From NCBI RefSeq assembly GCF_000826685.1, contig NZ_JROO01000001.1, positions 62,001 through 126,000 of the forward strand: a stretch of 64,000 bases of DNA. The letters run 5' to 3'. Under the pieces are notes generated by a model. That model was not told the origin of the DNA. It did no database searches and was given only the letters and a program-made list of their open reading frames with translations. The translations under genes and the position numbers were made by a program. The DNA is from Streptomonospora alba (GTDB lineage: Bacteria; Actinomycetota; Actinomycetes; Streptosporangiales; Streptosporangiaceae). Below are positions 1-64,000 of the stretch, in pieces; positions within the stretch are counted from its first letter, which is position 1; each line of letters begins with the position of its first letter.

Positions 1-195
1 GTGCCGCTGCTGGGCCAGGTGCCGCTGGACATGCGGCTGCGCGAGAGCAGCGACGAGGGCCAGCCCCTCGTGCTCAGCGAGCCCAGCACCGACGCCTCGC
101 AGGTGCTCAGCGGGATCGCCGGCGACCTCGTCGGCAAGCCGCGGGGCCTTTCGGGCATGCAGCTCGGCGTCACGCCGATCGGCGGGGGCCGGTAG
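1..195 (+). CDS. Mrp/ApbC-family P-loop ATPase, C-terminal fragment
   Basis: Only the last 64 residues are in the window; the gene starts upstream. The segment reads LLGQVPLDMRLRES followed by a GQPLVLSEP stretch, the usual C-terminal signature of Mrp/NBP35-type iron-sulfur cluster carrier ATPases, so the Walker motifs are off-window. Family members bind a bridging Fe-S cluster in the cytosol and pass it to apoproteins. In Mycobacterium an mrp gene lies a few genes from the sigE-htrA locus, the same neighbourhood as here, which supports the call. It ends in TAG at 193-195 and is followed by a strong hairpin. Assigned from the tail alone. Confidence 0.75.
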   Translation: MPLLGQVPLDMRLRESSDEGQPLVLSEPSTDASQVLSGIAGDLVGKPRGLSGMQLGVTPIGGGR

Positions 196-219
196 CACCC
201 GGCACCGCGCAACCGACCT

Positions 220-254
220 CGCAGGGGCCGCCGTCGTCGACGGCGGCCCCTGCG
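220..254 (+). terminator. 16-bp perfect hairpin after the Mrp-type gene
   Basis: Bases 220-235 pair perfectly with 239-254 around a 3-nt loop, 25 nt after the TAG of the Mrp-type gene. There is no U-tract, as is usual for actinobacterial terminators. It likely ends Mrp transcription before the deaminase gene. Confidence 0.75.
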
Positions 255-383
255 TATGTGTGCGGCAGGCGCGGCGCGCGGGAGCGCTCCGGCGGGACCG
301 GGGCGCTCAGCGATACCATCGGACCCCGCTGCGGCCCGCCGTCCGGGCGGGGCACCGCGCAGACCGCGACTCCGGAGGATCCG

Positions 384-857
384 TTGCCCGCGCCCGAGGA
401 GACCGACCGCTACCGGCAATGGCTGGAGACCGCCGTCGAGGAGGCGCGCGCCGGCTTCGACGAGGGCGGCGTCCCCGTCGGTGCCGCGCTGATCGACCGC
501 GACGGGCGGGTTCTGGGACGCGGCCGCAACCGGCGGGTGCAGGACGGCGACCCGTCCGTGCACGCCGAGACAGCGGCGTTCCGCGCCGCCGGGCGCCAAC
601 GCGGCTACACCGGCACGACCATGGTCACCACGCTCTCGCCCTGCTGGTACTGCAGCGGGCTGGTGCGCCAGTTCGGGATCTCACGGGTGGTCGTCGGCGA
701 GGCGCGCACCTTCTCGGGCGGCCACGACTGGCTGGCCGAGCACGGCGTCGAGGTCGTGGTGCTCGACGATCCCGGGTGCACGGCCATGATGGCCGAGTTC
801 ATCCGGACGCGTCCCGAGCTGTGGCACGAGGACATCGGCGAGGACGCCGCGGAGTGA
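384..857 (+). CDS. Cytosine deaminase, yeast Fcy1-like
   Basis: A 157-residue zinc-dependent deaminase. It has the HAE zinc/proton-shuttle motif, then SPCWYC supplying the other two zinc cysteines. Unlike tRNA adenosine deaminases (TadA), it ends RPELWHEDIGE, which closely matches the C-terminus of yeast cytosine deaminase (158 residues) where an aspartate contacts the pyrimidine. The predicted reaction is cytosine to uracil plus ammonia, in cytosolic pyrimidine salvage. I chose TTG at 384 because GGAGG lies at 374-378, 5 nt upstream. An upstream GTG at 258 would add an Arg-rich, GC-biased leader with no family similarity. It converges on the HtrA-like gene. Another purine or pyrimidine deaminase specificity is possible but less likely. 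Confidence 0.8.
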   Translation: MPAPEETDRYRQWLETAVEEARAGFDEGGVPVGAALIDRDGRVLGRGRNRRVQDGDPSVHAETAAFRAAGRQRGYTGTTMVTTLSPCWYCSGLVRQFGISRVVVGEARTFSGGHDWLAEHGVEVVVLDDPGCTAMMAEFIRTRPELWHEDIGEDAAE

Positions 858-876
858 CAGCGGCCCGGCCCGGCCC

Positions 877-2574
877 TCAATCCGTGCTCGACCCCAGGGT
901 GATGTCGGTGGTGTTGCGCTCACCGCCGCGCTCGAAGACGACCTCCACCCGGTCCCCCGAGTCGTACTCGCCGATCAACCGGATCAGCGTGTCCGCGTCG
1001 GAGATGTCGCGGCCGTCGAAGCGGACGATGACGTCGCCCGGCTGCAGCCCGGCCTGGTCGGCGGGCCCCTCGGGCTCGACCGCGTCGCCGCCGGCCTCCT
1101 GGTCGGAGGCGATGCGCGCACCCTGGTCGTAGCTGTCGTCGAGGACGACGCCGATCTGGGCCTGACCGTCCTCGGAGCCCGATCCGTCCTCTCCGTCCTC
1201 TCCCGCACCGCTGAGGATGTCGTCGACGATCCCTTCGACCTCGGCCGACGGGATCGCGAAACCGAGTCCGATGCTGCCGCTCTGCCGGCCCGCGGAGCCG
1301 CCCATCGTCGCGATGGCGGTGTTGACGCCGATCACCCGCCCCTGCGCGTCGACCAGCGGCCCCCCGGAGTTGCCCGGGTTGATCGCCGCGTCGGTCTGCA
1401 GCGCGCTGATGGCCGTCCCTTGGCCCGGGGAGTCCTCGCCCAGGCGCACCGGCCGGTCGACGGCGCTGATGATGCCGGAGGTGACGGTGCCCGCCAGGCC
1501 CAGCGGCGCCCCGATGGCCACGACCTCGTCCCCGACGGTGACGTCGTCGGAAGCGCCGAATTCCAGCGGCTGCACGTCGAGCGGGTCCTCCAACCGCAGC
1601 ACGGCCAGATCGGAGTCGGGCTCGGTGCCGACGATGCCGGCGCCGCTCGTCTTGCCGTTGCTGTAGGCGACCTCCATTTCGCCGCTTTCCAGCGCCGAGG
1701 CGACGTGGTTGTTGGTGACCACGTGGTCGTTCTCGATGACGAAACCGGACCCGTTGCCGCTCATCGTCGTCCCGCCGTCCTGGATGGAGACCACGCTGGG
1801 GCTGACCCGCTGGGCGACGCCCGCGACGGTGTCGGGGGCGCGGCTGGGGGCGTCGGAGGGCAGGTCGGTGTTCAGCTTGGGCGAGGACGTCTCCTCGGGC
1901 GGGGCTCCTTGCTGCACTCCCAGGGACCCACCGAGGACGCCGCCGGCGCCCGCCGAGCCGACCGCCACCACGGCGACGACGATCAGCACCGCCCACAGCG
2001 GCATGCTGCGGGTCCTCTTGGGCGGACGGGGCTGCGGCTGCGGGAAGCCGGGGGTGCCGTAGGGCCCGCCCCCGCCGGGGCCTGCCGGGCCCGCGGGAAG
2101 GCCGGGGCCACCGGGCGGAGGGGCGCCGGGGCCGCCCGCGGGCGCGTTCATGCCGGGGGCGCCGCCCTGGGCGGCGAGGTGCGGCGGGTTCGGCGCCGGA
2201 GCGCCCGGATTCTGCGGCGGCCACTGGCCGGTTCCGGCCATCGGGGCGTGGGGAGGCTGCGCCCAGGGGCCCGACTGCGGCGCGCTCCGGGGCGCGTTCT
2301 GCGGCGCCTGGAACGCGTTGTGGGAGACCTGCGGCGGCTGTGCGTAGCCGGGTTCGGGCTGCGGCGGGCCCGGAGCCTCGTCGCCGTGCCGGGTCCGGGA
2401 CTCGTCCTGCTGCTGCGCCGGGGCGGGCTCGTCCTGCCGGTCTGGCCGGTCCGCGGAGGGCGGATCCGCCTGTCCCTGCGCGGCCTCCGGGCGCCCCTCC
2501 TCCGGCGAGTGCGGATGCGACCAGGTCTGGTCCGCTCCGCTGTCGGAGGTACGGGGTCCGGTGTCGTCGGTCAT
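877..2574 (-). CDS. HtrA/DegP-like membrane serine protease with PDZ domain
   Basis: A 565-residue protein with a long Pro/Gly/Gln-rich cytoplasmic N-terminus (about residues 1-185), one transmembrane helix (about 190-215) and an extracytoplasmic trypsin-like domain. The catalytic triad is visible: His in TNNHV, Asp in SDLAVLR and Ser in GNSGGPL. A C-terminal PDZ domain follows (GLQPGDVIVRFDG, about 500-550). Such proteases degrade or process misfolded envelope proteins. The start ATG has GGAGAG upstream; a longer open frame to 2709 lacks support. It is the last gene of the sigE, anti-sigma, RseB-like cluster, the order known from mycobacterial sigE-rseA-htrA, so stress control through SigE is likely. 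About 170 nt separate it from the RseB-like gene. Confidence 0.9.
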   Translation of the reverse strand: MTDDTGPRTSDSGADQTWSHPHSPEEGRPEAAQGQADPPSADRPDRQDEPAPAQQQDESRTRHGDEAPGPPQPEPGYAQPPQVSHNAFQAPQNAPRSAPQSGPWAQPPHAPMAGTGQWPPQNPGAPAPNPPHLAAQGGAPGMNAPAGGPGAPPPGGPGLPAGPAGPGGGGPYGTPGFPQPQPRPPKRTRSMPLWAVLIVVAVVAVGSAGAGGVLGGSLGVQQGAPPEETSSPKLNTDLPSDAPSRAPDTVAGVAQRVSPSVVSIQDGGTTMSGNGSGFVIENDHVVTNNHVASALESGEMEVAYSNGKTSGAGIVGTEPDSDLAVLRLEDPLDVQPLEFGASDDVTVGDEVVAIGAPLGLAGTVTSGIISAVDRPVRLGEDSPGQGTAISALQTDAAINPGNSGGPLVDAQGRVIGVNTAIATMGGSAGRQSGSIGLGFAIPSAEVEGIVDDILSGAGEDGEDGSGSEDGQAQIGVVLDDSYDQGARIASDQEAGGDAVEPEGPADQAGLQPGDVIVRFDGRDISDADTLIRLIGEYDSGDRVEVVFERGGERNTTDITLGSSTD

Positions 2575-2740
2575 CCAACTCTCCGTCTGTCGCCGCCGCC
2601 CCAATAGTGGAGCAGCTCGGATAAACCGGCCGTTAGGTCGCCCGCCAGGGCATCCCCACCGGCGGACCCTATTCCCCCGATGAGCGTTTCGCAGGGCGAT
2701 GACGCCCATGACGGACCTGTCCGGTCCCCATTGTCCCCGC

Positions 2741-3769
2741 TCAGTCCGTAACGGCAGCCGAGAGGTAGCCGAACCCCCGCAGGACCCGCGCCCAGAACTT
2801 GGGCGGCTCCGGAGCGGAGAAGCCCTCGGCCGCCGCGTCCAGCAGATTCGCGGGCGCCTGGCCCATCGCCGTGTAGACGAAGCCGCCTGAGTCCCACATC
2901 CGCTGCTGCGGGGCGCCCGACATGGCGGTACTGTCCCCCGTTACGACCTTCGCGGCCCCCGAACCGGTTCCCTCCGATTCGCCGGGCAGGCGCCCGCGCT
3001 GAGCGAACACCGACACCACCGAGAGGCCGTCGGAGTAGGCCAGGTGGACCGCACGGCCGCTCTCGGTGTCCTTGGCCCAGGCGCGGATCAGCCGCAGATT
3101 CCAGGCGGGGCGCTCGGGGATGTGCCACCCGTCCGCGCGCAGCTGTGCCAGCTCCCCCGGCGAGAGCTCGTCGGACCAGGGGCGCGCCCGCGCCCCGGAG
3201 CCCTTCGGCCGGGCCGGGGCGCCGTCCAGGCTGACCTGGACGAATTCGACCGCGTGGACGATCCGGCCCGAGATGTCGCGGATCTCCCTGCGCAGCGGCA
3301 GCCCGGTGGCCTCGTCGACCCAGATCCGTCCGGCGACGGTGCCGTCGGCACGCAGCGCGTCGAGCACAGTGGCCTGCCGACCGCACATCCGGCCCTCGCC
3401 GGCCCGGGTCACCCGGTAGGTCCGCCCCAACTGGTCCAGCAGCAGCTCGTCGGACTTCATCAGGGGCGGGGTCTGGCCGACCATGACCTCCTGCCCCCGG
3501 CCGGGAGGCGCACCCGCCGTGTAGCGGTAGTGGGTGCCTTCACCGGCGCGGTGCACCACGTCGACAGTGAGCGTGCCGATCCCGCGGACCGTCACCACCT
3601 GCACCCCTTCGAAGGAGACTTCGCCCACGGAGTCGGCGGTCCGGCGCAGCAGCTCCATGCCGTCGTCCGCGCCCGGCGCAGGGACCTCCTCCGCGTCGGC
3701 CGCGACCGACGACGGCAACAACACGAGGAGGGCCAGCGCCAGGGATAACAGGACGAACGGGACCCGCAT
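2741..3769 (-). CDS. Secreted RseB/MucB-like sigma-E regulatory protein
   Basis: 342 residues. A Sec signal peptide comes first (MRVPFVLLSLALALLVLLP, then an Ala-rich cleavage region), followed by an N-terminal domain with the MucB/RseB pattern (LLRRTADSVGEVSFEGVQVV, a turn, then WVDEATGLPLRREI). RseB proteins bind lipids or mislocalised envelope components and shield the anti-sigma factor from proteolysis in Gram-negatives. Here the gene sits between the anti-sigma gene and the HtrA gene, so a sensing role in the same circuit is inferred. GGAGG lies 7 nt before the ATG. The C-terminal third is less recognisable. Family assignment is fairly sure; the mechanism in this organism is inference. 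Confidence 0.75.
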   Translation of the reverse strand: MRVPFVLLSLALALLVLLPSSVAADAEEVPAPGADDGMELLRRTADSVGEVSFEGVQVVTVRGIGTLTVDVVHRAGEGTHYRYTAGAPPGRGQEVMVGQTPPLMKSDELLLDQLGRTYRVTRAGEGRMCGRQATVLDALRADGTVAGRIWVDEATGLPLRREIRDISGRIVHAVEFVQVSLDGAPARPKGSGARARPWSDELSPGELAQLRADGWHIPERPAWNLRLIRAWAKDTESGRAVHLAYSDGLSVVSVFAQRGRLPGESEGTGSGAAKVVTGDSTAMSGAPQQRMWDSGGFVYTAMGQAPANLLDAAAEGFSAPEPPKFWARVLRGFGYLSAAVTD

Positions 3770-3780
3770 GGGACTTCCTC

Positions 3781-3830
3781 CGACGCGGAGCGTCTCCGGT
3801 GGGCGGCTGTGGGCGACGCGGAGCGTCTCC
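3781..3830 (-). repeat. 17-bp direct repeat, each copy a small hairpin
   Basis: CGACGCGGAGCGTCTCC occurs exactly at 3781-3797 and 3814-3830, a 33-nt period, in the 111-nt gap just upstream of the RseB-like start. Each copy contains GACGC-GGA-GCGTC, able to form a 5-bp stem. It could be a regulator site, an RNA structure between operon genes, or chance in GC-rich DNA. Confidence 0.5.
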
Positions 3831-3880
3831 TTCGAGGGCGGCGGCGGACGGGCGCGCCCGAGACGGGCGGCCCGCGCCGC

Positions 3881-4549
3881 TTACCGCGGTGCGGGCGTCG
3901 GCGCCTGGGTCTCCACCACCGTGCTGACCTTCGCGAGACCGGATTCGATGTCGGGCACCGGGACTTGGCGGGAGGTCACGGCGTGCTCGACGACGTAGTC
4001 CTCGATGGGCGGGGTGACCACCGGAGGGTCCTCGGCGTCCCCGCCGGCCACGAAGGCCGTGCCCAGCGCGACGGCCAGCACCGAGACACCGGCGACAGCG
4101 AAGCGCGTGCGCTCCCAGCGCGGCCGCAGCACCGACAGCGGCCGCTGCCGGGGGGCGCGCGGGCGACGGGCGCGTTCGGGCTCCGGTGCGGCGGGGGCGG
4201 ACTCGGCGACGGCAGGCGTGCCGCCGCCGGTGGTCCACGGCAGGCCGCCGCCGATGGGCCGACTGGCGCCCAGTGGCGGCCTGGAGCCGAACACGCCGCC
4301 GGGCGGCCCCTGGTCCGGAGGGTCGTCGGAGGGCGGACCGGACAGCGACGTCAGGCGCCCCAGGAAGTCGGTGGAGGGCTCAGGCGCGTCCAGGCCGTGC
4401 AGGCGGCGCTTGAGTCCGCGCAGCATCTCGGCCTCGAAGCGGCAGTTCTCGCAGGCGGCCAGATGCCGCAGGATGCGGTCGCGCTCCGCGTGGCCGAGTT
4501 CGCCGTCGACCAGAGCGGACAGACGCTCTCCCGGATGGTCCATCGTCAC
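3881..4549 (-). CDS. Transmembrane zinc-finger anti-sigma factor (RseA-like)
   Basis: 222 residues. The N-terminus carries the ZAS zinc-binding motif (HLAACENC, His-x3-Cys-x2-Cys, near residue 35) typical of anti-sigma factors that sequester group-4 sigma factors. A Pro/Gly-rich linker leads to one transmembrane helix ([20 protein letters not shown], about 150-170) and a roughly 50-residue outside tail. It would hold SigE inactive until proteolysed or reduced. I keep the GTG start at 4549 because it overlaps the sigE stop as GTGA, with GGGGAGG just upstream; an ATG at 4543 is the alternative. The outside tail gives the neighbouring RseB-like protein something to contact. Confidence 0.88.
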
Positions 4550-5157
4550 TCCACCTCCCCGATACCCGCATCGGCGCCGCCCTGCGCGCCGGACTCGGCC
4601 TCGCGGGCGGCGGCCAGGCGCCGCCGGTGCTCAAGGGCCTTGCGCAACTGCGCGCGGCCCCGGTGGATCCTGCTGCGCACGGTCCCCAGCTTCACGCCCA
4701 GAGTGGCGGCGATCTCCTCATACGACAGGCCCTCGATGTCGCAGAGCACGACCGGAGCACGGAACTCTGCGGGCAGGTCGTCGAGCGCGGACTGGATGTC
4801 GGCGTCGAAGTGGCGGTCGTCGAACGACTGCGCCGGCGAGGGCTCGCGGCCCTGGAGCCGGTCGTCGGCGTTGTCGGAGAACCCCTCGAACCGGATGCGC
4901 TGCTTGCGCCGCGCCGTGTCGAGGAAGAGGTTGGTGGTGATGCGGTGCAGCCAGCCCTCGAACGTGCCCGGGGTGTAGCTGGACAGCGACCGGAACACCC
5001 GGATGAAGACGTCCTGGGTCAGGTCCTCGGCGTCGTGCTTGTTTCCGGTCAGCCGGTAGGCCAGCCGGTACACGCGCGCCGAGTGGTCGCGTACGACCTC
5101 GTCCCAGCTCGGCGGCTCCCATTGCTCGAAGTCCACGGCAGCGTCGGAGTCTGCCAC
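4546..5157 (-). CDS. sigE: ECF RNA polymerase sigma factor SigE
   Basis: About 203 residues with sigma region 2 ([20 protein letters not shown], then [14 protein letters not shown]) and region 4 ([20 protein letters not shown]). It closely resembles actinobacterial SigE of the ECF group that controls envelope and heat stress. The gene overlaps its anti-sigma gene by GTGA, ensuring stoichiometric synthesis. GTG at 5157 has GAAGGGA six nt upstream; the first in-frame GTG at 5163 sits directly on that site, so I prefer 5157. The divergent O-methyltransferase and the downstream htrA match the mycobacterial sigE locus. Predicted regulon: itself, htrA and other envelope functions. Confidence 0.93.
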
Positions 5158-5293
5158 CGCCACTCCCTTCGGATCGCGTGCGCCCGCGGGGCTCCGCGGG
5201 GATTCGGGCGCACCGTCCCTGCGTCGTCGTCAAGCCGGTCGTGCCGGGTCCGGCATCGAAGGTTCGGATACGAACTGTCCCTACCCAGTTTGC

Positions 5294-5320
5294 AACGTCG
5301 CGAGGCGGTGATTAAGTTCC
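5294..5320 (-). promoter_or_regulatory. Candidate ECF-type promoter of sigE
   Basis: On the minus strand GGAAC (5320-5316) and CGTT (5297-5294) are 18 nt apart, resembling the GGAAC/CGTT elements of ECF sigma promoters such as those used by SigE or SigH. It would place the transcript start about 130 nt before sigE and suggests autoregulation. Spacing is at the long end of the range. Confidence 0.4.
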
Positions 5321-5417
5321 CCGCGCCGCCAACACGCCCCCGGGAGCCCTCGGCAGGCTAGTCTGTGCCCAGGACCCCGTCTACGGGTGAGCGCACCGGC
5401 ACGAAGTGTGACCGGGT

Positions 5418-6212
5418 GTGCGCCCGGAGCGTGCTGCGGTCCGAGCAAGCCGGCGCACGCCGCGTCCCGCCATCCGGCCGAGCCAGGTCCCGCGACGGGG
5501 CCGCCCGGCCGCAGGTACACGTCACACCACACGCGGGGAGACCGCCATCGCCAGCCGAGACGACACACTGGCCCATGCACTGGCCCACATCGAGCAGTAC
5601 GCCGTCGAGGACGCCAGCCTCACCTCGGCGCGCGAGGCGGGGCAGCGCGCCGAGTCCTCGCCCGTCAGCGCCTCCGGCGGGGCGGCCCTGCGCTTCCTGG
5701 CCGCCTCGATCGGCGCCCGGTCCGTGGTCGAGGTGGGTACCGGGTGCGGCAGCTCCGGAATCTGGCTGCTGCGGGGCATGCGCGACGAGTCGGTGCTGAC
5801 CAGCGTCGACATCGAGCCCGAGTACCAGGAGCTGGCGCGGGCGGCTTACCGCCGGGCGGGCTTCGCGGCCGGGCGTGTGCGGCTGATCCTGGGACGCGGG
5901 CTGCACGTGCTGCCGCGCCTGACCGACGGCGCCTACGACATGGTCTTCGTCGACGCCGAGCAGGCCGCGTACCCGGCCTACCTCGCCGAGGCGCTGCGAC
6001 TGCTCCGCCCCGGCGGGATCGTGGTCTTCAACAACGCCCTTGAGGCCGCCACGAACTCCGACGGGCCGCTGAGCGCGCCCGATCCGGGCACGGCGGCGGT
6101 GCGCGAGGTCGCCCGCCTGGTGCGCGACGACGAGGACTTGGTCCCGCTGCTGCTGCCGATCGGCGAGGGCCTCCTCGCGGCGATCCGCGAGGCTCCCCGA
6201 GACGGCGGCTGA
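5418..6212 (+). CDS. SAM-dependent O-methyltransferase, Rv1220c-like
   Basis: Class I methyltransferase of the O-MT (catechol/caffeoyl-CoA type) family. It has the SAM loop VVEVGTGCGSSG, then SVDIEPEY and YDMVFVDAEQAAYP. It is divergent from sigE exactly as in Mycobacterium. The substrate is unknown. The start is uncertain: 5418 is the only standard start codon before the conserved region, but it gives about 43 Arg/Pro-rich residues unlike the family. The homology begins near 5547, where an ATC codon follows GGGGAG (5535-5540) with ideal 6-nt spacing, so a non-standard AUC start (221 residues) is plausible. The stop lies inside a long terminator hairpin. Confidence 0.85.
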   Translation: MRPERAAVRASRRTPRPAIRPSQVPRRGRPAAGTRHTTRGETAIASRDDTLAHALAHIEQYAVEDASLTSAREAGQRAESSPVSASGGAALRFLAASIGARSVVEVGTGCGSSGIWLLRGMRDESVLTSVDIEPEYQELARAAYRRAGFAAGRVRLILGRGLHVLPRLTDGAYDMVFVDAEQAAYPAYLAEALRLLRPGGIVVFNNALEAATNSDGPLSAPDPGTAAVREVARLVRDDEDLVPLLLPIGEGLLAAIREAPRDGG

Positions 6213-6235
6213 TCCCCGCCGCCGTCTCGGGGAGC
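6192..6235 (+). terminator. 17-bp perfect terminator hairpin between convergent genes
   Basis: 6192-6208 pairs perfectly with 6219-6235 around a 10-nt loop. The stem includes the last codons and stop of the O-methyltransferase. The leucyl aminopeptidase gene converges from the other side, so it could act in both directions. Confidence 0.75.
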
Positions 6236-6307
6236 GCTCGCCCTCACCGTCGGCGCCGCGAGCGGCTCCGGGAAGGGGCCGCCGAGATCCCGTGCGGATC
6301 GGTTCTG

Positions 6308-7876
6308 CTACGACCGCTTCGCCCTCCGGTGGGGGTGCCCCGCTCCGCCGCCCGAGCCGGCCGCAGCCTCGCTGCCGGACAGCCAGCGCAGCAGCAGCCG
6401 GGTGGAGAACCCGGTGCCGCCCTTGCTCAGCACGCCCTCGTCGCTCGTGGAGCGCCCGGGGCCTGCGATGTCGAGGTGGGCCCACGGCAGGCCGCCGGTG
6501 AACTCCCGCAGGAACAGCGCCGCCTCGGCGGCCCCGGGCCGCCCGTAGCCGCCGTTGCCGATGTTGGCCAGGTCGGCCACCCGGGAGTCGAGCAGCTCGC
6601 GGTACTCCTCGGTCAGCGGCATCCGCCACACGGGTTCGCCCGACTCCTGTCCCGCCGCGCTCAGCGCCGCGGCCAGGGCCTCGTCGCCGCTGAACAGAGC
6701 ACCCGTGCCGGTGCCCAGCGCGACCTTGGCCGCGCCGGTGAGGGTGGCGACGTCCACGAGGGCGTCCGGTGCCAGCTCGGCCACCGCGTAGCCCAACGCG
6801 TCGGCCATGACCAGCCGGCCTTCGGCGTCGGTGTTGAGTACCTCGATCGTGCGCCCGTCGTAGGCGGTGATCACGTCGCCGGGGCGCTGCGCGGAGCCGG
6901 AGAAGGCGTTCTCGGCGACGGGCAGCAGACCTGTGACGGCGACCCGGCTGCCCAGCGCCGCCAGGGCCGACATAGTACCGAGCACCACTGCCGCGCCGCT
7001 CATGTCCGTCTTCATGAGCTTCATGTTGTCGTTGGGCTTCAGCGACAACCCGCCGGTGTCGAAGGTGATGCCCTTGCCGACCAGCACGATGTGGGCCGCG
7101 GGGTCGTCCGGGCGGTAGTCCAGCCGCACCAGCCGGGGCGGGCGGTCCGAACCTGCGCCCACGGCCAGGATCGCGCCGAAACCGTCGCGTTCGAGCCGCT
7201 TCTCGTCCCAGACCTCGGCGTGCAGGCCCGAGTTGGCCGCGACCACGCCGGCCCGCGCGGCGAGCCACGCGGGGTCCTTCTCGGCCGAGGGTGTGTTGAT
7301 CAGGTCGCGCGCCAGCGCGGTCGCACGCGCCAGGGCCTCGCCGCGGCCGACCGCCGATACGGCCTCCGCGGAGTCCGCGCCCACCAGGGACAGGTCTTCC
7401 AGCGGCGCGGGTCCCTTGGTGCCGGAGGCCAGGCTGAACCGGTAGGAGGCAAGCAGCGCTCCCTCGGCGAACGCCGCCAGAGCGTCGGCGCCGCCGCGGG
7501 ACACCGACTCCAGCAGTGCGACGGTGGTCGCCGCCGTGGAGTGCCCCTTGGCCGCTCGGGCCAGTGCGGCACCGGCGGTGCGCAGGTCGGCGGGCGCCGC
7601 CTCGCCGACTCCCAGCAGTACGACACGCACCAGCCCCGCACCGAGGTCGGCGGGGAACTGCGCGATTTCGCCCGGCTTTCCGGTCAGGTCGTAGTGCGCG
7701 AGCAGGTCGGCGGCGGAGGCCGGGAGCCGCGCGTCAAGCTCGGCGGGCTCGACGCCCGCGCCCGCCGTCAGGACGGTCGGCGCCTCGCCGCCGCGCACGA
7801 CGGGAACGGCCACCAGTCCGGCGGCGGAGTCGATGAGGGTGCCCGGAACCGGGCGGATCTCCGTAGCGATCGGCAC
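6308..7876 (-). CDS. pepA: Leucyl aminopeptidase (M17, PepA)
   Basis: About 522 residues. The C-terminal catalytic domain holds the M17 hallmarks: VGKGITFDTGGLSLKP with the metal-binding Lys and Asp, KTDMSGAAVV, and the signature NTDAEGRLVMADAL. It is a cytosolic di-metal exopeptidase releasing N-terminal residues, usually hexameric. The N-terminal domain is typical and divergent. Start choice is weak: GTG at 7876 begins the conserved part (VPIATEIRP) with only a poor ribosome site, and the frame stays open to 7945. It is monocistronic by context, between the convergent O-methyltransferase and the small DUF3117 gene. Confidence 0.92.
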   Translation of the reverse strand: MPIATEIRPVPGTLIDSAAGLVAVPVVRGGEAPTVLTAGAGVEPAELDARLPASAADLLAHYDLTGKPGEIAQFPADLGAGLVRVVLLGVGEAAPADLRTAGAALARAAKGHSTAATTVALLESVSRGGADALAAFAEGALLASYRFSLASGTKGPAPLEDLSLVGADSAEAVSAVGRGEALARATALARDLINTPSAEKDPAWLAARAGVVAANSGLHAEVWDEKRLERDGFGAILAVGAGSDRPPRLVRLDYRPDDPAAHIVLVGKGITFDTGGLSLKPNDNMKLMKTDMSGAAVVLGTMSALAALGSRVAVTGLLPVAENAFSGSAQRPGDVITAYDGRTIEVLNTDAEGRLVMADALGYAVAELAPDALVDVATLTGAAKVALGTGTGALFSGDEALAAALSAAGQESGEPVWRMPLTEEYRELLDSRVADLANIGNGGYGRPGAAEAALFLREFTGGLPWAHLDIAGPGRSTSDEGVLSKGGTGFSTRLLLRWLSGSEAAAGSGGGAGHPHRRAKRS

Positions 7877-7990
7877 GGATGCTCGCAATCGTGGAATGGG
7901 ATCTCGGTGGAGCCGCGGCCCGCCGCCCCGCGGTGGCTGCGGCACACGTAGGGCGGTCGTCGGGGCGTCCGCCGGGCAGGGACCGGCCGA

Positions 7991-8158
7991 TCAGCCGACG
8001 ACGCCGTCCAGGGCCTCCTTGAGTTCGGCGGCCTCGTCCGGCGTGAGCTCGACGACGAGCCGCCCGCCGCCCTCCAGCGGGACCCGCATGATGATGCCGC
8101 GGCCCTCCTTGGTGACCTCCATCGGACCGTCACCGGTCCTCGGCTTCATCGCCGCCAT
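7991..8158 (-). CDS. DUF3117 small conserved protein
   Basis: 55 residues beginning MAAMKPRTGDGPMEVTKEG and continuing with RVPLEGGGRLVVELTPDEA, matching the actinobacterial DUF3117 family almost end to end. The function is unknown. It is soluble, with no membrane segment. ATG at 8158 has AGGGG 8 nt upstream; the open frame extends to 8254, but that extension is not family sequence. It stands upstream of pepA on the same strand with a 114-nt gap, and diverges from the crotonase gene. Confidence 0.9.
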   Translation of the reverse strand: MAAMKPRTGDGPMEVTKEGRGIIMRVPLEGGGRLVVELTPDEAAELKEALDGVVG

Positions 8159-8436
8159 GCCGCATCCCCTTTCATAGGAACCTCTCGCGGGTGAATGGGC
8201 CGCTCCGGCGGAGATGCCCCTGCCTCGGGGCGGCCGGTCCGGGGCGCGCCGCATCCGCGTGACTCAGGGAACGAATCACTGTTCTTCCATTATCTCGGTT
8301 TTGAGAACCGATTGGGAACGATCGGACAGTGCCGGGACCATCGGTCCCGAGGAATCCGAACAGTAAGGTTATAGCCGCATCGCACTTTCGCGGTCGCGGG
8401 GACCGCGCCAGGAGCCGACCAGATCGGGAGATCCGC

Positions 8437-9300
8437 TTGTCCGAGTCAGACACCGCAGACACCACCGACAATCGGGACAATGCAGGCAACGGGGGCAGCG
8501 GTGCCGACGACGCCGGCGACACCCCTGTCGGCTACGAACTCGCCGACGGCGTCGCCACCATCCGACTGAACCGCCCCGACGCGATGAACTCGCTGACGGT
8601 GCAGACCAAGCAGGCCCTGCTGGCCGCCATCGAGCGCGCCAAGAACGACACCGAGGCCCGCGCGGTTCTGCTCACCGGCAGCGGCAAGGCGTTCTGCGCC
8701 GGACAGGACCTGCGCGAGCACGCCGAGAACCTCAACGAGGGCCGGGGGCTCAACGGAACCGTCCGCGACCACTACAACCCCATCATCCTGGGACTGGCGC
8801 GCATGCCCAAACCCGTCGTCGCGGCGGTCAACGGCACGGCGGCGGGTGCGGGAGCGTCGCTGGCCTTCGCCTGCGACCTGCGCATCGCATCCGAACGCGC
8901 GTCCTTCCTCATGGCCTTCGCCAACGTGGGACTGGGCTCGGACTCGGGCTCGTCGTGGACCCTGCCGCGCCTGGTGGGCCACGCCCGAGCGATGGAGATG
9001 CTGATGCTGGCCGAGCCGGTCCCGGCGGCCCGCGCCCTGGAGATCGGCCTGGTCAGCAAGGTGGTGCCGGACGACGAACTGGAGTCCTCGGCGCGGGAGC
9101 TCGCCGAGCGCCTGGCCAACGGCCCGACGGTGGCCTACGCGACCATCAAGGCCGAGCTCACGTTCGGCTCGGGGCTGGACCTGGCCAACGCCCTGGAGAT
9201 GGAGGCGAGCCTGCAGGACCAGTGCGCCGAGACGCGCGACCACCTCAACGCCACCGTGGCCTTCCTGAACAAGGAGGGGCCGGAGTTCGAGGGCCATTAG
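8437..9300 (+). CDS. Enoyl-CoA hydratase/isomerase family protein (PaaG-like)
   Basis: 287 residues of crotonase fold. It shows the oxyanion-hole pieces GKAFCAGQDL and AAVNGTAAGAGASLAFACDL. The usual paired catalytic glutamates of hydratases are not evident; instead the region reads VGLGSDSGSSWTLPR, resembling PaaG-type isomerases that use an aspartate. A degradative acyl-CoA isomerase or hydratase role in fatty or aromatic acid breakdown is therefore likely, substrate unknown. TTG at 8437 is chosen because GGGAG sits 6 nt upstream; an ATG-type start at 8329 would add a basic leader. The first 35 residues are a Ser/Asp/Gly-rich non-family extension. No partner beta-oxidation genes are adjacent. 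Confidence 0.85.
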   Translation: MSESDTADTTDNRDNAGNGGSGADDAGDTPVGYELADGVATIRLNRPDAMNSLTVQTKQALLAAIERAKNDTEARAVLLTGSGKAFCAGQDLREHAENLNEGRGLNGTVRDHYNPIILGLARMPKPVVAAVNGTAAGAGASLAFACDLRIASERASFLMAFANVGLGSDSGSSWTLPRLVGHARAMEMLMLAEPVPAARALEIGLVSKVVPDDELESSARELAERLANGPTVAYATIKAELTFGSGLDLANALEMEASLQDQCAETRDHLNATVAFLNKEGPEFEGH

Positions 9301-9321
9301 GCAGCGGGGCCGGCGGGCGCT

Positions 9322-11127
9322 TCAGGAGACGATCGCGACGATGACGGCCACCACCACGATCACCACCAGCAGCGACGCCCCTGCGACGACTCCGATGATC
9401 ATGCCGGCTCCGCTGCCGCCCGAGGACCGGGCCGGGGCGGAGCCGGCGGGTCCGTAGGCCGGCGGCTGCGGTCCCCACCCGGGAGCGCTCCGCCCCGGTG
9501 CGTAGGAAGCCTGAGGCCCCGACGGCACCGGCGGGCCCCCGACACTGCCCGGGCCGTAAGGCGGCTGCGGCGGCCCCGAGGCGGCCCCGGGATACCCCGG
9601 CCCCTGCGGGCCCGGCCCGTAGGGAGCGCCGCCCGCGGGAGGGTTCGCGGGGCCGGGCGCAGCCTGCCCGCCGGTCGGACCCGCCGCTGGTCCCGCCGCG
9701 TAGGGCGCGGCAGGCGGCGGTGCGGTTCCGGGGCCGTAGGGCTGCCGCCCCTGCGGCGGCCCGCCCGGACCGGGGGCGTGCGGCGGCTGGGGCCCCGACG
9801 CGGGAGCCGACGACGGCGGACCGTAGCCGTACGGCTGCTGCCCGCCGGTCGGAGGCATCGGTGACGGCCCCCCGTGGGGATGCTGCGGGCCCGAGCCCGC
9901 GGCGGGCGGGGTCCGGGGCGGGGCGCCCGAGCCGGGCGCCTGCCACTCGCCGCCGGGCGGCACGGGGGCTGCCGAGGGCGGCGTCTGCGGTCCGCCGGGC
10001 GGCGGGGTGTGGGGCCCGCTCGGGGGCGGTGTCTGGGGCCCGCTCGGCGCCGCGGGAGCGGCCTGCTGCCCGGAGGGGTGCTGGGGACCGGTTCCGGCTC
10101 GCGGCGGGGCGGGTGGAAAGGACCGGAAGAGGCCGTCCTCGTCGATGACACTCCCGCTGCCCTGCGGCAGGCTGTCGCGCAGCCCGGCCGCGGTGCGCTC
10201 GCGCACCTCCGGCGCCGCGGCGGCCACGGCACCGGCCGCCAGAGTCTGCACGGGCAGCGCGCCGGACTCGCCGGGCTCGTCGGCCTCGGCGGCGCCCGCC
10301 GCAGCGGGATCGGACATGGCCACGCCGAGGACGCCCATCAGCGTCTCGGCGGCGGTGGGCCGATCGCCGGGGGCCTTGGCCAGGCAGCGCTCGGCGATCT
10401 CGCGCAACCGACCGTCCAGCTCACCCAGTTCCGGCGGCTCGTTGGCGACGCTGTGCAGTACCTCGCGCAGCGAGTCCTGCCCGAACGGGCTGCGGCCATT
10501 GGCCGCGAAAACGATGGTGGATCCCCACGAGAAGAGGTCCACCGCGGGCTCCAGCGCTTCGCCGGCGATCTGCTCGGGGGCCATGTAGGCGGGAGTACCG
10601 GCGATCTGGCTGGTGAGGATCGCGGTTCCCTCAAGCGCGCGGGCGATGCCGAAGTCGATCACCCGCGGACCGTCGGGGCCGATGAGGACGTTGCCGGGCT
10701 TGAAGTCGCGGTGCACGATCCCCGCCTGGTGGATGGCGGCCAGGGCGGTCAGCGTGCCCACGGCCAGCCGCTCCAGAGAGGCGCCGCGCAGCGGGCCGTC
10801 GCGCAGGACCACCTCGCGCAGCGTCGGGCCCTCGATGTACTCGCTGACGACGTAGGGAGGGTCGGCGTCGATGTCGGCGGCCAGCACCTGGGCGGTGCAG
10901 AACCGCGCGACCTTGCGCGCGGTCTCGATCTCCTCGGCGAGCTGGCGGCGCAGTCCTGCCGCGTCGATGCCGTCGGAGTGCAGGGTCTTGACCGCCACGG
11001 AGCCGCCGTCGGAGTCGTCTCGGCCGAGGTAGACCACGCCCTGTCCGCCCTGCCCCAGGCGCGCGGTCAGCGTGTAGCCGCCGATGCGCCGTGGATCGTC
11101 GTCGGTCAGGGGCTGGGTACCGGTCAT
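9322..11127 (-). CDS. Ser/Thr protein kinase with Pro-rich stalk and C-terminal membrane anchor
   Basis: 601 residues. The kinase domain (about 15-265) has the Gly loop GQGGQG, Lys in VAVKTL, the catalytic loop HRDFKPGN (Phe in place of the common Leu), DFG, and a PAYMAPEQ activation-segment end. After it comes a roughly 250-residue Pro/Gly/Gln-rich linker and a single transmembrane helix at the very C-terminus (GMIIGVVAGASLLVVIVVV) with almost nothing outside. So the enzyme is tail-anchored, not a PASTA-type receptor. It probably phosphorylates Ser/Thr in signalling or cell-envelope control; targets are unknown. GGAGGG lies just before the ATG. It converges on the crotonase gene. Confidence 0.92.
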   Translation of the reverse strand: MTGTQPLTDDDPRRIGGYTLTARLGQGGQGVVYLGRDDSDGGSVAVKTLHSDGIDAAGLRRQLAEEIETARKVARFCTAQVLAADIDADPPYVVSEYIEGPTLREVVLRDGPLRGASLERLAVGTLTALAAIHQAGIVHRDFKPGNVLIGPDGPRVIDFGIARALEGTAILTSQIAGTPAYMAPEQIAGEALEPAVDLFSWGSTIVFAANGRSPFGQDSLREVLHSVANEPPELGELDGRLREIAERCLAKAPGDRPTAAETLMGVLGVAMSDPAAAGAAEADEPGESGALPVQTLAAGAVAAAAPEVRERTAAGLRDSLPQGSGSVIDEDGLFRSFPPAPPRAGTGPQHPSGQQAAPAAPSGPQTPPPSGPHTPPPGGPQTPPSAAPVPPGGEWQAPGSGAPPRTPPAAGSGPQHPHGGPSPMPPTGGQQPYGYGPPSSAPASGPQPPHAPGPGGPPQGRQPYGPGTAPPPAAPYAAGPAAGPTGGQAAPGPANPPAGGAPYGPGPQGPGYPGAASGPPQPPYGPGSVGGPPVPSGPQASYAPGRSAPGWGPQPPAYGPAGSAPARSSGGSGAGMIIGVVAGASLLVVIVVVAVIVAIVS

Positions 11128-11187
11128 CTTCCCTCCAGAGGCCCTGTTCCGCGCGCGGCGGGCGCGCGGACCTCAGCGGCGCCCACC

Positions 11188-11757
11188 CTAACGGAGAGTC
11201 CCGGTGGAGGTCATCGGCACGCCGTTGTGGGAAACGGCGGTCCAGCGCGCTTCGAGCGTGCCCGCCGAACCGCCCCGCTTCAGGACGAGGTCGGACTCGT
11301 CCACGCAGCGCGTCTCGGGGTCGTAGGTCTCGACGTAGTCGAAGGCGAGGCGGTCGCCGGTGCGCTCGGTCAGGGTGAGGCTTCCGCGGCAGTCGAAGGT
11401 GTACCACTCCGCTACGCCGCGCTCCTCGCCCCGCTCCAGCTTGACCTCGGCGCCCCAGTCTGCGACGTGCTGGCCGTCCTCGTTGACCTGGCTCATCTCG
11501 CCCCGCCACGTCCCCGCGTAGGACTCCGGCACGGCGGAGGTGTCGGCGGTGCCGCCGCGCTGCATCACCCATACGGCGGCCGAGCCCATGCCCGAGCCCA
11601 GGACGAGGACCGCGGCGAGTCCGAGGATGAGGTTCCGCCGGCGCTTGGCGCTGTGACGAGTGGAGCGCGGCGGCGGCCACAGCGAGATGTGCCGGACGGG
11701 CGAGCCGCCCCGCGAGTCGGCATCTCCCTTGGCGGCCGCGCCGGAAAGGCCGCTCAC
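11188..11757 (-). CDS. Single-pass membrane protein with extracytoplasmic beta-rich domain
   Basis: 189 residues with a basic N-terminal segment (STRHSAKRRR), one transmembrane helix (NLILGLAAVLVLGSG), then an outside domain starting ESYAGTWRGEM with alternating polar/hydrophobic strands and two cysteines, lipocalin-like in pattern. I do not recognise the family. GTG at 11757 has GGGAG 6 nt upstream and overlaps the stop of a 16-codon leader ORF as GTGA. It lies upstream of the tail-anchored kinase on the same strand with about 60 nt between, so it may be co-transcribed with it and could be a kinase partner (inference). Confidence 0.65.
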   Translation of the reverse strand: MSGLSGAAAKGDADSRGGSPVRHISLWPPPRSTRHSAKRRRNLILGLAAVLVLGSGMGSAAVWVMQRGGTADTSAVPESYAGTWRGEMSQVNEDGQHVADWGAEVKLERGEERGVAEWYTFDCRGSLTLTERTGDRLAFDYVETYDPETRCVDESDLVLKRGGSAGTLEARWTAVSHNGVPMTSTGTLR

Positions 11758-11804
11758 CGCGGGCTCCCGGGCCGGGCCCGGTCGAGGGTGTTGGCTGTGA
11801 TCAT
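11754..11804 (-). CDS. 16-codon leader ORF coupled to the downstream membrane protein
   Basis: ATG at 11804 follows GGAGG with 8-nt spacing, the best ribosome site in the area. It encodes MITANTLDRARPGSPR and stops with TGA, which overlaps the GTG start of the membrane-protein gene in a GTGA junction. The layout fits translational coupling or a regulatory leader peptide. No run of a single amino acid suggests classical attenuation. Evidence is purely positional. Confidence 0.5.
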   Translation of the reverse strand: MITANTLDRARPGSPR

Positions 11805-12102
11805 GGCGTGAACCTCCAAAGCGAACAGGCTCAGGCGTCCGCTCGCGGCTACAGCGACAGAGAATAAGCGACACATCCCCGCATCGCCTCCGACATGGAG
11901 TGATGTGGAGCACATCGGGTGAAAACGCTGATGCCGGACATGTCGCTACCCGTGGCACGCGCGGCGGGCCGCGGACAGGGACGGGATGTGCGGGGCCGGA
12001 CCGCGCCGTGAGCGAGGGTCGCGCGCAGCGTCAGCGGACGCGGCGGCGGTGGGCGGGCCCCTTCAGCGGGAGCCTACATCGCGCGCGAGCGTGGTCGGCG
12101 CC

Positions 12103-12699
12103 TCACTCCGGACCTGCCTGCCGCGCGCGGCGGAAGCACCCGCTGAGGTGGTCGTCGACGACGCCGGCCGCCTGCATCGCCGCGTAGGCGGTTGTGGGGC
12201 CGACGAAGGCGAATCCGTGCCGCTTGAGCGCCTTGGCCAGCGCGGTGCTCTCGGGGGTGGAGGCGGGCACGTCGGTGACGCGCTCGGGCGCCGTGTGATG
12301 CTCGGGTGCGTGCCGCCACACCAGCGCGGACAGGCCGCCGGGCAGCTCCAGCGCGGCCCGCGCGTTGCGGATGACCGCCTCGATCTTGGGCCTGCTGCGG
12401 ATCAGGCGGGCGTCGCCCAGCAGCCGCTCGACGTCGGCCTCGCCGTAGTCGGCCACGAGCTTCGGGTCGAACCCGGCGAAGACCTCGCGCAGGGCGGGGC
12501 GCTTACGCAGGACCGTCAGCCACGACAGGCCCGCCTGGAAGCCCTCAAGGCAGATCCGCTCGAACATGGCGTCGTCGCCGGTGATCGCAAGGCCCCACTC
12601 GGTGTCGTGGTAGTGCAGCAGGTCCTCGCCGCCCAGGGCCCAGTGGCAGCGGCGCCGGCCGTCGGGTCCCGGTCGGGCCGTCGCTTCGTCGCCGCTCAT
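12103..12699 (-). CDS. tag: DNA-3-methyladenine glycosylase I
   Basis: 198 residues matching Tag. The N-terminal RRCHWA contributes a zinc Cys; YHDTEWG carries the catalytic-pocket Glu; then FERICLEGFQAGLSWLTVLR and GFAFVGPTTAYAAMQA are highly conserved, with C-terminal His/Cys zinc ligands (DDHLSGCFR). It removes 3-methyladenine from alkylated DNA. The start overlaps the stop of the DivIVA-like gene as ATGA, so the two are translationally coupled, an association seen in other actinobacteria. No ada/alkA genes are nearby. Confidence 0.92.
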   Translation of the reverse strand: MSGDEATARPGPDGRRRCHWALGGEDLLHYHDTEWGLAITGDDAMFERICLEGFQAGLSWLTVLRKRPALREVFAGFDPKLVADYGEADVERLLGDARLIRSRPKIEAVIRNARAALELPGGLSALVWRHAPEHHTAPERVTDVPASTPESTALAKALKRHGFAFVGPTTAYAAMQAAGVVDDHLSGCFRRARQAGPE

Positions 12700-13355
12700 C
12701 GGGCACCCGGCCGCTGCGACGCGGCCGGAGCGGACTCCCGAGCGGATGCGGGGCCTCCGTCGGGGTCCGAGGTGTCGTCCGCGTCGTCGGAGGTCCCCGA
12801 GGACGCGGCCTTTCCACCGGCCCGGCGGCCGCCGGGCTCCTGCGCATCGGATCCGGACGCGGAGTCCGCGGTGGGCTCCTGCCCTTCCGCCGCGCCGCCG
12901 ACCCGGTGCGTCGCGCCCGGCTCACGGGGGCCGCTCGGGTGGGAGTGGGAGCCCGTGCGCACCACGTGGGTGGGGCCGGTGTCCGCGCTCGTCCCGGAAT
13001 CGATCGGGGCCGCACCGGGATCGGCGCCCGGCGCGGAGTGCGGCGGTACCGGCCGCCCGGCCTCGGCAAGGCGCCGTTCCAGGTCGGCGATCCGGGCGTC
13101 GCGTTCCGACAGCGCGCCCACGACGCGGCGCAACACGTCGTCGACCGCGCGCACGTGGTAACCCCACAGCGACAGCGGCAGCAGCACCCGGCTCACGTCG
13201 GACCCCGACAGCGGCCGATCGGCGGGAAGGTCCAACGGCGGGTGGTCGGCCTCGAAGCGCGCCAGCTCACCGCCCTTCCCCATGACCACGAACGCCACGC
13301 CGGCGAGCACGGCCACCGCGGCGAGGGCGATCAGGGCGATGATGATCGGAGACAT
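12696..13355 (-). CDS. DivIVA-domain membrane protein
   Basis: 219 residues. The N-terminus is a transmembrane helix (IIIALIALAAVAVLAGVAFVV), then a short DivIVA-like segment (LPLSLWGYHVRAVDDVLRRV) followed by a predicted coiled coil (LSERDARIADLERRLAEAG) and a Ser/Gly/Pro-rich disordered tail. Such small DivIVA-motif proteins are common in actinobacteria and may sit at curved membranes or poles; the role is not established. The ATG at 13355 begins directly at the helix; the open frame upstream to 13511 is Arg-rich and unlikely to be coding. It overlaps tag by ATGA. Confidence 0.75.
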   Translation of the reverse strand: MSPIIIALIALAAVAVLAGVAFVVMGKGGELARFEADHPPLDLPADRPLSGSDVSRVLLPLSLWGYHVRAVDDVLRRVVGALSERDARIADLERRLAEAGRPVPPHSAPGADPGAAPIDSGTSADTGPTHVVRTGSHSHPSGPREPGATHRVGGAAEGQEPTADSASGSDAQEPGGRRAGGKAASSGTSDDADDTSDPDGGPASARESAPAASQRPGAR

Positions 13356-13509
13356 TAGCCTCAATGGTGCCACAGCCCGGGGGACGCGGCACCGCGGCCG
13401 ACGCCGCGGCGCACAGGTCACGGGGCGCCGGGAGCACCGTTCCGGCGTGCCGCCGACCACGCGGGGCGGTGGTCGCGGCACGGCACACAGCGACGGGATC
13501 GGGGGGGTC

Positions 13510-13869
13510 ATGGCGCCGGAGGAGACGCGGTACGGCCGGGTGGTGGAGCCCGGGGCGGTCGTGGAGGACGCCGAGGACCTCGGTTACCGGCCCGCCCCCG
13601 ATCGGGTGCGCGACCTCGCCGAACGCGGCCGCACGGTCCTCGTCCGCTGCGCGCCCCCGCCCTGCGCCGACAGCGGCCCCGCGCCGGGCCGGCCGGAGGA
13701 AGCGCGCGCCGCCGAGGCGGCCGAGGTGGCGCTGGCCTCGGTCTACGCCTGGCTCGGCGCCCGGGTCTTCGCCACCGGCCATCCGCAGGCGGTGCGCCAA
13801 GCCCTGGCGCTGGTCGCCTCGGCCCAGGGCCGCCGACCGCCCGCTGTGGCCCGCCGCGGCCTGGCCTAG
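13510..13869 (+). CDS. Conserved hypothetical protein, possibly related to the C-terminal part of dihydropteroate synthase-like proteins
   Basis: 119 residues starting MAPEETRYGRVVEPGAVVED. The second half, AWLGARVFATGHPQAVRQAL, resembles the last strand-helix unit of pterin-binding TIM barrels in pattern, but it is far too short for an enzyme and no pterin motif is visible. It may be a stand-alone remnant or an unrelated small protein. The start ATG is preceded by a G-run rather than a clear ribosome site. It diverges from the DivIVA-like gene and is followed by the 63-bp palindrome. Real coding is likely from codon use; function is unknown. Confidence 0.6.
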   Translation: MAPEETRYGRVVEPGAVVEDAEDLGYRPAPDRVRDLAERGRTVLVRCAPPPCADSGPAPGRPEEARAAEAAEVALASVYAWLGARVFATGHPQAVRQALALVASAQGRRPPAVARRGLA

Positions 13870-13930
13870 CCCGTCACGCCCGCCTCCACCGCCCACCGCG
13901 TCCAGCTCGATCCGTGCGCTCGCCTACCCC

Positions 13931-13993
13931 CGTTGATCTTGTACCTACGGTCACTGTGAGCGATCACATGTGCCCGTAGGTACAAGATCAACG
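13931..13993 (+). repeat. 63-bp palindromic repeat, copy 1
   Basis: Arms 13931-13954 and 13970-13993 are reverse complements with one mismatch. The centre TGTGA-GCGA-TCACA continues the stem and leaves a GCGA (GNRA-type) tetraloop on the plus strand. The reverse complement matches the element at 47516-47578 at 61 of 63 positions. It sits between convergent genes (ends 13869 and 14121), so a terminator or REP-like element is possible. Confidence 0.85.
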
Positions 13994-14120
13994 CTGAGAA
14001 GCGCGGCGGGTTCACTCCGGCCGCCGGCGGGGCCGGTCCTGCGGGGGCTTCGGCGCCGAGTCCGTCCGCGCAGACGGGCTCGGCGCGGGAAGCCCGCGGG
14101 AGACCGCACGCCTCACCCGG

Positions 14121-14939
14121 TCACGACGACTCCGAGGCCTCCTCGGCCGCGTGCAGGTCGGCGGCCTCGTCGGCCACCTGCCCCGCCTCGAACTCGCGGC
14201 GGGCCAGATCCACGTGGGACTTGCGGACGATCTCGACGACCTCGTCGGGGTCGTCGGTCAGATACATCAGCTCCGGATCGCCGGGCGAGATCGTGCCCTC
14301 TTCGAGCAGGGTGTCGCGGATCCAGTCGCGCAGGCCCGACCAGAACCGGGTGCCGACCAGCACCACCGGGAACCGGGTGACCTTGCCGGTCTGCACCAGG
14401 GTGATCGACTCGAACAGCTCGTCGAGCGTGCCGAAGCCCCCGGGCAGCACCACGAAGGCCCGGGAGTACTTCACGAACATCGTCTTGCGCACGAAGAAGT
14501 ACCGGAAGGTGACGCCGATGTCGATGAAGTCGTTGAGGCCCTGCTCGAACGGCAGCTCGATGCCGAGGCCGATCGACGTGCCGTCCACGTCCTGCGCGCC
14601 GCGGTTGGCCGCCTCCATGACACCGGGACCGCCCCCGGTGATCACGGCGTAGCCCGACGCGGCCAGCTTCGTGCCGATCTCCTGGCCGAGTTCGTAGAAA
14701 TGGGTGCCCGGCTTGGTGCGCGCCGAGCCGAAGACGCTGACCGCATGCCCGACCTCGGAGAGCAGGCCGAACCCCTCGACGAACTCCGACTGGATGCGCA
14801 GCACGCGCCACGGGTCGGTGTGCACCCAGTCGGCCGGTCCGCGGCGGTCCAGCAGGCGCTGGTCGGTCGTCGTTTCGGGTATCGCGTCTCCTCGGTAGGT
14901 GAGCGGTCCCGCGCTACGGGTCTTCCGAGATTCCGTCAT
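14121..14939 (-). CDS. LOG-family (TIGR00730) Rossmann-fold protein
   Basis: 272 residues with the LOG/lysine-decarboxylase-like signatures GGGPGVMEAANRGA and PGGFGTLDELFE, the nucleotide-binding and catalytic motifs of cytokinin riboside 5'-monophosphate phosphoribohydrolases. It is likely to hydrolyse nucleotide 5'-monophosphates; the in vivo bacterial role is uncertain. It is slightly longer than the minimal family through a variable N-terminus and an acidic C-terminal tail. The ATG at 14939 lies 6 nt after TAGCGT, suggesting a leaderless mRNA. The succinyl-DAP genes lie upstream on the same strand. Confidence 0.88.
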   Translation of the reverse strand: MTESRKTRSAGPLTYRGDAIPETTTDQRLLDRRGPADWVHTDPWRVLRIQSEFVEGFGLLSEVGHAVSVFGSARTKPGTHFYELGQEIGTKLAASGYAVITGGGPGVMEAANRGAQDVDGTSIGLGIELPFEQGLNDFIDIGVTFRYFFVRKTMFVKYSRAFVVLPGGFGTLDELFESITLVQTGKVTRFPVVLVGTRFWSGLRDWIRDTLLEEGTISPGDPELMYLTDDPDEVVEIVRKSHVDLARREFEAGQVADEAADLHAAEEASESS

Positions 14940-14945
14940 GCCGCA

Positions 14946-14951
14946 ACGCTA
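14946..14951 (-). promoter_or_regulatory. Leaderless -10 box of the LOG gene
   Basis: TAGCGT on the minus strand ends 6 nt before the ATG at 14939, the TANNNT-N6-start layout seen repeatedly in this window. Confidence 0.45.
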
Positions 14952-15033
14952 TCCGGATTCGCGCTGCCGCATGCTGAATCCCAGGCCACACACGTGCGAC
15001 CACAAGCGGACGTGCGCCCGTACGCGCCCGGGC

Positions 15034-16098
15034 TCACTCCGTTCCGGTGAGCCATGCGCTCATGCGGGCCTCGGCCTCGGCGACGGCGTCCAGCGACACC
15101 CACTCCCCGCGGGTGTGGGCCAGCGTGGGATCGCCGGGACCGTAGTTGACCGCGGGCACACCCAGCTCCGCCATCCGCGCTACGTCGGTCCAGCCCAGCT
15201 TGGCGCGGACCTCGCCGCCGCCCACGGAGGAGACGAACTCGGCCGCCGCTGGGTCGTCCAGCCCCGGGCGCGCGGGCGCCGCCGAGTCGGTCACCCGCAC
15301 GTCGAAGTCCTGGAACAGCTCGCGCAGGTGCTGCTCGGCGTCCAGGGGCGTGATGTCGGGGGCGAACCGGTAGTTGACGGTCACGGTGCACTCGTCGGGG
15401 ATGACGTTGCCGGCCACGCCGCCGTCGACGAAGACCGCGTTGAGGCCCTCGCGGTATTCGAGGCCGTCGACCACCGGACGGCGCGGGGTGTATTCGCGCA
15501 GCACGTCCAGGATCGGTCCGGCGCCGTGGATGGCGTTGCGCCCCATCCACGACCGGGCGCTGTGCGCGCGCTCGCCGCGGGAGATGACCTCGACTCGCAT
15601 GGTCCCCTGGCAGCCGCCCTCGATGACGCCGCCCGTGGGCTCCAGCAGCACCGCGAAGTCGCCCAGGAGCCGGTCCGGCAGGTTGCGGGCCAGTCGGCGC
15701 AGCCCGTTGCGCTCGGCGTCGACCTCCTCGCAGTCGTAGAAGACGTAGGTCACGTCGTGCGCCGGCTCGGGCACCGAGGCGGCGAGGCGCAGCTGCACCG
15801 CCACGCCGCTCTTCATGTCCGAGGAGCCGCAGCCGTAAAGCCGCCCGTCCTCGGTGCGGGAGGGCACGTTGCCGACGATGGGGACCGTGTCGATGTGCCC
15901 GGCGAGAACCACACGGCGCTCCCGGCCCAGCTCGGTGCGGGCGATGATCGCGTCCCCGTCGCGCTCGACGGTCAGGTGCGGCAGTCGGCTCAGGGCGCTC
16001 TCGACGGCGTCGGCGAGAGGGCGCTCGCCGCCGCTGACGGACTCCGTGTCGACGAGCTCGGCCGTGAGCGTGCGGACGTCGGCGGTCAGATCCAGCAT
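15034..16098 (-). CDS. dapE: Succinyl-diaminopimelate desuccinylase
   Basis: 354 residues of the M20 metallo-hydrolase family. Metal and catalytic motifs appear in order: LAGHIDTVP (His, Asp), GCGSSDMKSG, and YDCEEV with the general-base Glu. It matches actinobacterial DapE, which hydrolyses N-succinyl-LL-2,6-diaminopimelate to LL-DAP for lysine and peptidoglycan. The start is ATG at 16098 with a weak AAGG; the same frame stays open into the dapD region, but that extension is shadow sequence. dapD lies 158 nt upstream on the same strand and dapC about 2.3 kb away, so three succinylase-branch genes are grouped here. Confidence 0.92.
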   Translation of the reverse strand: MLDLTADVRTLTAELVDTESVSGGERPLADAVESALSRLPHLTVERDGDAIIARTELGRERRVVLAGHIDTVPIVGNVPSRTEDGRLYGCGSSDMKSGVAVQLRLAASVPEPAHDVTYVFYDCEEVDAERNGLRRLARNLPDRLLGDFAVLLEPTGGVIEGGCQGTMRVEVISRGERAHSARSWMGRNAIHGAGPILDVLREYTPRRPVVDGLEYREGLNAVFVDGGVAGNVIPDECTVTVNYRFAPDITPLDAEQHLRELFQDFDVRVTDSAAPARPGLDDPAAAEFVSSVGGGEVRAKLGWTDVARMAELGVPAVNYGPGDPTLAHTRGEWVSLDAVAEAEARMSAWLTGTE

Positions 16099-16256
16099 GT
16101 CGGCTGCCTTACAGGTCGTGGCGGATCGGGGCGGAGCGGCCCGGGCGGCGGCGCCGCGCCCACCGGTGCGCCCTCCACGGGCGCGGTGGGCGCCTCGCTC
16201 GTCTGCGCCCCGCCGCCCGGGCCCGCCGGTGACAGGGCGGGCCCGGGAAGGCGGGC

Positions 16257-17093
16257 TCAGGCGTTGACGCCGTGCTCCCGCAGCAGATCGTTCAGGGCGA
16301 GCTTGTCGTGCTCCTCGCCGGCCTCCAGTCGCTTGAGGACCAGCAGGCACGGCATGCCGAAGTCCCCGCCGGGGAAGCTCTTGACCCGGTTGGCGGTGAC
16401 GCACACCGACCACGCGGGCGCCTCGCCGCGCGGGAGCTCCTCGCCGGACTCGGCGTCGAAGACGCGGGTGGAGGAGGTCAGGATCGTGCCGGCGCCGAGC
16501 TTGGCGCCGCGGCGCACCCGCGCGCCCTCGACGACCATGCTGCGCGAGCCGAGGAAGGCGCCGTCCTCGATGATGACGGGCGAGGCCTGCGGAGGCTCCA
16601 GCACGCCGCCGACTCCGACGCCGCCGGAGAGGTGCACGTTCTCGCCGACCTGCGCGCACGAGCCGACCGTCGCCCAGGTGTCGACCATGGTGCCCGATCC
16701 CACCCAGGCGCCGAAGTTGGTGAAGGAGGGCATCAGCACCACGCCGGGCGCCAGGTAGGAACCCCAGCGGGCGATGGCGCCGGGCACCACGCGCACACTG
16801 TCGAAGCGGGTCTTGAGCGGAATGCGGTCGTGGTAGTGGAAGCCCCCTACCTCGGCTTCCTCCATCGCCAGGACGCGGAAGCTCAGCAGGATGGAGCGCT
16901 TGGCGCGCTCGTCGACGACGACCTCGTCGGTGGCCTCGTCGACGAAGGCGACCCGGGCCTTGCCGGTGTCCAGTTCGTCGACCGCGCCCACGATCACGTC
17001 GCGGGCTTCGGTGTGGTCGGGGGTCAGTTCGGATCGGCGCTCCCAGAGGGTGTCGATCTCCTCGGGAAGCGGGCTCGTGAACGCGGTGGTCAT
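16257..17093 (-). CDS. dapD: 2,3,4,5-tetrahydropyridine-2,6-dicarboxylate N-succinyltransferase
   Basis: 278 residues. The C-terminal half is a left-handed beta-helix with hexapeptide repeats (GSGTMVDTWATVGSCAQVG, then SPVIIEDGAFLGSRSMVVEG) typical of succinyl-CoA-dependent acyltransferases. It matches the longer actinobacterial DapD type. It transfers succinate to tetrahydrodipicolinate, feeding DapC and DapE. It is a trimeric cytosolic enzyme. ATG at 17093 is chosen; a GTG two codons upstream is possible. It is probably co-transcribed with dapE. Confidence 0.92.
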   Translation of the reverse strand: MTTAFTSPLPEEIDTLWERRSELTPDHTEARDVIVGAVDELDTGKARVAFVDEATDEVVVDERAKRSILLSFRVLAMEEAEVGGFHYHDRIPLKTRFDSVRVVPGAIARWGSYLAPGVVLMPSFTNFGAWVGSGTMVDTWATVGSCAQVGENVHLSGGVGVGGVLEPPQASPVIIEDGAFLGSRSMVVEGARVRRGAKLGAGTILTSSTRVFDAESGEELPRGEAPAWSVCVTANRVKSFPGGDFGMPCLLVLKRLEAGEEHDKLALNDLLREHGVNA

Positions 17094-17397
17094 GGGCACG
17101 GAGCCTACCGTCGGCCGCCGCACGCCCCAACCCGGCGCACGCGGGCGGCCCCAGCGCCGTGTGGGCGGATCGCGTACCCCCCGCCGCGCCGCCCCGTTCA
17201 CCGAGGCCGGCCGGCCTGCGCCGCCTCCGTGCACACCGGGATACGGCCGGTTACACGCGAGCACCGCCTTCCACTACGCCTTACTATGCGTGCAGATCCC
17301 CTGCCCGGAATCGCGCGGCGGCCCGCTCTCACGGCCGGATCCGCGCGAGATCGATCCTGTCAGCCGAGGCGCGCCCACGCCCGCGTCCCCCAACCCC

Positions 17398-17403
17398 TAC
17401 GGT
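17398..17403 (+). promoter_or_regulatory. Leaderless -10 box of the lysozyme-like gene
   Basis: TACGGT followed by exactly 6 nt and the GTG start at 17410; no ribosome site is present upstream of that start. Confidence 0.4.
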
Positions 17404-17409
17404 CTGCCT

Positions 17410-18267
17410 GTGCCTGGAAAGCTCCGGAAAGTCTCCGCCTTCTTCAAGATCCTCGTCGTGTTGACGCTGGTCTGCGGCGCGCTCCTCGCCGGCGGGTACT
17501 ACGTGATGAACTCGGTGCAGCCGCTGGAGGTGAGCGAACCCGAACCCGTCGAGGCCTGCACGTTCACCGCCGACGGCGACACCGACTCCCTCGATCCCGA
17601 CCAGGCCGGCAACGCCGCGACGGTCGGCGGCGTGGCGTTCGCCAAGGGCCTGCCGCGCGAGGCGGTGGTGATCGCCTACGCCACGGTCTGGCAGGAGTCG
17701 AAGTTCTACAACGTCGAGTACGGCGACCGCGACTCGGTCGGACTGTTCCAGCAGCGGCCTTCGCAGGAGTGGGGCGAGCCCGAACAGCTGATGGATCCCG
17801 TCTACTCCACCGCGGCCTTCTACGACAAGCTGACCGAGATCGAGGGCTACACGGACATGCCGGTGTACGAGGCGGCCCAGGCCGTTCAGCGCAGTGCCGA
17901 CGGATTCGCCTACGACCAGCACGAGCCGGTGTCGCGGCAGATGGCGAAGGCGTTCAGCGGGGCCTCGGGACCCACGGTCTCGTGCGTGCTGCCCGACGGT
18001 GTGGGCGAGGCCGATCTGCAGGGGGCCCGCGAGGAGATGGCCCGGGTCTTCGGCGCCGACCCCCGCGAGGTGCCGCCCGGCGGCTCCTACGCCACCGGCG
18101 ACCTGGGCTGGGCCATGGCGCAGTGGGCCGTGGCCAACGCCAAGGACTACGGCATCGGCTCGGTGACCTACCAGGACCAGCGCTGGCGCGCCGAGGCGGG
18201 CCAGCAGGGCTGGACCACGATCCCCGAGGCCGACGCCGCGCCGCGCGGGGAGATCGTGCTGAATTAG
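17410..18267 (+). CDS. Secreted/anchored lysozyme-like (transglycosylase-fold) protein
   Basis: 285 residues with an N-terminal basic segment and transmembrane or signal helix (FFKILVVLTLVCGALLAGGYY), then an outside domain. The motif IAYATVWQESKFYNVEYGDR followed by DSVGLFQQRP is the catalytic-Glu region of a soluble-transglycosylase/lysozyme-like fold found in many actinobacterial wall proteins. It probably binds or cleaves peptidoglycan. The C-terminal 100 residues are unassigned. The GTG start lies 6 nt after TACGGT and lacks a ribosome site, consistent with leaderless translation; upstream in-frame sequence is antisense to dapD. It diverges from dapD and converges with dapC. Confidence 0.8.
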   Translation: MPGKLRKVSAFFKILVVLTLVCGALLAGGYYVMNSVQPLEVSEPEPVEACTFTADGDTDSLDPDQAGNAATVGGVAFAKGLPREAVVIAYATVWQESKFYNVEYGDRDSVGLFQQRPSQEWGEPEQLMDPVYSTAAFYDKLTEIEGYTDMPVYEAAQAVQRSADGFAYDQHEPVSRQMAKAFSGASGPTVSCVLPDGVGEADLQGAREEMARVFGADPREVPPGGSYATGDLGWAMAQWAVANAKDYGIGSVTYQDQRWRAEAGQQGWTTIPEADAAPRGEIVLN

Positions 18268-18274
18268 CGGGACG

Positions 18275-18321
18275 GGGACGCCGTTCTGCGGATCGACCGC
18301 TCTCGTGGCCGACGGCGTCCC
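18275..18321. terminator. Bidirectional hairpin between convergent genes
   Basis: 18275-18284 pairs with 18312-18321 (10 bp), and the loop holds a further GCGG/CCGC stem. It is placed 8 nt after the lysozyme-like stop and 78 nt before the dapC stop on the other strand. Confidence 0.55.
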
Positions 18322-18398
18322 GCGGTCTCACCGGGGAGTCCCGCCGCGAGGCCCCGGTCGAGCCGGCGCGCAGCGTCTCCGACGGCGGCGGGCGGGGC

Positions 18399-19514
18399 TC
18401 AGAACAGGGCGCCGAGCCGCTTGACCGCCGCGTCGACGCGTTCGTCGGTAGCGGTGAAGGCGACGCGCACGTGCCCGGCTCCCGTAGGTCCGTAGAAGTC
18501 GCCCGGAGCGACGAGGACGCCGTGCTCGGCGAGCAGCGCCACCGACCCCCAGGCGTCGTGATCGGGGTGGGCCGCCCACAGGTACAGCCCCGCCTGCGAG
18601 TGCGTGATCCGCCAGCCCGCGGCCTCCAGCGCACCGCGCAAAGCCCTGCGCCGGGCGCCGTAGCGGGCCTTCTGCTCTTCGGCGTGGCCGTCGTCGTCCA
18701 GGGCGGCGCGCATCGCGGCCTGGACGGGGCCCGGCATGATCATGCCGGCGTGCTTGCGGACCGCCAGCAGTTCGTCGACGAGCGCCGGGTCGCCGGCGGC
18801 GAAGGCCGCGCGGTAGCCGGCGAGGTTGGAGCGCTTGGACAGCGAGTGCAGAGCGAGCAGCCCTTCGTGGGACCCGCCGCACACGTCGGGGTGCAGCACC
18901 GAGACCGGCTCCTCGCCTTCCCAGCCGAGGCCGATGTAGCACTCGTCGGAGGCCACCACGGCACCGCGCTCGCGCGCCCAGGAGACGACCTTGCGCAGGT
19001 GCTCCACGCCCAGGACCCGGCCGGTCGGGTTGGCCGGGGAGTTGATCCACACCAGCCGCACGGGCGCCGGCCCCAGGGCGGTCAGGCCGTCGGAGGCGAC
19101 GGGTTCGGCACCGGCCATGCGGATGCCGATGTCGTAGGTGGGATAGGCGAGTTCGGGGAAGACCACGGTGTCGCCCTCGCCCAGGCCCAGCAGCGTGGGC
19201 AGCCAGGCCACGAACTCCTTGGAGCCCACCGACGGCAGTACCGCTGAAGGCTCGACGGTGACGCCGTGGCAGCGCGCCAGCCAGGCGGAGGCCGACGCAC
19301 GCAGTTCCGGGGTGCCGTAGGTGGCGGGGTAGCCGGGGCTGTCTGCGGCCCCGGCCAGGGCCTCGCGCACGCGCTGGGGTACGGAGTCGACGGGGGTGCC
19401 TACCGAGAGGTCCACCGGGCCGTCGGGGTGCGCGCCGGCCGTCGCCTTATGGGGAGCCAGGCGGTCCCACGGGAAGGCCGGCAACCGGTCTGCCACGCGC
19501 CTGCGATCGGCCAT
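18399..19514 (-). CDS. dapC: Succinyldiaminopimelate aminotransferase
   Basis: About 371 residues, PLP fold-type I aminotransferase. It shows WINSPANPTGRVL, the SDECYIGLGWEG strand and SLSKRSNLAGYRAAF with the PLP-binding Lys, the arrangement of actinobacterial DapC, which makes N-succinyl-LL-DAP from glutamate. Its position next to fdxA and close to dapD/dapE is the conserved actinobacterial order. Two ATGs are possible; 19514 is preferred because GAGGG lies 9 nt upstream, whereas the one at 19523 sits almost on that site. Confidence 0.9.
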   Translation of the reverse strand: MADRRRVADRLPAFPWDRLAPHKATAGAHPDGPVDLSVGTPVDSVPQRVREALAGAADSPGYPATYGTPELRASASAWLARCHGVTVEPSAVLPSVGSKEFVAWLPTLLGLGEGDTVVFPELAYPTYDIGIRMAGAEPVASDGLTALGPAPVRLVWINSPANPTGRVLGVEHLRKVVSWARERGAVVASDECYIGLGWEGEEPVSVLHPDVCGGSHEGLLALHSLSKRSNLAGYRAAFAAGDPALVDELLAVRKHAGMIMPGPVQAAMRAALDDDGHAEEQKARYGARRRALRGALEAAGWRITHSQAGLYLWAAHPDHDAWGSVALLAEHGVLVAPGDFYGPTGAGHVRVAFTATDERVDAAVKRLGALF

Positions 19515-19727
19515 TGCGTTCATCCCTCGATCTTCGCCGGTGCGCGGCGCGGGGCGGGTCACGCGACACACGTCGCCCGCCGCGGCGCGGCGGTGTCTCG
19601 CTGTTCAGGCGGGAGCCGCCGGCACGCCAGGGGTAAGGCCTCGTGTGCCGACACTCCCGCATCGGGAGGCGGACCCGCCGTGCGCGCCGTCTCGGATCGC
19701 AAGCGCGCGCACGGCTCGGCCCGCTCC

Positions 19728-20048
19728 TTATTCGGCCTGCGGGGGCAGCTTGGCGACTACGGAATGGTCGGTGTCGAGCTGGCCGACCTTGGACGCGCCT
19801 CCCGGAGAGCCGATCTCGTCGAAGAACTCGACGTTGGCCTTGTAGTACTCCGACCACTGCTCGGGAAGGTCGTCCTCGTAGTAGATGGCCTCCACAGGGC
19901 ACACCGGCTCACAGGCGCCGCAGTCGACGCACTCGTCCGGGTGGATGTAGAGCATGCGCTTGCCCTCGTAGATGCAGTCGACGGGGCATTCCTCGATGCA
20001 CCCCTTGTCGAGCACATCGACGCAGGGCTGCGCGATGACGTAGGTCAC
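19728..20048 (-). CDS. fdxA: 7Fe ferredoxin
   Basis: 106 residues beginning VTYVIAQPCVDV. Cys residues in QPCVDVLDKGCIEECPVDC and ECVDCGACEPVCP provide the ligands of one [3Fe-4S] and one [4Fe-4S] cluster, the FdxA type of actinobacteria, a cytosolic electron carrier. GTG at 20048 is the start: GGAGGAG lies about 7 nt upstream, while the longer frame to 20075 merely translates that ribosome site as Glu-Glu-Glu. It is located upstream of dapC on the same strand, the typical pairing, with a 213-nt gap that could hold a separate dapC promoter. Confidence 0.93.
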   Translation of the reverse strand: MTYVIAQPCVDVLDKGCIEECPVDCIYEGKRMLYIHPDECVDCGACEPVCPVEAIYYEDDLPEQWSEYYKANVEFFDEIGSPGGASKVGQLDTDHSVVAKLPPQAE

Positions 20049-20220
20049 GTCGTACTCCTCCTCGGTCTTCGCCACGTTGACCGCGTTTACGTGTCTTCGC
20101 TGTCACATAGCCTGGGCGATGCCGGAGAGCCTGGAGTGGACCGCCGGGCATCTGACACACGATTCGCACTATCCAGTATTGCGTCTACCGAGCGTTCCCG
20201 CGTAATTGGGGGTCGATCCC

Positions 20221-20484
20221 ATGGGCTCCGCCCCGCGCTTGAGGTCCGAACTGACTCCCGACCACGTCGGGCGGCGCGCCAACGTGCGCCTACGGCTGCC
20301 TGGCGGGGGATTCCAGGATATCGTCGGAGTTCTGGAGTCCTGGCAGGACGGTCTGCTACGGCTCCGTCGGCGCGACGGCACAGTGGCTGAAGTCACCGCC
20401 GACGACGTCGCGGGAAGCCGTATCGTGCCGCAGCAACCGCCGACACGCAGGCGCGGGACCGGCAGGCCGCCGACGGACGGCTAA
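20221..20484 (+). CDS. Small SH3-like domain protein (isolated N-terminal domain of GNAT-type acetyltransferases)
   Basis: 87 residues. The core VGRRANVRLRLPGGGFQDIV followed by GVLESWQDGLLRLRRRDGT resembles the beta-barrel domain that precedes the GNAT domain in actinobacterial proteins such as Rv0428c. Here the acetyltransferase part is absent and the protein ends in a basic tail, so it is either a stand-alone domain or a truncated relative. ATG at 20221 follows a G-run at 8-nt spacing; the TTG at 20206 is less likely. It diverges from fdxA, which often neighbours the full-length gene. Confidence 0.65.
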   Translation: MGSAPRLRSELTPDHVGRRANVRLRLPGGGFQDIVGVLESWQDGLLRLRRRDGTVAEVTADDVAGSRIVPQQPPTRRRGTGRPPTDG

Positions 20485-20528
20485 GCGCCCGCCGCTGATG
20501 TTGAAGGGGGAGGTGGCGAGTTCACGCC

Positions 20529-21857
20529 ATGCAGGAGACCGTCGCTTCCGCCCTCGCCCAGCTCTCCCGCGCCGACTCCCGCGCGGCCCAGGTCGCCGAG
20601 ACCGCGCTGTCCACGCTCACCGACGGCCGCAACCTCGAGGCGCTCACCCAGCACTCCGTCCAGGAGTTCTGCTGGTTCGTGCTGCCGGTGCGCTTCTCCA
20701 CCGACTCCGCCGAACGGCATTTCGCGGCACGCTCGCTGGGCCGCCTGTTCAGCCTGCTGGGGTTGGACCGCTACGCCGCCATCTGCACCTCCGGCGTCAC
20801 CCGCGAGATCCTGGAGAACCACCGGGTCAGCCACGACTCCGGCCGCCAGGCCTACCGGCGGGCGATGCGCGCCTCGGGTGTCGAACCGCCCGACCTGCCC
20901 GAGCTGACCTGGGGCAGCACGCTGGGATCGGCCGAGATCTCGGCCTACCAGGCCACCGCGGCGTCTCTGGAGCTCGCCGTCGCTCTGGACGAGCTCCGAC
21001 CGGGCACCCCGGCGTGGCGCAACTCCCAGCAGCAGCAGACCCGGGCCTTTCTGACCCAGCCCGACTCCCAGGGCCGCAGCAGGCTCGACCGCGTCCGCGA
21101 GGAGCGCGTGCGTGCTTGGCTCTCCTCGCCCTCCCACCCCCATCGCCAGCGGCTGTGGCCGCTGCTGGGCCAGTTGATCAGCGGCGCCGAGACCCCGCCC
21201 GACGCCGCCGCCGCGCTGGCGCCGGTGGTGCGGCTGCTGGACTACGCCGACGACGGCATCGGGCTCACCCAGATCGGCTATATCTCGCCCAGCGTGGTGC
21301 GCGAGCTGTGCGCGGAGTTCGACTGGGAGACCTCGCCCTCGCCGCCCCGCAGTGAAACCGACTCCACGCAGCTCATCGCGCTGCACAAGCTGCTGCGCAC
21401 CATGCGGGCGGTACGCCGGTCGGGGCGCCGGCTGGTGCTCACCCGGCGCGGGCGGCGCCTGCACGACGACACCGAGGCGCTGTGGCGCGCCGTCGCCGAG
21501 AGCGTGCTGGACACCGACGGCTTCGCCCAGGCCGCCACCGAGACCCTCCTGGGGCTGCTGCTGTCGTTCTCCTCGCGCTCGACGGGCAACCACGCCCGCG
21601 ACACCTGCACCGACATCGCCGAGGAGGCCCGCCTGGTGCTGGCCGACGCCGGCTGGGGAAGCGACGGCCGGCTGCCCGACACCCAGCAGGTCGGCTCGGT
21701 GCTGATCACCGTCACCTGGCTGCTGGAGACCCTGGGGTTCGTCGTCGGCGGCGACCTGCTGGGCGAAGGCGGCAGCCACCAGCTGACCAAGGCCGGGCAC
21801 GCGTTCTCACTGACCGCCATGCACCTGTCGGCGACCACTCCCCCGACCTCGCTGTAG
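20529..21857 (+). CDS. Conserved hypothetical protein (442 aa) with winged-helix-like segment
   Basis: Soluble, largely helical by composition, with no transmembrane helix or signal. I do not recognise the family. The middle has LHKLLRTMRAVRRSGRRLVL followed by TRRGRRL, a pattern like the end of a winged helix (recognition wing LVLT-x2-G), so nucleic-acid or regulatory binding is possible. The C-terminus (TKAGHAFSLTAMHL) has a similar wing-like ending. It starts at ATG 20529 behind GGCGAG; coding is clear from codon bias. It stands in a plus-strand run between the small SH3-like gene and the M50 protease, with no obvious functional partner. Confidence 0.7.
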   Translation: MQETVASALAQLSRADSRAAQVAETALSTLTDGRNLEALTQHSVQEFCWFVLPVRFSTDSAERHFAARSLGRLFSLLGLDRYAAICTSGVTREILENHRVSHDSGRQAYRRAMRASGVEPPDLPELTWGSTLGSAEISAYQATAASLELAVALDELRPGTPAWRNSQQQQTRAFLTQPDSQGRSRLDRVREERVRAWLSSPSHPHRQRLWPLLGQLISGAETPPDAAAALAPVVRLLDYADDGIGLTQIGYISPSVVRELCAEFDWETSPSPPRSETDSTQLIALHKLLRTMRAVRRSGRRLVLTRRGRRLHDDTEALWRAVAESVLDTDGFAQAATETLLGLLLSFSSRSTGNHARDTCTDIAEEARLVLADAGWGSDGRLPDTQQVGSVLITVTWLLETLGFVVGGDLLGEGGSHQLTKAGHAFSLTAMHLSATTPPTSL

Positions 21858-22015
21858 CCCCGGGGGGTCCTGCTCCACCCCGGAGGATGGCGGGTCCCGC
21901 CACCCGGTGCGCGTCCGGAGGCCGGTGCCCATAGCCTGGAGGCGCCGCCGCTGATCCCCCGCGCACCGCGCTTGCGCACGGTGTTGTGACCCGTTTTCCC
22001 ACGAGCTGGAGCACC

Positions 22016-22990
22016 ATGTCCGCGCCTGAGCCCACCGACCGGGACGAAGCGGCCGCGTTGCGGCCCGACGCCGACGCGGCCGTCGCCGGGGACGCCGACG
22101 AGCGCCCCGAGGGGGCCGCGCCGGTGGACGGCGACGAGCCGGAGGCAGCCGGCCCCGAGGCCGACTCCGCCGGGGAAGGCCCCGCCGCCGCGGAGCGGGA
22201 CGCCGCGCGCGGCGTCGCCGACCTGCTGCCCAGTCCGTTCTTCGTGCTGCTGCTGGGGATCGCGGGGCTGGCGGGCTGGTTCTCGTGGACGCGCGCGGAG
22301 GTCGACTGGACCGGTGACGACTCCACCGTCTACCTGCCCTTCGTCTTCATCCTGGCCGGGTGGATCATCTCGCTGGCCCTGCACGAGTACGGCCACGCCG
22401 CGCTCGCCTACCGCTTCGGCGACCGGTCCCTTCGCGGCAGCGGCTACCTGCGGCTCAACCCGTTCGGCTTCCGCGATCTCTTCGCGGGGCTCCTGATGCC
22501 GGTGGCCTTTCTGCTCCTGGGCGGGATCGGCCTGCCGGGGCCGGCCACCTACCTGGACCCCTCCGCCGTACCGGGCAAGGCCCGGCGCAGTCTCGTGGCG
22601 ACGGCCGGAATCACCGTCAACCTGGTGCTGGCCGCGGCGACCGCCGCCGCCGTCGTGCTGCTGGTCCCCGCGGAGATGTTCACCGACAACTGGATGCTCG
22701 GCGGGCTGATGTACCTGTGCTACCTCAACCTCGGGGCGGCACTGCTCAACGTGCTGCCGATCCCGGGCCTGGACGGATTCGGCGTCATCGCGCCGCACCT
22801 GCCCGGCGATGCGGCCGAGCGGATGCGCCCGTGGGGGCTCTTCGGCGTCATCGCCGTCTTCGCCGTGCTGTGGGTGCCGCCGGTGAACGTCGAGGTGCCC
22901 CGGGTGATGACGCAGGTGTTCGCCGGCCTGGGTCTTCCGCAGATCGACGTCGGTTTCGGCGAGGTGCTGCTGCGGTTCTGGGCGTCCTGA
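22016..22990 (+). CDS. Site-2-protease-like M50 zinc metalloprotease
   Basis: 324 residues. A 60-residue acidic Ala/Glu/Asp-rich N-terminus leads into a polytopic membrane domain. The catalytic HEYGH (HExxH) lies in a transmembrane helix, and LLNVLPIPGLDGFGVI supplies the third metal ligand Asp, the M50/S2P arrangement for intramembrane proteolysis. No PDZ or CBS domain is visible, so this is a minimal S2P. Substrates could include membrane-bound anti-sigma factors, but nothing nearby proves this. ATG at 22016 has GGAG 4 nt upstream. It converges on the mshB-linked gene. Confidence 0.85.
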   Translation: MSAPEPTDRDEAAALRPDADAAVAGDADERPEGAAPVDGDEPEAAGPEADSAGEGPAAAERDAARGVADLLPSPFFVLLLGIAGLAGWFSWTRAEVDWTGDDSTVYLPFVFILAGWIISLALHEYGHAALAYRFGDRSLRGSGYLRLNPFGFRDLFAGLLMPVAFLLLGGIGLPGPATYLDPSAVPGKARRSLVATAGITVNLVLAAATAAAVVLLVPAEMFTDNWMLGGLMYLCYLNLGAALLNVLPIPGLDGFGVIAPHLPGDAAERMRPWGLFGVIAVFAVLWVPPVNVEVPRVMTQVFAGLGLPQIDVGFGEVLLRFWAS

Positions 22991-23018
22991 TCGCGCCGCC
23001 GGAGTGCGCGGCCGCCGG

Positions 23019-23489
23019 TCAGGGGCCGGGGTCGGTGAGGACGACGGCGATACCCACGGCGGTGAGCCCGCCGAACAGGTAGCAGTAGTCGATCGCGGTC
23101 GAGGTCAGCACGACGTCGCCGCCCGAGGTCGCCGCGACGAGCGCGAACACCGACCCTGCCCAGCCGACCGCAGGCAGGCCCGAGCCCAGGCGCGAGCCCA
23201 TCCCCCAGCCCGCTGCCCGGCATCCGGCGAAGAGCGCCGCCAGCAGGACCAGCAGCGCGACGGCGGCGACGGCCTGCCCGGCCATGCCGGCGCGCCACAG
23301 GTAGGACAGCCACCCGGCCATGACGGTGCCGCCCAGCCCCGCGGCCGCTCCGGTGGCGAGCAGCGCCGCATACCCCAGCCCCGTGACGACGGGGTCGGCG
23401 ATCCGGGCGGCCGCCGCCGCACGGCTTTCGGCTGCGGCGCCGGGCGGCGGGGACTGCGGGTGGGGGGTCGGCTGCTGGGGTGCGGACAC
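23019..23489 (-). CDS. Four-helix membrane protein linked to mshB (DUF6113-like)
   Basis: 156 residues: a Pro/Gln-rich N-terminal 25 residues, then about four hydrophobic helices (GLGYAALLATGAAAGLGGTV, AGQAVAAVALLVLLAALFAG, and two more). It corresponds to the membrane protein commonly downstream of mshB in actinobacteria; the function is unknown. GTG at 23489 has GGAAGGA 9 nt upstream. It follows mshB by about 106 nt on the same strand and is probably co-transcribed. Confidence 0.7.
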   Translation of the reverse strand: MSAPQQPTPHPQSPPPGAAAESRAAAAARIADPVVTGLGYAALLATGAAAGLGGTVMAGWLSYLWRAGMAGQAVAAVALLVLLAALFAGCRAAGWGMGSRLGSGLPAVGWAGSVFALVAATSGGDVVLTSTAIDYCYLFGGLTAVGIAVVLTDPGP

Positions 23490-23595
23490 GGCGGTGGTTC
23501 CTTCCGGCGTCGTGGGGATAGCGGGCGGAGGAGCGGTCGCAGGGCCCGCCAGGCTTCGGCCGCGCCGGCTTCGCCGGGCTCGTTCGGCGCGGGCC

Positions 23596-24456
23596 TCAGG
23601 CGAACAGGTCGGTCTCGAACCCCTCGGGCCCCCGCCGCGCCGCGGCTCCGGCGATCTGGGTGAAGTACTCGACGCCCCGGATCTCCTGGGCGATCCCGTT
23701 GGACAGCGCGAACAGCTCGCCCTCGACGCTGATCTGGGTGGCGTGCGCGCGCATCGCCAGCGCCTTGGCGGCCCAGTGCGCCGAAGCGTCGATGCGCGCA
23801 GTGACGAGGCCGTCGGGCGTGCCCGGCGAGATGTCGCCGGGCCCTTGGGGCGCGCTGAAGGGCCCGGGACTGCGCCGCAGGCGCTCGGCCGACTCCTCCA
23901 GCACCGACTGCGGCTGCGCGATCGCATAGAGCTTGCGGGTCTGCCACGGCGTGCCCGGCAGCGCGCGCTCGGCGGCCTTCTCGAACGCCCGCACGGTGAC
24001 GCGGTGGGCCTGGATGTGGTCGGGGTGGCCGTATCCCCCGTTGTCGTCGTAGGTGACGACGACCTGCGGGCGCACCTCGCGGATGACCGTCGCGAGCATG
24101 TGCGCGGCCTCCTCCACGTCGGCCTGCCAGAAGCAGCCGGAACCGTCGTTGGTCGCCGCGCCCATCATCCCGGAGTCGCGGTAGCGGCCCGGCCCGCCGA
24201 GGAAGCGGTGGTCGCGCACCCCCGAAGCCAGGCAGGCCTTGTCCAGCTCGCCGACCCGGTACTCGCCGAGGGTGTCGTCGCGGTCGGAGCCCAGGTGCGC
24301 GAGCTCGGCGGGGATGATCTCGCCCTCCTCGCCGCGCGTACACGTCACCAGGGTGACCTCGGCTCCTTCGGCGGCGTACTTGGCCATGGTCGCGCCGGTG
24401 ACGATGCTCTCGTCGTCGGGGTGAGCGTGCACCAGCAGCAATCGCCGATCTGTCAT
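23596..24456 (-). CDS. mshB: N-acetyl-1-D-myo-inositol-2-amino-2-deoxy-glucopyranoside deacetylase (mycothiol synthesis)
   Basis: 286 residues, PIG-L/LmbE-family zinc deacetylase. It has the N-terminal metal motif HAHPDDESI and the second ligand region [12 protein letters not shown]. The length and the [16 protein letters not shown] stretch fit MshB, which deacetylates GlcNAc-inositol in mycothiol biosynthesis, a thiol specific to actinobacteria. A mycothiol S-conjugate amidase is the close alternative. The ATG at 24456 lies 7 nt after TATCGT and has no ribosome site, so the mRNA is probably leaderless. It diverges from the S9 peptidase. Confidence 0.9.
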
Positions 24457-24463
24457 GGTCTGG

Positions 24464-24469
24464 ACGATA
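24464..24469 (-). promoter_or_regulatory. Leaderless -10 box of mshB
   Basis: TATCGT on the minus strand, 7 nt before the ATG at 24456; no ribosome site in between. Confidence 0.45.
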
Positions 24470-24560
24470 CCCCGGTCGGGTCCCAGGACACGGCATCGCG
24501 CGCCCCGGCCGCCGATGTGGGTACGAGCGGCGGCATCCGCGGCGGGCGCCGCGGATGGGC

Positions 24561-24566
24561 CACAAT
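24561..24566 (+). promoter_or_regulatory. Leaderless -10 box of the S9 peptidase
   Basis: CACAAT, exactly 6 nt before the ATG at 24573, with no ribosome site. Weaker than the other examples because the first base is C. Confidence 0.35.
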
Positions 24567-24572
24567 CGACGC

Positions 24573-26783
24573 ATGAGTTTTCCCCGGCAACAGGCCCGCA
24601 CGCGTCGGTTCACCCTCGGCGTGCCGCGCGCCTTCCAGATCTCCCCGGACGGCAGGCGCGTGGCGTTCCTGCGCGGCAGGGACGGCGAGGACACCGCTAC
24701 GTGCCTGTGGATACGCGACGTGGACAGCGCGCAGGAGCGCGTCGTGGCGGACCCCCGCACCGTCGGAACCGACGGCGAGGACCTGCCCGCCGAGGAGCGC
24801 GCCCGGCGCGAGCGGCTGCGTGAGACCGGCGGCGGCATCGTCTCCTACACGGTCGACAGCCGGTTCGCGCGTGCCGCCTTCACACTGTCGGGGCGGCTGT
24901 ACACGGTCGGGTTGGACACGGGCGTGCCGCGCGAGGTCGCCGAGGCGGTCACGCCCGTGGTCGATCCCGCGATCTCGCCGCAGGGCGGCGCTGTGGCCTA
25001 CGTGAGCGGCGGTGCGCTGCACGTTGTCGACCTCGGCGGGGGCGGCGACCGCGTGCTGGCCGAACCGGACGGCGACGACGTCGCCTGGGGGCTGGCGGAG
25101 TTCATCGCCGCCGAGGAGATGAACCGCTTTCGCGGGCTGTGGTGGGCGCCCGACGGCTCGGCGCTGCTGGCGGCGCGCGTGGACGGTTCGCCTGTCACCC
25201 GGTGGACCATCAGCGACCCCGCTAATCCCGACGCCGCCGCGCAGCCCGTGGCCTATCCTGCCGCAGGCACACCCAACGCCGACGTGCGGCTGGCGGTGCT
25301 GGACCTGGACGGGGGCGGAGCGGCCGAGCCGCGCTGGATCGAGTGGGACCGCGCGGAACTGCCCTACCTGGCACGCGCGGGCTGGACCGAGCGCGGCGGC
25401 CCGGCGCGGGGCGGTTCCGGCTCCGCCGAGGCCTCCGGGGCACCCGAGGTCGTGTTCACCGCCCAAAGCCGCGACCAGCGCACACTCGCGCTGCTGCGCG
25501 CCGATGCGCGCACCGGGCGGGCGCAGCGGGTGCACACCGAGACCGACCCCACGTGGGTCGAGATCATGCCGGGGGTCCCTGCTTTCACCGGGAGCGGCGA
25601 GACGGTGTGGATCGGGGGCGGCGATCAAAACGCGGGCCGTGTGCTGCTGGTGGGCGGCCGCGAGGCGGGCCCGCCGGACGGCTGCTACCTGCGGTCGGTC
25701 GCCGACGTCGACGGCGACCTGGTGCTCTACTCGGCCTCGCCGGCCGGGGCGCCCGGCGAGGTCGGCCTGTGGCTGCTCGACACGCGCAGCGGCTCGACCG
25801 CGCCCGTCGACGTGCCCGATGCGGCCGAGGGCGGCGTGGTCGCGGGCCGGATGCGCGGCGGCACCCTGGTCCTCCAGCGGCGCGACATGGCCGGCGACGG
25901 CGTGCGCACCGAACTGCTCCGTGTCCCCTCTGCCGAGGCCACGGCCGAGGCCGAAGCCGCCGGCCGGATCGAGAGCTTCGCGCAGGTGCCCGACATCCCG
26001 CGTCCCGATGTGCGCTTCTGGTCGGCGGGTGAGCGGGGGATCCCCGCGGCGCTGGTGCTCCCCTCCTGGTACGACCCGGACTCGACGGTACGCCTGCCGG
26101 TGCTGGTGGACCCCTACGGCGGCCCGCACGCCCAGCGCGTGATGCGCAGCCGCTCGGCCTATCTGACCTCGCAGTGGTTCGCCGACCAGGGGTTCGCGGT
26201 GCTGATCGCCGACGGGCGCGGCACCCCCGGCGTCGGCGTCGGGTGGGAGCAGGCGGTCCACGGCGACTTGGCGACCCCGGTGCTGGATGACCAGGTGGCC
26301 GCGCTGCACGACGCGGCGGCACGCTTCGGCTGCCTGGACCTGGACCGGGTGGCGATCCGCGGCTGGTCCTTCGGCGGCTATCTGGCGGCCCTGGCCGTGC
26401 TGCGCCGCCCCGAGGTCTTCCACGCGGCGGTGGCGGGCGCGCCGGTCACCGACTGGCACCTGTACGACACCCACTACACCGAGCGCTATCTGGGCACGCC
26501 GCAGCAGCGGCCCGACGCCTATACCCGCTCCTCGGCGCTGGAGGGCTGGGCCGACCCCCACCGCCCGCTGATGCTCATCCACGGCCTGGCCGACGACAAC
26601 GTCGTCTTCGCCCACACCCAGCGGCTGTCCTCGCGGCTGCTGGCGGCGGGACGCGCCCACACCGTGCTGCCGCTGTCGGGCATCACGCACATGGCCTCCG
26701 AGGAGACGACAGCGGAGAACCTGCTGCTGCTCCAGGTGGAGTTCCTGCACCGATCGCTGGGTCCGCGTCGGGCAGGCGGGTGA
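24573..26783 (+). CDS. S9-family prolyl oligopeptidase / dipeptidyl peptidase IV-like
   Basis: 736 residues. The N-terminal two thirds form a beta-propeller with the DPP-IV Glu motif in [19 protein letters not shown]. The C-terminal alpha/beta-hydrolase domain has nucleophile GWSFGGYLA (Ser), Asp in [12 protein letters not shown] and His in GITHMASEE. It cleaves Xaa-Pro type dipeptides from peptide N-termini. There is no signal peptide, so it is probably cytosolic. It begins at ATG 24573, six nt after a -10-like CACAAT, and ends 6 nt before a strong terminator. Monocistronic. Confidence 0.92.
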
Positions 26784-26788
26784 GGGCC

Positions 26789-26814
26789 GGCTCCCGCCCA
26801 CCGGGGCGGGAGCC
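26789..26814 (+). terminator. 11-bp terminator hairpin after the S9 peptidase
   Basis: 26789-26799 pairs perfectly with 26804-26814 around loop ACCG, starting 6 nt after the stop codon. Confidence 0.75.
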
Positions 26815-27070
26815 CCTCCACGGTGCCCCGGGCCGCCACACAGGAGGCCGACGTCGCGCGGGTCCACGTTGGGTTGACATGAGATCGTGGCCGAATCCGG
26901 CCAATTGTCCGGCTGGTGGCGACGGTGGGTGATCAGCCCCCGCAGGACCCCGTGAGCACGGGGTTCCGCGGCAGGAACGTGCTTCCGACTCCTTCGCGGG
27001 GCGTGTGCGACACGGCTTGCCTCCTCTGAAGGGCCTTGATCGCGACATCGGGTGATGGCGACGTCTTCGA
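26815..27070. other. Intergenic stretch without a convincing gene
   Basis: This stretch belongs to a roughly 470-bp space between the S9 peptidase and the small secreted-protein gene. The open frames have Arg-rich shadow composition. Short inverted repeats are visible, for example GACCCCGTGAGCACGGGGTTCC around 26945-26966, suggesting a structured untranslated region. I looked for c-di-AMP riboswitch core motifs and did not find them. Confidence 0.4.
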
Positions 27071-27106
27071 TGTGATCTGTCGCACATGCCGCCCATGACC
27101 TATGGT
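27071..27106 (+). promoter_or_regulatory. Crp-like site and -10 upstream of the small secreted protein
   Basis: TGTGA-N6-GCACA at 27071-27086 differs at one position from the Crp consensus TGTGA-N6-TCACA, and TATGGT at 27101-27106 would be the -10. The site would be centred near -35, and a roughly 140-nt leader would precede the GTG at 27254. Confidence 0.35.
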
Positions 27107-27253
27107 TTCCCAGCGCTCACCGAAGGCCGGTGAGCGGGTGCGGCGGTCCTGTGTCCCTCTCCTTTGCGTGCGGCCGCCGCCCGTCGGCGGGCCCCGCTGA
27201 GCCCCCCGCTCTTCGTCGGGGCCCGCCTCTCCCGCGAGCCCGAAAGAGCAGAA

Positions 27254-27643
27254 GTGCGCCAATCCCCCTGCATCTGGGCGCTCGGCGCCGCCGTCGCAAT
27301 CGGACTGGTCGTCGCCGGTGCAGCGTCCACCACCGAGAACGCAGCCGTGCCCCAGGACATCGCCCTGAGCTCCGCAGGAGGCGCCACCTCGGCGACCGCG
27401 GCGCCTCCGACCGGCTCCGACCGGGCCGAACCCCCCGGCCCCGCATCGGCACCCGAGCAGAGTCCGCACGCGGCTCCCCTGCGCGCCCGCGTCGCCGACG
27501 CCTTCGCCGAGTACCGCCCCAGCGCCGGCATCCGAGGTCTGACGGTCGTCGTGGCCGCGGGAGAGCGAACCTCCTCAGAACGTCACAACCCCCGTCGTCT
27601 CGGCGATCCGGACGCCGCCGGGGTTCGGCTCGGCTCTCCTTAG
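27254..27643 (+). CDS. Small putative secreted protein
   Basis: 129 residues, unrecognised. GTG at 27254 follows GAAAGAG at 5 nt. The start MRQSPCIWALGAAVAIGLVV is a plausible signal peptide, followed by Ala/Pro/Ser-rich sequence and a C-terminal part (RARVADAFAEYRPSAG, then LTVVVAAGERTS) that becomes Arg-rich near the end. Protein-like codon use weakens in the last 30 residues, so it may be truncated or frameshifted. The long leader with a Crp-like site recalls wall-hydrolase genes such as rpf, but no such domain is seen. Could be spurious. Confidence 0.4.
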   Translation: MRQSPCIWALGAAVAIGLVVAGAASTTENAAVPQDIALSSAGGATSATAAPPTGSDRAEPPGPASAPEQSPHAAPLRARVADAFAEYRPSAGIRGLTVVVAAGERTSSERHNPRRLGDPDAAGVRLGSP

Positions 27644-27951
27644 CGGCTAAGCTGCCGCTGAAGCTCGTCGGTATGCGACGAAGGCCGGAAACGGCCCGAA
27701 TTGTCGCGGACGCACCACGCAGAGCACCGGTCCGATGCTCCTGCGGCGTGCCCCTCCGATCCAGCGGCTTCACGAGCGCTCCGGCGCCGACAGGGGCGCC
27801 GGGGTCTCGCGCATCGCAACGCCCGGGTGCGCGAGGCCGGCCGGCGTATCCCGTCCGCATCCATTCCCCGAATGCGCCGGCCGGCTCCCCCCGGGTCGTA
27901 CGGGCCCGCCCCGCACCGCCGCACTCCGGACGCGGTGCGGCGGGCCGTTCC
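27644..27951. other. Intergenic region, nothing convincing
   Basis: About 300 bp between the small secreted-protein frame and the DUF3054 gene. Open frames on both strands are Arg/Pro-rich shadows. Apart from the -10 box at its right edge I see no structured signal. Confidence 0.4.
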
Positions 27952-27957
27952 TAGACT
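27952..27957 (+). promoter_or_regulatory. Leaderless -10 box of the DUF3054 gene
   Basis: TAGACT, exactly 6 nt before the ATG at 27964; no ribosome site. Confidence 0.5.
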
Positions 27958-27963
27958 GTGGCC

Positions 27964-28344
27964 ATGCGCCTCGTCCTGCCGGCCTTCCTCCTCGACGCCG
28001 CCTTCGTGCTCGCCTTCGTGGTGATCGGACGCATCAACCACGCGGAGGGGCTTACGCCGTCCGGGGTGGCGCTCACCCTCTGGCCCTTCGCCGCGGCGCT
28101 CGTCGCGGGATGGCTGGCGACACTGCCGTGGCGGCCGTGGCGCGCTCCGAAGACACTGCTGACGACCGGCTGGATCGTGTGGGCGGTCACGGTCGGCGGA
28201 GGGACGCAGCTGCGCGACCTCGCGGGCGAAGGCGCCCCGCTCTCGTTCTCCCTGGTGACCGCGGCCTTCCTGGGCGTCACACTGCTGGGCTGGCGCGGTC
28301 TCGCGATGCTGGCCGGAAGGCGCCGGCGCGCCGCGGCCGAGTAA
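27964..28344 (+). CDS. DUF3054 four-helix membrane protein
   Basis: 126 residues, almost entirely four hydrophobic helices: FLLDAAFVLAFVVIGRINHA, WPFAAALVAGWLATLPW, TLLTTGWIVWAVTVGGGTQL and FSLVTAAFLGVTLLGWRGLA, ending in a basic tail. The DAAFVLAFVVIGR and GRINH elements match DUF3054, a common actinobacterial family without assigned function. I start at ATG 27964 because TAGACT-N6 precedes it; GTG 27958 is the alternative. It stands alone. Confidence 0.8.
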   Translation: MRLVLPAFLLDAAFVLAFVVIGRINHAEGLTPSGVALTLWPFAAALVAGWLATLPWRPWRAPKTLLTTGWIVWAVTVGGGTQLRDLAGEGAPLSFSLVTAAFLGVTLLGWRGLAMLAGRRRRAAAE

Positions 28345-28636
28345 GGGCGTCCGCCCCCGGCGAACCGCCTTCCGTGAGCCCGAAGGACGAGTCCGGTGGG
28401 CGAACACGCATCCGCCCCGGTCCGCGCCCGACGACGCGCCGATCATCCCGCACGGCGTCGATCCGTCATCGGGAACTCGCCCCAGCGGTTGCACGTTCAG
28501 CTTAGACTCAGGGTATACACAGGTTTCTCCCAGGTTTTGCCTTCGGCCTCCGCGAGTCCGCACGTGGTCCCGGACCGAGGGCGGCTCCGCCCCCTGACGC
28601 GAGAACCTGGCCAATCGACGAGCGGGAAAGGTGACG

Positions 28637-29380
28637 ATGCCTAAGTCGGCCGGCGCCATCAACAAGTACGGACAACTGGACGAGTACACACCCGAGGACA
28701 TCGCTGCCGGTGCGCACCGCAAGCGGGTGGGCGCCTACTGGGACGAGATCGGGCAGCTCCAGTTCGACTTCCTGGTCAAGCAGGGCCTGACGCCCGAGTC
28801 CAAGCTCCTCGACGTGGGCTGCGGCTCGCTGCGCGGCGGGATCCACTTCATCCGGTACCTGGAGCAGGGCAACTACTACGGCATCGACGTCGACCCGGCG
28901 CTGGTGAAGGCCGGGCTGGAGTACGAACTGCCCGCCGTGGGGCTCAGCGACCGCCTGCCCGAGGAGAACCTGCGCGTCACCACGCGGTTCAACGCCGACT
29001 TCGGAGTGAAGTTCGACTTCGCCCTCGCGCAGTCGGTCTTCACGCACCTGCCGCTGAACCACATCCGGCTGTGCCTGTTCCGCGTGGCCAAGGTGATGCC
29101 GCCCGGCGGGCGGTTCTTCGCCACCTACTTCGAGGCCCCCGCGGACGAGCCCTTCGACAGGCCGTTCAAGAAGCGCTACCCGGAGCAGGACCCCTATCAG
29201 TACCGCCCCTACGAGATGGAATGGGCGGCCAACGTGGCCGGATGGAAGTTTCGCAACATCGGCGACTGGGGCCACCCCCGCGGCCAGCGGATGGCCGAGT
29301 ACCGCAGGGTCGCCTCCCCCCGTTCCACCGTTCAGCGCGTGCGCCGCAAGGCCAAGCGCATGGTGCGCGGAAACCGGTAG
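28637..29380 (+). CDS. Class I SAM-dependent methyltransferase
   Basis: 247 residues. The SAM motif is KLLDVGCGSLRGGIHF, followed by YYGIDVDPALVKAG and the acidic FDFALAQSVFTHLP, then VMPPGGRFFATYFEAP; a standard Rossmann methyltransferase. The substrate cannot be told from sequence; similar enzymes occur in glycan and lipid modification. The C-terminus is strongly basic (RRKAKRMVRGNR). ATG at 28637 has AAAGG 5 nt upstream; a GTG two codons earlier overlaps that site. It is flanked by unrelated genes, so no pathway context. Confidence 0.82.
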   Translation: MPKSAGAINKYGQLDEYTPEDIAAGAHRKRVGAYWDEIGQLQFDFLVKQGLTPESKLLDVGCGSLRGGIHFIRYLEQGNYYGIDVDPALVKAGLEYELPAVGLSDRLPEENLRVTTRFNADFGVKFDFALAQSVFTHLPLNHIRLCLFRVAKVMPPGGRFFATYFEAPADEPFDRPFKKRYPEQDPYQYRPYEMEWAANVAGWKFRNIGDWGHPRGQRMAEYRRVASPRSTVQRVRRKAKRMVRGNR

Positions 29381-29550
29381 CGCGCCTGAGGGCTCCGGTC
29401 CCCGCCGGGTGCCGCCGGGGGACCGCCGCGGCCGAGGCCGCGACGCGGCGAAACGGCGGGGAACCGGTACGACGCCCCGTGCGAGCGCCCCGCCCGCACG
29501 GGGCGTTCGCACGGCACGAACCGGTGCGACGGGCCGCCTCCGTGCGCCTC

Positions 29551-29556
29551 TAAGCT
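29551..29556 (+). promoter_or_regulatory. Leaderless -10 box of the TrmH-family gene
   Basis: TAAGCT, exactly 6 nt before the GTG at 29563. A GGGAG also lies in those 6 nt but is too close to act as a ribosome site. Confidence 0.45.
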
Positions 29557-29562
29557 GGGAGC

Positions 29563-30237
29563 GTGACCGATCAGGCCCTTCCCGATTCCGCGACCCCCGA
29601 CTCCGGCGCCGACGGGTTCTCCGAACGCCACGAGGTCGGTGTCGGGCCGTGGCAGGGCCCCTGGCCCGAGGGCGACCACTACGATCCCGAACTGCTGGCC
29701 GAAGGCGACCGGCGCAACGTGGTCGACCGCTACCGGTACTGGCGGCGCGAGGCGATCGTCGCCGACCTGGACGCCGGCCGCCATCCCTTCCACGTGGCCG
29801 TGGAGAACTGGGAGCACGACTTCAACATCGGCTCCGTGGTGCGAACGGCCAACGCCTTCGCCGCGGAGGCCGTGCACGTCGTGGGACGGCGCCGCTGGAA
29901 CCGCCGCGGGGCCATGGTGACCGAGCGCTACCAGCACATGCACCACCACCCCGACAGCGCCGCTCTGGTCGCCTGGGCGCAGGACCGCGGCCTGCCGCTG
30001 ATCGGGATCGACAACCTTCCCGGCGCGGTGCAGCTGGAGACCTATCCCCTGCCGCGTGCGTGCGTACTGGTCTTCGGCCAGGAGGGCCCCGGACTGTCCG
30101 AAGAGGCGCGGGCGGTGTGCGAATCCGTGCTGTCCATCGGCCAGTACGGGTCGACCCGGTCCATCAACGCGGGCGCTGCGGCCGCCGTCGCCATGCACGC
30201 GTGGATCCGCGCGCACGTCTTCGACCAGCGCCCCTGA
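29563..30237 (+). CDS. TrmH/SpoU-family RNA 2'-O-methyltransferase
   Basis: 224 residues with the three SPOUT motifs: NIGSVVRTANAF (motif 1, catalytic Arg), LVFGQEGPGLS (motif 2) and SIGQYGSTRSINAGAAAAV (motif 3), which form the trefoil-knot SAM site. It acts on tRNA or rRNA ribose; the exact nucleotide is not predictable. The first 45 residues are an extra acidic segment. The GTG start is 6 nt after TAAGCT. It converges on the sdhB gene with a hairpin between. Confidence 0.85.
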   Translation: MTDQALPDSATPDSGADGFSERHEVGVGPWQGPWPEGDHYDPELLAEGDRRNVVDRYRYWRREAIVADLDAGRHPFHVAVENWEHDFNIGSVVRTANAFAAEAVHVVGRRRWNRRGAMVTERYQHMHHHPDSAALVAWAQDRGLPLIGIDNLPGAVQLETYPLPRACVLVFGQEGPGLSEEARAVCESVLSIGQYGSTRSINAGAAAAVAMHAWIRAHVFDQRP

Positions 30238-30396
30238 CACCGCGGCGGGGAACTCACCGGAAGCCGCCGCACCGGCTACCGCGGCCGGCCGCGGCGGGCA
30301 GGCGCACAGCGCTTCGCCCTGGACGGCCCCATCGCCGCGACCTCGCCGGAACCCCGCCCCTCGCGTTCTCCCGGAGGGTTCCTCGGGGCCCGCGCA

Positions 30397-30431
30397 CTTC
30401 GGGGCCGCCCCACTGCGGGACGGCCCCGAAG
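30397..30431. terminator. Bidirectional terminator between TrmH-family gene and sdhB
   Basis: CTTCGGGGCCG at 30397-30407 pairs perfectly with 30421-30431; the loop adds CCC/GGG pairs with one bulged A. It lies 25 nt beyond the sdhB stop. Confidence 0.7.
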
Positions 30432-30455
30432 GCGGTCGTTCTCGCGTCCGCGCCG

Positions 30456-31201
30456 CTACTCGGCCGCGCCGCTGGACAACGAGCCCAGCAGGTCGCGGTT
30501 GAGCTGGGAGATGGTGTCCAGCGGGATGCCCTTGGGGCAGACCGCGGCGCACTCGCCGATGTTGGTGCAGCCGCCGAAGTCCTCCTCGTCGTGCTGGTTC
30601 ACCATCTGCACGACGCGGGCCTCCCGCTCGGGCTGCCCCTGCGGGAGCATGCCCAGGTGGGTGACCTTCGCCGCGGTGAACAGCATGCCCGAGGCGTTGG
30701 GGCAGGCGGCCACGCACGCGCCGCAGCCGATGCAGGTGGCCGCGTCGAAGGCGCGGTCGGCGTCGGCCTTGGGCACCGGGCTGGCGTGGGCGTCGGGCGC
30801 GGTGCCGGTCGGCGCGCTGATGTAGCCGCCGGCCTGGATGATCCGGTCGAAGGCGCCGCGGTCCACGACCAGGTCCTTGATCACCGGGAACGCCTTGGCC
30901 CTCCACGGCTCCACGGTGATGGTGTCGCCGTCGGAGAAGCTGCGCATGTGCAGCTGGCAGGTCGTGGTGGTCTCGGGGCCGTGGGCCTCGCCGTCGATGA
31001 CCACGCCGCAGGCGCCGCAGATGCCCTCGCGGCAGTCGTGGTCGAAGGCCACCGGCTCCTCGCCCTCGAGGATGAGCCTCTCGTTGAGGACGTCGAGCAT
31101 CTCCAGGAAGGACATGTCCGGCGACACGTCCTCGACCTTGTAGGTGACCATCCGACCCTTGTCGTCGGGGCCCTTCTGGCGCCAAACGCGCAGGGTGATG
31201 T

Positions 31202-31205
<4 letters not shown>
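30456..31205 (-). CDS. sdhB: Succinate dehydrogenase/fumarate reductase iron-sulfur subunit
   Basis: 249 residues. The N-terminal [2Fe-2S] ligands are in [10 protein letters not shown] plus a later Cys (TTTTCQL); the C-terminal domain has [15 protein letters not shown] and [12 protein letters not shown] for the [4Fe-4S] and [3Fe-4S] centres. It relays electrons from SdhA flavin to the membrane heme/quinone subunit. The GTG at 31205 overlaps the sdhA stop (GTGA); the same frame stays open to 31589, but that part is antisense-like shadow. Last gene of the sdhC-sdhA-sdhB operon of the cytochrome b558 type. Confidence 0.93.
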
Positions 31206-33142
<1,937 letters not shown>

Positions 33143-33844
33143 TTATTCCACCAGCCCGAAAGTCACAGAGAGCGGCGTGAGCAGGAAGCCGATCGTCAGG
33201 GCCGCCGCGATCACGGTCGCGATGATGTTCAGCGAGCGCTGCCGGCTCTGCCGATTGATCCCCAACGTGGCCAGTGCGCTCCAGATGCCGTGCCGCAGGT
33301 GGAAGCCCACGGCGATGACAGCGGCGACGTAGAAGAGGGTGACGTACCAGAACTCCGGCTGGAAGCCGGCGACCATCCGCTCGTAGGGGCTCTCGGAGCG
33401 CCCGCCGGGGTGGATGGTGTTGGTCGTCAGATGCAGCACGTGGAACACCGTGAACAGCGCGATCATGATCCCGCCGTAGCGCATGGTGTAGGAGGAGTAG
33501 CTCCGCTGCACGCGCTTGGTCACCTGGTAGCGCACCGGGCGCGCACGGCCGGCCCGCCGCCACAGCGCGACCGCCGCGTAGGTGTGGATGAGGACGCTCG
33601 CCAGCAGCACTACGCGCATGATCCACAGGAAGCCCCCGTGGGGCAGCATGGGCTCGCCCAGCTCGCGCAGGTGATGGGAGTAGGTGTCGAAGGCCTCCTG
33701 GCCCGCGAACGCGTTCAAGTTGCCGTACATGTGGGCGATCAGGAAGAGCACGAGGATCACGCCGGTGACCGCCATCGCGGACTTGAGGGCCACCGTGGAG
33801 CCGAGTGCCTCCGATCGCTGTCTGGTCAGGGTACTGTTCGCCAC
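33143..33844 (-). CDS. sdhC: Succinate dehydrogenase cytochrome b558 subunit
   Basis: 233 residues with five transmembrane helices (for example MAVTGVILVLFLIAHMYGNL, FLWIMRVVLLASVLIHTYAA, IMIALFTVFHVLHLT, VTLFYVAAVIAVGFHLRHG). Conserved His residues in AHMYGN, IHTYA, FHVLH and FHLRHG fit di-heme b ligands of the fused single-subunit anchor. It passes electrons from SdhB to menaquinone. The start GTG lies 8 nt after TAAAGT. It diverges from the LysR gene across 79 bp. Confidence 0.9.
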   Translation of the reverse strand: MANSTLTRQRSEALGSTVALKSAMAVTGVILVLFLIAHMYGNLNAFAGQEAFDTYSHHLRELGEPMLPHGGFLWIMRVVLLASVLIHTYAAVALWRRAGRARPVRYQVTKRVQRSYSSYTMRYGGIMIALFTVFHVLHLTTNTIHPGGRSESPYERMVAGFQPEFWYVTLFYVAAVIAVGFHLRHGIWSALATLGINRQSRQRSLNIIATVIAAALTIGFLLTPLSVTFGLVE

Positions 33845-33853
33845 AGCTCGTCA

Positions 33854-33890
33854 CTTTAAGTCTTGATAAAGAAGAACGTCTAAGTCATGA
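33854..33890. promoter_or_regulatory. Candidate LysR operator in the sdhC-lysR divergent region
   Basis: Direct repeats TAAGTCTTGA (33857-33866) and TAAGTCATGA (33881-33890) are 24 bp apart, and CTTTA-N8-TAAAG (33854-33871) forms a dyad over the first. All of this fits inside the 79-bp divergent gap. Confidence 0.45.
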
Positions 33891-33911
33891 GGATGCTGGT
33901 GACGATAGCCC

Positions 33912-33917
33912 TAGGCT
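33912..33917 (+). promoter_or_regulatory. Leaderless -10 box of the LysR gene
   Basis: TAGGCT, exactly 6 nt before ATG 33924; the alternative ATG at 33918 would directly abut it. Confidence 0.5.
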
Positions 33918-33923
33918 ATGGTC

Positions 33924-34868
33924 ATGCAGTTTCAGCAGCTGGAGTACTTCCTCGCGGTGGCCGAGACACGCCATTTCACCCGCGCAGCCGAGGTTTCACA
34001 CGTCGCCCAGCCGAGTCTGAGCCGACAGATCAGGAACCTGGAGGAGGAGCTCGGCGCGTCGCTGTTCAGCCGTGCCCGGGGAAATATCACACTCACACCC
34101 GCCGGTGAGGCCCTGCTGCCGCTGGCCCAGCGGATCGTCGCCGACATGGAGACGGCGCGCCACGAGGTGCAGGAGCTGGCCGGGATGCGGCGGGGGCGGC
34201 TGCGGCTGGGCGCCACGCCGTCGCTGTGCGCGGGGCTGCTCGCCGAGGCGCTGGCGGGCTTCCACGACCGTTTCCCCGGCGTCGGGCTGCAGGTCGAGGA
34301 GAGCGGCTCGCGCGACCTCATCCGCGCACTCGGCCACGGCGAACTGGACCTCGCGCTGATCATCCTGCCCCTGCAGAGCAGCGACCCGGCCTTCGTGACC
34401 ACGCCGATTCTGCGGGAGAACCTGGTGGTGGTGCACGCGGCGGACGCGCCGCCGCCGACGCAGCGCGCGTCGATGCGCATCACCGATCTGCGCGACAGGC
34501 CGCTGGTGATGTTCCGGCACGGCTACGATGTGCGCGAGGCGACCCTGCACGCCTGCCGTGCCGCAGGCTTCGAGCCGCGGCTGGCCGTGGAGGGCGGCGA
34601 GATGGACGCGGTGCTGCGCTTCGTCGAAGCCGGCCTGGGCATCGCGGTGGTGCCCAGCATGGTGCTGAAGAACCGGCCCGGACTCCGCGGCACCCCGCTG
34701 GCCCAGCCGCGGCTGCTGCGCACGATCGCGCTGGCTCATCGCAAGGACGTCGACCCCACCCACACGGCGCGGGCCTTCCGGCGCCACCTCATGGCCTACC
34801 TGACCCACCTCACGCGCGACGACCTGGGCGAGGACCTGGAGGTCATCGCCTCGCTGCACGACCACTGA
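33924..34868 (+). CDS. LysR-family transcriptional regulator
   Basis: 314 residues. The N-terminal winged helix-turn-helix (FTRAAEVSHVAQPSLSRQIR) is followed by a linker helix and a periplasmic-binding-like effector domain (LRLGATPSLCAGLLAEAL onward). Its divergent position to sdhCAB, and the second sdh operon downstream, make these the likely targets; the effector may be a TCA-cycle acid (inference). ATG 33924 is preferred over 33918 from the -10 box spacing. No ribosome site is present, consistent with a leaderless mRNA. Confidence 0.9.
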   Translation: MQFQQLEYFLAVAETRHFTRAAEVSHVAQPSLSRQIRNLEEELGASLFSRARGNITLTPAGEALLPLAQRIVADMETARHEVQELAGMRRGRLRLGATPSLCAGLLAEALAGFHDRFPGVGLQVEESGSRDLIRALGHGELDLALIILPLQSSDPAFVTTPILRENLVVVHAADAPPPTQRASMRITDLRDRPLVMFRHGYDVREATLHACRAAGFEPRLAVEGGEMDAVLRFVEAGLGIAVVPSMVLKNRPGLRGTPLAQPRLLRTIALAHRKDVDPTHTARAFRRHLMAYLTHLTRDDLGEDLEVIASLHDH

Positions 34869-34969
34869 GGCAGCCGCGAGGCGAGAGCCGACCGGCGCGC
34901 CGCCGCGGACGCGGTGGGGCTTAGGGGCGGGGCGGATCCGGCGCCACTGCGCCGCACGGGCCGACCCAT

Positions 34970-35180
34970 TCGATAAATTGTTTTCATGAAGGCTCGACTT
35001 ACTTTCACATAGCGGTCATAAGCCTACATTTTTCGCGAATCAAACATAAACCTTAAAAGCCCGCATTCGCCCACATTCCACTGCAAACACGCGGTCGCCG
35101 CACCGGTGCAGTGGCATTTTTCACATGCAATTCGCGCAATTTCCGAGCTGAATTCGTGATCCCTGCGGCCTAACGTGGCA
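34970..35180 (+). promoter_or_regulatory. AT-rich regulatory region before the second sdh operon
   Basis: Within a 419-bp gap without genes, about 200 bp are strikingly A+T-rich compared with everything around. It contains two copies of TTTCACAT (35003-35010 and 35119-35126) and a hairpin (listed separately). It presumably holds the promoter and operators of the operon starting at 35288. The rest of the gap (34869-34969 and 35181-35287) shows nothing notable. Confidence 0.5.
35078..35125 (+). promoter_or_regulatory. Terminator/attenuator-like hairpin in the sdh leader
   Basis: CCACTGCA (35078-35085) pairs perfectly with TGCAGTGG (35107-35114), extended by partial pairing outside, and is followed by CATTTTTC. 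A second palindrome, GCACCGGTGC (35100-35109), overlaps the right arm and could compete. It is about 170 nt before the membrane-anchor gene and 210 nt after the LysR gene, so it could be the LysR terminator or a leader attenuator. Confidence 0.4.
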
Positions 35181-35287
35181 ACCCAAACCCGTCCGCACTG
35201 CCTGATCAGACGGCTGCGGGATCGGCCCGCGCGCCCCGCGCTCCGCCATCGCTGGGGCCGCCCGCGCCAAGATGGAGACGCAGCGAA

Positions 35288-36106
35288 ATGACATCGACGC
35301 TTCCCCCGCCGGAGCGGGCCGGACTCACGCGCCCACGTATCTCCGCCCGGACCCTGCGCACCGACCGCTGGTGGGCCGGCCCGGCATGGACCGTGCTGGG
35401 CCTGACGGCCTTCCTGGTCTACGGCCTGGCTCGCACGCTGCAGCAGGACAACTACTGGGTCGCCGAGTACGGATACCTGACGCCGTTCTACTCGCCGTGC
35501 GTATCGGCGTCCTGCATACCGGAATCGGCGCATTTCGGGACGCTGCCCTGGGAGTTCCCCTGGTTCCTGCCCTATGCGCTGTTCAGCCTGCCGTTGCTGC
35601 TGCTGTTCCGGTTCACCTGCTACTACTACCGCAAGGCCTATTACCGGGCGTTCTGGCAGGCGCCCACCGCGTGCGCCGTGCGCGAGCCCCACGGGCGCTA
35701 CACGGGCGAAGCCCGCTTCCCGATGATCGGGCAGAACCTGCACCGCTACTTCTTCTACGCCGCCGTCGTCATCTCGCTCATCAACACCTACGACGCGGCG
35801 CTCGCGCTGTTCCACGGCAGCGACGGCGGATTCGGAATCGGGCTGGGCAACCTCGTCCTGTTCACCAACGTGATCCTGCTGTGGGCCTACACGCTCAGCT
35901 GCCACTCGTGCCGGCACGTCTTCGGCGGCCGGCTCAGGAGCTTCAGCGGCCGACCCGTGCGCTACTGGCTGTGGACCCAGATCAGCAGGCTCAACACCCG
36001 CCACATGATGTGGGCCTGGATCACGCTGGGCACGCTGGTACTCACAGACCTGTACGTGTCGCTTGTCGCGAGCGGGACCATCGCCGACCCGCGGATCTTC
36101 AACTAG
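35288..36106 (+). CDS. Succinate dehydrogenase membrane-anchor subunit (Rv0249c-like)
   Basis: 272 residues with five hydrophobic helices (AWTVLGLTAFLVYGLA, FPWFLPYALFSLPLLLLFRF, FFYAAVVISLINTYDAALAL, LGNLVLFTNVILLWAYTL and a C-terminal one, MMWAWITLGTLVLTDLYV). Charged and His-containing ends are in SCHSCRHVFGG and LNTRHMM. Length and position upstream of an Rv0248c/Rv0247c-type sdhA-sdhB pair match the unusual anchor of mycobacterial Sdh1. It would dock the dehydrogenase and reduce menaquinone. ATG 35288 has GGAG about 10 nt upstream. Confidence 0.8.
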   Translation: MTSTLPPPERAGLTRPRISARTLRTDRWWAGPAWTVLGLTAFLVYGLARTLQQDNYWVAEYGYLTPFYSPCVSASCIPESAHFGTLPWEFPWFLPYALFSLPLLLLFRFTCYYYRKAYYRAFWQAPTACAVREPHGRYTGEARFPMIGQNLHRYFFYAAVVISLINTYDAALALFHGSDGGFGIGLGNLVLFTNVILLWAYTLSCHSCRHVFGGRLRSFSGRPVRYWLWTQISRLNTRHMMWAWITLGTLVLTDLYVSLVASGTIADPRIFN

Positions 36107-36219
36107 CTCAGGTAGCACCGCAGACCGCAGCAAAGCAGCCCCCACAACCGCGGGTATCCGGTGCACCGCCGCCCCAGGCGCGGCAGCGGCCGGTACCAGC
36201 GCAACCGAAAGTCAGGAAG

Positions 36220-38154
36220 ATGTCCGAGACAACACGGCACAGCTACGACGTCGTCGTGATCGGGGCCGGCGGCGCCGGCCTGCGCGCCGCGATCGAGGCC
36301 CGGGAACAGGGCAAGAAGACAGCCGTCATCTCCAAGTCCCTGTTCGGCAAGGCCCACACCGTCATGGCCGAGGGCGGCGCCGCAGCGTCACTGGGCAACG
36401 TCAACAGCAGCGACGACTGGCAGACGCACTTCCGCGACACCATCCGCGGCGGCAAGTTCATGAACAACCCCCGGATGGCCGAGCTGCACGCCCAGGAGTC
36501 GCCGCAGCGCATCCTGGAGCTGGAGTACTGGGGGGCGCTGTTCGACCGCACTTCCGAGGGCCGCATCAGCCAGCGCAACTTCGGCGGGCACGAGTACCCC
36601 CGCCTGGCCCACGTCGGCGACCGCACCGGCCTGGAGATGATCCGCACACTGCAGCAGCGCGTGGTCCAGCTGCAGCAGGCCGACGCCGCCGAGTACGGCC
36701 ATCCCGAGGCGATGCTGCGGGTCTTCGCCGAGACCACGATCACCGAACTGCTGCTGGAAGGCGAACCCGGCCAGGAGGGCAGCTGCATCGCCGGAGCCTT
36801 CGGCTACGTCCGCGAGACCGGCGACCTGCTGGTGTTCGAGGCTCCCGCCGTCGTCCTCGCCACCGGCGGCATCGGTCGCTCCTTCAAGGTCACCTCCAAC
36901 TCCTGGGAGTACACCGGCGACGGCCACGCCCTGGCCCTGCGCGCCGGGGCGACGCTGCTGAACATGGAGTTCGTCCAGTTCCACCCCACCGGCATGGTCT
37001 GGCCGCCGTCGGTGAAGGGCATCCTGGTCACCGAGTCGGTGCGCGGCGACGGCGGAGTGCTGCGCAACTCCGAGGGCCGGCGGTTCATGTTCGACTATGT
37101 GCCCGACGTGTTCCGCGACCACTACGCCCAGACCGAGGACGAGGCCGACGGCTGGTACGCCGACCCCGCCAACAACCGGCGCCCGCCCGAACTGCTGCCG
37201 CGCGACGAGGTGGCACGGGCCATCAACAACGAGGTCAAGCAGGGCCGCGGATCTCCGCACGGCGGTGTGTTCCTGGACGTGTCCACGCGGCTGCCCGCCG
37301 AGGAGATCATGCGGCGGCTTCCGTCGATGCACCACCAGTTCAAGGAGCTGGCCGACGTCGACATCACGGCAGGGCCGATGGAGGTCGGACCCACCTGCCA
37401 CTACGTGATGGGCGGTGTCGAGGTCGACCCCGACACCGGCGCCTCCACGGTGCCCGGGCTGTTCGCCTCGGGTGAGGTGGCCGGCGGGATGCACGGCTCC
37501 AACCGGCTGGGCGGCAACTCGCTCTCGGACCTGCTGGTGTTCGGACGCCGCTGCGGTCTGGGGGCCGCCTCCTACCTGGACGGCCTCGGCGACGAGCGGC
37601 CCGCCACCGACGCCGAGGTGATCGACCGCCTCAGCCGGGAGGCCGCCGCCCCGTTCGAGCGCGAGAGCGGCGAGAACCCCTACCAGCTGCAGCAGGAGAT
37701 CCAGCAGACCATGAACGACCTGGTCGGGATCATCCGGCGCGGCAACGAGATCGAGCAGGCGCTGGAGTCGCTGGAGAAGCTGCGCGAGCGCATCGCCGGG
37801 GTGCGCGCGGAGGGCGACACGATCTACAACCCCGGCTGGCACCTGAGCCTGGACCTGCGCAACATGCTGCTGGTCTCCGAGGCCGTCGCCAAGGCCGCGC
37901 TGGAGCGCGAGGAGTCGCGCGGCGGCCACACCCGCGACGACTTCCCCCAGATGTCCGCCGAGTGGCGGCGGGTGAACCTGGTCGTGTCGCTGCGGGAGGG
38001 CGGCATCCGCCTGAACCGCCGGCCGCTCGACCCCCTGCGCCCGGACCTGATGGAGCTGTTCGACCGCGAGGAGCTGGGCAAGTACCTCACCGAGGAGGAG
38101 CTGCCGCCTGCGGAGCGGTCCGACGGCGCCGAGACCGCGAAGGAGGACAACTGA
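36220..38154 (+). CDS. sdhA: Succinate dehydrogenase flavoprotein, second isoenzyme (Rv0248c-like)
   Basis: 644 residues. FAD-binding IGAGGAGLRAAIEAREQG, the covalent-FAD His in GKAHTVMAEGGAAAS, substrate region QFHPTGMVWP and GEVAGGMHGSNRLGGNSLSD are present. It is clearly a different lineage from the SdhA at 31202 and matches the Mycobacterium Sdh1 flavoprotein. ATG 36220 follows AGGAAG at short spacing; the same frame is open back to 35272, but that is shadow of the anchor gene. The end overlaps sdhB as TGATG. It oxidises succinate, feeding the menaquinone pool. Confidence 0.93.
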   Translation: MSETTRHSYDVVVIGAGGAGLRAAIEAREQGKKTAVISKSLFGKAHTVMAEGGAAASLGNVNSSDDWQTHFRDTIRGGKFMNNPRMAELHAQESPQRILELEYWGALFDRTSEGRISQRNFGGHEYPRLAHVGDRTGLEMIRTLQQRVVQLQQADAAEYGHPEAMLRVFAETTITELLLEGEPGQEGSCIAGAFGYVRETGDLLVFEAPAVVLATGGIGRSFKVTSNSWEYTGDGHALALRAGATLLNMEFVQFHPTGMVWPPSVKGILVTESVRGDGGVLRNSEGRRFMFDYVPDVFRDHYAQTEDEADGWYADPANNRRPPELLPRDEVARAINNEVKQGRGSPHGGVFLDVSTRLPAEEIMRRLPSMHHQFKELADVDITAGPMEVGPTCHYVMGGVEVDPDTGASTVPGLFASGEVAGGMHGSNRLGGNSLSDLLVFGRRCGLGAASYLDGLGDERPATDAEVIDRLSREAAAPFERESGENPYQLQQEIQQTMNDLVGIIRRGNEIEQALESLEKLRERIAGVRAEGDTIYNPGWHLSLDLRNMLLVSEAVAKAALEREESRGGHTRDDFPQMSAEWRRVNLVVSLREGGIRLNRRPLDPLRPDLMELFDREELGKYLTEEELPPAERSDGAETAKEDN

Positions 38155-38957
38155 TGACCAAGCGGACGTTCCATGTGTGGCGCGGCGGCGGCGAGGACGG
38201 CGGTCTGAGCCAGTACGAGGTCGAGGCCAACGAAGGCGAGGTCGTGCTCGACGTCCTGCACCGCCTCCAGGCCACCCAGTGCCCCGACCTCGCCGTGCGC
38301 TGGAACTGCAAGGCCGGCAAGTGCGGCTCGTGCTCGGTGGAGATCAACGGGCGCCCGCGCCTGTCGTGCATGGCCCGGATGAGCACCTTCGAGCCCGAGG
38401 AGAGCATCACCGTCACCCCCATGCGCACCTTCCCGGTGATCCGCGACCTGGTGTGCGACGTGTCCTTCAACTACCAGAAGGCGCGCGAGATCCCCTCGTT
38501 CACCCCGCCCGAGGGCTCCGAGCCCGGCGACTTCCGGATGGCCCAGGCCGATGTGCAGCGCTCCCAGGAGTTCCGCAAGTGCATCGAGTGCTTCCTGTGC
38601 CAGGACGTCTGCCACGTCATCCGCGACCACGAGGAGAACAAGGAGGCGTTCTCCGGCCCCCGGTTCCTGATGCGCGCGTCCGAGCTGGAGCTGCATCCCG
38701 AAGACACCGCGGACCGCCGCAAGATCTCCCAGGAGGAGTTCGGGCTGGGCTACTGCAACATCACCAAGTGCTGCACCGACGTCTGCCCGGAGAACATCCA
38801 GATCACCGACAACGCGCTCATCCCGCTCAAGGAGCGCGTCGCCGACCGCCAGTACGACCCGGTGGTGTGGCTGGGCTCCAAGATCGGCCTGCGCAAGGAC
38901 GCCGACACCCCCCTGCCGCCCAACACCCGCACGCCCACGTCGACCCCCGAGCAGTAG
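38154..38957 (+). CDS. sdhB: Succinate dehydrogenase iron-sulfur subunit, second isoenzyme (Rv0247c-like)
   Basis: 267 residues. [2Fe-2S] ligands are in WNCKAGKCGSCSVEING with a later RLSC; the C-terminal clusters are in CIECFLCQDVCH and CNITKCCTDVCPE. It resembles Rv0247c nearly end to end, with an extra Pro/Thr-rich C-terminal tail (TPTSTPEQ). AAGGAGGA precedes the ATG, which overlaps the sdhA stop (TGATG). It is the last gene of the operon; a strong hairpin follows 6 nt after the stop. Confidence 0.93.
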   Translation: MTKRTFHVWRGGGEDGGLSQYEVEANEGEVVLDVLHRLQATQCPDLAVRWNCKAGKCGSCSVEINGRPRLSCMARMSTFEPEESITVTPMRTFPVIRDLVCDVSFNYQKAREIPSFTPPEGSEPGDFRMAQADVQRSQEFRKCIECFLCQDVCHVIRDHEENKEAFSGPRFLMRASELELHPEDTADRRKISQEEFGLGYCNITKCCTDVCPENIQITDNALIPLKERVADRQYDPVVWLGSKIGLRKDADTPLPPNTRTPTSTPEQ

Positions 38958-38963
38958 ACCGCA

Positions 38964-38989
38964 GGGGCCGCCCCACGCGGGGCGGCCCC
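38964..38989 (+). terminator. Terminator of the second sdh operon
   Basis: GGGGCCGCCCC (38964-38974) pairs perfectly with 38979-38989 around loop ACGC, immediately after the sdhB stop. Confidence 0.8.
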
Positions 38990-39192
38990 GACCGGGCGTT
39001 TGTCAGGACCCCCTCGAGAACCACGTGCAAGCCGTGCCGCAATGGGTGCGGCAATGGGGCTGCGGCCGCGAAGCGCTGTGGGCCGGGTTGCCGCTGGGCG
39101 AGCTGCGCCTCCTTGCCGCGGCCTCCGCGGCGGCCGGCTCCAGGCGGTTCCCGGAGGTCCCTCCGGGGCCGACCGCCGCACGTCGGCCCTGC

Positions 39193-40779
39193 CTAATACC
39201 CCTCCCAGGCGCCCCGCTCGTAGTCCAGCACACGCGGTCTCAGCAGCGTGGAGGCCTCCGAGCCGGTGGGTCGGCGGTCCTTGGGGAAGGTCCGGGCGGC
39301 GCGCAGCGTGGCGCCGTCGAGGAACCGCAGCGGCGGATGCTCGTCGGGCAGCGCCACGTCGGGTTTCCCGACCTCCTCCGGCGCGGCAAGGAAGAATCCC
39401 CAGTCGCCGAAGCTCGGCACGTCCACGTGGTAGCCGGAGGTCCGCCACCCCGCCGCACGCAGCCCCGCGCGCACGCTCCAGTAGGCCTCGGGCGCGAAGT
39501 AGGGCGATCCGGCCTGCACGGCCATGCGGCCCTGTTCGGCCAGTGAGCGCCGCGCCAGCGTGTAGAACTCGGTGGAGTACAGCTTGGCGGTGCCGGTGTC
39601 GTCGGGGTCGGGCATGTCGGCCAGGATCACGTCGAAGCGGCGCCGGTTCTCCCGCAGCCAGGTGAAGGCGTCGGCGTTGACCACCTCGACACGCTCGTCG
39701 GCGAACGCGTTCTCGTTGAGCGCCCGGATCTCGGGCATCGTGCGCGCCAACCGGGTGACGGCGGGGTCGAGGTCGACGAGGGTGATGGACTCGACGTCGC
39801 TGTAACCGACCAGCTCGCGCACACCCAGTCCGTCGCCGCCGCCGAGCACGAGCACGTCGCCGTGCGGACCGTTCATCGCCGGGTGCACCAGCGACTCGTG
39901 GTAGCGGTACTCGTCCAGCGAGCTGAACTGCAGATCCCCGTTGAGGAACAGCCGGGTGTCCGAACCCGACAGCTTCTGGGTGACCACGATCTGCTGGTAC
40001 TCCGACCGCTGCGCGTGGACGATCGGATCGCGGTAGAGCGCCTGGCGCGCGTTCACCTCGAACCGCCCGGAAAGCGCGAACGACGACGCCAGCACCGCCA
40101 GGACCACGACCAGGCCGATCGCGGGCAGCATCCGGCCCCGCGGCGTCAGCGATCGGCGGAACAGCCACAGCACCACCCACACGCCCACGACGGCGTTCAG
40201 CGCGCCCACGATCAGCGTGCCCTTGAGCAGGCCGAACACGGGCAGCAGCGCGAACGGGAACGCCAAGCCGCCCAGGAGGCCGCCGACGTAGTCGGCGGCG
40301 AACATGTCCGCCGCCGCGTCGGCGGCCTCCTGGCGGCGGATGCGCTGGATCAGCGTCATCAGCAGCGGGATCTCCGCACCGATGAGCGCTCCGATGACCG
40401 TGGCCAGCAGCACCATCGCCGGCTGGTAGAGCGAGAACCAGGCGAAGGCGGAGTAGAGCACCAGCACCGACAGCCCGCCGACGAGCGACAGAGTCCCCTC
40501 GATGACGGCGAACCAGAACGCCGGGCGGTCGGTGAGCCGCTTGGACAGCACCGAGCCGACGCCCATCGCGAACACCATCACCGACAGCACCACCGAGGCC
40601 TGCACGATGGTGTCGCCCAGCAGGTAGCTGCCCAGCGCGACGAGGGCCAGCTCGTAGACGAGACCGCAGGCGGCGCACACGAAGACCGCGAACAGCACGA
40701 GGAAGCGCGCCAACCGGGGCCGCACCGGCAGCCGGGGGCCGTCGCCGAGCCGGGACGCGGAACCGTCCACGGCCGCCAT
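39193..40779 (-). CDS. Membrane-embedded polyamine aminopropyltransferase-like protein
   Basis: 528 residues. The N-terminal half has about seven transmembrane helices (FLVLFAVFVCAACGLVYELA onward); the C-terminal half is a spermidine-synthase Rossmann domain with LVLGGGDGLGVREL, the acidic VDLDP strand and the DMPDPDD catalytic-site loop. Such fusions are widespread in actinobacteria; the acceptor may be a polyamine or another amine, not established. The start overlaps the DUF350 stop as TGATG. It is the last gene of a five-gene minus-strand cluster, so the membrane domain and the DUF350 protein may form one complex (inference). Confidence 0.85.
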   Translation of the reverse strand: MAAVDGSASRLGDGPRLPVRPRLARFLVLFAVFVCAACGLVYELALVALGSYLLGDTIVQASVVLSVMVFAMGVGSVLSKRLTDRPAFWFAVIEGTLSLVGGLSVLVLYSAFAWFSLYQPAMVLLATVIGALIGAEIPLLMTLIQRIRRQEAADAAADMFAADYVGGLLGGLAFPFALLPVFGLLKGTLIVGALNAVVGVWVVLWLFRRSLTPRGRMLPAIGLVVVLAVLASSFALSGRFEVNARQALYRDPIVHAQRSEYQQIVVTQKLSGSDTRLFLNGDLQFSSLDEYRYHESLVHPAMNGPHGDVLVLGGGDGLGVRELVGYSDVESITLVDLDPAVTRLARTMPEIRALNENAFADERVEVVNADAFTWLRENRRRFDVILADMPDPDDTGTAKLYSTEFYTLARRSLAEQGRMAVQAGSPYFAPEAYWSVRAGLRAAGWRTSGYHVDVPSFGDWGFFLAAPEEVGKPDVALPDEHPPLRFLDGATLRAARTFPKDRRPTGSEASTLLRPRVLDYERGAWEGY

Positions 40780-41201
40780 CAGGAGATGGCCGCGGCGACC
40801 ATGAGTGCGATGGCCAGGTGGGCGGCGGCGTTGACCCATACGGCGGGGTGGGTCTCGCTGTCGGTCAGCAGCTCGCCGAGCTTGCCCGGAGTCAGCGCGT
40901 CGATCAGCACGAACGACAGCGCCATCAGGACGAGGCCGACGAGGCCGTAGGCGGCGGCTCCGGCCAGGCCGATCGCCAGGCCGCCCGTGCTGATGTAGAT
41001 GGCTGTCGCCACGACGATGGACACGCCCAGCAGGTTGGAGGCCACCAGCAGCGCGGCGTTGCGGTTGCGCTGCTTCCAGACCAGCTCGTGCAGCTTGCCC
41101 GGAGTCAGTACGTCGACGATCAGGTAGCCGAGCACCATGAGCGCGATGCCGAGGACGCCGTAGGCCAGGCTGGCGCCTGCTTCGTAGAGGAGGACGGGCA
41201 T
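40779..41201 (-). CDS. DUF350 membrane protein with internal duplication
   Basis: 140 residues, four transmembrane helices in two repeats: YGVLGIALMVLGYLIVDVL ending TPGKLHEL, and YGLVGLVLMALSFVLIDAL ending TPGKLGEL. This tandem DUF350 arrangement is typical. No known biochemical activity; commonly next to spermidine-synthase-like and DUF4178 genes. It overlaps the next gene by TGATG. ATG 41201 is the start. Confidence 0.85.
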   Translation of the reverse strand: MPVLLYEAGASLAYGVLGIALMVLGYLIVDVLTPGKLHELVWKQRNRNAALLVASNLLGVSIVVATAIYISTGGLAIGLAGAAAYGLVGLVLMALSFVLIDALTPGKLGELLTDSETHPAVWVNAAAHLAIALMVAAAIS

Positions 41202-41282
41202 GGGGATTCCTTGTCTACTGGAACGGGCGGGGGTGGTGGGTCGGTCGGAGGGCGGGCGCGGGGTGGTGCGGCCGCTGCGGGG

Positions 41283-41663
41283 TCACTTGCCCGAGCCGGG
41301 GCCGCCGCCGCGGAAGAGTCCGCCGGACCCGCTGGACCCGCTGGACCCGCTGGAGCCGCTGGACCCGCTGGTGCCGCCGGATCTGGTGGACCCGTCGGAG
41401 CAGCCGACGTACTCGAACTCGCCGGGCCCCGTCTTGCGGTAGTCGCCCTCTCCGGGCTCGTACTCGTAGGACCTGCCGTCGTTGCCCTCCTCGATGCTGT
41501 CGCCTTCCAGGAAGTCTTCGGCGTCGGCTTGGTCGTAGTCGCCGCAGGAGGAGCCGAACGAGGGGAGTCCGAACGCCGCCACGAGGATGACGACGAAGAG
41601 CCCGATGATCAGTAGGTACTTGCCCGCTTTGGATGTGCTGCTGCCTTCGGACATGGCACTCAC
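41283..41663 (-). CDS. Single-pass membrane protein with Ser/Gly repeat tail
   Basis: 126 residues: a short N-terminus, one transmembrane helix (YLLIIGLFVVILVAAFGLP), an acidic region with two cysteines that could form a disulfide (FGSSCGDYDQ and EYVGCSDGST), then a GSS tandem-repeat tail ending GGLFRGGGPGSGK. It occupies the place of a DUF4247-like gene in similar actinobacterial clusters, but I cannot confirm homology. The GTG at 41663 overlaps the DUF2617 stop (GTGA). An ATG three codons later is possible. Confidence 0.65.
   Translation of the reverse strand: MSAMSEGSSTSKAGKYLLIIGLFVVILVAAFGLPSFGSSCGDYDQADAEDFLEGDSIEEGNDGRSYEYEPGEGDYRKTGPGEFEYVGCSDGSTRSGGTSGSSGSSGSSGSSGSGGLFRGGGPGSGK
41330..41378 (+). 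repeat. 9-bp tandem repeat encoding Gly-Ser-Ser
   Basis: About five copies of a CTGGACCCG-like 9-mer, near perfect, inside the coding region for the Ser/Gly tail. Such tracts can vary in copy number by slippage. Confidence 0.75.
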
Positions 41664-42199
41664 GCGTCCTTTCCGGGTTGGTGGCGCCCGACGGGCCGTT
41701 CACAGGTGGTCATGGTGGTCACCAGCTCTGCCGTCTGCGGGTAGGCGTGCCAGGTCCGCCACCGCACCCCGGTTTCGGCCGCGGCCTGCGGCAGCAGCGC
41801 GGTGATGGCCAGCGGGTCGCCGGGGAAGGCGGCGACCACGCCGAACGGATCGTTCTCGACCTCGGCGCGGATGCGCTCCACGCGCTCGGCGAAAGCGGCG
41901 CGGGGCAGTGCGGCCACGCGGCTGGTGAAGTCGTAGGAGGCCAGCCCGGCCACCGCCGGACGGGCCCGGTGCGGGAGTTCGCCGTCGACGTCGGGCAGGC
42001 AGGCCACGGTTTCGGTCAGCAGGGCTGCGCCGTCGGCCAGCGCCACCTGGTGGGAGGCGCCGAGCACCCGAAGTTCCACCCGGTAGCCGGCCAGCCGGCG
42101 GGTGCGGGTGAGCAGCGCGGGCAGCGCGGGCGCGTCCAGTGTCCATGTCAGGTCCGCGGCCTGGGTGTCGACGAACGCCGCGGACAGCGCGGTAGGCAC
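41660..42199 (-). CDS. DUF2617 protein
   Basis: 179 residues matching the DUF2617 pattern: LRVLGASHQVAL, then LASYDFTSRV and NDPFGVVAAFPGDPLAITAL, ending TWHAYPQTAELVTT. Soluble, function unknown, actinobacterial. GTG at 42199 has GGGGAG 8 nt upstream and follows the DUF4178 stop by 3 nt; its own stop overlaps the next gene by GTGA. The gene order here (DUF4178, DUF2617, small membrane protein, DUF350, aminopropyltransferase) is a recurrent cluster. Confidence 0.82.
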   Translation of the reverse strand: MPTALSAAFVDTQAADLTWTLDAPALPALLTRTRRLAGYRVELRVLGASHQVALADGAALLTETVACLPDVDGELPHRARPAVAGLASYDFTSRVAALPRAAFAERVERIRAEVENDPFGVVAAFPGDPLAITALLPQAAAETGVRWRTWHAYPQTAELVTTMTTCERPVGRHQPGKDA

Positions 42200-42202
42200 C
42201 GG

Positions 42203-42823
42203 TCAGCTCCCCGAGGGGTAGACGGTGAAGGCCGTGCGGCCCAGCGGCGTTCCGGGGCAGGGCTCCCACCGGCCGTGGTCGAAGCGCTCGAACGACAGCA
42301 GGCGGCCGTCCACCGCCTCGTAGTCGGCGTAGTCCATGCCGCCCTCCGCCCGCAGTCCGGTGGTGCCCTCGGAGCGGTAGGAGGCGCTGCCGCGCTCGGT
42401 GAGGCGGTAGCGGACGCCTTCGAGTTCGACCTCGGGGCCGTGGGGGGTGAGGTCGAGGTCGGGCCGCCCGGTCCACAGCGCCATCTGCAGGTCGGGGTCC
42501 TGCTCGACGGAGAGCCACCGCCGAGCGCCCTCGACCTCGAGGAAGTGCTCGGCCCACACCGCGCCGCCCTCGGACAGCCGCAGCGTGCCCCGGATCCAGG
42601 TGCGCTCGGCACCGAAATCGAGCATGTCCCCGGCCTTGAGCCGCAACGGGTCGCCCTCGGTCTCACCGATGTCGGCGAAGGGGTCCGCCGGGGCGGCCGG
42701 CGACGTGCGTTGCGGAGCGGCGCGCCGCCCGTTGCGGACGAGCACGACGACGGCAGCGCCTATGATCACGACGGCTATGACCAGGACCGCGGCGAAGAGA
42801 AGCGGCGTCGGCGAGTTCAGCAT
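42203..42823 (-). CDS. DUF4178 membrane-anchored protein
   Basis: 206 residues: an N-terminal transmembrane helix (LLFAAVLVIAVVIIGAAVVV) followed by a cytosolic DUF4178 domain (LKAGDMLDFGAERTWIRGTL, then WLSVEQDPDLQMALW), a beta-rich fold of unknown function. It is the first gene of the five-gene cluster. I use ATG 42823; a TTG at 42841 is the alternative and neither has a clear ribosome site. Confidence 0.8.
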   Translation of the reverse strand: MLNSPTPLLFAAVLVIAVVIIGAAVVVLVRNGRRAAPQRTSPAAPADPFADIGETEGDPLRLKAGDMLDFGAERTWIRGTLRLSEGGAVWAEHFLEVEGARRWLSVEQDPDLQMALWTGRPDLDLTPHGPEVELEGVRYRLTERGSASYRSEGTTGLRAEGGMDYADYEAVDGRLLSFERFDHGRWEPCPGTPLGRTAFTVYPSGS

Positions 42824-42992
42824 CTGCTCGGAGTTCTCCAATGGGGGAACGGATCGGTCGGCAGCCGGCAGCCGTCGACCTCACCACTCCGGCGGATGGG
42901 GACGATGCCACGTTCCCGCAGGAGGAACACAACTCCATAACGGCAGGCCACCGGTCCGGTCGCCCCCGCCGCCGGTGCAACGATGCGCGCCG

Positions 42993-44162
42993 TCACAGCG
43001 GTCCCGGCGACCGCCAGGCGTCGACGGGTCTGGTGTAGCGGGCCAGCAGTCCGGGGGCGGTGGCGCCGACCACCGCCGCCGCGGTGTCGCGCATGCGGGC
43101 GGCCAGCGGCGACGCGCTCTGCACGGCCTCGGCCAGCTGGGCCGAGCGCTGGACCAGTGCGGTCGTGCGCGGCAGCCGGGCGTCGGTGTAGGGCTGCAGC
43201 GCGGTGGGCACGTAGGCGGCCGATCCGCTGATGTGGTGGGCCAGCACGACGGCGTCCTCCAGCGCCTGGCAGGCTCCCTGGGCCAGGTTGGGCGTCATGG
43301 CGTGGGCGGTGTCGCCCACCAGCGCGACGCGGCCCTTGTGGTAGGCGGGCAGCGGGGTGTCGACGTGCCACACGTCGGTGCGCATCACCGACTCCGGCCG
43401 CGCGGCGGCCGCCAGGCGCGGCAGCGGATCATGCCACCCGGACACCCGCGCCGAGAGTTCGGCGCGCTCGTCGGCGCTGCGCCCGCCGGCCGGCGCGTTG
43501 CCCGTGGCGTAGCAGAACACCTGGTCGCCGGTGAGCGGCAGAATCCCGGCCACCCCGCCGCGGCCCCAGCTCTCGCCGAAGGCCATGGCCGGATCCGGCC
43601 GCGGCACTACCGTGCTCCAGCAGGAGAAGCCCGCATAGACGGCGCCGGGGTGCTCCAGGAACAGCTCGGTGCGCAACGCGGAGCGTGCGCCGTCGGCCAG
43701 CACCACGAGGTCGGCGGTGTGCTCGCCCGTACTTGTGACCACGCGGGACGGCCGGCGGGTGTCGCCGGGCTCGACCGCGGTGACCGTGGCGGCCGTGTGC
43801 ACCGAGCCGTCGGGCAGCCGCTCCAGCAGCATCGTGCACAGCTCGCTGCGGCGCAGCACGCACACGGCTTCGCCGAACCGCTCGCGGGTGCGCTCGGCCG
43901 AGACCCGCAGGATCCACCTGCCGTCGCTGCGGCGGATCGCGGCGATGCCCTGCTGGGCGGAGCGTTTGCGGACGTCTTCGCCGAGGTCGAGGGTGTCGAG
44001 CGCGCGCAGCGCGTTGGGCGCCAATGCCAGTGCGACCTCGGCGGGTTCCAGGCCGGGGGCGCGCTCGCAGACGGTGACCGCCCAACCCACCCGGCACAGG
44101 GCCAGCGCTGCGGCCAACCCGCCGATCCCGCCTCCGACGACAACGGCGTGCGGCTGTGCCAT
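42993..44162 (-). CDS. FAD-dependent aromatic-ring-type monooxygenase
   Basis: 389 residues of the PHBH-like flavin monooxygenase class. It has the dinucleotide loop VVGGGIGGLAAALALCRVG, the second FAD motif VVLADGARSALR (DG motif) and the third, ALVGDTAHAMTPNLAQGA (GD motif). It uses NAD(P)H and O2 to hydroxylate a small, probably aromatic or isoprenoid, substrate that cannot be predicted. ATG 44162 has GGAGG 8 nt upstream. It is alone between the DUF cluster and typA. Confidence 0.88.
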   Translation of the reverse strand: MAQPHAVVVGGGIGGLAAALALCRVGWAVTVCERAPGLEPAEVALALAPNALRALDTLDLGEDVRKRSAQQGIAAIRRSDGRWILRVSAERTRERFGEAVCVLRRSELCTMLLERLPDGSVHTAATVTAVEPGDTRRPSRVVTSTGEHTADLVVLADGARSALRTELFLEHPGAVYAGFSCWSTVVPRPDPAMAFGESWGRGGVAGILPLTGDQVFCYATGNAPAGGRSADERAELSARVSGWHDPLPRLAAAARPESVMRTDVWHVDTPLPAYHKGRVALVGDTAHAMTPNLAQGACQALEDAVVLAHHISGSAAYVPTALQPYTDARLPRTTALVQRSAQLAEAVQSASPLAARMRDTAAAVVGATAPGLLARYTRPVDAWRSPGPL

Positions 44163-44411
44163 GGGCTCGCCCTCCGGGGAGTCGCGCCGGGGGTCCCGAG
44201 GCCGAGCCGGTGCCCGGAACCGTGTTTCGCCCCAAGGCTAGAGCCGACGGCCCGGCGGCGCCACGGAATGCCCATCCCTGTGGACGGCGGGGCGCCCCGG
44301 CCCTTGTGGGAAGGGCGATCCGGCCCCGCGGCGGCCCCGCCCGCCGGAACCGACCGGGCGGCCGGGTCCGGCGAACAGCGGCGCCGGGCGGATGCGGGGT
44401 CCCGCTCCGGC

Positions 44412-46298
<1,887 letters not shown>

Positions 46299-46467
46299 GC
46301 GAGTGTCTCGATCTCATGTGGTGGGAAGGCCGCGACTCCCGCGGCACGCTTCCAGTTTATGCGGCACTGCCGAGTAGGCGGGAAAACCGCCAGGTCAGCG
46401 GATACCGGAGGTCCGGGCACGGCTCGGGGCCTGCGCAGGCGGCGCGGCGGGCGCCGGGGCGGGGGCC

Positions 46468-46881
46468 TCAACCGCGCAGATGCGGCCGGATGTCGGTCAG
46501 GAACGGGACGTCGGCGGGCAGCCAGTCGACGCCGCAGAGCCCGCCGGCATCCAACCAGCGCAGCGCGAGGTGCTCCAGCGCACGGGGTTCGGGCCCGTCC
46601 GCGGGCAGCTCGGCGAGCCACACCCGCAGCACGGCGGCCGAACCGTCGTCGCGGACGGGAAAGGAGACGTCGCCGCCGATCCGGCGCACCGGCTCGATGC
46701 GCACGCCCAGTTCCTCCTCGCACTCGCGCACGAGGGCGCGGGTGTCGGACTCGCCGGGATCGACCTTGCCGCCGGGAAGCTCCCAGCGCCCGCGCATCAC
46801 CGGGGGATGGGACCGCTGAGCGGCGAGCACCGCGCCGTCGCGGACGATCGCGGCGCCGACGACGATCTGGGAGTGGGGCAC
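46468..46881 (-). CDS. Nudix hydrolase, MutT-type 8-oxo-dGTP diphosphatase
   Basis: 137 residues with a complete Nudix box, GGKVDPGESDTRALVRECEE then ELGV (GX5EX7REUXEEXGU), preceded by MRGRWELP. The size, and an N-terminal strand starting directly at the start codon, suit MutT-like house-cleaning enzymes that hydrolyse oxidised dGTP, though other nucleotides are possible. The GTG at 46881 lies 6 nt after TAATCT, with no ribosome site. It is upstream of typA on the same strand, with a 169-nt gap. Confidence 0.85.
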   Translation of the reverse strand: MPHSQIVVGAAIVRDGAVLAAQRSHPPVMRGRWELPGGKVDPGESDTRALVRECEEELGVRIEPVRRIGGDVSFPVRDDGSAAVLRVWLAELPADGPEPRALEHLALRWLDAGGLCGVDWLPADVPFLTDIRPHLRG

Positions 46882-46887
46882 GAGCCA

Positions 46888-46893
46888 AGATTA
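46888..46893 (-). promoter_or_regulatory. Leaderless -10 box of the Nudix gene
   Basis: TAATCT on the minus strand, exactly 6 nt before the GTG at 46881. Confidence 0.5.
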
Positions 46894-47001
46894 GCCGCGC
46901 CCGCACCCCGCCGATCCGCGGACCCCGCCCGGCACGAGCGCCTCCCCTGCCGTTCCCGGCGCCAGGACGACCCTACGCACGCGATCGCCAAGCCGCAGGG
47001 G

Positions 47002-47448
47002 TCAGGCCGCCATGCGGGTGTGCTCCGCACGGCCGCCGGCCTCGGCGCCCAGGCGGCGGGCGGCGCCCTCGGGATCGGCGGCGGGGTGGGTGGACTGTGC
47101 GCCGCCGTCCTCTCGCCAGCGGAACAGACCGCCCCAGCACCACACCGTCAGGCCGCTGCGCAGGGAGAGCATCGCCACCCGACCCAGCGCACCGCCGTAG
47201 AGCCGCTGGCCGCCCGATTCGGACAGGCGGTCGCGCAACCGGGCGACGGCTTCGGCGGAGGTCGCTGGAGCTGCGGCGGAGATCGTCGAGAGGCTACCCA
47301 CGGAGGAAGGACCTTTCCAGTCGGCACCTGCGGGCACGGATGCCCGCTGCGGCGATGCTGCGGCACGGCGCGGCCGGGCGCGCCTGTCGTCGACGTCGCT
47401 AATCCCCGTATCCGGCCGCCCGTAAACGGCCACAGTCGATTCGGTCAC
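47002..47448 (-). CDS. Hypothetical protein (148 aa)
   Basis: Not recognised. The N-terminal half is low-complexity (Ala/Ser/Arg). The C-terminal half looks folded: RLYGGALGRVAMLSLRSGLT then VWCWGGLFRWREDGG, rich in Trp and beta-strand pattern. No membrane helix or signal peptide. The start is uncertain (GTG 47448 or GTG 47433); no ribosome site is clear. The 63-bp palindrome copy 2 lies 68 nt upstream in the orientation that gives the GNRA loop on this gene's strand. Confidence 0.55.
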   Translation of the reverse strand: MTESTVAVYGRPDTGISDVDDRRARPRRAAASPQRASVPAGADWKGPSSVGSLSTISAAAPATSAEAVARLRDRLSESGGQRLYGGALGRVAMLSLRSGLTVWCWGGLFRWREDGGAQSTHPAADPEGAARRLGAEAGGRAEHTRMAA

Positions 47449-47515
47449 GACTCGGTCAAGGGGCGGCCGCGCGGCGGCGGCGCGTGCCCGGCGCTTCCTG
47501 CGCGCCGCCGGGGCC

Positions 47516-47578
47516 CGTTGATCTTGTACCTACGGTCACATGTGATCGCTCACAATGACCGTAGGTACAAGATCAACG
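47516..47578 (-). repeat. 63-bp palindromic repeat, copy 2
   Basis: The arms differ from perfect complementarity only at the outermost loop-proximal base. The centre reads TGTGATCGCTCACA on the plus strand, so the minus strand carries the GCGA tetraloop. It matches the reverse complement of 13931-13993 at 61 of 63 positions. It lies in an intergenic region between recD2 and the 148-residue ORF. Confidence 0.85.
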
Positions 47579-48491
47579 CTGGTGCCTGGACCAGGGCCGC
47601 TAAAGACCGCGGCGACGGGCCGTGGGCGCGCGGGTGGCTCCCGCACGGCCGATCACAGGCGCAGTCCTCGGGCGCCGGTGGAGGCGGCGCCCGAGGCGGA
47701 GCGACGCTCCCCGGGGGGGAGTGGCGGGAACGTCGGCGTCCGATGGGACTGCGTCGCGGCGCGCCTGCACCGCCGATCGGTCGCCGCGCGGCGGCCGATC
47801 GGGGAGGGTGCTGCGGTGCGGCGGCCGGAAGAGGGGCCGGAGGGAGCTGGGCGCAGCGGCGGACACGGGTCGCCGTGCCGATGGCGGCCCTCCCGCTGCG
47901 ACGCGGCGGCGGCGCGGTGCGGGTGCCCCGGCGGCCGGTCGGCGCCGAACGCCGGTTCCGGCACCGGATGCGGGCACGACCACTCCGCCGAACCGCGGAT
48001 TCCCGTCCGGTTTCCGCTTCATAACGGGAGCCTATTCAATGGCCCCAGAACGCGGGGTGGAAACCTGAAAAACGGATCGCCGCGGTCGGGGCCGGGGCCG
48101 CCGCCGAACTCCGTTTTCACGACACCCGGACGAGTGCGCTCGCGCACCCGCCCTCGGAGAAGGCGGCGGCCCCGACCGGCCCGGTCGTCGTCCGGGAGGG
48201 ATCGAACGCGACCACGGCCCGCGGGCGGCGGCACGGGGAGAGGGGGCTGTGCCGCTGCCCGACTCCGAACACGGTACTGGATATCCCCCAATATTTCAGT
48301 TGTCCACTTATACGAATCCGTTGGCTGACACGAGACACCTATTACTGAAGTGCGCCCGAATCGTCTGTTATGCCACGAAAGAGGCGAAGGAATGTAGCAG
48401 CTTGGTATGCTTTTTCAGACATCGGAGACATTCGCTCCCCTTCCAGGGTTTCTCATGCGCAGCGTGCCGAATCAACGGTTCGGGACCGCAG
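47579..48491. other. Long gene-poor region before recD2 end
   Basis: About 900 bp with no frame I trust: those present are Arg/Gly/Pro-rich and mirror each other on both strands. The last 200 bp (about 48285-48475) are clearly A+T-richer, with runs such as TATTTCAG and CTTTTTCAG. A 73-residue minus frame (48117-48338) has ordinary-looking N-terminal sequence but no support. It may be a decayed gene or a regulatory or structural spacer. Confidence 0.4.
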
Positions 48492-50741
48492 TCAGAAATC
48501 GGCCAGACGCTGCGCGAGAGCCGTGAACCGCCGCCCCGCGCCCGCGTTGCGCACCGCCTGGGCCAGCGCGCGGCGCGAGCCCACCAGCACGACCAGCCGC
48601 TTGGCGCGCGTGATCGCCGTATAGAGCAGGTTGCGCTGCAGCATCATCCACGCGCTGGTCGTGACGGGTACGACCACGGCCGGATACTCGCTGCCCTGCG
48701 AGCGGTGGACCGTCACGGCATAGGCGTGCACCAGCTCGTCGAGCTCGGCGAAGTCGTAGGCGATGTCCTCGTCCTCGTCGGTGCGCACCGCCACCGACTG
48801 CTCCACGCTGTCGATGCCTGCGATGACGCCGAGGGTGCCGTTGAAGACGCCGTTCGCGCCCTTGTCGTAGTTGTTGCGGATCTGGGTGACCTTGTCGCCG
48901 ACGCGGAAGATCCGGCCGCCGAACCGGCGTTCGGCCACGCCCTCGCGCGAGGGCGTCAGAGCCTGCTGCAACAGCACGTTGAGATTGCCCGCGCCGGCCG
49001 GCCCTCGGTGCATGGGCGCCAGCACCTGGATGTCGCGCCGCGGGTCCAGGCCGAACGTGCGCGGGATGCGGTTGGCGACCACGTCGACGGTCAGCTCGGC
49101 CGTGGCCTCGGTCTCCTCGCTGGGGAACAGGAAGAAGTCCGACATCCCCTCGAACCGCGGCGGGGTTCCCGTGTTGATCCGGTGCGCGTTGGTCACCACG
49201 CCCGACTCCTGGGCCTGACGGAACACGTGTGTCAGCCGCACCCGCGGCAGTGGCGAGCGCTCGTCCAGCAGGTCGCGCAGCACCTGTCCGGCACCCACCG
49301 AGGGGAGCTGGTCCACGTCGCCGACCAGCAGCAGATGCGCGCCCGGCGGGACCGCCTTGGCCAGCTTGTTGGCCAGCAGCAGGTCGAGCATGGACGCCTC
49401 GTCGACCACCAGCAGGTCGCAGTCCAGCGGATTGTCGCGGTCGTAGGAGGCGTCGCCGCCCGGCTTGAGCTCCAGCAGCCGGTGCACCGTAGAGGCTTCG
49501 TGGCCGGTCAGCTCGGTCAGCCGCTTGGCCGCGCGGCCCGTCGGGGCCGCCAGGACGATCTTGTGCTTCTTCGCGGCGGCCAGGGTGATGATGGAGGCGA
49601 CGGTGAAGGACTTGCCGCATCCCGGACCGCCCGTCAGAACCGCGACCTTGCGGCTCAGCGCCAGCTTGACCGCGTTCCGCTGCTCCTCGGCCAGATCGGC
49701 GCCGGTGCGCCGGCTCAGCCAGTCCAGCGCCACGTCCCAATCGACGTCGGCGAAGGCGGGCATGCGGTCGGCCGAGGCGTTCAGCAGCCCGCGCAACTGC
49801 CCCGCGAGCGCCTCCTCGGCCCGCTGGAAGGGCACCAGGTAGACGGCGGTCGTCTCCTCGCCGTCAGGGCCCACGACCTTCTCCGAGACCACGCCCTCCT
49901 CGGCGACCAGCCGGGCCAGGCACTCGATCACCAGAGCGGAGTCGACCTGCAGGATCTTCACCGCCTCGGCGATCAGCCGCTCCTCGGGCAGGTAGCAGTG
50001 GCCGTCGTCGGTGGACTCCGACAGCGTGAACTGGATGCCGGCCATCACCCGCTCCGGGCTGTCGTGCGGGATGCCGACGGCCTGGGCGATGGTGTCGGCG
50101 GTCTTGAAACCGATCCCCCACACGTCGGTGGCCAGTCGGTAGGGCTCGTTGCGGACGATCGAGATGGAGGAGTCGCCGTACTTCTTGTAGATGCGCACAG
50201 CGAGCGAGGTGGTGACCCCGATTCCCTGCAGGAAGACCATCACCTCTTTGATGGCCTTCTGCTCCTCCCAGGCGTCGGCGATCAGCTTGGTCCGCTTGGG
50301 GCCCAGCTTCGGTACCTCGATGAGGCGCTCGGGGGTCTGCTCGATGACGTCGAGGGCGTCGACGCCGAAGTGGTCCACGATGTGTTCGGCCAGCCGCGGC
50401 CCGATCCCCTTGACCAGGCCGGACCCGAGGTAGCGGCGCACGCCCTGGACCGTGGCGGGCAGGACGGTGGTGTAGTTGTCGACCATGAACTGGCGGCCGT
50501 ACTGGGGGTGGGAGCCCCAGCGCCCCTCCAGCCGCAGCGACTCCCCGGGCTGGGCGCCCAGCAGCGCGCCGACCACCGTGGTCAGCTCTCCGCCTCCGCC
50601 GCGGCCGTTGTCGATCTTGGCGACCGTGTAGCCGGTCTCCTCGTTGGCGTAGGTGATGCGCTCCAGGACGCCTTCGAGCACCGTCGGCCGGAACCCGCCG
50701 CGCTCACCGGAACCGCCGCCCCGGCCCGACCGCTGGGCCAT
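48492..50741 (-). CDS. recD2: RecD2-type 5'-3' DNA helicase
   Basis: 749 residues. The N-terminal part has OB-like and helix-hairpin-helix segments (GIGPRLAEHIVDHFGVDAL, then PKLGPKRTKLI). The SF1B helicase core follows: Walker A GGPGCGKSFTVASI (near 375), Walker B VVDEASMLD, motif III GDVDQLPSVGAGQVL, VHRSQGSEYPAVVVPV and the C-terminal AITRAKRLVVLVGS. It matches stand-alone RecD2 (not the RecBCD subunit), involved in DNA repair and replication restart. ATG 50741 has GGAAGGGG 7 nt upstream; the frame extends to 51017 without family similarity. Confidence 0.93.
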   Translation of the reverse strand: MAQRSGRGGGSGERGGFRPTVLEGVLERITYANEETGYTVAKIDNGRGGGGELTTVVGALLGAQPGESLRLEGRWGSHPQYGRQFMVDNYTTVLPATVQGVRRYLGSGLVKGIGPRLAEHIVDHFGVDALDVIEQTPERLIEVPKLGPKRTKLIADAWEEQKAIKEVMVFLQGIGVTTSLAVRIYKKYGDSSISIVRNEPYRLATDVWGIGFKTADTIAQAVGIPHDSPERVMAGIQFTLSESTDDGHCYLPEERLIAEAVKILQVDSALVIECLARLVAEEGVVSEKVVGPDGEETTAVYLVPFQRAEEALAGQLRGLLNASADRMPAFADVDWDVALDWLSRRTGADLAEEQRNAVKLALSRKVAVLTGGPGCGKSFTVASIITLAAAKKHKIVLAAPTGRAAKRLTELTGHEASTVHRLLELKPGGDASYDRDNPLDCDLLVVDEASMLDLLLANKLAKAVPPGAHLLLVGDVDQLPSVGAGQVLRDLLDERSPLPRVRLTHVFRQAQESGVVTNAHRINTGTPPRFEGMSDFFLFPSEETEATAELTVDVVANRIPRTFGLDPRRDIQVLAPMHRGPAGAGNLNVLLQQALTPSREGVAERRFGGRIFRVGDKVTQIRNNYDKGANGVFNGTLGVIAGIDSVEQSVAVRTDEDEDIAYDFAELDELVHAYAVTVHRSQGSEYPAVVVPVTTSAWMMLQRNLLYTAITRAKRLVVLVGSRRALAQAVRNAGAGRRFTALAQRLADF

Positions 50742-50970
50742 CAGGACACCCCTTCCACAACCTCGGTCCACCCATGATGCCGCCTGCGGACGACATACGG
50801 GCGAGTGCGGCGGAAGGCGCGAAGGCGACGGGACACGGTGCCCGTCACGGTGAGCTTGAAGAACGGTGAGCAGGCGAGCGCCGAAGGCGAGGCACCCTCC
50901 GGGAACCACCCGCAGCGGGGACCACGGCTCGGGGATTAGGTTCGGCGGGCCAGAGGTGAACGTTGCGCGG

Positions 50971-51255
50971 TTACCTGGGAAGCACGTAGACGCCCCGCCC
51001 GTGCACGGCACGAACAAGCCCGCCTTCCACGAGGTAATCCGTGGCCTTGACGGCGGTCCCCCGTGCCACCTCGAACTCCTGCCGGAGCTGATTCAACGAC
51101 GGGATAGGCCGCCCGGGTGCATAGCGGCCTGCCTCGATACGAGCCGCAAGGATCGCTGCCAGTTGCAGCCACACAGGGTCCATGCCCTCGTGGTCGATCT
51201 CAGTATCGGGCCCGTAACCGGTCGGCAAGTCCATGCGGACAGAGTGCACCAGCAC
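50971..51255 (-). CDS. GntR-family winged-helix regulator, DNA-binding domain only
   Basis: 94 residues. PVWLQLAAILAARIEAGRYA, PSLNQLRQEFEVARGTAVKA and LVRAVHGRGVYVLP are the winged helix of GntR proteins; no effector domain follows, as in small YtrA-like or streptomycete stand-alone types. It is probably autoregulatory and acts on the divergent small genes. GTG 51255 is the first start; ATG 51234 is also possible, and neither has a good ribosome site. Tandem repeats lie just upstream. Confidence 0.82.
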   Translation of the reverse strand: MLVHSVRMDLPTGYGPDTEIDHEGMDPVWLQLAAILAARIEAGRYAPGRPIPSLNQLRQEFEVARGTAVKATDYLVEGGLVRAVHGRGVYVLPR

Positions 51256-51296
51256 GGGTCACCGGATTCTTTCGGGGAAGTGCATGGACCACCAAA

Positions 51297-51330
51297 GATC
51301 AGCGAGTACACCATGGATCAGTAGGGTACA
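51297..51330. promoter_or_regulatory. Tandem repeat, candidate GntR operator
   Basis: GATCAGCGAGTACA (51297-51310) and GATCAGTAGGGTACA (51316-51330) repeat with a period near 19-20 bp, two helical turns, in the divergent gap between the GntR gene and the small plus-strand genes. Confidence 0.45.
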
Positions 51331-51474
51331 GTTCGATTGACAACATCAAAGCGGCCCGGCGGAAGCGGCTACTTCCCCGGGCCCGGCCAAGCGATCGGAG
51401 CGCTTGACGTGTGCCACCTTATTGCTCTGATATGCCTACCGGTACGCCTTATCCGCCCCTCGAAAGGGCTGCAC

Positions 51475-51744
51475 GTGATGCCGCGTGCGGAACGCGTCGA
51501 CCGGAGGTCGACCATCCGCACGACATACCACGCACGGGTCCGCCCCTACGCGCCCCTTCCCGCAGCGCCGGCGCCCGACGTCGGGACTGTGTGCCGGACG
51601 CGCGCTCCCTCGGTCCGCCCCTACGCGCTCGCCGCGCTTCGTCGCAGGCACCGGTTCACCGGTGTCCGCGCGTTCGCCGGGACGCTTGAGCTCGTGGGTC
51701 GGCAGCCTGGACTTCGCGGCCCCATGGCGGGGGTGGCGGTATGA
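51475..51744 (+). CDS. Small hypothetical protein with duplicated VRPYA motif
   Basis: 89 residues, Arg/Ala-rich, with ARVRPYAPLP and later SVRPYALAAL; the DNA behind them is a near-direct repeat (about 51537 and 51613). GTG 51475 has AAAGGG 6 nt upstream; ATG 51478 is the alternative. The stop overlaps the next ATG as ATGA, which supports real coding. Similar small ORFs often accompany GntR/kinase groups in actinobacteria; the function is unknown. Confidence 0.55.
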   Translation: MMPRAERVDRRSTIRTTYHARVRPYAPLPAAPAPDVGTVCRTRAPSVRPYALAALRRRHRFTGVRAFAGTLELVGRQPGLRGPMAGVAV

Positions 51745-51944
51745 GCGCCGACGAGCTGCGCGGAGCGGCGACTCCACCCGTCGCGTACGCGCTGACCGAT
51801 GCCGAACGACTGGCACTGCGTGACCTGCTCGACGAGATGGTCGAGGCGACGGAGGACCACGTCTTCTGGTTCGGCCGTGCCCGCGAAGCCGCCCTGGAGA
51901 TCAGGCGCCGCCTCACCGCCCTGCTCGACGGCGCCGAAGGGTAG
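51741..51944 (+). CDS. Small acidic helical protein (67 aa)
   Basis: 67 residues, mostly one or two helices: LTDAERLALRDLLDEMVEAT then HVFWFGRAREAALEIRRRL. No known domain. The start ATG overlaps the previous stop (ATGA), indicating translational coupling. Followed after about 200 nt by the kinase gene. Confidence 0.65.
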   Translation: MSADELRGAATPPVAYALTDAERLALRDLLDEMVEATEDHVFWFGRAREAALEIRRRLTALLDGAEG

Positions 51945-52149
51945 TCCGGAGGCCGAATCCACCGGTTCGGACGTGGGCTCGAATCGAGGGCTCGGCGCTA
52001 GACTCCCGTCCACTGAAACGCGCACAGCACCGCCCGTCTCGTCCCCGCTCCCCCGCCCCCCGCTCACTCCGTCGAGTGCTTCGCGGTCGAAAGGGGGCGG
52101 GGACGGACGGGAAGGCGCGGGCACGTCTGCGAGCTGCTTGGGAGGCGCC

Positions 52150-53205
52150 ATGAAGGCCCGGGGGACGCGGCGCCTGAGTCGGCTGCTCCCCGGCGATCCG
52201 GCGGAGGTCGGCGGCTACGAGCTGGTGGGCCGCGTCGGCGCCGGCGGGATGGGTACCGTCTACGCCGGTACGGCACCGGGCATCCGCGGCTACCTGGCGG
52301 TGAAGGTCATCAACGGCGCGTACGCCGCCACCCCGGAGTTCCGTCGGCAGTTCGCACACGAGGCGCGGCTGCTGGCGCGTGTGAACAGCCCCTGCGTGGC
52401 CCGGTTCGTCCAGGCCGACGTGGAGGCCGAGCCCCCGTGGCTGGCCACCGAATACGTCCCCGGCCCGACGGTGCGCCACTACGTCGAGCGGCACGGGCCG
52501 CTGCGCGGCGGCATGCTGATCGGGCTCGCCGCGGGCGCCGCGGAGGCGATCCGGGGCGTGCACTCGGTGGGGATCGTCCACCGCGACCTCAAACCGAGCA
52601 ACGTGGTCATCGCGCCGTCGGGGCCCAAGATCCTCGACTTCGGAATCGCCCGCCCCACCACACGCGAGGACCCCACCCGCTGGATACGGCTGCGCCGGTT
52701 CCGGCAGGCCGTGCGGCGCTTGGGCCTGCCCGAACCGGAAAAGCTCCCCGGCGACGAGGACCGCAACGCGGCACCCCGCGACCGCGTAGGCACGCCCGGT
52801 TGGATCAGCCCCGAGCAGTACCGGCACGAACCCGCGACCGACCGCTCCGACGTGTTCCTGTGGGGCTGCCTCGTGGCGTTCGCGGCGGCTGCCCACAACC
52901 CGTTCGGCCACGGCCACCCCAAGGAACTCGCCCGCCGGGTGCTGCGGGAGGAGCCCGACCTCGATCGGCTGCCCGCCGAGCTGGAGCCCCTCGTACTGGC
53001 AGCGCTGTCCAAAGACCCCGCACAGCGGCCGGACTCCACACGGCTCCTGCGCGAGGTGATCGCCGCGGGGGGCGGGGAACCGACCTCGACCGCCGCCGCG
53101 CTGCCCCCAGCGGTCCGCGAGTTGCTGCGCACCCACTGGACCGAGGTCGCGGTGCGGCTGCCCCGGCCGCCCCGGGAACGCCCGTGGATGTGGTCGCCGC
53201 GATGA
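52150..53205 (+). CDS. Soluble Ser/Thr protein kinase
   Basis: 351 residues, nearly all kinase domain: Gly loop GRVGAGGMGTVYAG, Lys in LAVKVI, HRDLKPSN, DFG in ILDFGIARP, and PGWISPEQ in place of APE. An insert of about 45 residues lies between DFG and PGW (FRQAVRRLGLPEPEKLPGDE region), longer than usual. No transmembrane helix, so cytosolic, unlike the kinase at 9322. GGGAGG sits 4 nt before ATG 52150. It may act with the small ORFs and GntR regulator upstream; substrates are unknown. Confidence 0.9.
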   Translation: MKARGTRRLSRLLPGDPAEVGGYELVGRVGAGGMGTVYAGTAPGIRGYLAVKVINGAYAATPEFRRQFAHEARLLARVNSPCVARFVQADVEAEPPWLATEYVPGPTVRHYVERHGPLRGGMLIGLAAGAAEAIRGVHSVGIVHRDLKPSNVVIAPSGPKILDFGIARPTTREDPTRWIRLRRFRQAVRRLGLPEPEKLPGDEDRNAAPRDRVGTPGWISPEQYRHEPATDRSDVFLWGCLVAFAAAAHNPFGHGHPKELARRVLREEPDLDRLPAELEPLVLAALSKDPAQRPDSTRLLREVIAAGGGEPTSTAAALPPAVRELLRTHWTEVAVRLPRPPRERPWMWSPR

Positions 53206-53316
53206 CTGCGGGCGGCGGACGCTCACACCGGGCAAGCCCCACCGCCTCCCCGGAGACGACGAGGCCGCGCCCGACCGCCGACCCGCGTAGCCGTGTGCGC
53301 GTGCGCCTGCCGCTGC

Positions 53317-53803
53317 ACGCCGCCATGTCCTGCAGCGTCCGCCCGACCACGGTCAGGCGGATCGGAGCCCGGGTGGCGATCTCTCCTTCGGAGACGCGCA
53401 GCGAGTGGATCCGCACCGCCGAGGACACCGCCCGGGATCGGGAGGACCGCGGCCGGCACCGCAGCGCCATGTCGACGGTGCGCCCGTCCCAGGGCGAAAG
53501 CCCGTCGAGCCGCCACAGCCGGGCGGCGGTCTCCCGGCAGGCGAACGCGCCGGGAGCCAGCGCCAACTGCGCGGCGACCACAGCCCGTTTCAGCGGCGAG
53601 GCCAGCGCGCCGTAGCCCAGCACCCGGAACACGCCCCGGTGGGGAGTACGGGCCCAGGTCCCGCGGCGCAGGTGGCCGCCGATGTCCTGAGCGGAGAGCC
53701 CGGCCCGCCGGGCCTGTTCCCGGCTGATGAGCCCGAACTGAGCAGCGGCGAAGAGGGCCACGGCGTCGTCGCCGCGGCAGGGGAGTGACTTCTTGAAGAC
53801 CAT
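53317..53803 (-). pseudogene. Truncated AbiEi-like antitoxin-domain protein
   Basis: The first about 162 residues read as the family found upstream of DUF559 domains: AAAQFGLISREQARRAGL, then HRGVFRVLGY and ETAARLWRLDG, up to RLTVVGRTLQDMAA. After that the frame turns into Arg/Pro-rich sequence antisense to the kinase gene and stays open to 52805, so the usual C-terminal nuclease-like domain is missing. It is either a 3' deletion or a frameshift at about 53317. ATG 53803. It could still make a short protein. Confidence 0.55.
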
Positions 53804-53879
53804 GCTTCAAGGGTCATGGGGAGGGAGGCGGGGCGCCAGCGCGATCGAGGGGGTGTGGATAACTCGGCGAAAGGAACGG

Positions 53880-54638
53880 TCAGTCGGGAAGAAGGAAGTG
53901 GATCTCATCAGACAAAGCTCTTGCCGCCGGATCGGCTTGGGCCTGAAAAGCCTCTTCGTCGGCTTCAGCCCCATTCTCCACCGGCTTGTAGCTCAGTTCG
54001 CAGACAACGCCCTTCTTGCGCATGATCACCGAGTACTCTGAGCCCTCCGGAGCTCCACCCGGCATATAGAATACCGTCGCTCGATCCCCCCACGTACTCT
54101 TACCAGGGGATTCGTACTCACTTCCGTACTGGGAAGCGTAGTCCTCCTCGATCGACTTCATGACGGTCTTGGCTCGATCACGCACCGGAGTATCGCCATA
54201 CGATTCGACGTACGCTTCGTAGGAGAGCTCTAAGCGCCAGTCAGTCAAGCCGTCCGGGGATATGAGCCATGAGCATTCGTCTTCCACGGTCCTGAACCCC
54301 GAGGAAGGCTCAGGAGTAAGGGTGGCCGAGTCTGGAGGACTGCTCACCTCGTCCTGGCGCCTCGGGTAAAGTCCCGTCTTCAGCACATCATCGTCCATGG
54401 CGCCGCAGAGGTCGAGAAGCCCAGGCTTCATGGACTCCCGTGGTTCTCTGGACGGGAGTGAGGATCGCTCATCAGAGGCTGCAGGTCCCGTCACTGTATC
54501 CGTCAGCAAGCGCACCGATCCGACGAATACGCCGATAACGAGCAGAGCAGCTGTGGTGCCACAGCCGAACATGAGGAAGAAAGCGCGCCATCCATGGATC
54601 CCCTGCTTCTTCTTCGGCGCGGCTTTCTCTTCAGGCAT
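53880..54638 (-). CDS. Single-pass membrane protein of the T4SS-like operon
   Basis: 252 residues: a Lys-rich N-terminus (MPEEKAAPKKKQ), a helix (AFFLMFGCGTTAALLVIGVFV) and an outside domain with paired cysteines (LLDLCGAMDD, EDECSWLI and later VVCELSYK). Codon use is noticeably less G+C-rich than the surroundings, hinting at different ancestry. GAGGA lies 6 nt before ATG 54638. It follows the wall-hydrolase gene by 37 nt and ends the operon in this window. No known family recognised. Confidence 0.7.
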   Translation of the reverse strand: MPEEKAAPKKKQGIHGWRAFFLMFGCGTTAALLVIGVFVGSVRLLTDTVTGPAASDERSSLPSREPRESMKPGLLDLCGAMDDDVLKTGLYPRRQDEVSSPPDSATLTPEPSSGFRTVEDECSWLISPDGLTDWRLELSYEAYVESYGDTPVRDRAKTVMKSIEEDYASQYGSEYESPGKSTWGDRATVFYMPGGAPEGSEYSVIMRKKGVVCELSYKPVENGAEADEEAFQAQADPAARALSDEIHFLLPD

Positions 54639-54675
54639 TTTCGGTCCTCAGCAGTGACAAGGGGGCGAGCGACGT

Positions 54676-55845
54676 CTACTGTGCCCGGTCGCCCAGTTGC
54701 GCCTTCACGTCGGGATGCTCCAAGGGGCGGGTGAATCCCAGGATGGGGGACCGACCGGGAGTATCGTACTCGTGCACGGCGATAGGCCCGCAGTCGGTGC
54801 ACCACGCCTCGACCATGAGCCCGTCGCCGATGACCATGCCTACGTGCCCGGGGATTCCTCCAGGACCGCCCACTTTGAAGAACACCAGGTCGCCGGGTTG
54901 CTCCTCGCCTTCGGGGATCTTCGGCCCGAAGGCCCACTGGTCCTGTGACACCCGCGGGATGGAAGCGCCGATGCTCGCGTAGGCGCTGCTCGTCAGTCCC
55001 GAGCAGTCGAATGCGTCGGGCCCCACAGCACCCCAAACATAGGGCTTTCCTCGCTGGTCCAGAGCCCAGTCGACGACCGCCTGCGCCTGATCGCTCGGCG
55101 CCTGGCCGATCGGCTCTCCCTTGGTGTTGAGTTCGCAGTTGACGGCCTGCTGGACGGAGCCGCTGGTTTCGAAGTCGCCGTCGGAGTACCGACCGGCCCA
55201 GCTCTTGACGTCGTCGACGTACCACCACGCGTGGTTGTAGCCGTAGATCGCCTGGTCCATGTTCTCGCGGGCCCCGTGGGCGATGAGGTAGTCGGCCGCC
55301 GCGGGAATCGCGTCGGCGGGGTCGTAGACGTTCACGACCCCGTCGTCATTGCCGTCTTGCCCGTAACCCTCCTCGGGCCGGTCGTCGGCGTCCATGATCG
55401 GCTCGCCGCCCCAGCTGTTGCCCGCTGCCGAGCCGTCGAGTGCGCCGAACTGCATGGGGCCCGCGGCGCCCCAGTCGTTGTGGCCCTCGGTGATGCCCGG
55501 CCCTTCCCAGCGGCCGTGTTTGCTCTCGACCTGACCGACTCCGGCGAGGATGTTCCAGGGAATGCCCTTCTCCTCGCCGACGGAGCGGTAGATGTCCAGG
55601 TAGTTCTCCGGGATGGAGTCCTCGGCGTATCCGCTGCTCTCCGCCTGGTCTGCTGTTTGGTCGGCGGTGCACTGCAGCCCGCCGACGGCGTTGATGATCC
55701 CCGGGTTCAGTGCGGTCATGGGCACGATGACGACGCCGACCACGATCGCTCCGAGCAGGAACAGACCCACGGCGATCGCCAGTCGGGTCGCACACGACCC
55801 CGTGTCCGCCTTCCACGCCGCCGGTCCGGCGAACAGAGAGATCAT
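54676..55845 (-). CDS. Bifunctional wall hydrolase: transglycosylase-like plus NlpC/P60
   Basis: 389 residues: an N-terminal transmembrane helix (LAIAVGLFLLGAIVVGVVIV), a lytic-transglycosylase-like domain with catalytic-Glu region ILAGVGQVESKHG and GPMQFG (about 75-235), then NlpC/P60 with nucleophile Cys in DAFDCSGLTSSAY (about 280) and His in GHVGMVIG (about 333). Fused SLT-NlpC enzymes are the wall-opening hydrolases of Gram-positive conjugation systems (TcpG or Orf14-like). The stop of the upstream gene directly abuts its ATG. It would open peptidoglycan for the envelope complex. Confidence 0.88.
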   Translation of the reverse strand: MISLFAGPAAWKADTGSCATRLAIAVGLFLLGAIVVGVVIVPMTALNPGIINAVGGLQCTADQTADQAESSGYAEDSIPENYLDIYRSVGEEKGIPWNILAGVGQVESKHGRWEGPGITEGHNDWGAAGPMQFGALDGSAAGNSWGGEPIMDADDRPEEGYGQDGNDDGVVNVYDPADAIPAAADYLIAHGARENMDQAIYGYNHAWWYVDDVKSWAGRYSDGDFETSGSVQQAVNCELNTKGEPIGQAPSDQAQAVVDWALDQRGKPYVWGAVGPDAFDCSGLTSSAYASIGASIPRVSQDQWAFGPKIPEGEEQPGDLVFFKVGGPGGIPGHVGMVIGDGLMVEAWCTDCGPIAVHEYDTPGRSPILGFTRPLEHPDVKAQLGDRAQ

Positions 55846-56526
55846 TCAGTCACCTGCCGCATCTCCCGACTCAGTGGGGACGTCACCGAGGTTGCCGGCA
55901 TCGGCGGGCTGGAAATCGTAGACTCGCCACTCTCCGCCCTCGTCCGAGACGGTGACGGCGAACTCGCCCAGGTCCTCGGTGGCGCCGTCGCTGCCTTCGG
56001 TGATCGACTGCGCCTTCACCACGAATGTCACGGAATCGTCGCCGAACGCCCGGACGGCCTCGATGTTCGCTCGCCCTTCGGCGACGGCCTCCTGCTCGGC
56101 CATGTCCTGCCATCGGGCGCTGGCACCGGAGCTTTGGGCCAGGGTCTGGGCGTAGTCGTCCGTCGCCAACTCCTGCATGCCCGCGTAGTAGTCCTCGGGC
56201 GACTTCGCGTAGTCGATGGTGCCGTAGGCCCGGGCGAACTCCTGCGCCGTGGCGGCGGCGGCCTTGAACTCCTCCTCGCTGAAGGGGAACCAGTCCATCA
56301 CCTGCATGTTCTGGGCGGCCGTGGTCGGGATCGGGCTCGGCGGCGCGACGTTCTCCGAGCCGCTCTCATCGCCGCTCGCGCTAGCCGGCTCGGATCCGGA
56401 CTCCGCCTCGTCGTCGGAGCCGGCGCCCCACCCGCCCAGGCTCAAATAGATACCGAAGGCCACGAGCACGACGACGAGGGCGCCGAACACGAGGCGCTGC
56501 TGACCTTCACTGAGCGATCGGGGCAT
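55846..56526 (-). CDS. Membrane-anchored VirB8/TcpC-like candidate
   Basis: 226 residues: one N-terminal helix (VFGALVVVLVAFGIYLSL), an acidic Ser/Glu linker, then a domain (AATAQEFARAYGTIDYAKSP to EWRVYDFQPAD) with helix-then-sheet pattern like NTF2-fold VirB8/TcpC proteins that form the inner scaffold of T4SS. This is inference from topology and context. AGGA precedes ATG 56526, and its stop is immediately followed by the wall-hydrolase ATG, so the two are tightly linked. Confidence 0.65.
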   Translation of the reverse strand: MPRSLSEGQQRLVFGALVVVLVAFGIYLSLGGWGAGSDDEAESGSEPASASGDESGSENVAPPSPIPTTAAQNMQVMDWFPFSEEEFKAAAATAQEFARAYGTIDYAKSPEDYYAGMQELATDDYAQTLAQSSGASARWQDMAEQEAVAEGRANIEAVRAFGDDSVTFVVKAQSITEGSDGATEDLGEFAVTVSDEGGEWRVYDFQPADAGNLGDVPTESGDAAGD

Positions 56527-56564
56527 GGCGGGGGTTCCTGTCGAGGGCGGTCATGGCGGTTCGT

Positions 56565-59015
56565 TCAGTCCTCGTCCCGCAACCAGAACGGCACATCGCG
56601 CCGGAGGTCCCGGCGGCGCTGGGACTCCGCACCGGTCCAGAAGGGACTGCTGGGGGCGTCGTTCTTCTTGTCGCCCGATCCGGTGAGCCAGCTGCCGCCG
56701 TCACCGGAGCCGTTCGACGGGGCGGAACGCGGTCGGCGCGGCTCACGCGGCGGCGGCGCGCTGCGCCCCGGCTTCGAGCGAGGGCCGCCCCACCGGGAGC
56801 CGCGGTTGACGCTGCCTCGCGGAGGTGTGGCTTCGCGGCCGCGGAATATGCCGGCACCGGAGTCGGGATCGGCGCGGCGGGAACCGCCGCCACTCGGCGG
56901 AGCCTCGTCGGCGGAGGTCCGCTGCGGAGCCGATCGCTGCTCGCCGCCGCCTCCGCGGCCGAACACGGAGGCCCAGCCGGTGTCGCCGGTCCCCGTGTAG
57001 CCGCCCGCGGGACGTGGCGGAATGCTCCCCGAGCCGGAGGAAGCCGCGCGGGCGCTGCCACGAGCCGTCCCTCCAGACGCGGCTTCGCTGAGCCGGGGAG
57101 CCTCCGCGGTTGAGCGGCCGGCCGCCGCGGCCCGCTGCTGCCCTCGTTCGCCGTCCTGCCCGAGCTTGAGGGGTGGCGGCGCCGAGTCGCCGCGGACGCG
57201 GCCGTAGCCCGCACTCGCACGTGCGCGTCCCACATCGCCGCGAGCGCGGCCTCCTGCCGCTTCGGCCGCTTCCTGCGTGCTCCCACCGCCGCGTGACGGC
57301 TCGGCCGCCTCCGCGGCACCGGCGGCCGCTCCCGCTCCACCGGTCGGCACTGCAGCGGCCGCTCCGGCGAGCTGAGGGCTCCGCTTGAGCCCCCACTTCT
57401 GGGCCCGCATGTAGGCCACGGGTGGAAGGACATTCGAACTCTTGCTCAGGGCACTGCTGGATACGGCGTCGCTCACCATCCTGGAGGTGAAGGTGTTGGC
57501 GTTTACCGATTGGAACAGGTGGGCGAACGGTCGCCGGTAGATGAACAGCGCCAGCGTGAACAGGGCAAGCAGAATCATCTGCAGCCCCCAGCCCAGCGAG
57601 GACCCGATGACCATGCCGTAGCACAGGACAAGGACCGATATCAGGAGGACGATAAACACTTGCTTCAGGAGTAGACCGAGCGTCATTTCAAACCACCGCA
57701 GCAACACCGTCCTGCCATAACCGGGGTGGATTCCAATCAGCAGGAAAACCGGAGAGAAAAGCAGGAGCAACAGAAACCCGATTTTCAGCACGATCAGCGC
57801 TACGGAACCTGCAAGAATGAGCCCGCCAGCAAACAATGAAGCGAAGAGCGCGAGCGTGGCGACACCCAGCCGGTTCCCTTGCTGCTCCCCCTCGAACAGG
57901 GGATAGATCTGCGGGTAGTTGGATTCGATTTCCGACGCTATCTGCTCGTACTGCTCCTGCTTCTCCTGGGCCAGCTCCGCCGCATCGGTCTCACCTTGGG
58001 TGATCTGCTGCTGCTCAACCCGACTGAAGGCCTGGGCTTCGAGGAGTGCCATGCCATGCTCACGCTCGGCCGTGGACGATCCGGCCACCGATCCGAACTG
58101 TCCTGCGATCCAGGGCTGGCATACCAGGCCCGACCAGAGCATCTGGGAGTTTTGACGGATTGCGAAATCGTTCTGGCTTTCCCAATCAGCTTTCTGAACC
58201 TCTTCAGCCCCGCGTGGACACGTATCGGCACCGCCTGGTGGAGTGATCCTGGATATAGAACTGTTCACCAACTGACTACCCGAGTTGACCACGGTCCCCG
58301 CATAACCGAGTATCTGCAGAGGATTGACCAGAATCCACATTCCGAGCGCCGTGGCCACAACCATCCAGATCGCACTTTCCAGAGTAAGCGTGACCCGCTT
58401 TCGGATCAGTCCGTACCAGCCCAGCCACACGGCCCCCAGTATGATCACCGTAGGAAGCAGTGGACGCCAGATCCCCTCACGCAACTCCACAACGATGTCG
58501 GCGACCATACGGTTGAAACTGTCAAGGAGCTCATTGGACAACGCCGCCTGATAGACAGTGATCGTCGACTGGTTGATCGTCTTCGACAGGTTCCATGTCG
58601 TATTGCTCAGCGTCGCAACGGCAGCCGAGCCCATCTTGTCGACGCAGGATTCGCGGATCACGTGCCATTGCTGCCCCGCGGTCCCGTACTGGCCGTAAAG
58701 ACTGGAGTCCGGAGGAAGGCCGTCAGGGGAGGACGCCGCGGTCTCCGCGGCCTGCGGCGGCACCAGCAACCCGTCCGCTCCGCTCCCTGCGGCCTCCGGC
58801 TGAGGCGCCGGCTCCCCTTCGCACACCGGGGCGGCCTGGGCGCTGCTGAGAGGCGTCATCAAGAACGCCAGCATCATCCCGGCCATCACCAGGTTGCGCT
58901 TGAAGCGCCTCCGGCCTCGGCCCCGCCGCTCGCGTCGGTGCGGCGGGGCTTCGGCCGAGGGCTGTGAGCCGTCCTCGGAGTCGAACGCGGCGGTCGGCGT
59001 CGCGGTGTTGGTCAC
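56565..59015 (-). CDS. VirB6/TrbL-like polytopic membrane protein with disordered tail
   Basis: 816 residues. A basic N-terminus and signal-like helix (LVMAGMMLAFLMTPLSSAQA) are followed by an outside segment with cysteines, transmembrane helices near 190-250 and a cluster at about 385-495 (LGVATLALFASLFAGGLILA, IVLKIGFLLLLLFSPVFLLI, VLRWF-linked helices). Then comes a roughly 275-residue Gly/Ser/Arg/Pro-rich tail ending in a basic acidic mix (RRDLRRDVPFWLRDED). The topology fits VirB6/TrbL channel components. The GTG start overlaps the VirB4-like stop (GTGA). The membrane part (57.4-58.7 kb) is less G+C-rich than the tail. Confidence 0.75.
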   Translation of the reverse strand: MTNTATPTAAFDSEDGSQPSAEAPPHRRERRGRGRRRFKRNLVMAGMMLAFLMTPLSSAQAAPVCEGEPAPQPEAAGSGADGLLVPPQAAETAASSPDGLPPDSSLYGQYGTAGQQWHVIRESCVDKMGSAAVATLSNTTWNLSKTINQSTITVYQAALSNELLDSFNRMVADIVVELREGIWRPLLPTVIILGAVWLGWYGLIRKRVTLTLESAIWMVVATALGMWILVNPLQILGYAGTVVNSGSQLVNSSISRITPPGGADTCPRGAEEVQKADWESQNDFAIRQNSQMLWSGLVCQPWIAGQFGSVAGSSTAEREHGMALLEAQAFSRVEQQQITQGETDAAELAQEKQEQYEQIASEIESNYPQIYPLFEGEQQGNRLGVATLALFASLFAGGLILAGSVALIVLKIGFLLLLLFSPVFLLIGIHPGYGRTVLLRWFEMTLGLLLKQVFIVLLISVLVLCYGMVIGSSLGWGLQMILLALFTLALFIYRRPFAHLFQSVNANTFTSRMVSDAVSSSALSKSSNVLPPVAYMRAQKWGLKRSPQLAGAAAAVPTGGAGAAAGAAEAAEPSRGGGSTQEAAEAAGGRARGDVGRARASAGYGRVRGDSAPPPLKLGQDGERGQQRAAAAGRSTAEAPRLSEAASGGTARGSARAASSGSGSIPPRPAGGYTGTGDTGWASVFGRGGGGEQRSAPQRTSADEAPPSGGGSRRADPDSGAGIFRGREATPPRGSVNRGSRWGGPRSKPGRSAPPPREPRRPRSAPSNGSGDGGSWLTGSGDKKNDAPSSPFWTGAESQRRRDLRRDVPFWLRDED

Positions 59016-61525
59016 TGGTCCTGCCCCATCCTCCTGGTACCGCCGGTGCCACCCGTCGCAACCAGGGCACCGGCGCCTGAGCCGTCGTCGTCGGAGATGT
59101 CGTCCGGCCGATTCCGCGTGGGGTTGGTGTCCAGCCACTCCAGCAGCTCCTCGGACACCAGGTCCACGGCGACCCGTCCAGCGCGCCCGTCGAGGTCGCG
59201 GAAGATGCACTCGCCGTTGCCGAGGTTGCGCAGCATCGCCTGATGCTCCTCGGCGGAATCCACCCCGAGCAGCGCCATGACGCTCTCCACCTCGTGGCGC
59301 TCACTGGAACGGAAGGCGAACACACTGGACAGGCAGTTGGTGACTTGCTCATTGAGGAGGTCGCCGGCGTTCTGGCTGACCAGGATCAGGCCGGTGTTGC
59401 GGGAGCGCCCCATCCGCGACACCTCGGGCACGAGCTTGGCGCCCTCCGGCGTGGAGGTCACGGCCCAGGCCTCGTCCAGGAAGATGGCCTTGGGGAGGTG
59501 GCGGTCGAGTCCGTTCATCAGCCGCCGGGCGAACTGGCTGACCAGGTAGAGCAGGGCGACGCTGAGCCGCTGCTCATAGGAGTAGTCGTCGCGCTGGATG
59601 GCGGAGTCGGGCAGGGTGAGCCCGCCGAGCGTGAAGACGGTGGTCCAGCCTTCGGTGTCGATCTGCGTCTCGCCTTGGGGATCGAAGCACAGGCCCGCCA
59701 GCCGCATCTCCGACATCGAGCGCAGCACGGCCCCCAGGTTGCGCGACGCGGGGTCCTCGGAGTCCTCCAGGTGCTCGACGACCTTGGCCAGGCTGGGCCG
59801 CGGTTGGTTGGCGACGGCCGCCACCGCCTGGATCATCGCCGATTCCCGTTCCTCGCTCATTCTCGGCAGGAGCAGGCGCAGCGTCTCGGTGGCCATGGTC
59901 TTCTGCGCGGACAGGTCGTCGCCGAAGGAGAACGGGTCCAGCAGCCCCGGTTCTGCCGAGGCCATGGACATGATCCGGGCCTTGCGTCCGCGCCGCTGCA
60001 GCAACTGCACCAGCGACTCCGCGTCGCCCTTGGGGTCGATGGCCGCGACGGTGACGCCGCGCAGCGCGAGCTGATGGATCAGCAGCAGCGCGAGTGTGGT
60101 CTTGCCGCCGCCGGGCTCTCCGGTGATCGCGATGGCGGTGGGGCGGTTGCGCGCCGCGGCCACCATCGGGTCGAAGTGCACGACCGAGCGGGCCCGCCCG
60201 ATGGTCTCGCCGATGTAGGGGCCGATCCAGCCCGATCCGGAGGAGTCGCGGCGGTCGCCCAGGTCGATGGTCGCCGTGGGCATTCCGCCGGCGATGGTGC
60301 GCAGGGGCTGGCGCTGGGCGTAGGCGTTGAGCCGGATCCTGTCGCCCGGCAGCGACTCCGAGAACAGCGCGAACTGGTCGCCGGTGGAGTTGACGACGTC
60401 GATGCCGATGTCGCGGTAGTGCTCGACGACGGCCTCCACCCGCTGCACCAGCAGGTCCTCCGTGGGCGCCGAGACCATCAGCCGGTGCCAGCCGTAGACG
60501 AACGGCAGCCGCTCCTTGGTGATGCCGTGCTCCAGCATGCGCGCGGCGTCGATCTGCTCGGCGAGCGCGATGGGGGCGGGTACCCCGGCCTCGCGGATGT
60601 GGGCGTCCATGTCGCGGGCGTGGGCGAGCTTGCGGCCGACGTCCTTGCTGGCCTTCGCGGGCGGGATGAGCTTCATCCGCAGCGACAGCTCCACCGGGAA
60701 CGGCAGCGCGTCGGCGTAGTGCAGCCACGGCTCCCCGTCGGGGAAGGGCATCAGGTCGGGGAACCGGGAGAAGGACAGGTAGGCGACGTAGGTGGAGCCG
60801 GTGGGCTGGTCCAGCCGCAGCATGGACCTGCCGTTGTGGACCACGCCCTCGACCAGCTGCTCGATTTCGCCCTTGCCCCAGGTCCGGCGGCCCGCGGCCG
60901 AGCGGCGGGACTCCTCGATGGTGCCGGTGACCGCGTGCCGGATCAGCCAGGCGATCTCGTCGGACGTGGCGTGGCGGGCGTGCAGCGAGCTGGCGGCCAG
61001 CGCCCGGCCGAGGCGCTCGGCCTGGTCGGTCCAGTCGGCCAGCTCCTTGGCGTCGATGGCGTCGTCTTCCAGGCCCAGTACCTGCTCGGTGCGCTGATAG
61101 GCACTGATGAACTGCGCGAAGACCCCCTGGGAGAGCTGGCCGCGCACGCCGCCGCGCTGACCCAGGCGCACGCCCAGGTAGACCTCCTTGGTCCAGAAGT
61201 CCTTGGCCCACACGTGCCGGTACATCTCGTCGAGGTAGTCGAACCAGCCGGGCCCGGAGTCGGAGGTGGCGTCGAGCCTGGTGGCCCACTCGGCGGCGGG
61301 GTAAGTGCGGTGGGCGACACGCAGGTGCACCTCGGCGTCGTTCATCCGGATGGCCGCAAGCGCGATGGTGATGTTGGTGGCCAGGGCCTCGCGCTCGTCG
61401 GGGGTGGCGAACTCGTAGGAGACCGTGGGCAGCCGGAAGTAGGCCCAGGCCTCGGCGTCGCTGAGCAGGATGCGGTCGTCGAAGTAGCGGACCGAAAGGC
61501 GGGTGCCGCTCCTGCTGCCGTTCAT
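59012..61525 (-). CDS. VirB4-like conjugation/secretion ATPase
   Basis: 837 residues. The N-terminal half is the VirB4/TraC-type domain; the C-terminal ATPase has Walker A GEPGGGKTTLALLL (near 472) and Walker B AIFLDEAWAV (near 682), then the SRMGRSRNTGLILVSQNAGD helix typical of VirB4/HerA-type motors. It powers assembly or substrate transfer in type IV secretion. ATG 61525 follows GGGGAGG at 7 nt and overlaps the stop of a 31-codon ORF (ATGA). It is the best-defined member of the operon. A coupling protein (VirD4) is not in view. Confidence 0.9.
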   Translation of the reverse strand: MNGSRSGTRLSVRYFDDRILLSDAEAWAYFRLPTVSYEFATPDEREALATNITIALAAIRMNDAEVHLRVAHRTYPAAEWATRLDATSDSGPGWFDYLDEMYRHVWAKDFWTKEVYLGVRLGQRGGVRGQLSQGVFAQFISAYQRTEQVLGLEDDAIDAKELADWTDQAERLGRALAASSLHARHATSDEIAWLIRHAVTGTIEESRRSAAGRRTWGKGEIEQLVEGVVHNGRSMLRLDQPTGSTYVAYLSFSRFPDLMPFPDGEPWLHYADALPFPVELSLRMKLIPPAKASKDVGRKLAHARDMDAHIREAGVPAPIALAEQIDAARMLEHGITKERLPFVYGWHRLMVSAPTEDLLVQRVEAVVEHYRDIGIDVVNSTGDQFALFSESLPGDRIRLNAYAQRQPLRTIAGGMPTATIDLGDRRDSSGSGWIGPYIGETIGRARSVVHFDPMVAAARNRPTAIAITGEPGGGKTTLALLLIHQLALRGVTVAAIDPKGDAESLVQLLQRRGRKARIMSMASAEPGLLDPFSFGDDLSAQKTMATETLRLLLPRMSEERESAMIQAVAAVANQPRPSLAKVVEHLEDSEDPASRNLGAVLRSMSEMRLAGLCFDPQGETQIDTEGWTTVFTLGGLTLPDSAIQRDDYSYEQRLSVALLYLVSQFARRLMNGLDRHLPKAIFLDEAWAVTSTPEGAKLVPEVSRMGRSRNTGLILVSQNAGDLLNEQVTNCLSSVFAFRSSERHEVESVMALLGVDSAEEHQAMLRNLGNGECIFRDLDGRAGRVAVDLVSEELLEWLDTNPTRNRPDDISDDDGSGAGALVATGGTGGTRRMGQDQ

Positions 61526-61617
61526 CGAGTGGCCTCCCCGATCGTGTGCGTGGTGGTCTGGTGGCGCTCGCCCCGGGCTCCCGGCGGGGATGGGGACGGG
61601 GTTCCGCCGGGGGTCAT
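61522..61617 (-). CDS. 31-residue linker ORF with ATGA overlaps at both ends
   Basis: ATG 61617 overlaps the stop of the ParA-like gene (ATGA), and its own TGA overlaps the VirB4-like ATG (ATGA), filling the gap between them exactly. The peptide starts MTPGGTPSPSPPGARGERHQ, Pro/Ser/Thr-rich, with no hydrophobic segment. It could simply carry ribosomes across to the VirB4 start, whose ribosome site GGGGAGG lies inside it, or be a real small protein. Confidence 0.5.
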   Translation of the reverse strand: MTPGGTPSPSPPGARGERHQTTTHTIGEATR

Positions 61618-64000
61618 CGGCGGGTCTCCGAGGGCCTGCGCCGGGGTCCGCCCGATCCGGACGCCCCCGTGTTCGCGGGGCCGTCCAGCCCGCGCATCAG
61701 CACCCCGCCGAGGGCGCCCTGGGCTCGACGGGTGGTGGCGCGCAGGGCTCCGACGTCGACGACCTTGCCCGCCGCCAGGTGGTCGTCCCAGGGCACCCGG
61801 ACGATGGCCCGGCAGCGGCCGCGCGCCACCTGCTCGGCGGCGTCGACGTCGGCCAGGCTGCGCTTGCTCACCCCGTTGATCACGACGACCGACGTGGAGC
61901 GCAGCGCGGCGTAGCCGTGGCCGTCGAGCCACTCGAAGGTCATGGCGACGGCCCGCGCGGCGTCCTCGCTGGCGGGCGCGACCAGCACCATGCCGTCGGC
62001 GGCGGGCAGCGCCCGTGCGACGCCCGTCGCCGCCGGGTCGAGCACGGTGACCTCGTAGAACCGCTCCAGCAGCGCGGCCAGGCCCGCGTAGTCGCGGTCG
62101 TCGAGGGTCTGCACGTAGGGATCGTCGAGGGTCGCCACGACCTCCAGGCCGGTGGCCTGCAGGCGGGAGGTGTAGCGGCGCATGCCCGCGTAGGTGTGCA
62201 CGGTGTCGGCGTTGGCCAGCAGCGAGGTCACCGTCTCGGGGGTCTCGGAGCGGATGCGCCGGGACAGGCCGCCGCTGCCGGGGTTGACGTCGACGGCGGC
62301 GACACGTTCGTCGCGGTAGGCGGCGAGGGTGTGGCCGAGCATGAGCGCGGTGGCGGTCTGGCCCGCTCCCCCGGTGCAGCCGAGGACGACCACGTTGCGC
62401 GGGCCCGGCAGGGGGGTGCGCAGCCGCCCGATGTCACCCTCGGGCAGGTCGGACTTGGCGGCCGCCTGCGAGCCGCCGGTGACCACGCGCGCCAGGCGGC
62501 GCCAGCCGCGGGTGCCGCCGGACTCGCCGCCGGACTCCTGTCGGGCGGCATCGGCCGGGCGGGCCTGCGGGGCGGGAGCGCCGTTGGGAGCTCCGCCCAT
62601 CCGCTGCTGCTCGCCGGTGCCGTGGTCGAGTTGCAGTTCGGGCTTGTCCGCGTCGGCGGGAGCGCCGGGGCCGGACGCGGCGAAGCTGCGCTCGGCGGTG
62701 TGCGCACCGTCTTCGGTCGCGGGCGGAGCGGAGGTGTCGGACGCGTCGCCGGCCTGCGGCGCCGGGTCGGGCGGGGTGCCGGGCGGTGTCTGCCCGAAGA
62801 GGTGGCTGAGGCGGCGGGCGTTCTGGGCGACGCGGGCGAAGACGCCGTCGTCGATGTGGGCGGGCGGCGCGCTGCGGACGGGGCGGCGGTTGCCGGTGGA
62901 GCCGGCGGTGGCGCCGCGGGCGTCGTGTGCCCTGTCGCCGCTCGCGGAGGACGAGGCGCCGGTGCCGCCGGGAGCGTCGGCGCCCGCGGGTTCGGCGGTC
63001 ACCGCGGGCGAGCCGCCGGTGGGGCTGGAGCGGATCGTGCGCGACAGCCGGTCCGACCTGTCGCCGCGCTGTGCGGCTTCGGCCCTGTCGGCGCCCTCGG
63101 GGCTGTCAGTGCTGCCAGTGCTGTCAGGGCTCTCGGCAGCGGCGTCGGTGCCGGTGGGCTGGGAGCCGGAGCGGGCGGCGGAGGCCGCTGGTGCCCCCGT
63201 GGTGCTCCGGTCCTGGAGCTGCTCGCCGGCCGCGTCGGTGCGGGGGGACTCGTCGCGCCCGCCGCCGTTTCGGCGCGCCCGGATGGCCGCGGCCTCGGCG
63301 GCCTCCAGGTCGGCCGGCGACGACCGGCGGTCCGGGGTGTCGACGCGGCTGAAGGACTCGTGTTCCCCGGTGCCGTGGTCGAGTTCGAGCGAGGGCTTGC
63401 CCGGCGTGGCGGCCGACGTCGCAGCGCCGTCCCCCTCGTCGGGTGCGTCGTCAGGTACGTCGTCGCCCGCGTCGGGGGCGGAGGCGGCTGCGGGCGCCTC
63501 GCGGTCCGCGCCGTCGGCGGCAAGGCCCGCCGCAGAGCCCTGGCCGTCGCCCGAGCTCCGGCTGTCGGCGGGGGCGGCGCTGCGGGCCGAGACGCCCCGG
63601 TCGGCCTCGTCCGGAGGACCGGCCAGCGGCGGAAGGGAGTGCCGGGCCGCCGCATCGCGGCCGTCCCCCTCGTCCGAGACGGCACCGCCCGCCGGCCGAT
63701 CCTCGGCAGCGGGGGCGGCGCTGCGGGTTTCGGGCAGGCTCTCGACGGGCTCGCCGCCGCTGCCGGTCCCCGGTGCTTCCGCGCCTCCATCGGCGAGGTC
63801 GTCCGCAAGGCCGGTGCCGCGGTCGCCGTCCTGCCGGGCGCCGGCGCCGCGAAGCGACGGGGTGGCACCGGACTCGACAGGAGGGCCCGCCAGCGGCGGA
63901 AGGGTCTGCCTGCCGACAGCGGCACCGCCGCCCTCGGCGGTCGTTTCGGCGCCTTCGCCGGTCCGCGCGCCATCGGCATCCGGCCCGGAACGGTCCGGGC
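61614..64000 (-). CDS. ParA/MinD-like protein with non-canonical P-loop and long disordered N-terminus (5' end outside window)
   Basis: At least 795 residues; the frame is open to the window edge with no start or stop upstream of 63002, where a GTG is the first usual start in the window. The C-terminal about 280 residues have the ParA/MinD fold: VVVLGCTGGAGQTATALMLG where KGGxGKT is expected (both signature lysines replaced), then VAAVDVNPGSGGLSRRI and a TVLDPAATG switch strand. The N-terminal about 500 residues are acidic, Ala/Gly/Asp-rich and disordered, with two copies each of LPPLAGPP and LDHGTGE motifs. First gene in view of the T4SS-like operon; EspI-like or TcpF-like roles are possible. 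Confidence 0.75.
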   Translation of the reverse strand, partial: PDRSGPDADGARTGEGAETTAEGGGAAVGRQTLPPLAGPPVESGATPSLRGAGARQDGDRGTGLADDLADGGAEAPGTGSGGEPVESLPETRSAAPAAEDRPAGGAVSDEGDGRDAAARHSLPPLAGPPDEADRGVSARSAAPADSRSSGDGQGSAAGLAADGADREAPAAASAPDAGDDVPDDAPDEGDGAATSAATPGKPSLELDHGTGEHESFSRVDTPDRRSSPADLEAAEAAAIRARRNGGGRDESPRTDAAGEQLQDRSTTGAPAASAARSGSQPTGTDAAAESPDSTGSTDSPEGADRAEAAQRGDRSDRLSRTIRSSPTGGSPAVTAEPAGADAPGGTGASSSASGDRAHDARGATAGSTGNRRPVRSAPPAHIDDGVFARVAQNARRLSHLFGQTPPGTPPDPAPQAGDASDTSAPPATEDGAHTAERSFAASGPGAPADADKPELQLDHGTGEQQRMGGAPNGAPAPQARPADAARQESGGESGGTRGWRRLARVVTGGSQAAAKSDLPEGDIGRLRTPLPGPRNVVVLGCTGGAGQTATALMLGHTLAAYRDERVAAVDVNPGSGGLSRRIRSETPETVTSLLANADTVHTYAGMRRYTSRLQATGLEVVATLDDPYVQTLDDRDYAGLAALLERFYEVTVLDPAATGVARALPAADGMVLVAPASEDAARAVAMTFEWLDGHGYAALRSTSVVVINGVSKRSLADVDAAEQVARGRCRAIVRVPWDDHLAAGKVVDVGALRATTRRAQGALGGVLMRGLDGPANTGASGSGGPRRRPSETRR

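Follow-up and report, generated by a model that had tools for sequence, protein, structure and literature searches.

Dispersed 63-bp hairpin-forming palindromes of Streptomonospora alba: a probable mobile repeat family and landing pad for IS110-type elements

Two 63-bp palindromes lie in a 64,000-nucleotide stretch of the Streptomonospora alba genome, referred to here as the window, and both belong to a family with 57 copies in that genome. The family is probably a dispersed, non-autonomous, hairpin-forming DNA repeat of the REP/MITE-like kind, which has no RAYT in its own genome, is moved by a putative factor, and serves IS110-type elements as a landing pad. The original prediction, made from the window alone, had proposed a mobile REP/MITE-like element, and this part stood once the 57 copies were found; the RAYT partner and the RNA hairpin that it also considered gained no support. 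The features of the window are as follows.

13931..13993, plus strand: first palindrome (copy 1), a member of the recent subfamily B, with CACTGTGAGCGATCACATGTGCCC at its centre
47516..47578, minus strand: second palindrome (copy 2), a member of the recent subfamily A, with CATTGTGAGCGATCACATGTGACC at its centre on the minus strand
13931..13954, plus strand: left arm of copy 1, with the near-invariant GATCTTGT at 13935-13942
13970..13993, plus strand: right arm of copy 1, containing GGTACAAGATC/AACG
13883..13930, plus strand: left flank of copy 1, about 50 bp, common to other subfamily-B copies

Both palindromes lie where they were first placed, and the agreement of 61 of 63 bases after inversion is correct: by eye, the only positions at which copy 1 disagrees with copy 2 in reverse complement are 24 and 43. 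A repeat search extends their similarity to 68 nt at 94%. The 63-mer, with the ends CGTTGATC...GATCAACG, occurs in the exact form of copy 1 at 7 further places in the genome, and the left flanks of two loci in the subfamily-B flank comparison (L035 and L038) are 93% identical over 56 bp. As single-stranded DNA, the two copies fold with energies between -28.5 and -30.8 kcal/mol (z between -11 and -13), and none of 200 shuffles was as stable. The outer stem has 20 pairs in copy 1 and 23 in copy 2; it gives way to a small bulge or internal loop and then to 5 inner pairs, which are capped by a GCGA tetraloop (read as TCGC from the opposite strand), in line with the stem extension and GNRA tetraloop expected for the centre. 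Copy 1 is downstream of a called gene at 13510-13869 (plus strand) and also of one at 14121-14939 (minus strand), the latter with matches to Lysine_decarbox and LDcluster4. Copy 2 lies in the long gap between two called genes of the minus strand, 46468-46881 and 48492-50741.

The family was sought in the whole assembly (G000; 5.91 Mb, 110 contigs, 97.5% complete). When as many as 3 mismatches were allowed, the arm pattern gave 116 matches and its reversed control 0. A covariance model found 57 places, each on both strands, with one weak place (E 0.006) left out, and a pattern search likewise returned 57 copies. A local duplication of the two window copies is ruled out by this number; instead of two copies without conservation in relatives, a family was found that is beyond chance, intergenic and present in relatives as well. 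All 57 copies are 63 bp long, and 63 bp is also the length of the copies from fetched stretches of G005 (n=22), G011 (n=17, one of which has other tips) and G004 (n=20), where the length script tested 59-62 for the portion without the outer base pair. The stem of the family comprises 23-24 outer positions, a single one-sided unpaired base and five inner pairs, closed by a loop that is usually NCGN. Two types of centre occur, GTGA-GCGA-TCAC and GGAAA-NCGN-TTTCC. GATCTTGT is present in both arms of 57 of 57 copies; the tips are also part of the detection rule, and their conservation is therefore partly built in. At one locus (L015, G000:C18:78563) a copy is cut down to one arm and fused directly to the usual flank, which is the form of a deletion derivative.

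More than half of the copies (32 of 57, both window copies among them) form a recent GTGA-centred subfamily. Recent copies have common flanks of up to about 270 bp, the length varying from pair to pair, and some of these flanks are mosaic; for instance, L074 has its left flank as in L048 and its right flank as in L022. None of the five other genomes of the genus (G001-G005) has copy 1 in the corresponding gap. Copy 2 is absent in G004, at an alignable junction, and the matching gaps of G001, G002, G003 and G005 contain no exact GATCTTG or CAAGATC tip. A further S. alba site, L133, is also empty in G004. Since the window copies, both of the newest subfamily, have no counterpart at the corresponding position in five relatives, the repeat moves. 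By eye, no target-site duplication was seen in the flanks of the copies, the empty sites of copies 1, 2 and L133 being not alignable at the level of single bases. G005 has a decayed, palindrome-like stretch centred on GAAAACGTTTTC (L208 1440-1495; G005:C1 about 3489624), roughly 3 kb away from its counterpart of the copy 2 site.

Eight sites are common to sister species, five with G005 and three with G004, as found by BLAST pairs among 20 fetched stretches of each. At the five sites shared by G000 and G005 the palindrome is present in both, and all five follow one rule, in which G000 has GTAC arms and G005 has GTAG arms, mirrored on the opposite side. Nearly all copies read of each species follow the same rule: arm pair 14/50 is C-G in 55 of 57 G000 copies and G-C in 21 of 22 fetched G005 copies. 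The recent subfamily occupies 0 of the 5 sites shared with G005 and 2 of the 3 shared with G004. In several pairs of shared sites the centre fits better when inverted, and the hairpin centre occurs in either orientation relative to the flanks, both within the S. alba genome and between species. Conservation at shared sites together with concerted change of the arms could equally reflect a bound protein.

The two arms change together throughout the family. In an alignment of 33 sequences, picked out of 43 thinned ones with three less regular ones left out, the cells in which both partners had changed numbered 67; shuffling gave 26.4 on average, none of 500 shuffles came as high, and slid versions of the structure gave 9-25. 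For all 101 distinct copies of four genomes the compensated cells numbered 305; in 300 shuffles they averaged 127 and peaked at 152. Single genomes also exceeded their shuffle maximum (in brackets): G000 59 (38), G011 26 (19) and G005 14 (12). G004 alone, with 8 compensated cells, had no excess over its shuffles (mean 5.3, maximum 11). Relatedness of the copies remains in these shuffle controls, and a symmetrical protein site would fit the compensated changes too.

Beyond S. alba, 29 of 250 genomes of the family (S. alba included) have a match at E <= 0.001, in 12 of 68 genera, the weak matches among them possibly being other palindromes. Within the genus, matches occur in G000, G001, G004 and G005 (4 of 6 genomes), and G002 and G003 have 0. 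Related repeats are also found in Nocardiopsis. In other genera the tips are kept and the remainder is changed, with length and centre varying from 44 to about 90 bp. Copy 1 has no match in plasmids or phages, and such an origin of the repeat was rejected. In G004, the palindromes at eight loci (L179, L183, L184, L185, L189, L191, L193 and L197) sit within gene-free blocks of about 1-2 kb, which are similar to one another (best pieces about 77-84% identity) and internally repetitive. The one block that was read contains further inverted repeats, and two of the eight were tested against Rfam with no match.

These observations could alternatively be explained by a conserved site for a chromosomal DNA-binding protein of the nucleoid or segregation type, a species-level change in whose specificity dragged all the sites along. 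The fixed length in copies from four genomes, the near-invariant GATCTTGT in both arms and the eight shared sites with species-specific arm versions all suit such a site. Nevertheless, two members of the same genus have no match at all, the recent burst of near-identical copies carries common flanks, both window copies are absent in relatives, and the repeats of other genera differ in their centre and in their length (44 to about 90 bp). A stem of at least 20 pairs would also exceed the need of a dimer site. We consider a protein site credible but unlikely.

It can also be proposed that the family has no dedicated mover, and that the spread and homogenisation of the repeats come solely from gene conversion or the repair of breaks at cruciforms. 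The mosaic flanks (L074 against L048 and L022) are of the kind expected, as is the inversion of the centre relative to the flanks between some shared sites. Against this stand the new sites, which are absent in relatives, and the recent subfamily (32 of 57 copies), which is found at 0 of 5 of the G000-G005 shared sites (2 of 3 for G000-G004). Conversion or repair as the only process is thus doubtful, and a mobile repeat family is the preferred reading.

The copies lie between genes, as was originally suggested. With neighbourhoods taken from an ad hoc gene caller, 0 of 57 are inside called genes, and 6 run some 5 bases into the end of a gene. The neighbours are convergent for 29 copies, tandem for 20 and divergent for 6, the other 2 copies lying at contig or stretch edges. 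Convergent gaps therefore hold 29 of 55 placeable copies; among the 102 other gaps that are 63 bp or longer, taken from the window and long S. alba loci, 20 are convergent (Fisher p 3e-5). Within a mobile family, the host may tolerate copies where they do the least harm, that is downstream of genes. The convergent bias and the very stable hairpin might also speak for a bidirectional transcription terminator or an mRNA 3′-end hairpin, and a small terminator-like site does occur on the minus strand at 47594-47579, its tail being the tip of the copy 2 palindrome. However, there are 0 terminator-like sites around copy 1 (13700-14300), and the copy 2 palindrome itself forms none. No T-run follows the palindrome stem as an intrinsic terminator requires, with only the small neighbouring hairpin at copy 2, and the cross-genus conservation of the stem-base sequence is not needed by terminators.

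Pairing in RNA was looked for as an excess of G-T over A-C mismatches. When pair 24-40 and the recent S. alba copies are set aside, the ratios of G-T to A-C are 17:22 in G000, 12:10 in G005, 19:18 in G011 and 14:14 in G004. With everything included they become 44:28, 14:10, 19:19 and 31:15, respectively. The G-T excess with pair 24-40 and all copies, seen in G000 and G004, would suit an RNA reading; it arises because pair 24-40 is T-G in one subfamily. There is no clear sign of RNA pairing from this comparison, which is a weak test, and the RNA hairpin option is accordingly not supported. The lack of a clear wobble signal tells against a terminator as well, and we regard that function as improbable. 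A known RNA family is ruled out by the absence of any Rfam match at the gathering score in the whole 64-kb window. An integron attC site was rejected by its end motif, which runs in the opposite direction.

The best-known REP-like repeats are those of Gram-negative bacteria with a RAYT partner, and a REP that relied on a RAYT (Y1) transposase for its movement would account for an intergenic, bulged hairpin in many copies. Y1_Tnp (the RAYT domain, PF01797) is matched in 8 of 20 genomes and does not track the palindromes: it accompanies the repeat in G001, G005, G227 and G232, is missing in seven genomes with palindrome matches (G000, G004, G011, G114, G255, G261 and G270), and occurs in G006, G009, G012 and weakly G013, where the palindrome has no match. 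The search for a RAYT that had been advised for this genome thus found no match to Y1_Tnp, RAYT is rejected as the mover for S. alba, and the RAYT explanation is highly improbable. Up to 3 kb from the copies, or nearer where the stretch was shorter, there is no recurrent mover-like gene; the recurring neighbour clusters are, as judged by eye, ordinary and widespread protein types. Among the same neighbours no autonomous relative with the same ends was found. The gene between the two L060 copies was considered as a transposase and dropped, since by eye it looks AbiEi-type.

Since the S. alba genome has no RAYT and no recurring mover gene, we infer a trans-acting factor that would read the near-invariant GATCTTGT at the base of the stem. 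GATCTTGT might be read as a double strand, in a cruciform or in a single-strand hairpin. The same factor may drive both the copying and the homogenisation of the repeats.

The arm of the palindrome is itself entered by IS110-type elements. In one S. alba copy (G000:C22; L043/L220) the arm is split by an element with DEDD_Tnp_IS110 (1.7e-21) and Transposase_20 (3e-21) domains. GGTACAAGATC/AACG, which copy 1 contains, is the IS110-type entry sequence in other copies; copy 1 itself has not been entered. In G011, where no whole IS110-type element was found, two contigs (L173 and L176) stop 41-51 bases into a closely similar element end, which comes after the same point of the arm. In G114 a 67% relative of the element lies likewise in a palindrome arm (L222), and a second, partial match (281 bases) also ends in one (L224). 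Entry into the arm is therefore seen in three genera, in one of them through element ends at contig ends only. G128 has two copies of a 66% relative outside palindromes, in a gene that by eye looks IS30-type. In f21, a 33% IS110-type relative adjoins a palindrome of the 72-bp type that is broken in its centre (G387, L252, about 1232-1265).

The non-coding left end of the IS110-type element folds in silico with an internal loop. According to PMC11208160, IS110 bridge-RNA guides match the target; the left guide reads in the same sense as the top strand of the target, and the right guide is complementary to its right side. The predicted guides and targets share, as exact letters with the core TC included, 9 + 6 in G000, 9 + 9 in G114 and 4 + 4 in G128. 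Letter shuffles reach the G000 matches in 0 of 4000 cases on the left and 3% on the right, those of G114 in 0.025% each, and those of G128 in 50% and 38%. When guide pairs are crossed, the left guide of G000 fits the G114 target equally well, both targets being palindrome arms, and the right guide of G000 fits the G128 target equally well. The G128 relative was dropped as a third guide match after the strict test gave only 4 and 4 letters. As the guides match in G000 and G114 and not in G128, two of three elements support an RNA-guided entry into the arm. IS110-type elements would thus use the arm as an insertion site through a predicted bridge RNA whose target guides match it. This link between IS110-type elements and the palindrome family is new.

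Another type of element is found in the centre of the palindrome. At L073 (3164-4405) an element that we take to be IS30-type, HTH_38 being its sole Pfam match above the cut-off, splits an S. alba copy at the centre with a two-base CG repeat (by eye). An IS30-type element or remnant also lies in the palindrome centre at L079 (3075 onward). The transposase frame looks broken into overlapping pieces.

The tips of the stem reach beyond the family. The exact pattern GTTGATCTTG...CAAGATCAAC with a gap of 24-54 is matched in 20 of 296 genomes of the class, in 8 of 114 genera, and its reversed control gave 0 in every entry shown; one genome of another family (f21) has 99 matches. The repeats of other families have only the GTTGATCTTG tips in common with those described here. 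From these letters the tips would seem homologous across families, convergence also being possible. Tentatively, there may be a superfamily that shares the stem-base GTTGATCTTG/CAAGATCAAC with unrelated centres and lengths (about 44-90 bp), in several actinomycete families and in up to 99 copies per genome. An undescribed factor other than a RAYT might recognise the stem base as DNA and both copy and homogenise the members, and the bridge RNAs of IS110 elements might have been repeatedly programmed to this stem base.

MITEs are short and non-coding, with terminal inverted repeats. The palindromes resemble them in all three respects and in their recent multi-copy burst, but are almost all arm, and neither a target-site duplication nor an autonomous partner was found. 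REP elements, according to PMC3733652, are palindromes of 20-40 bp with a GTAG or CGTC tag at one end; that paper mentions neither actinobacteria nor a word starting with GATC. Like REPs and REPINs, the S. alba repeats are intergenic imperfect palindromes in tens of copies, with species-specific versions, and are IS110 targets. Unlike the REP/RAYT system, they are 63 bp long, have no GTAG or CGTC end tag and share their genome with no Y1_Tnp. Associations of IS110 elements with REPs are given for IS621, ISPpu9, ISPpu10, ISPa11 and ISRm19 in PMC1525189. The entry of an IS110-type element into a palindromic repeat is the same in those cases and in ours; however, here the repeat is a different one, the hosts are actinomycetes and the guide match is a prediction. 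No paper describing the palindrome family was found, by title or abstract start, in the open literature searched.

Our analysis indicates that a family of length-locked, covarying palindromes exists in an actinomycete with no detectable RAYT, which calls for another mover. Concerted evolution can be tested directly on the sites that the species share and whose arm versions change together. With targets that are known and recur in high-GC hosts, the IS110 insertions provide natural bridge RNAs and a natural test of the guide rules.
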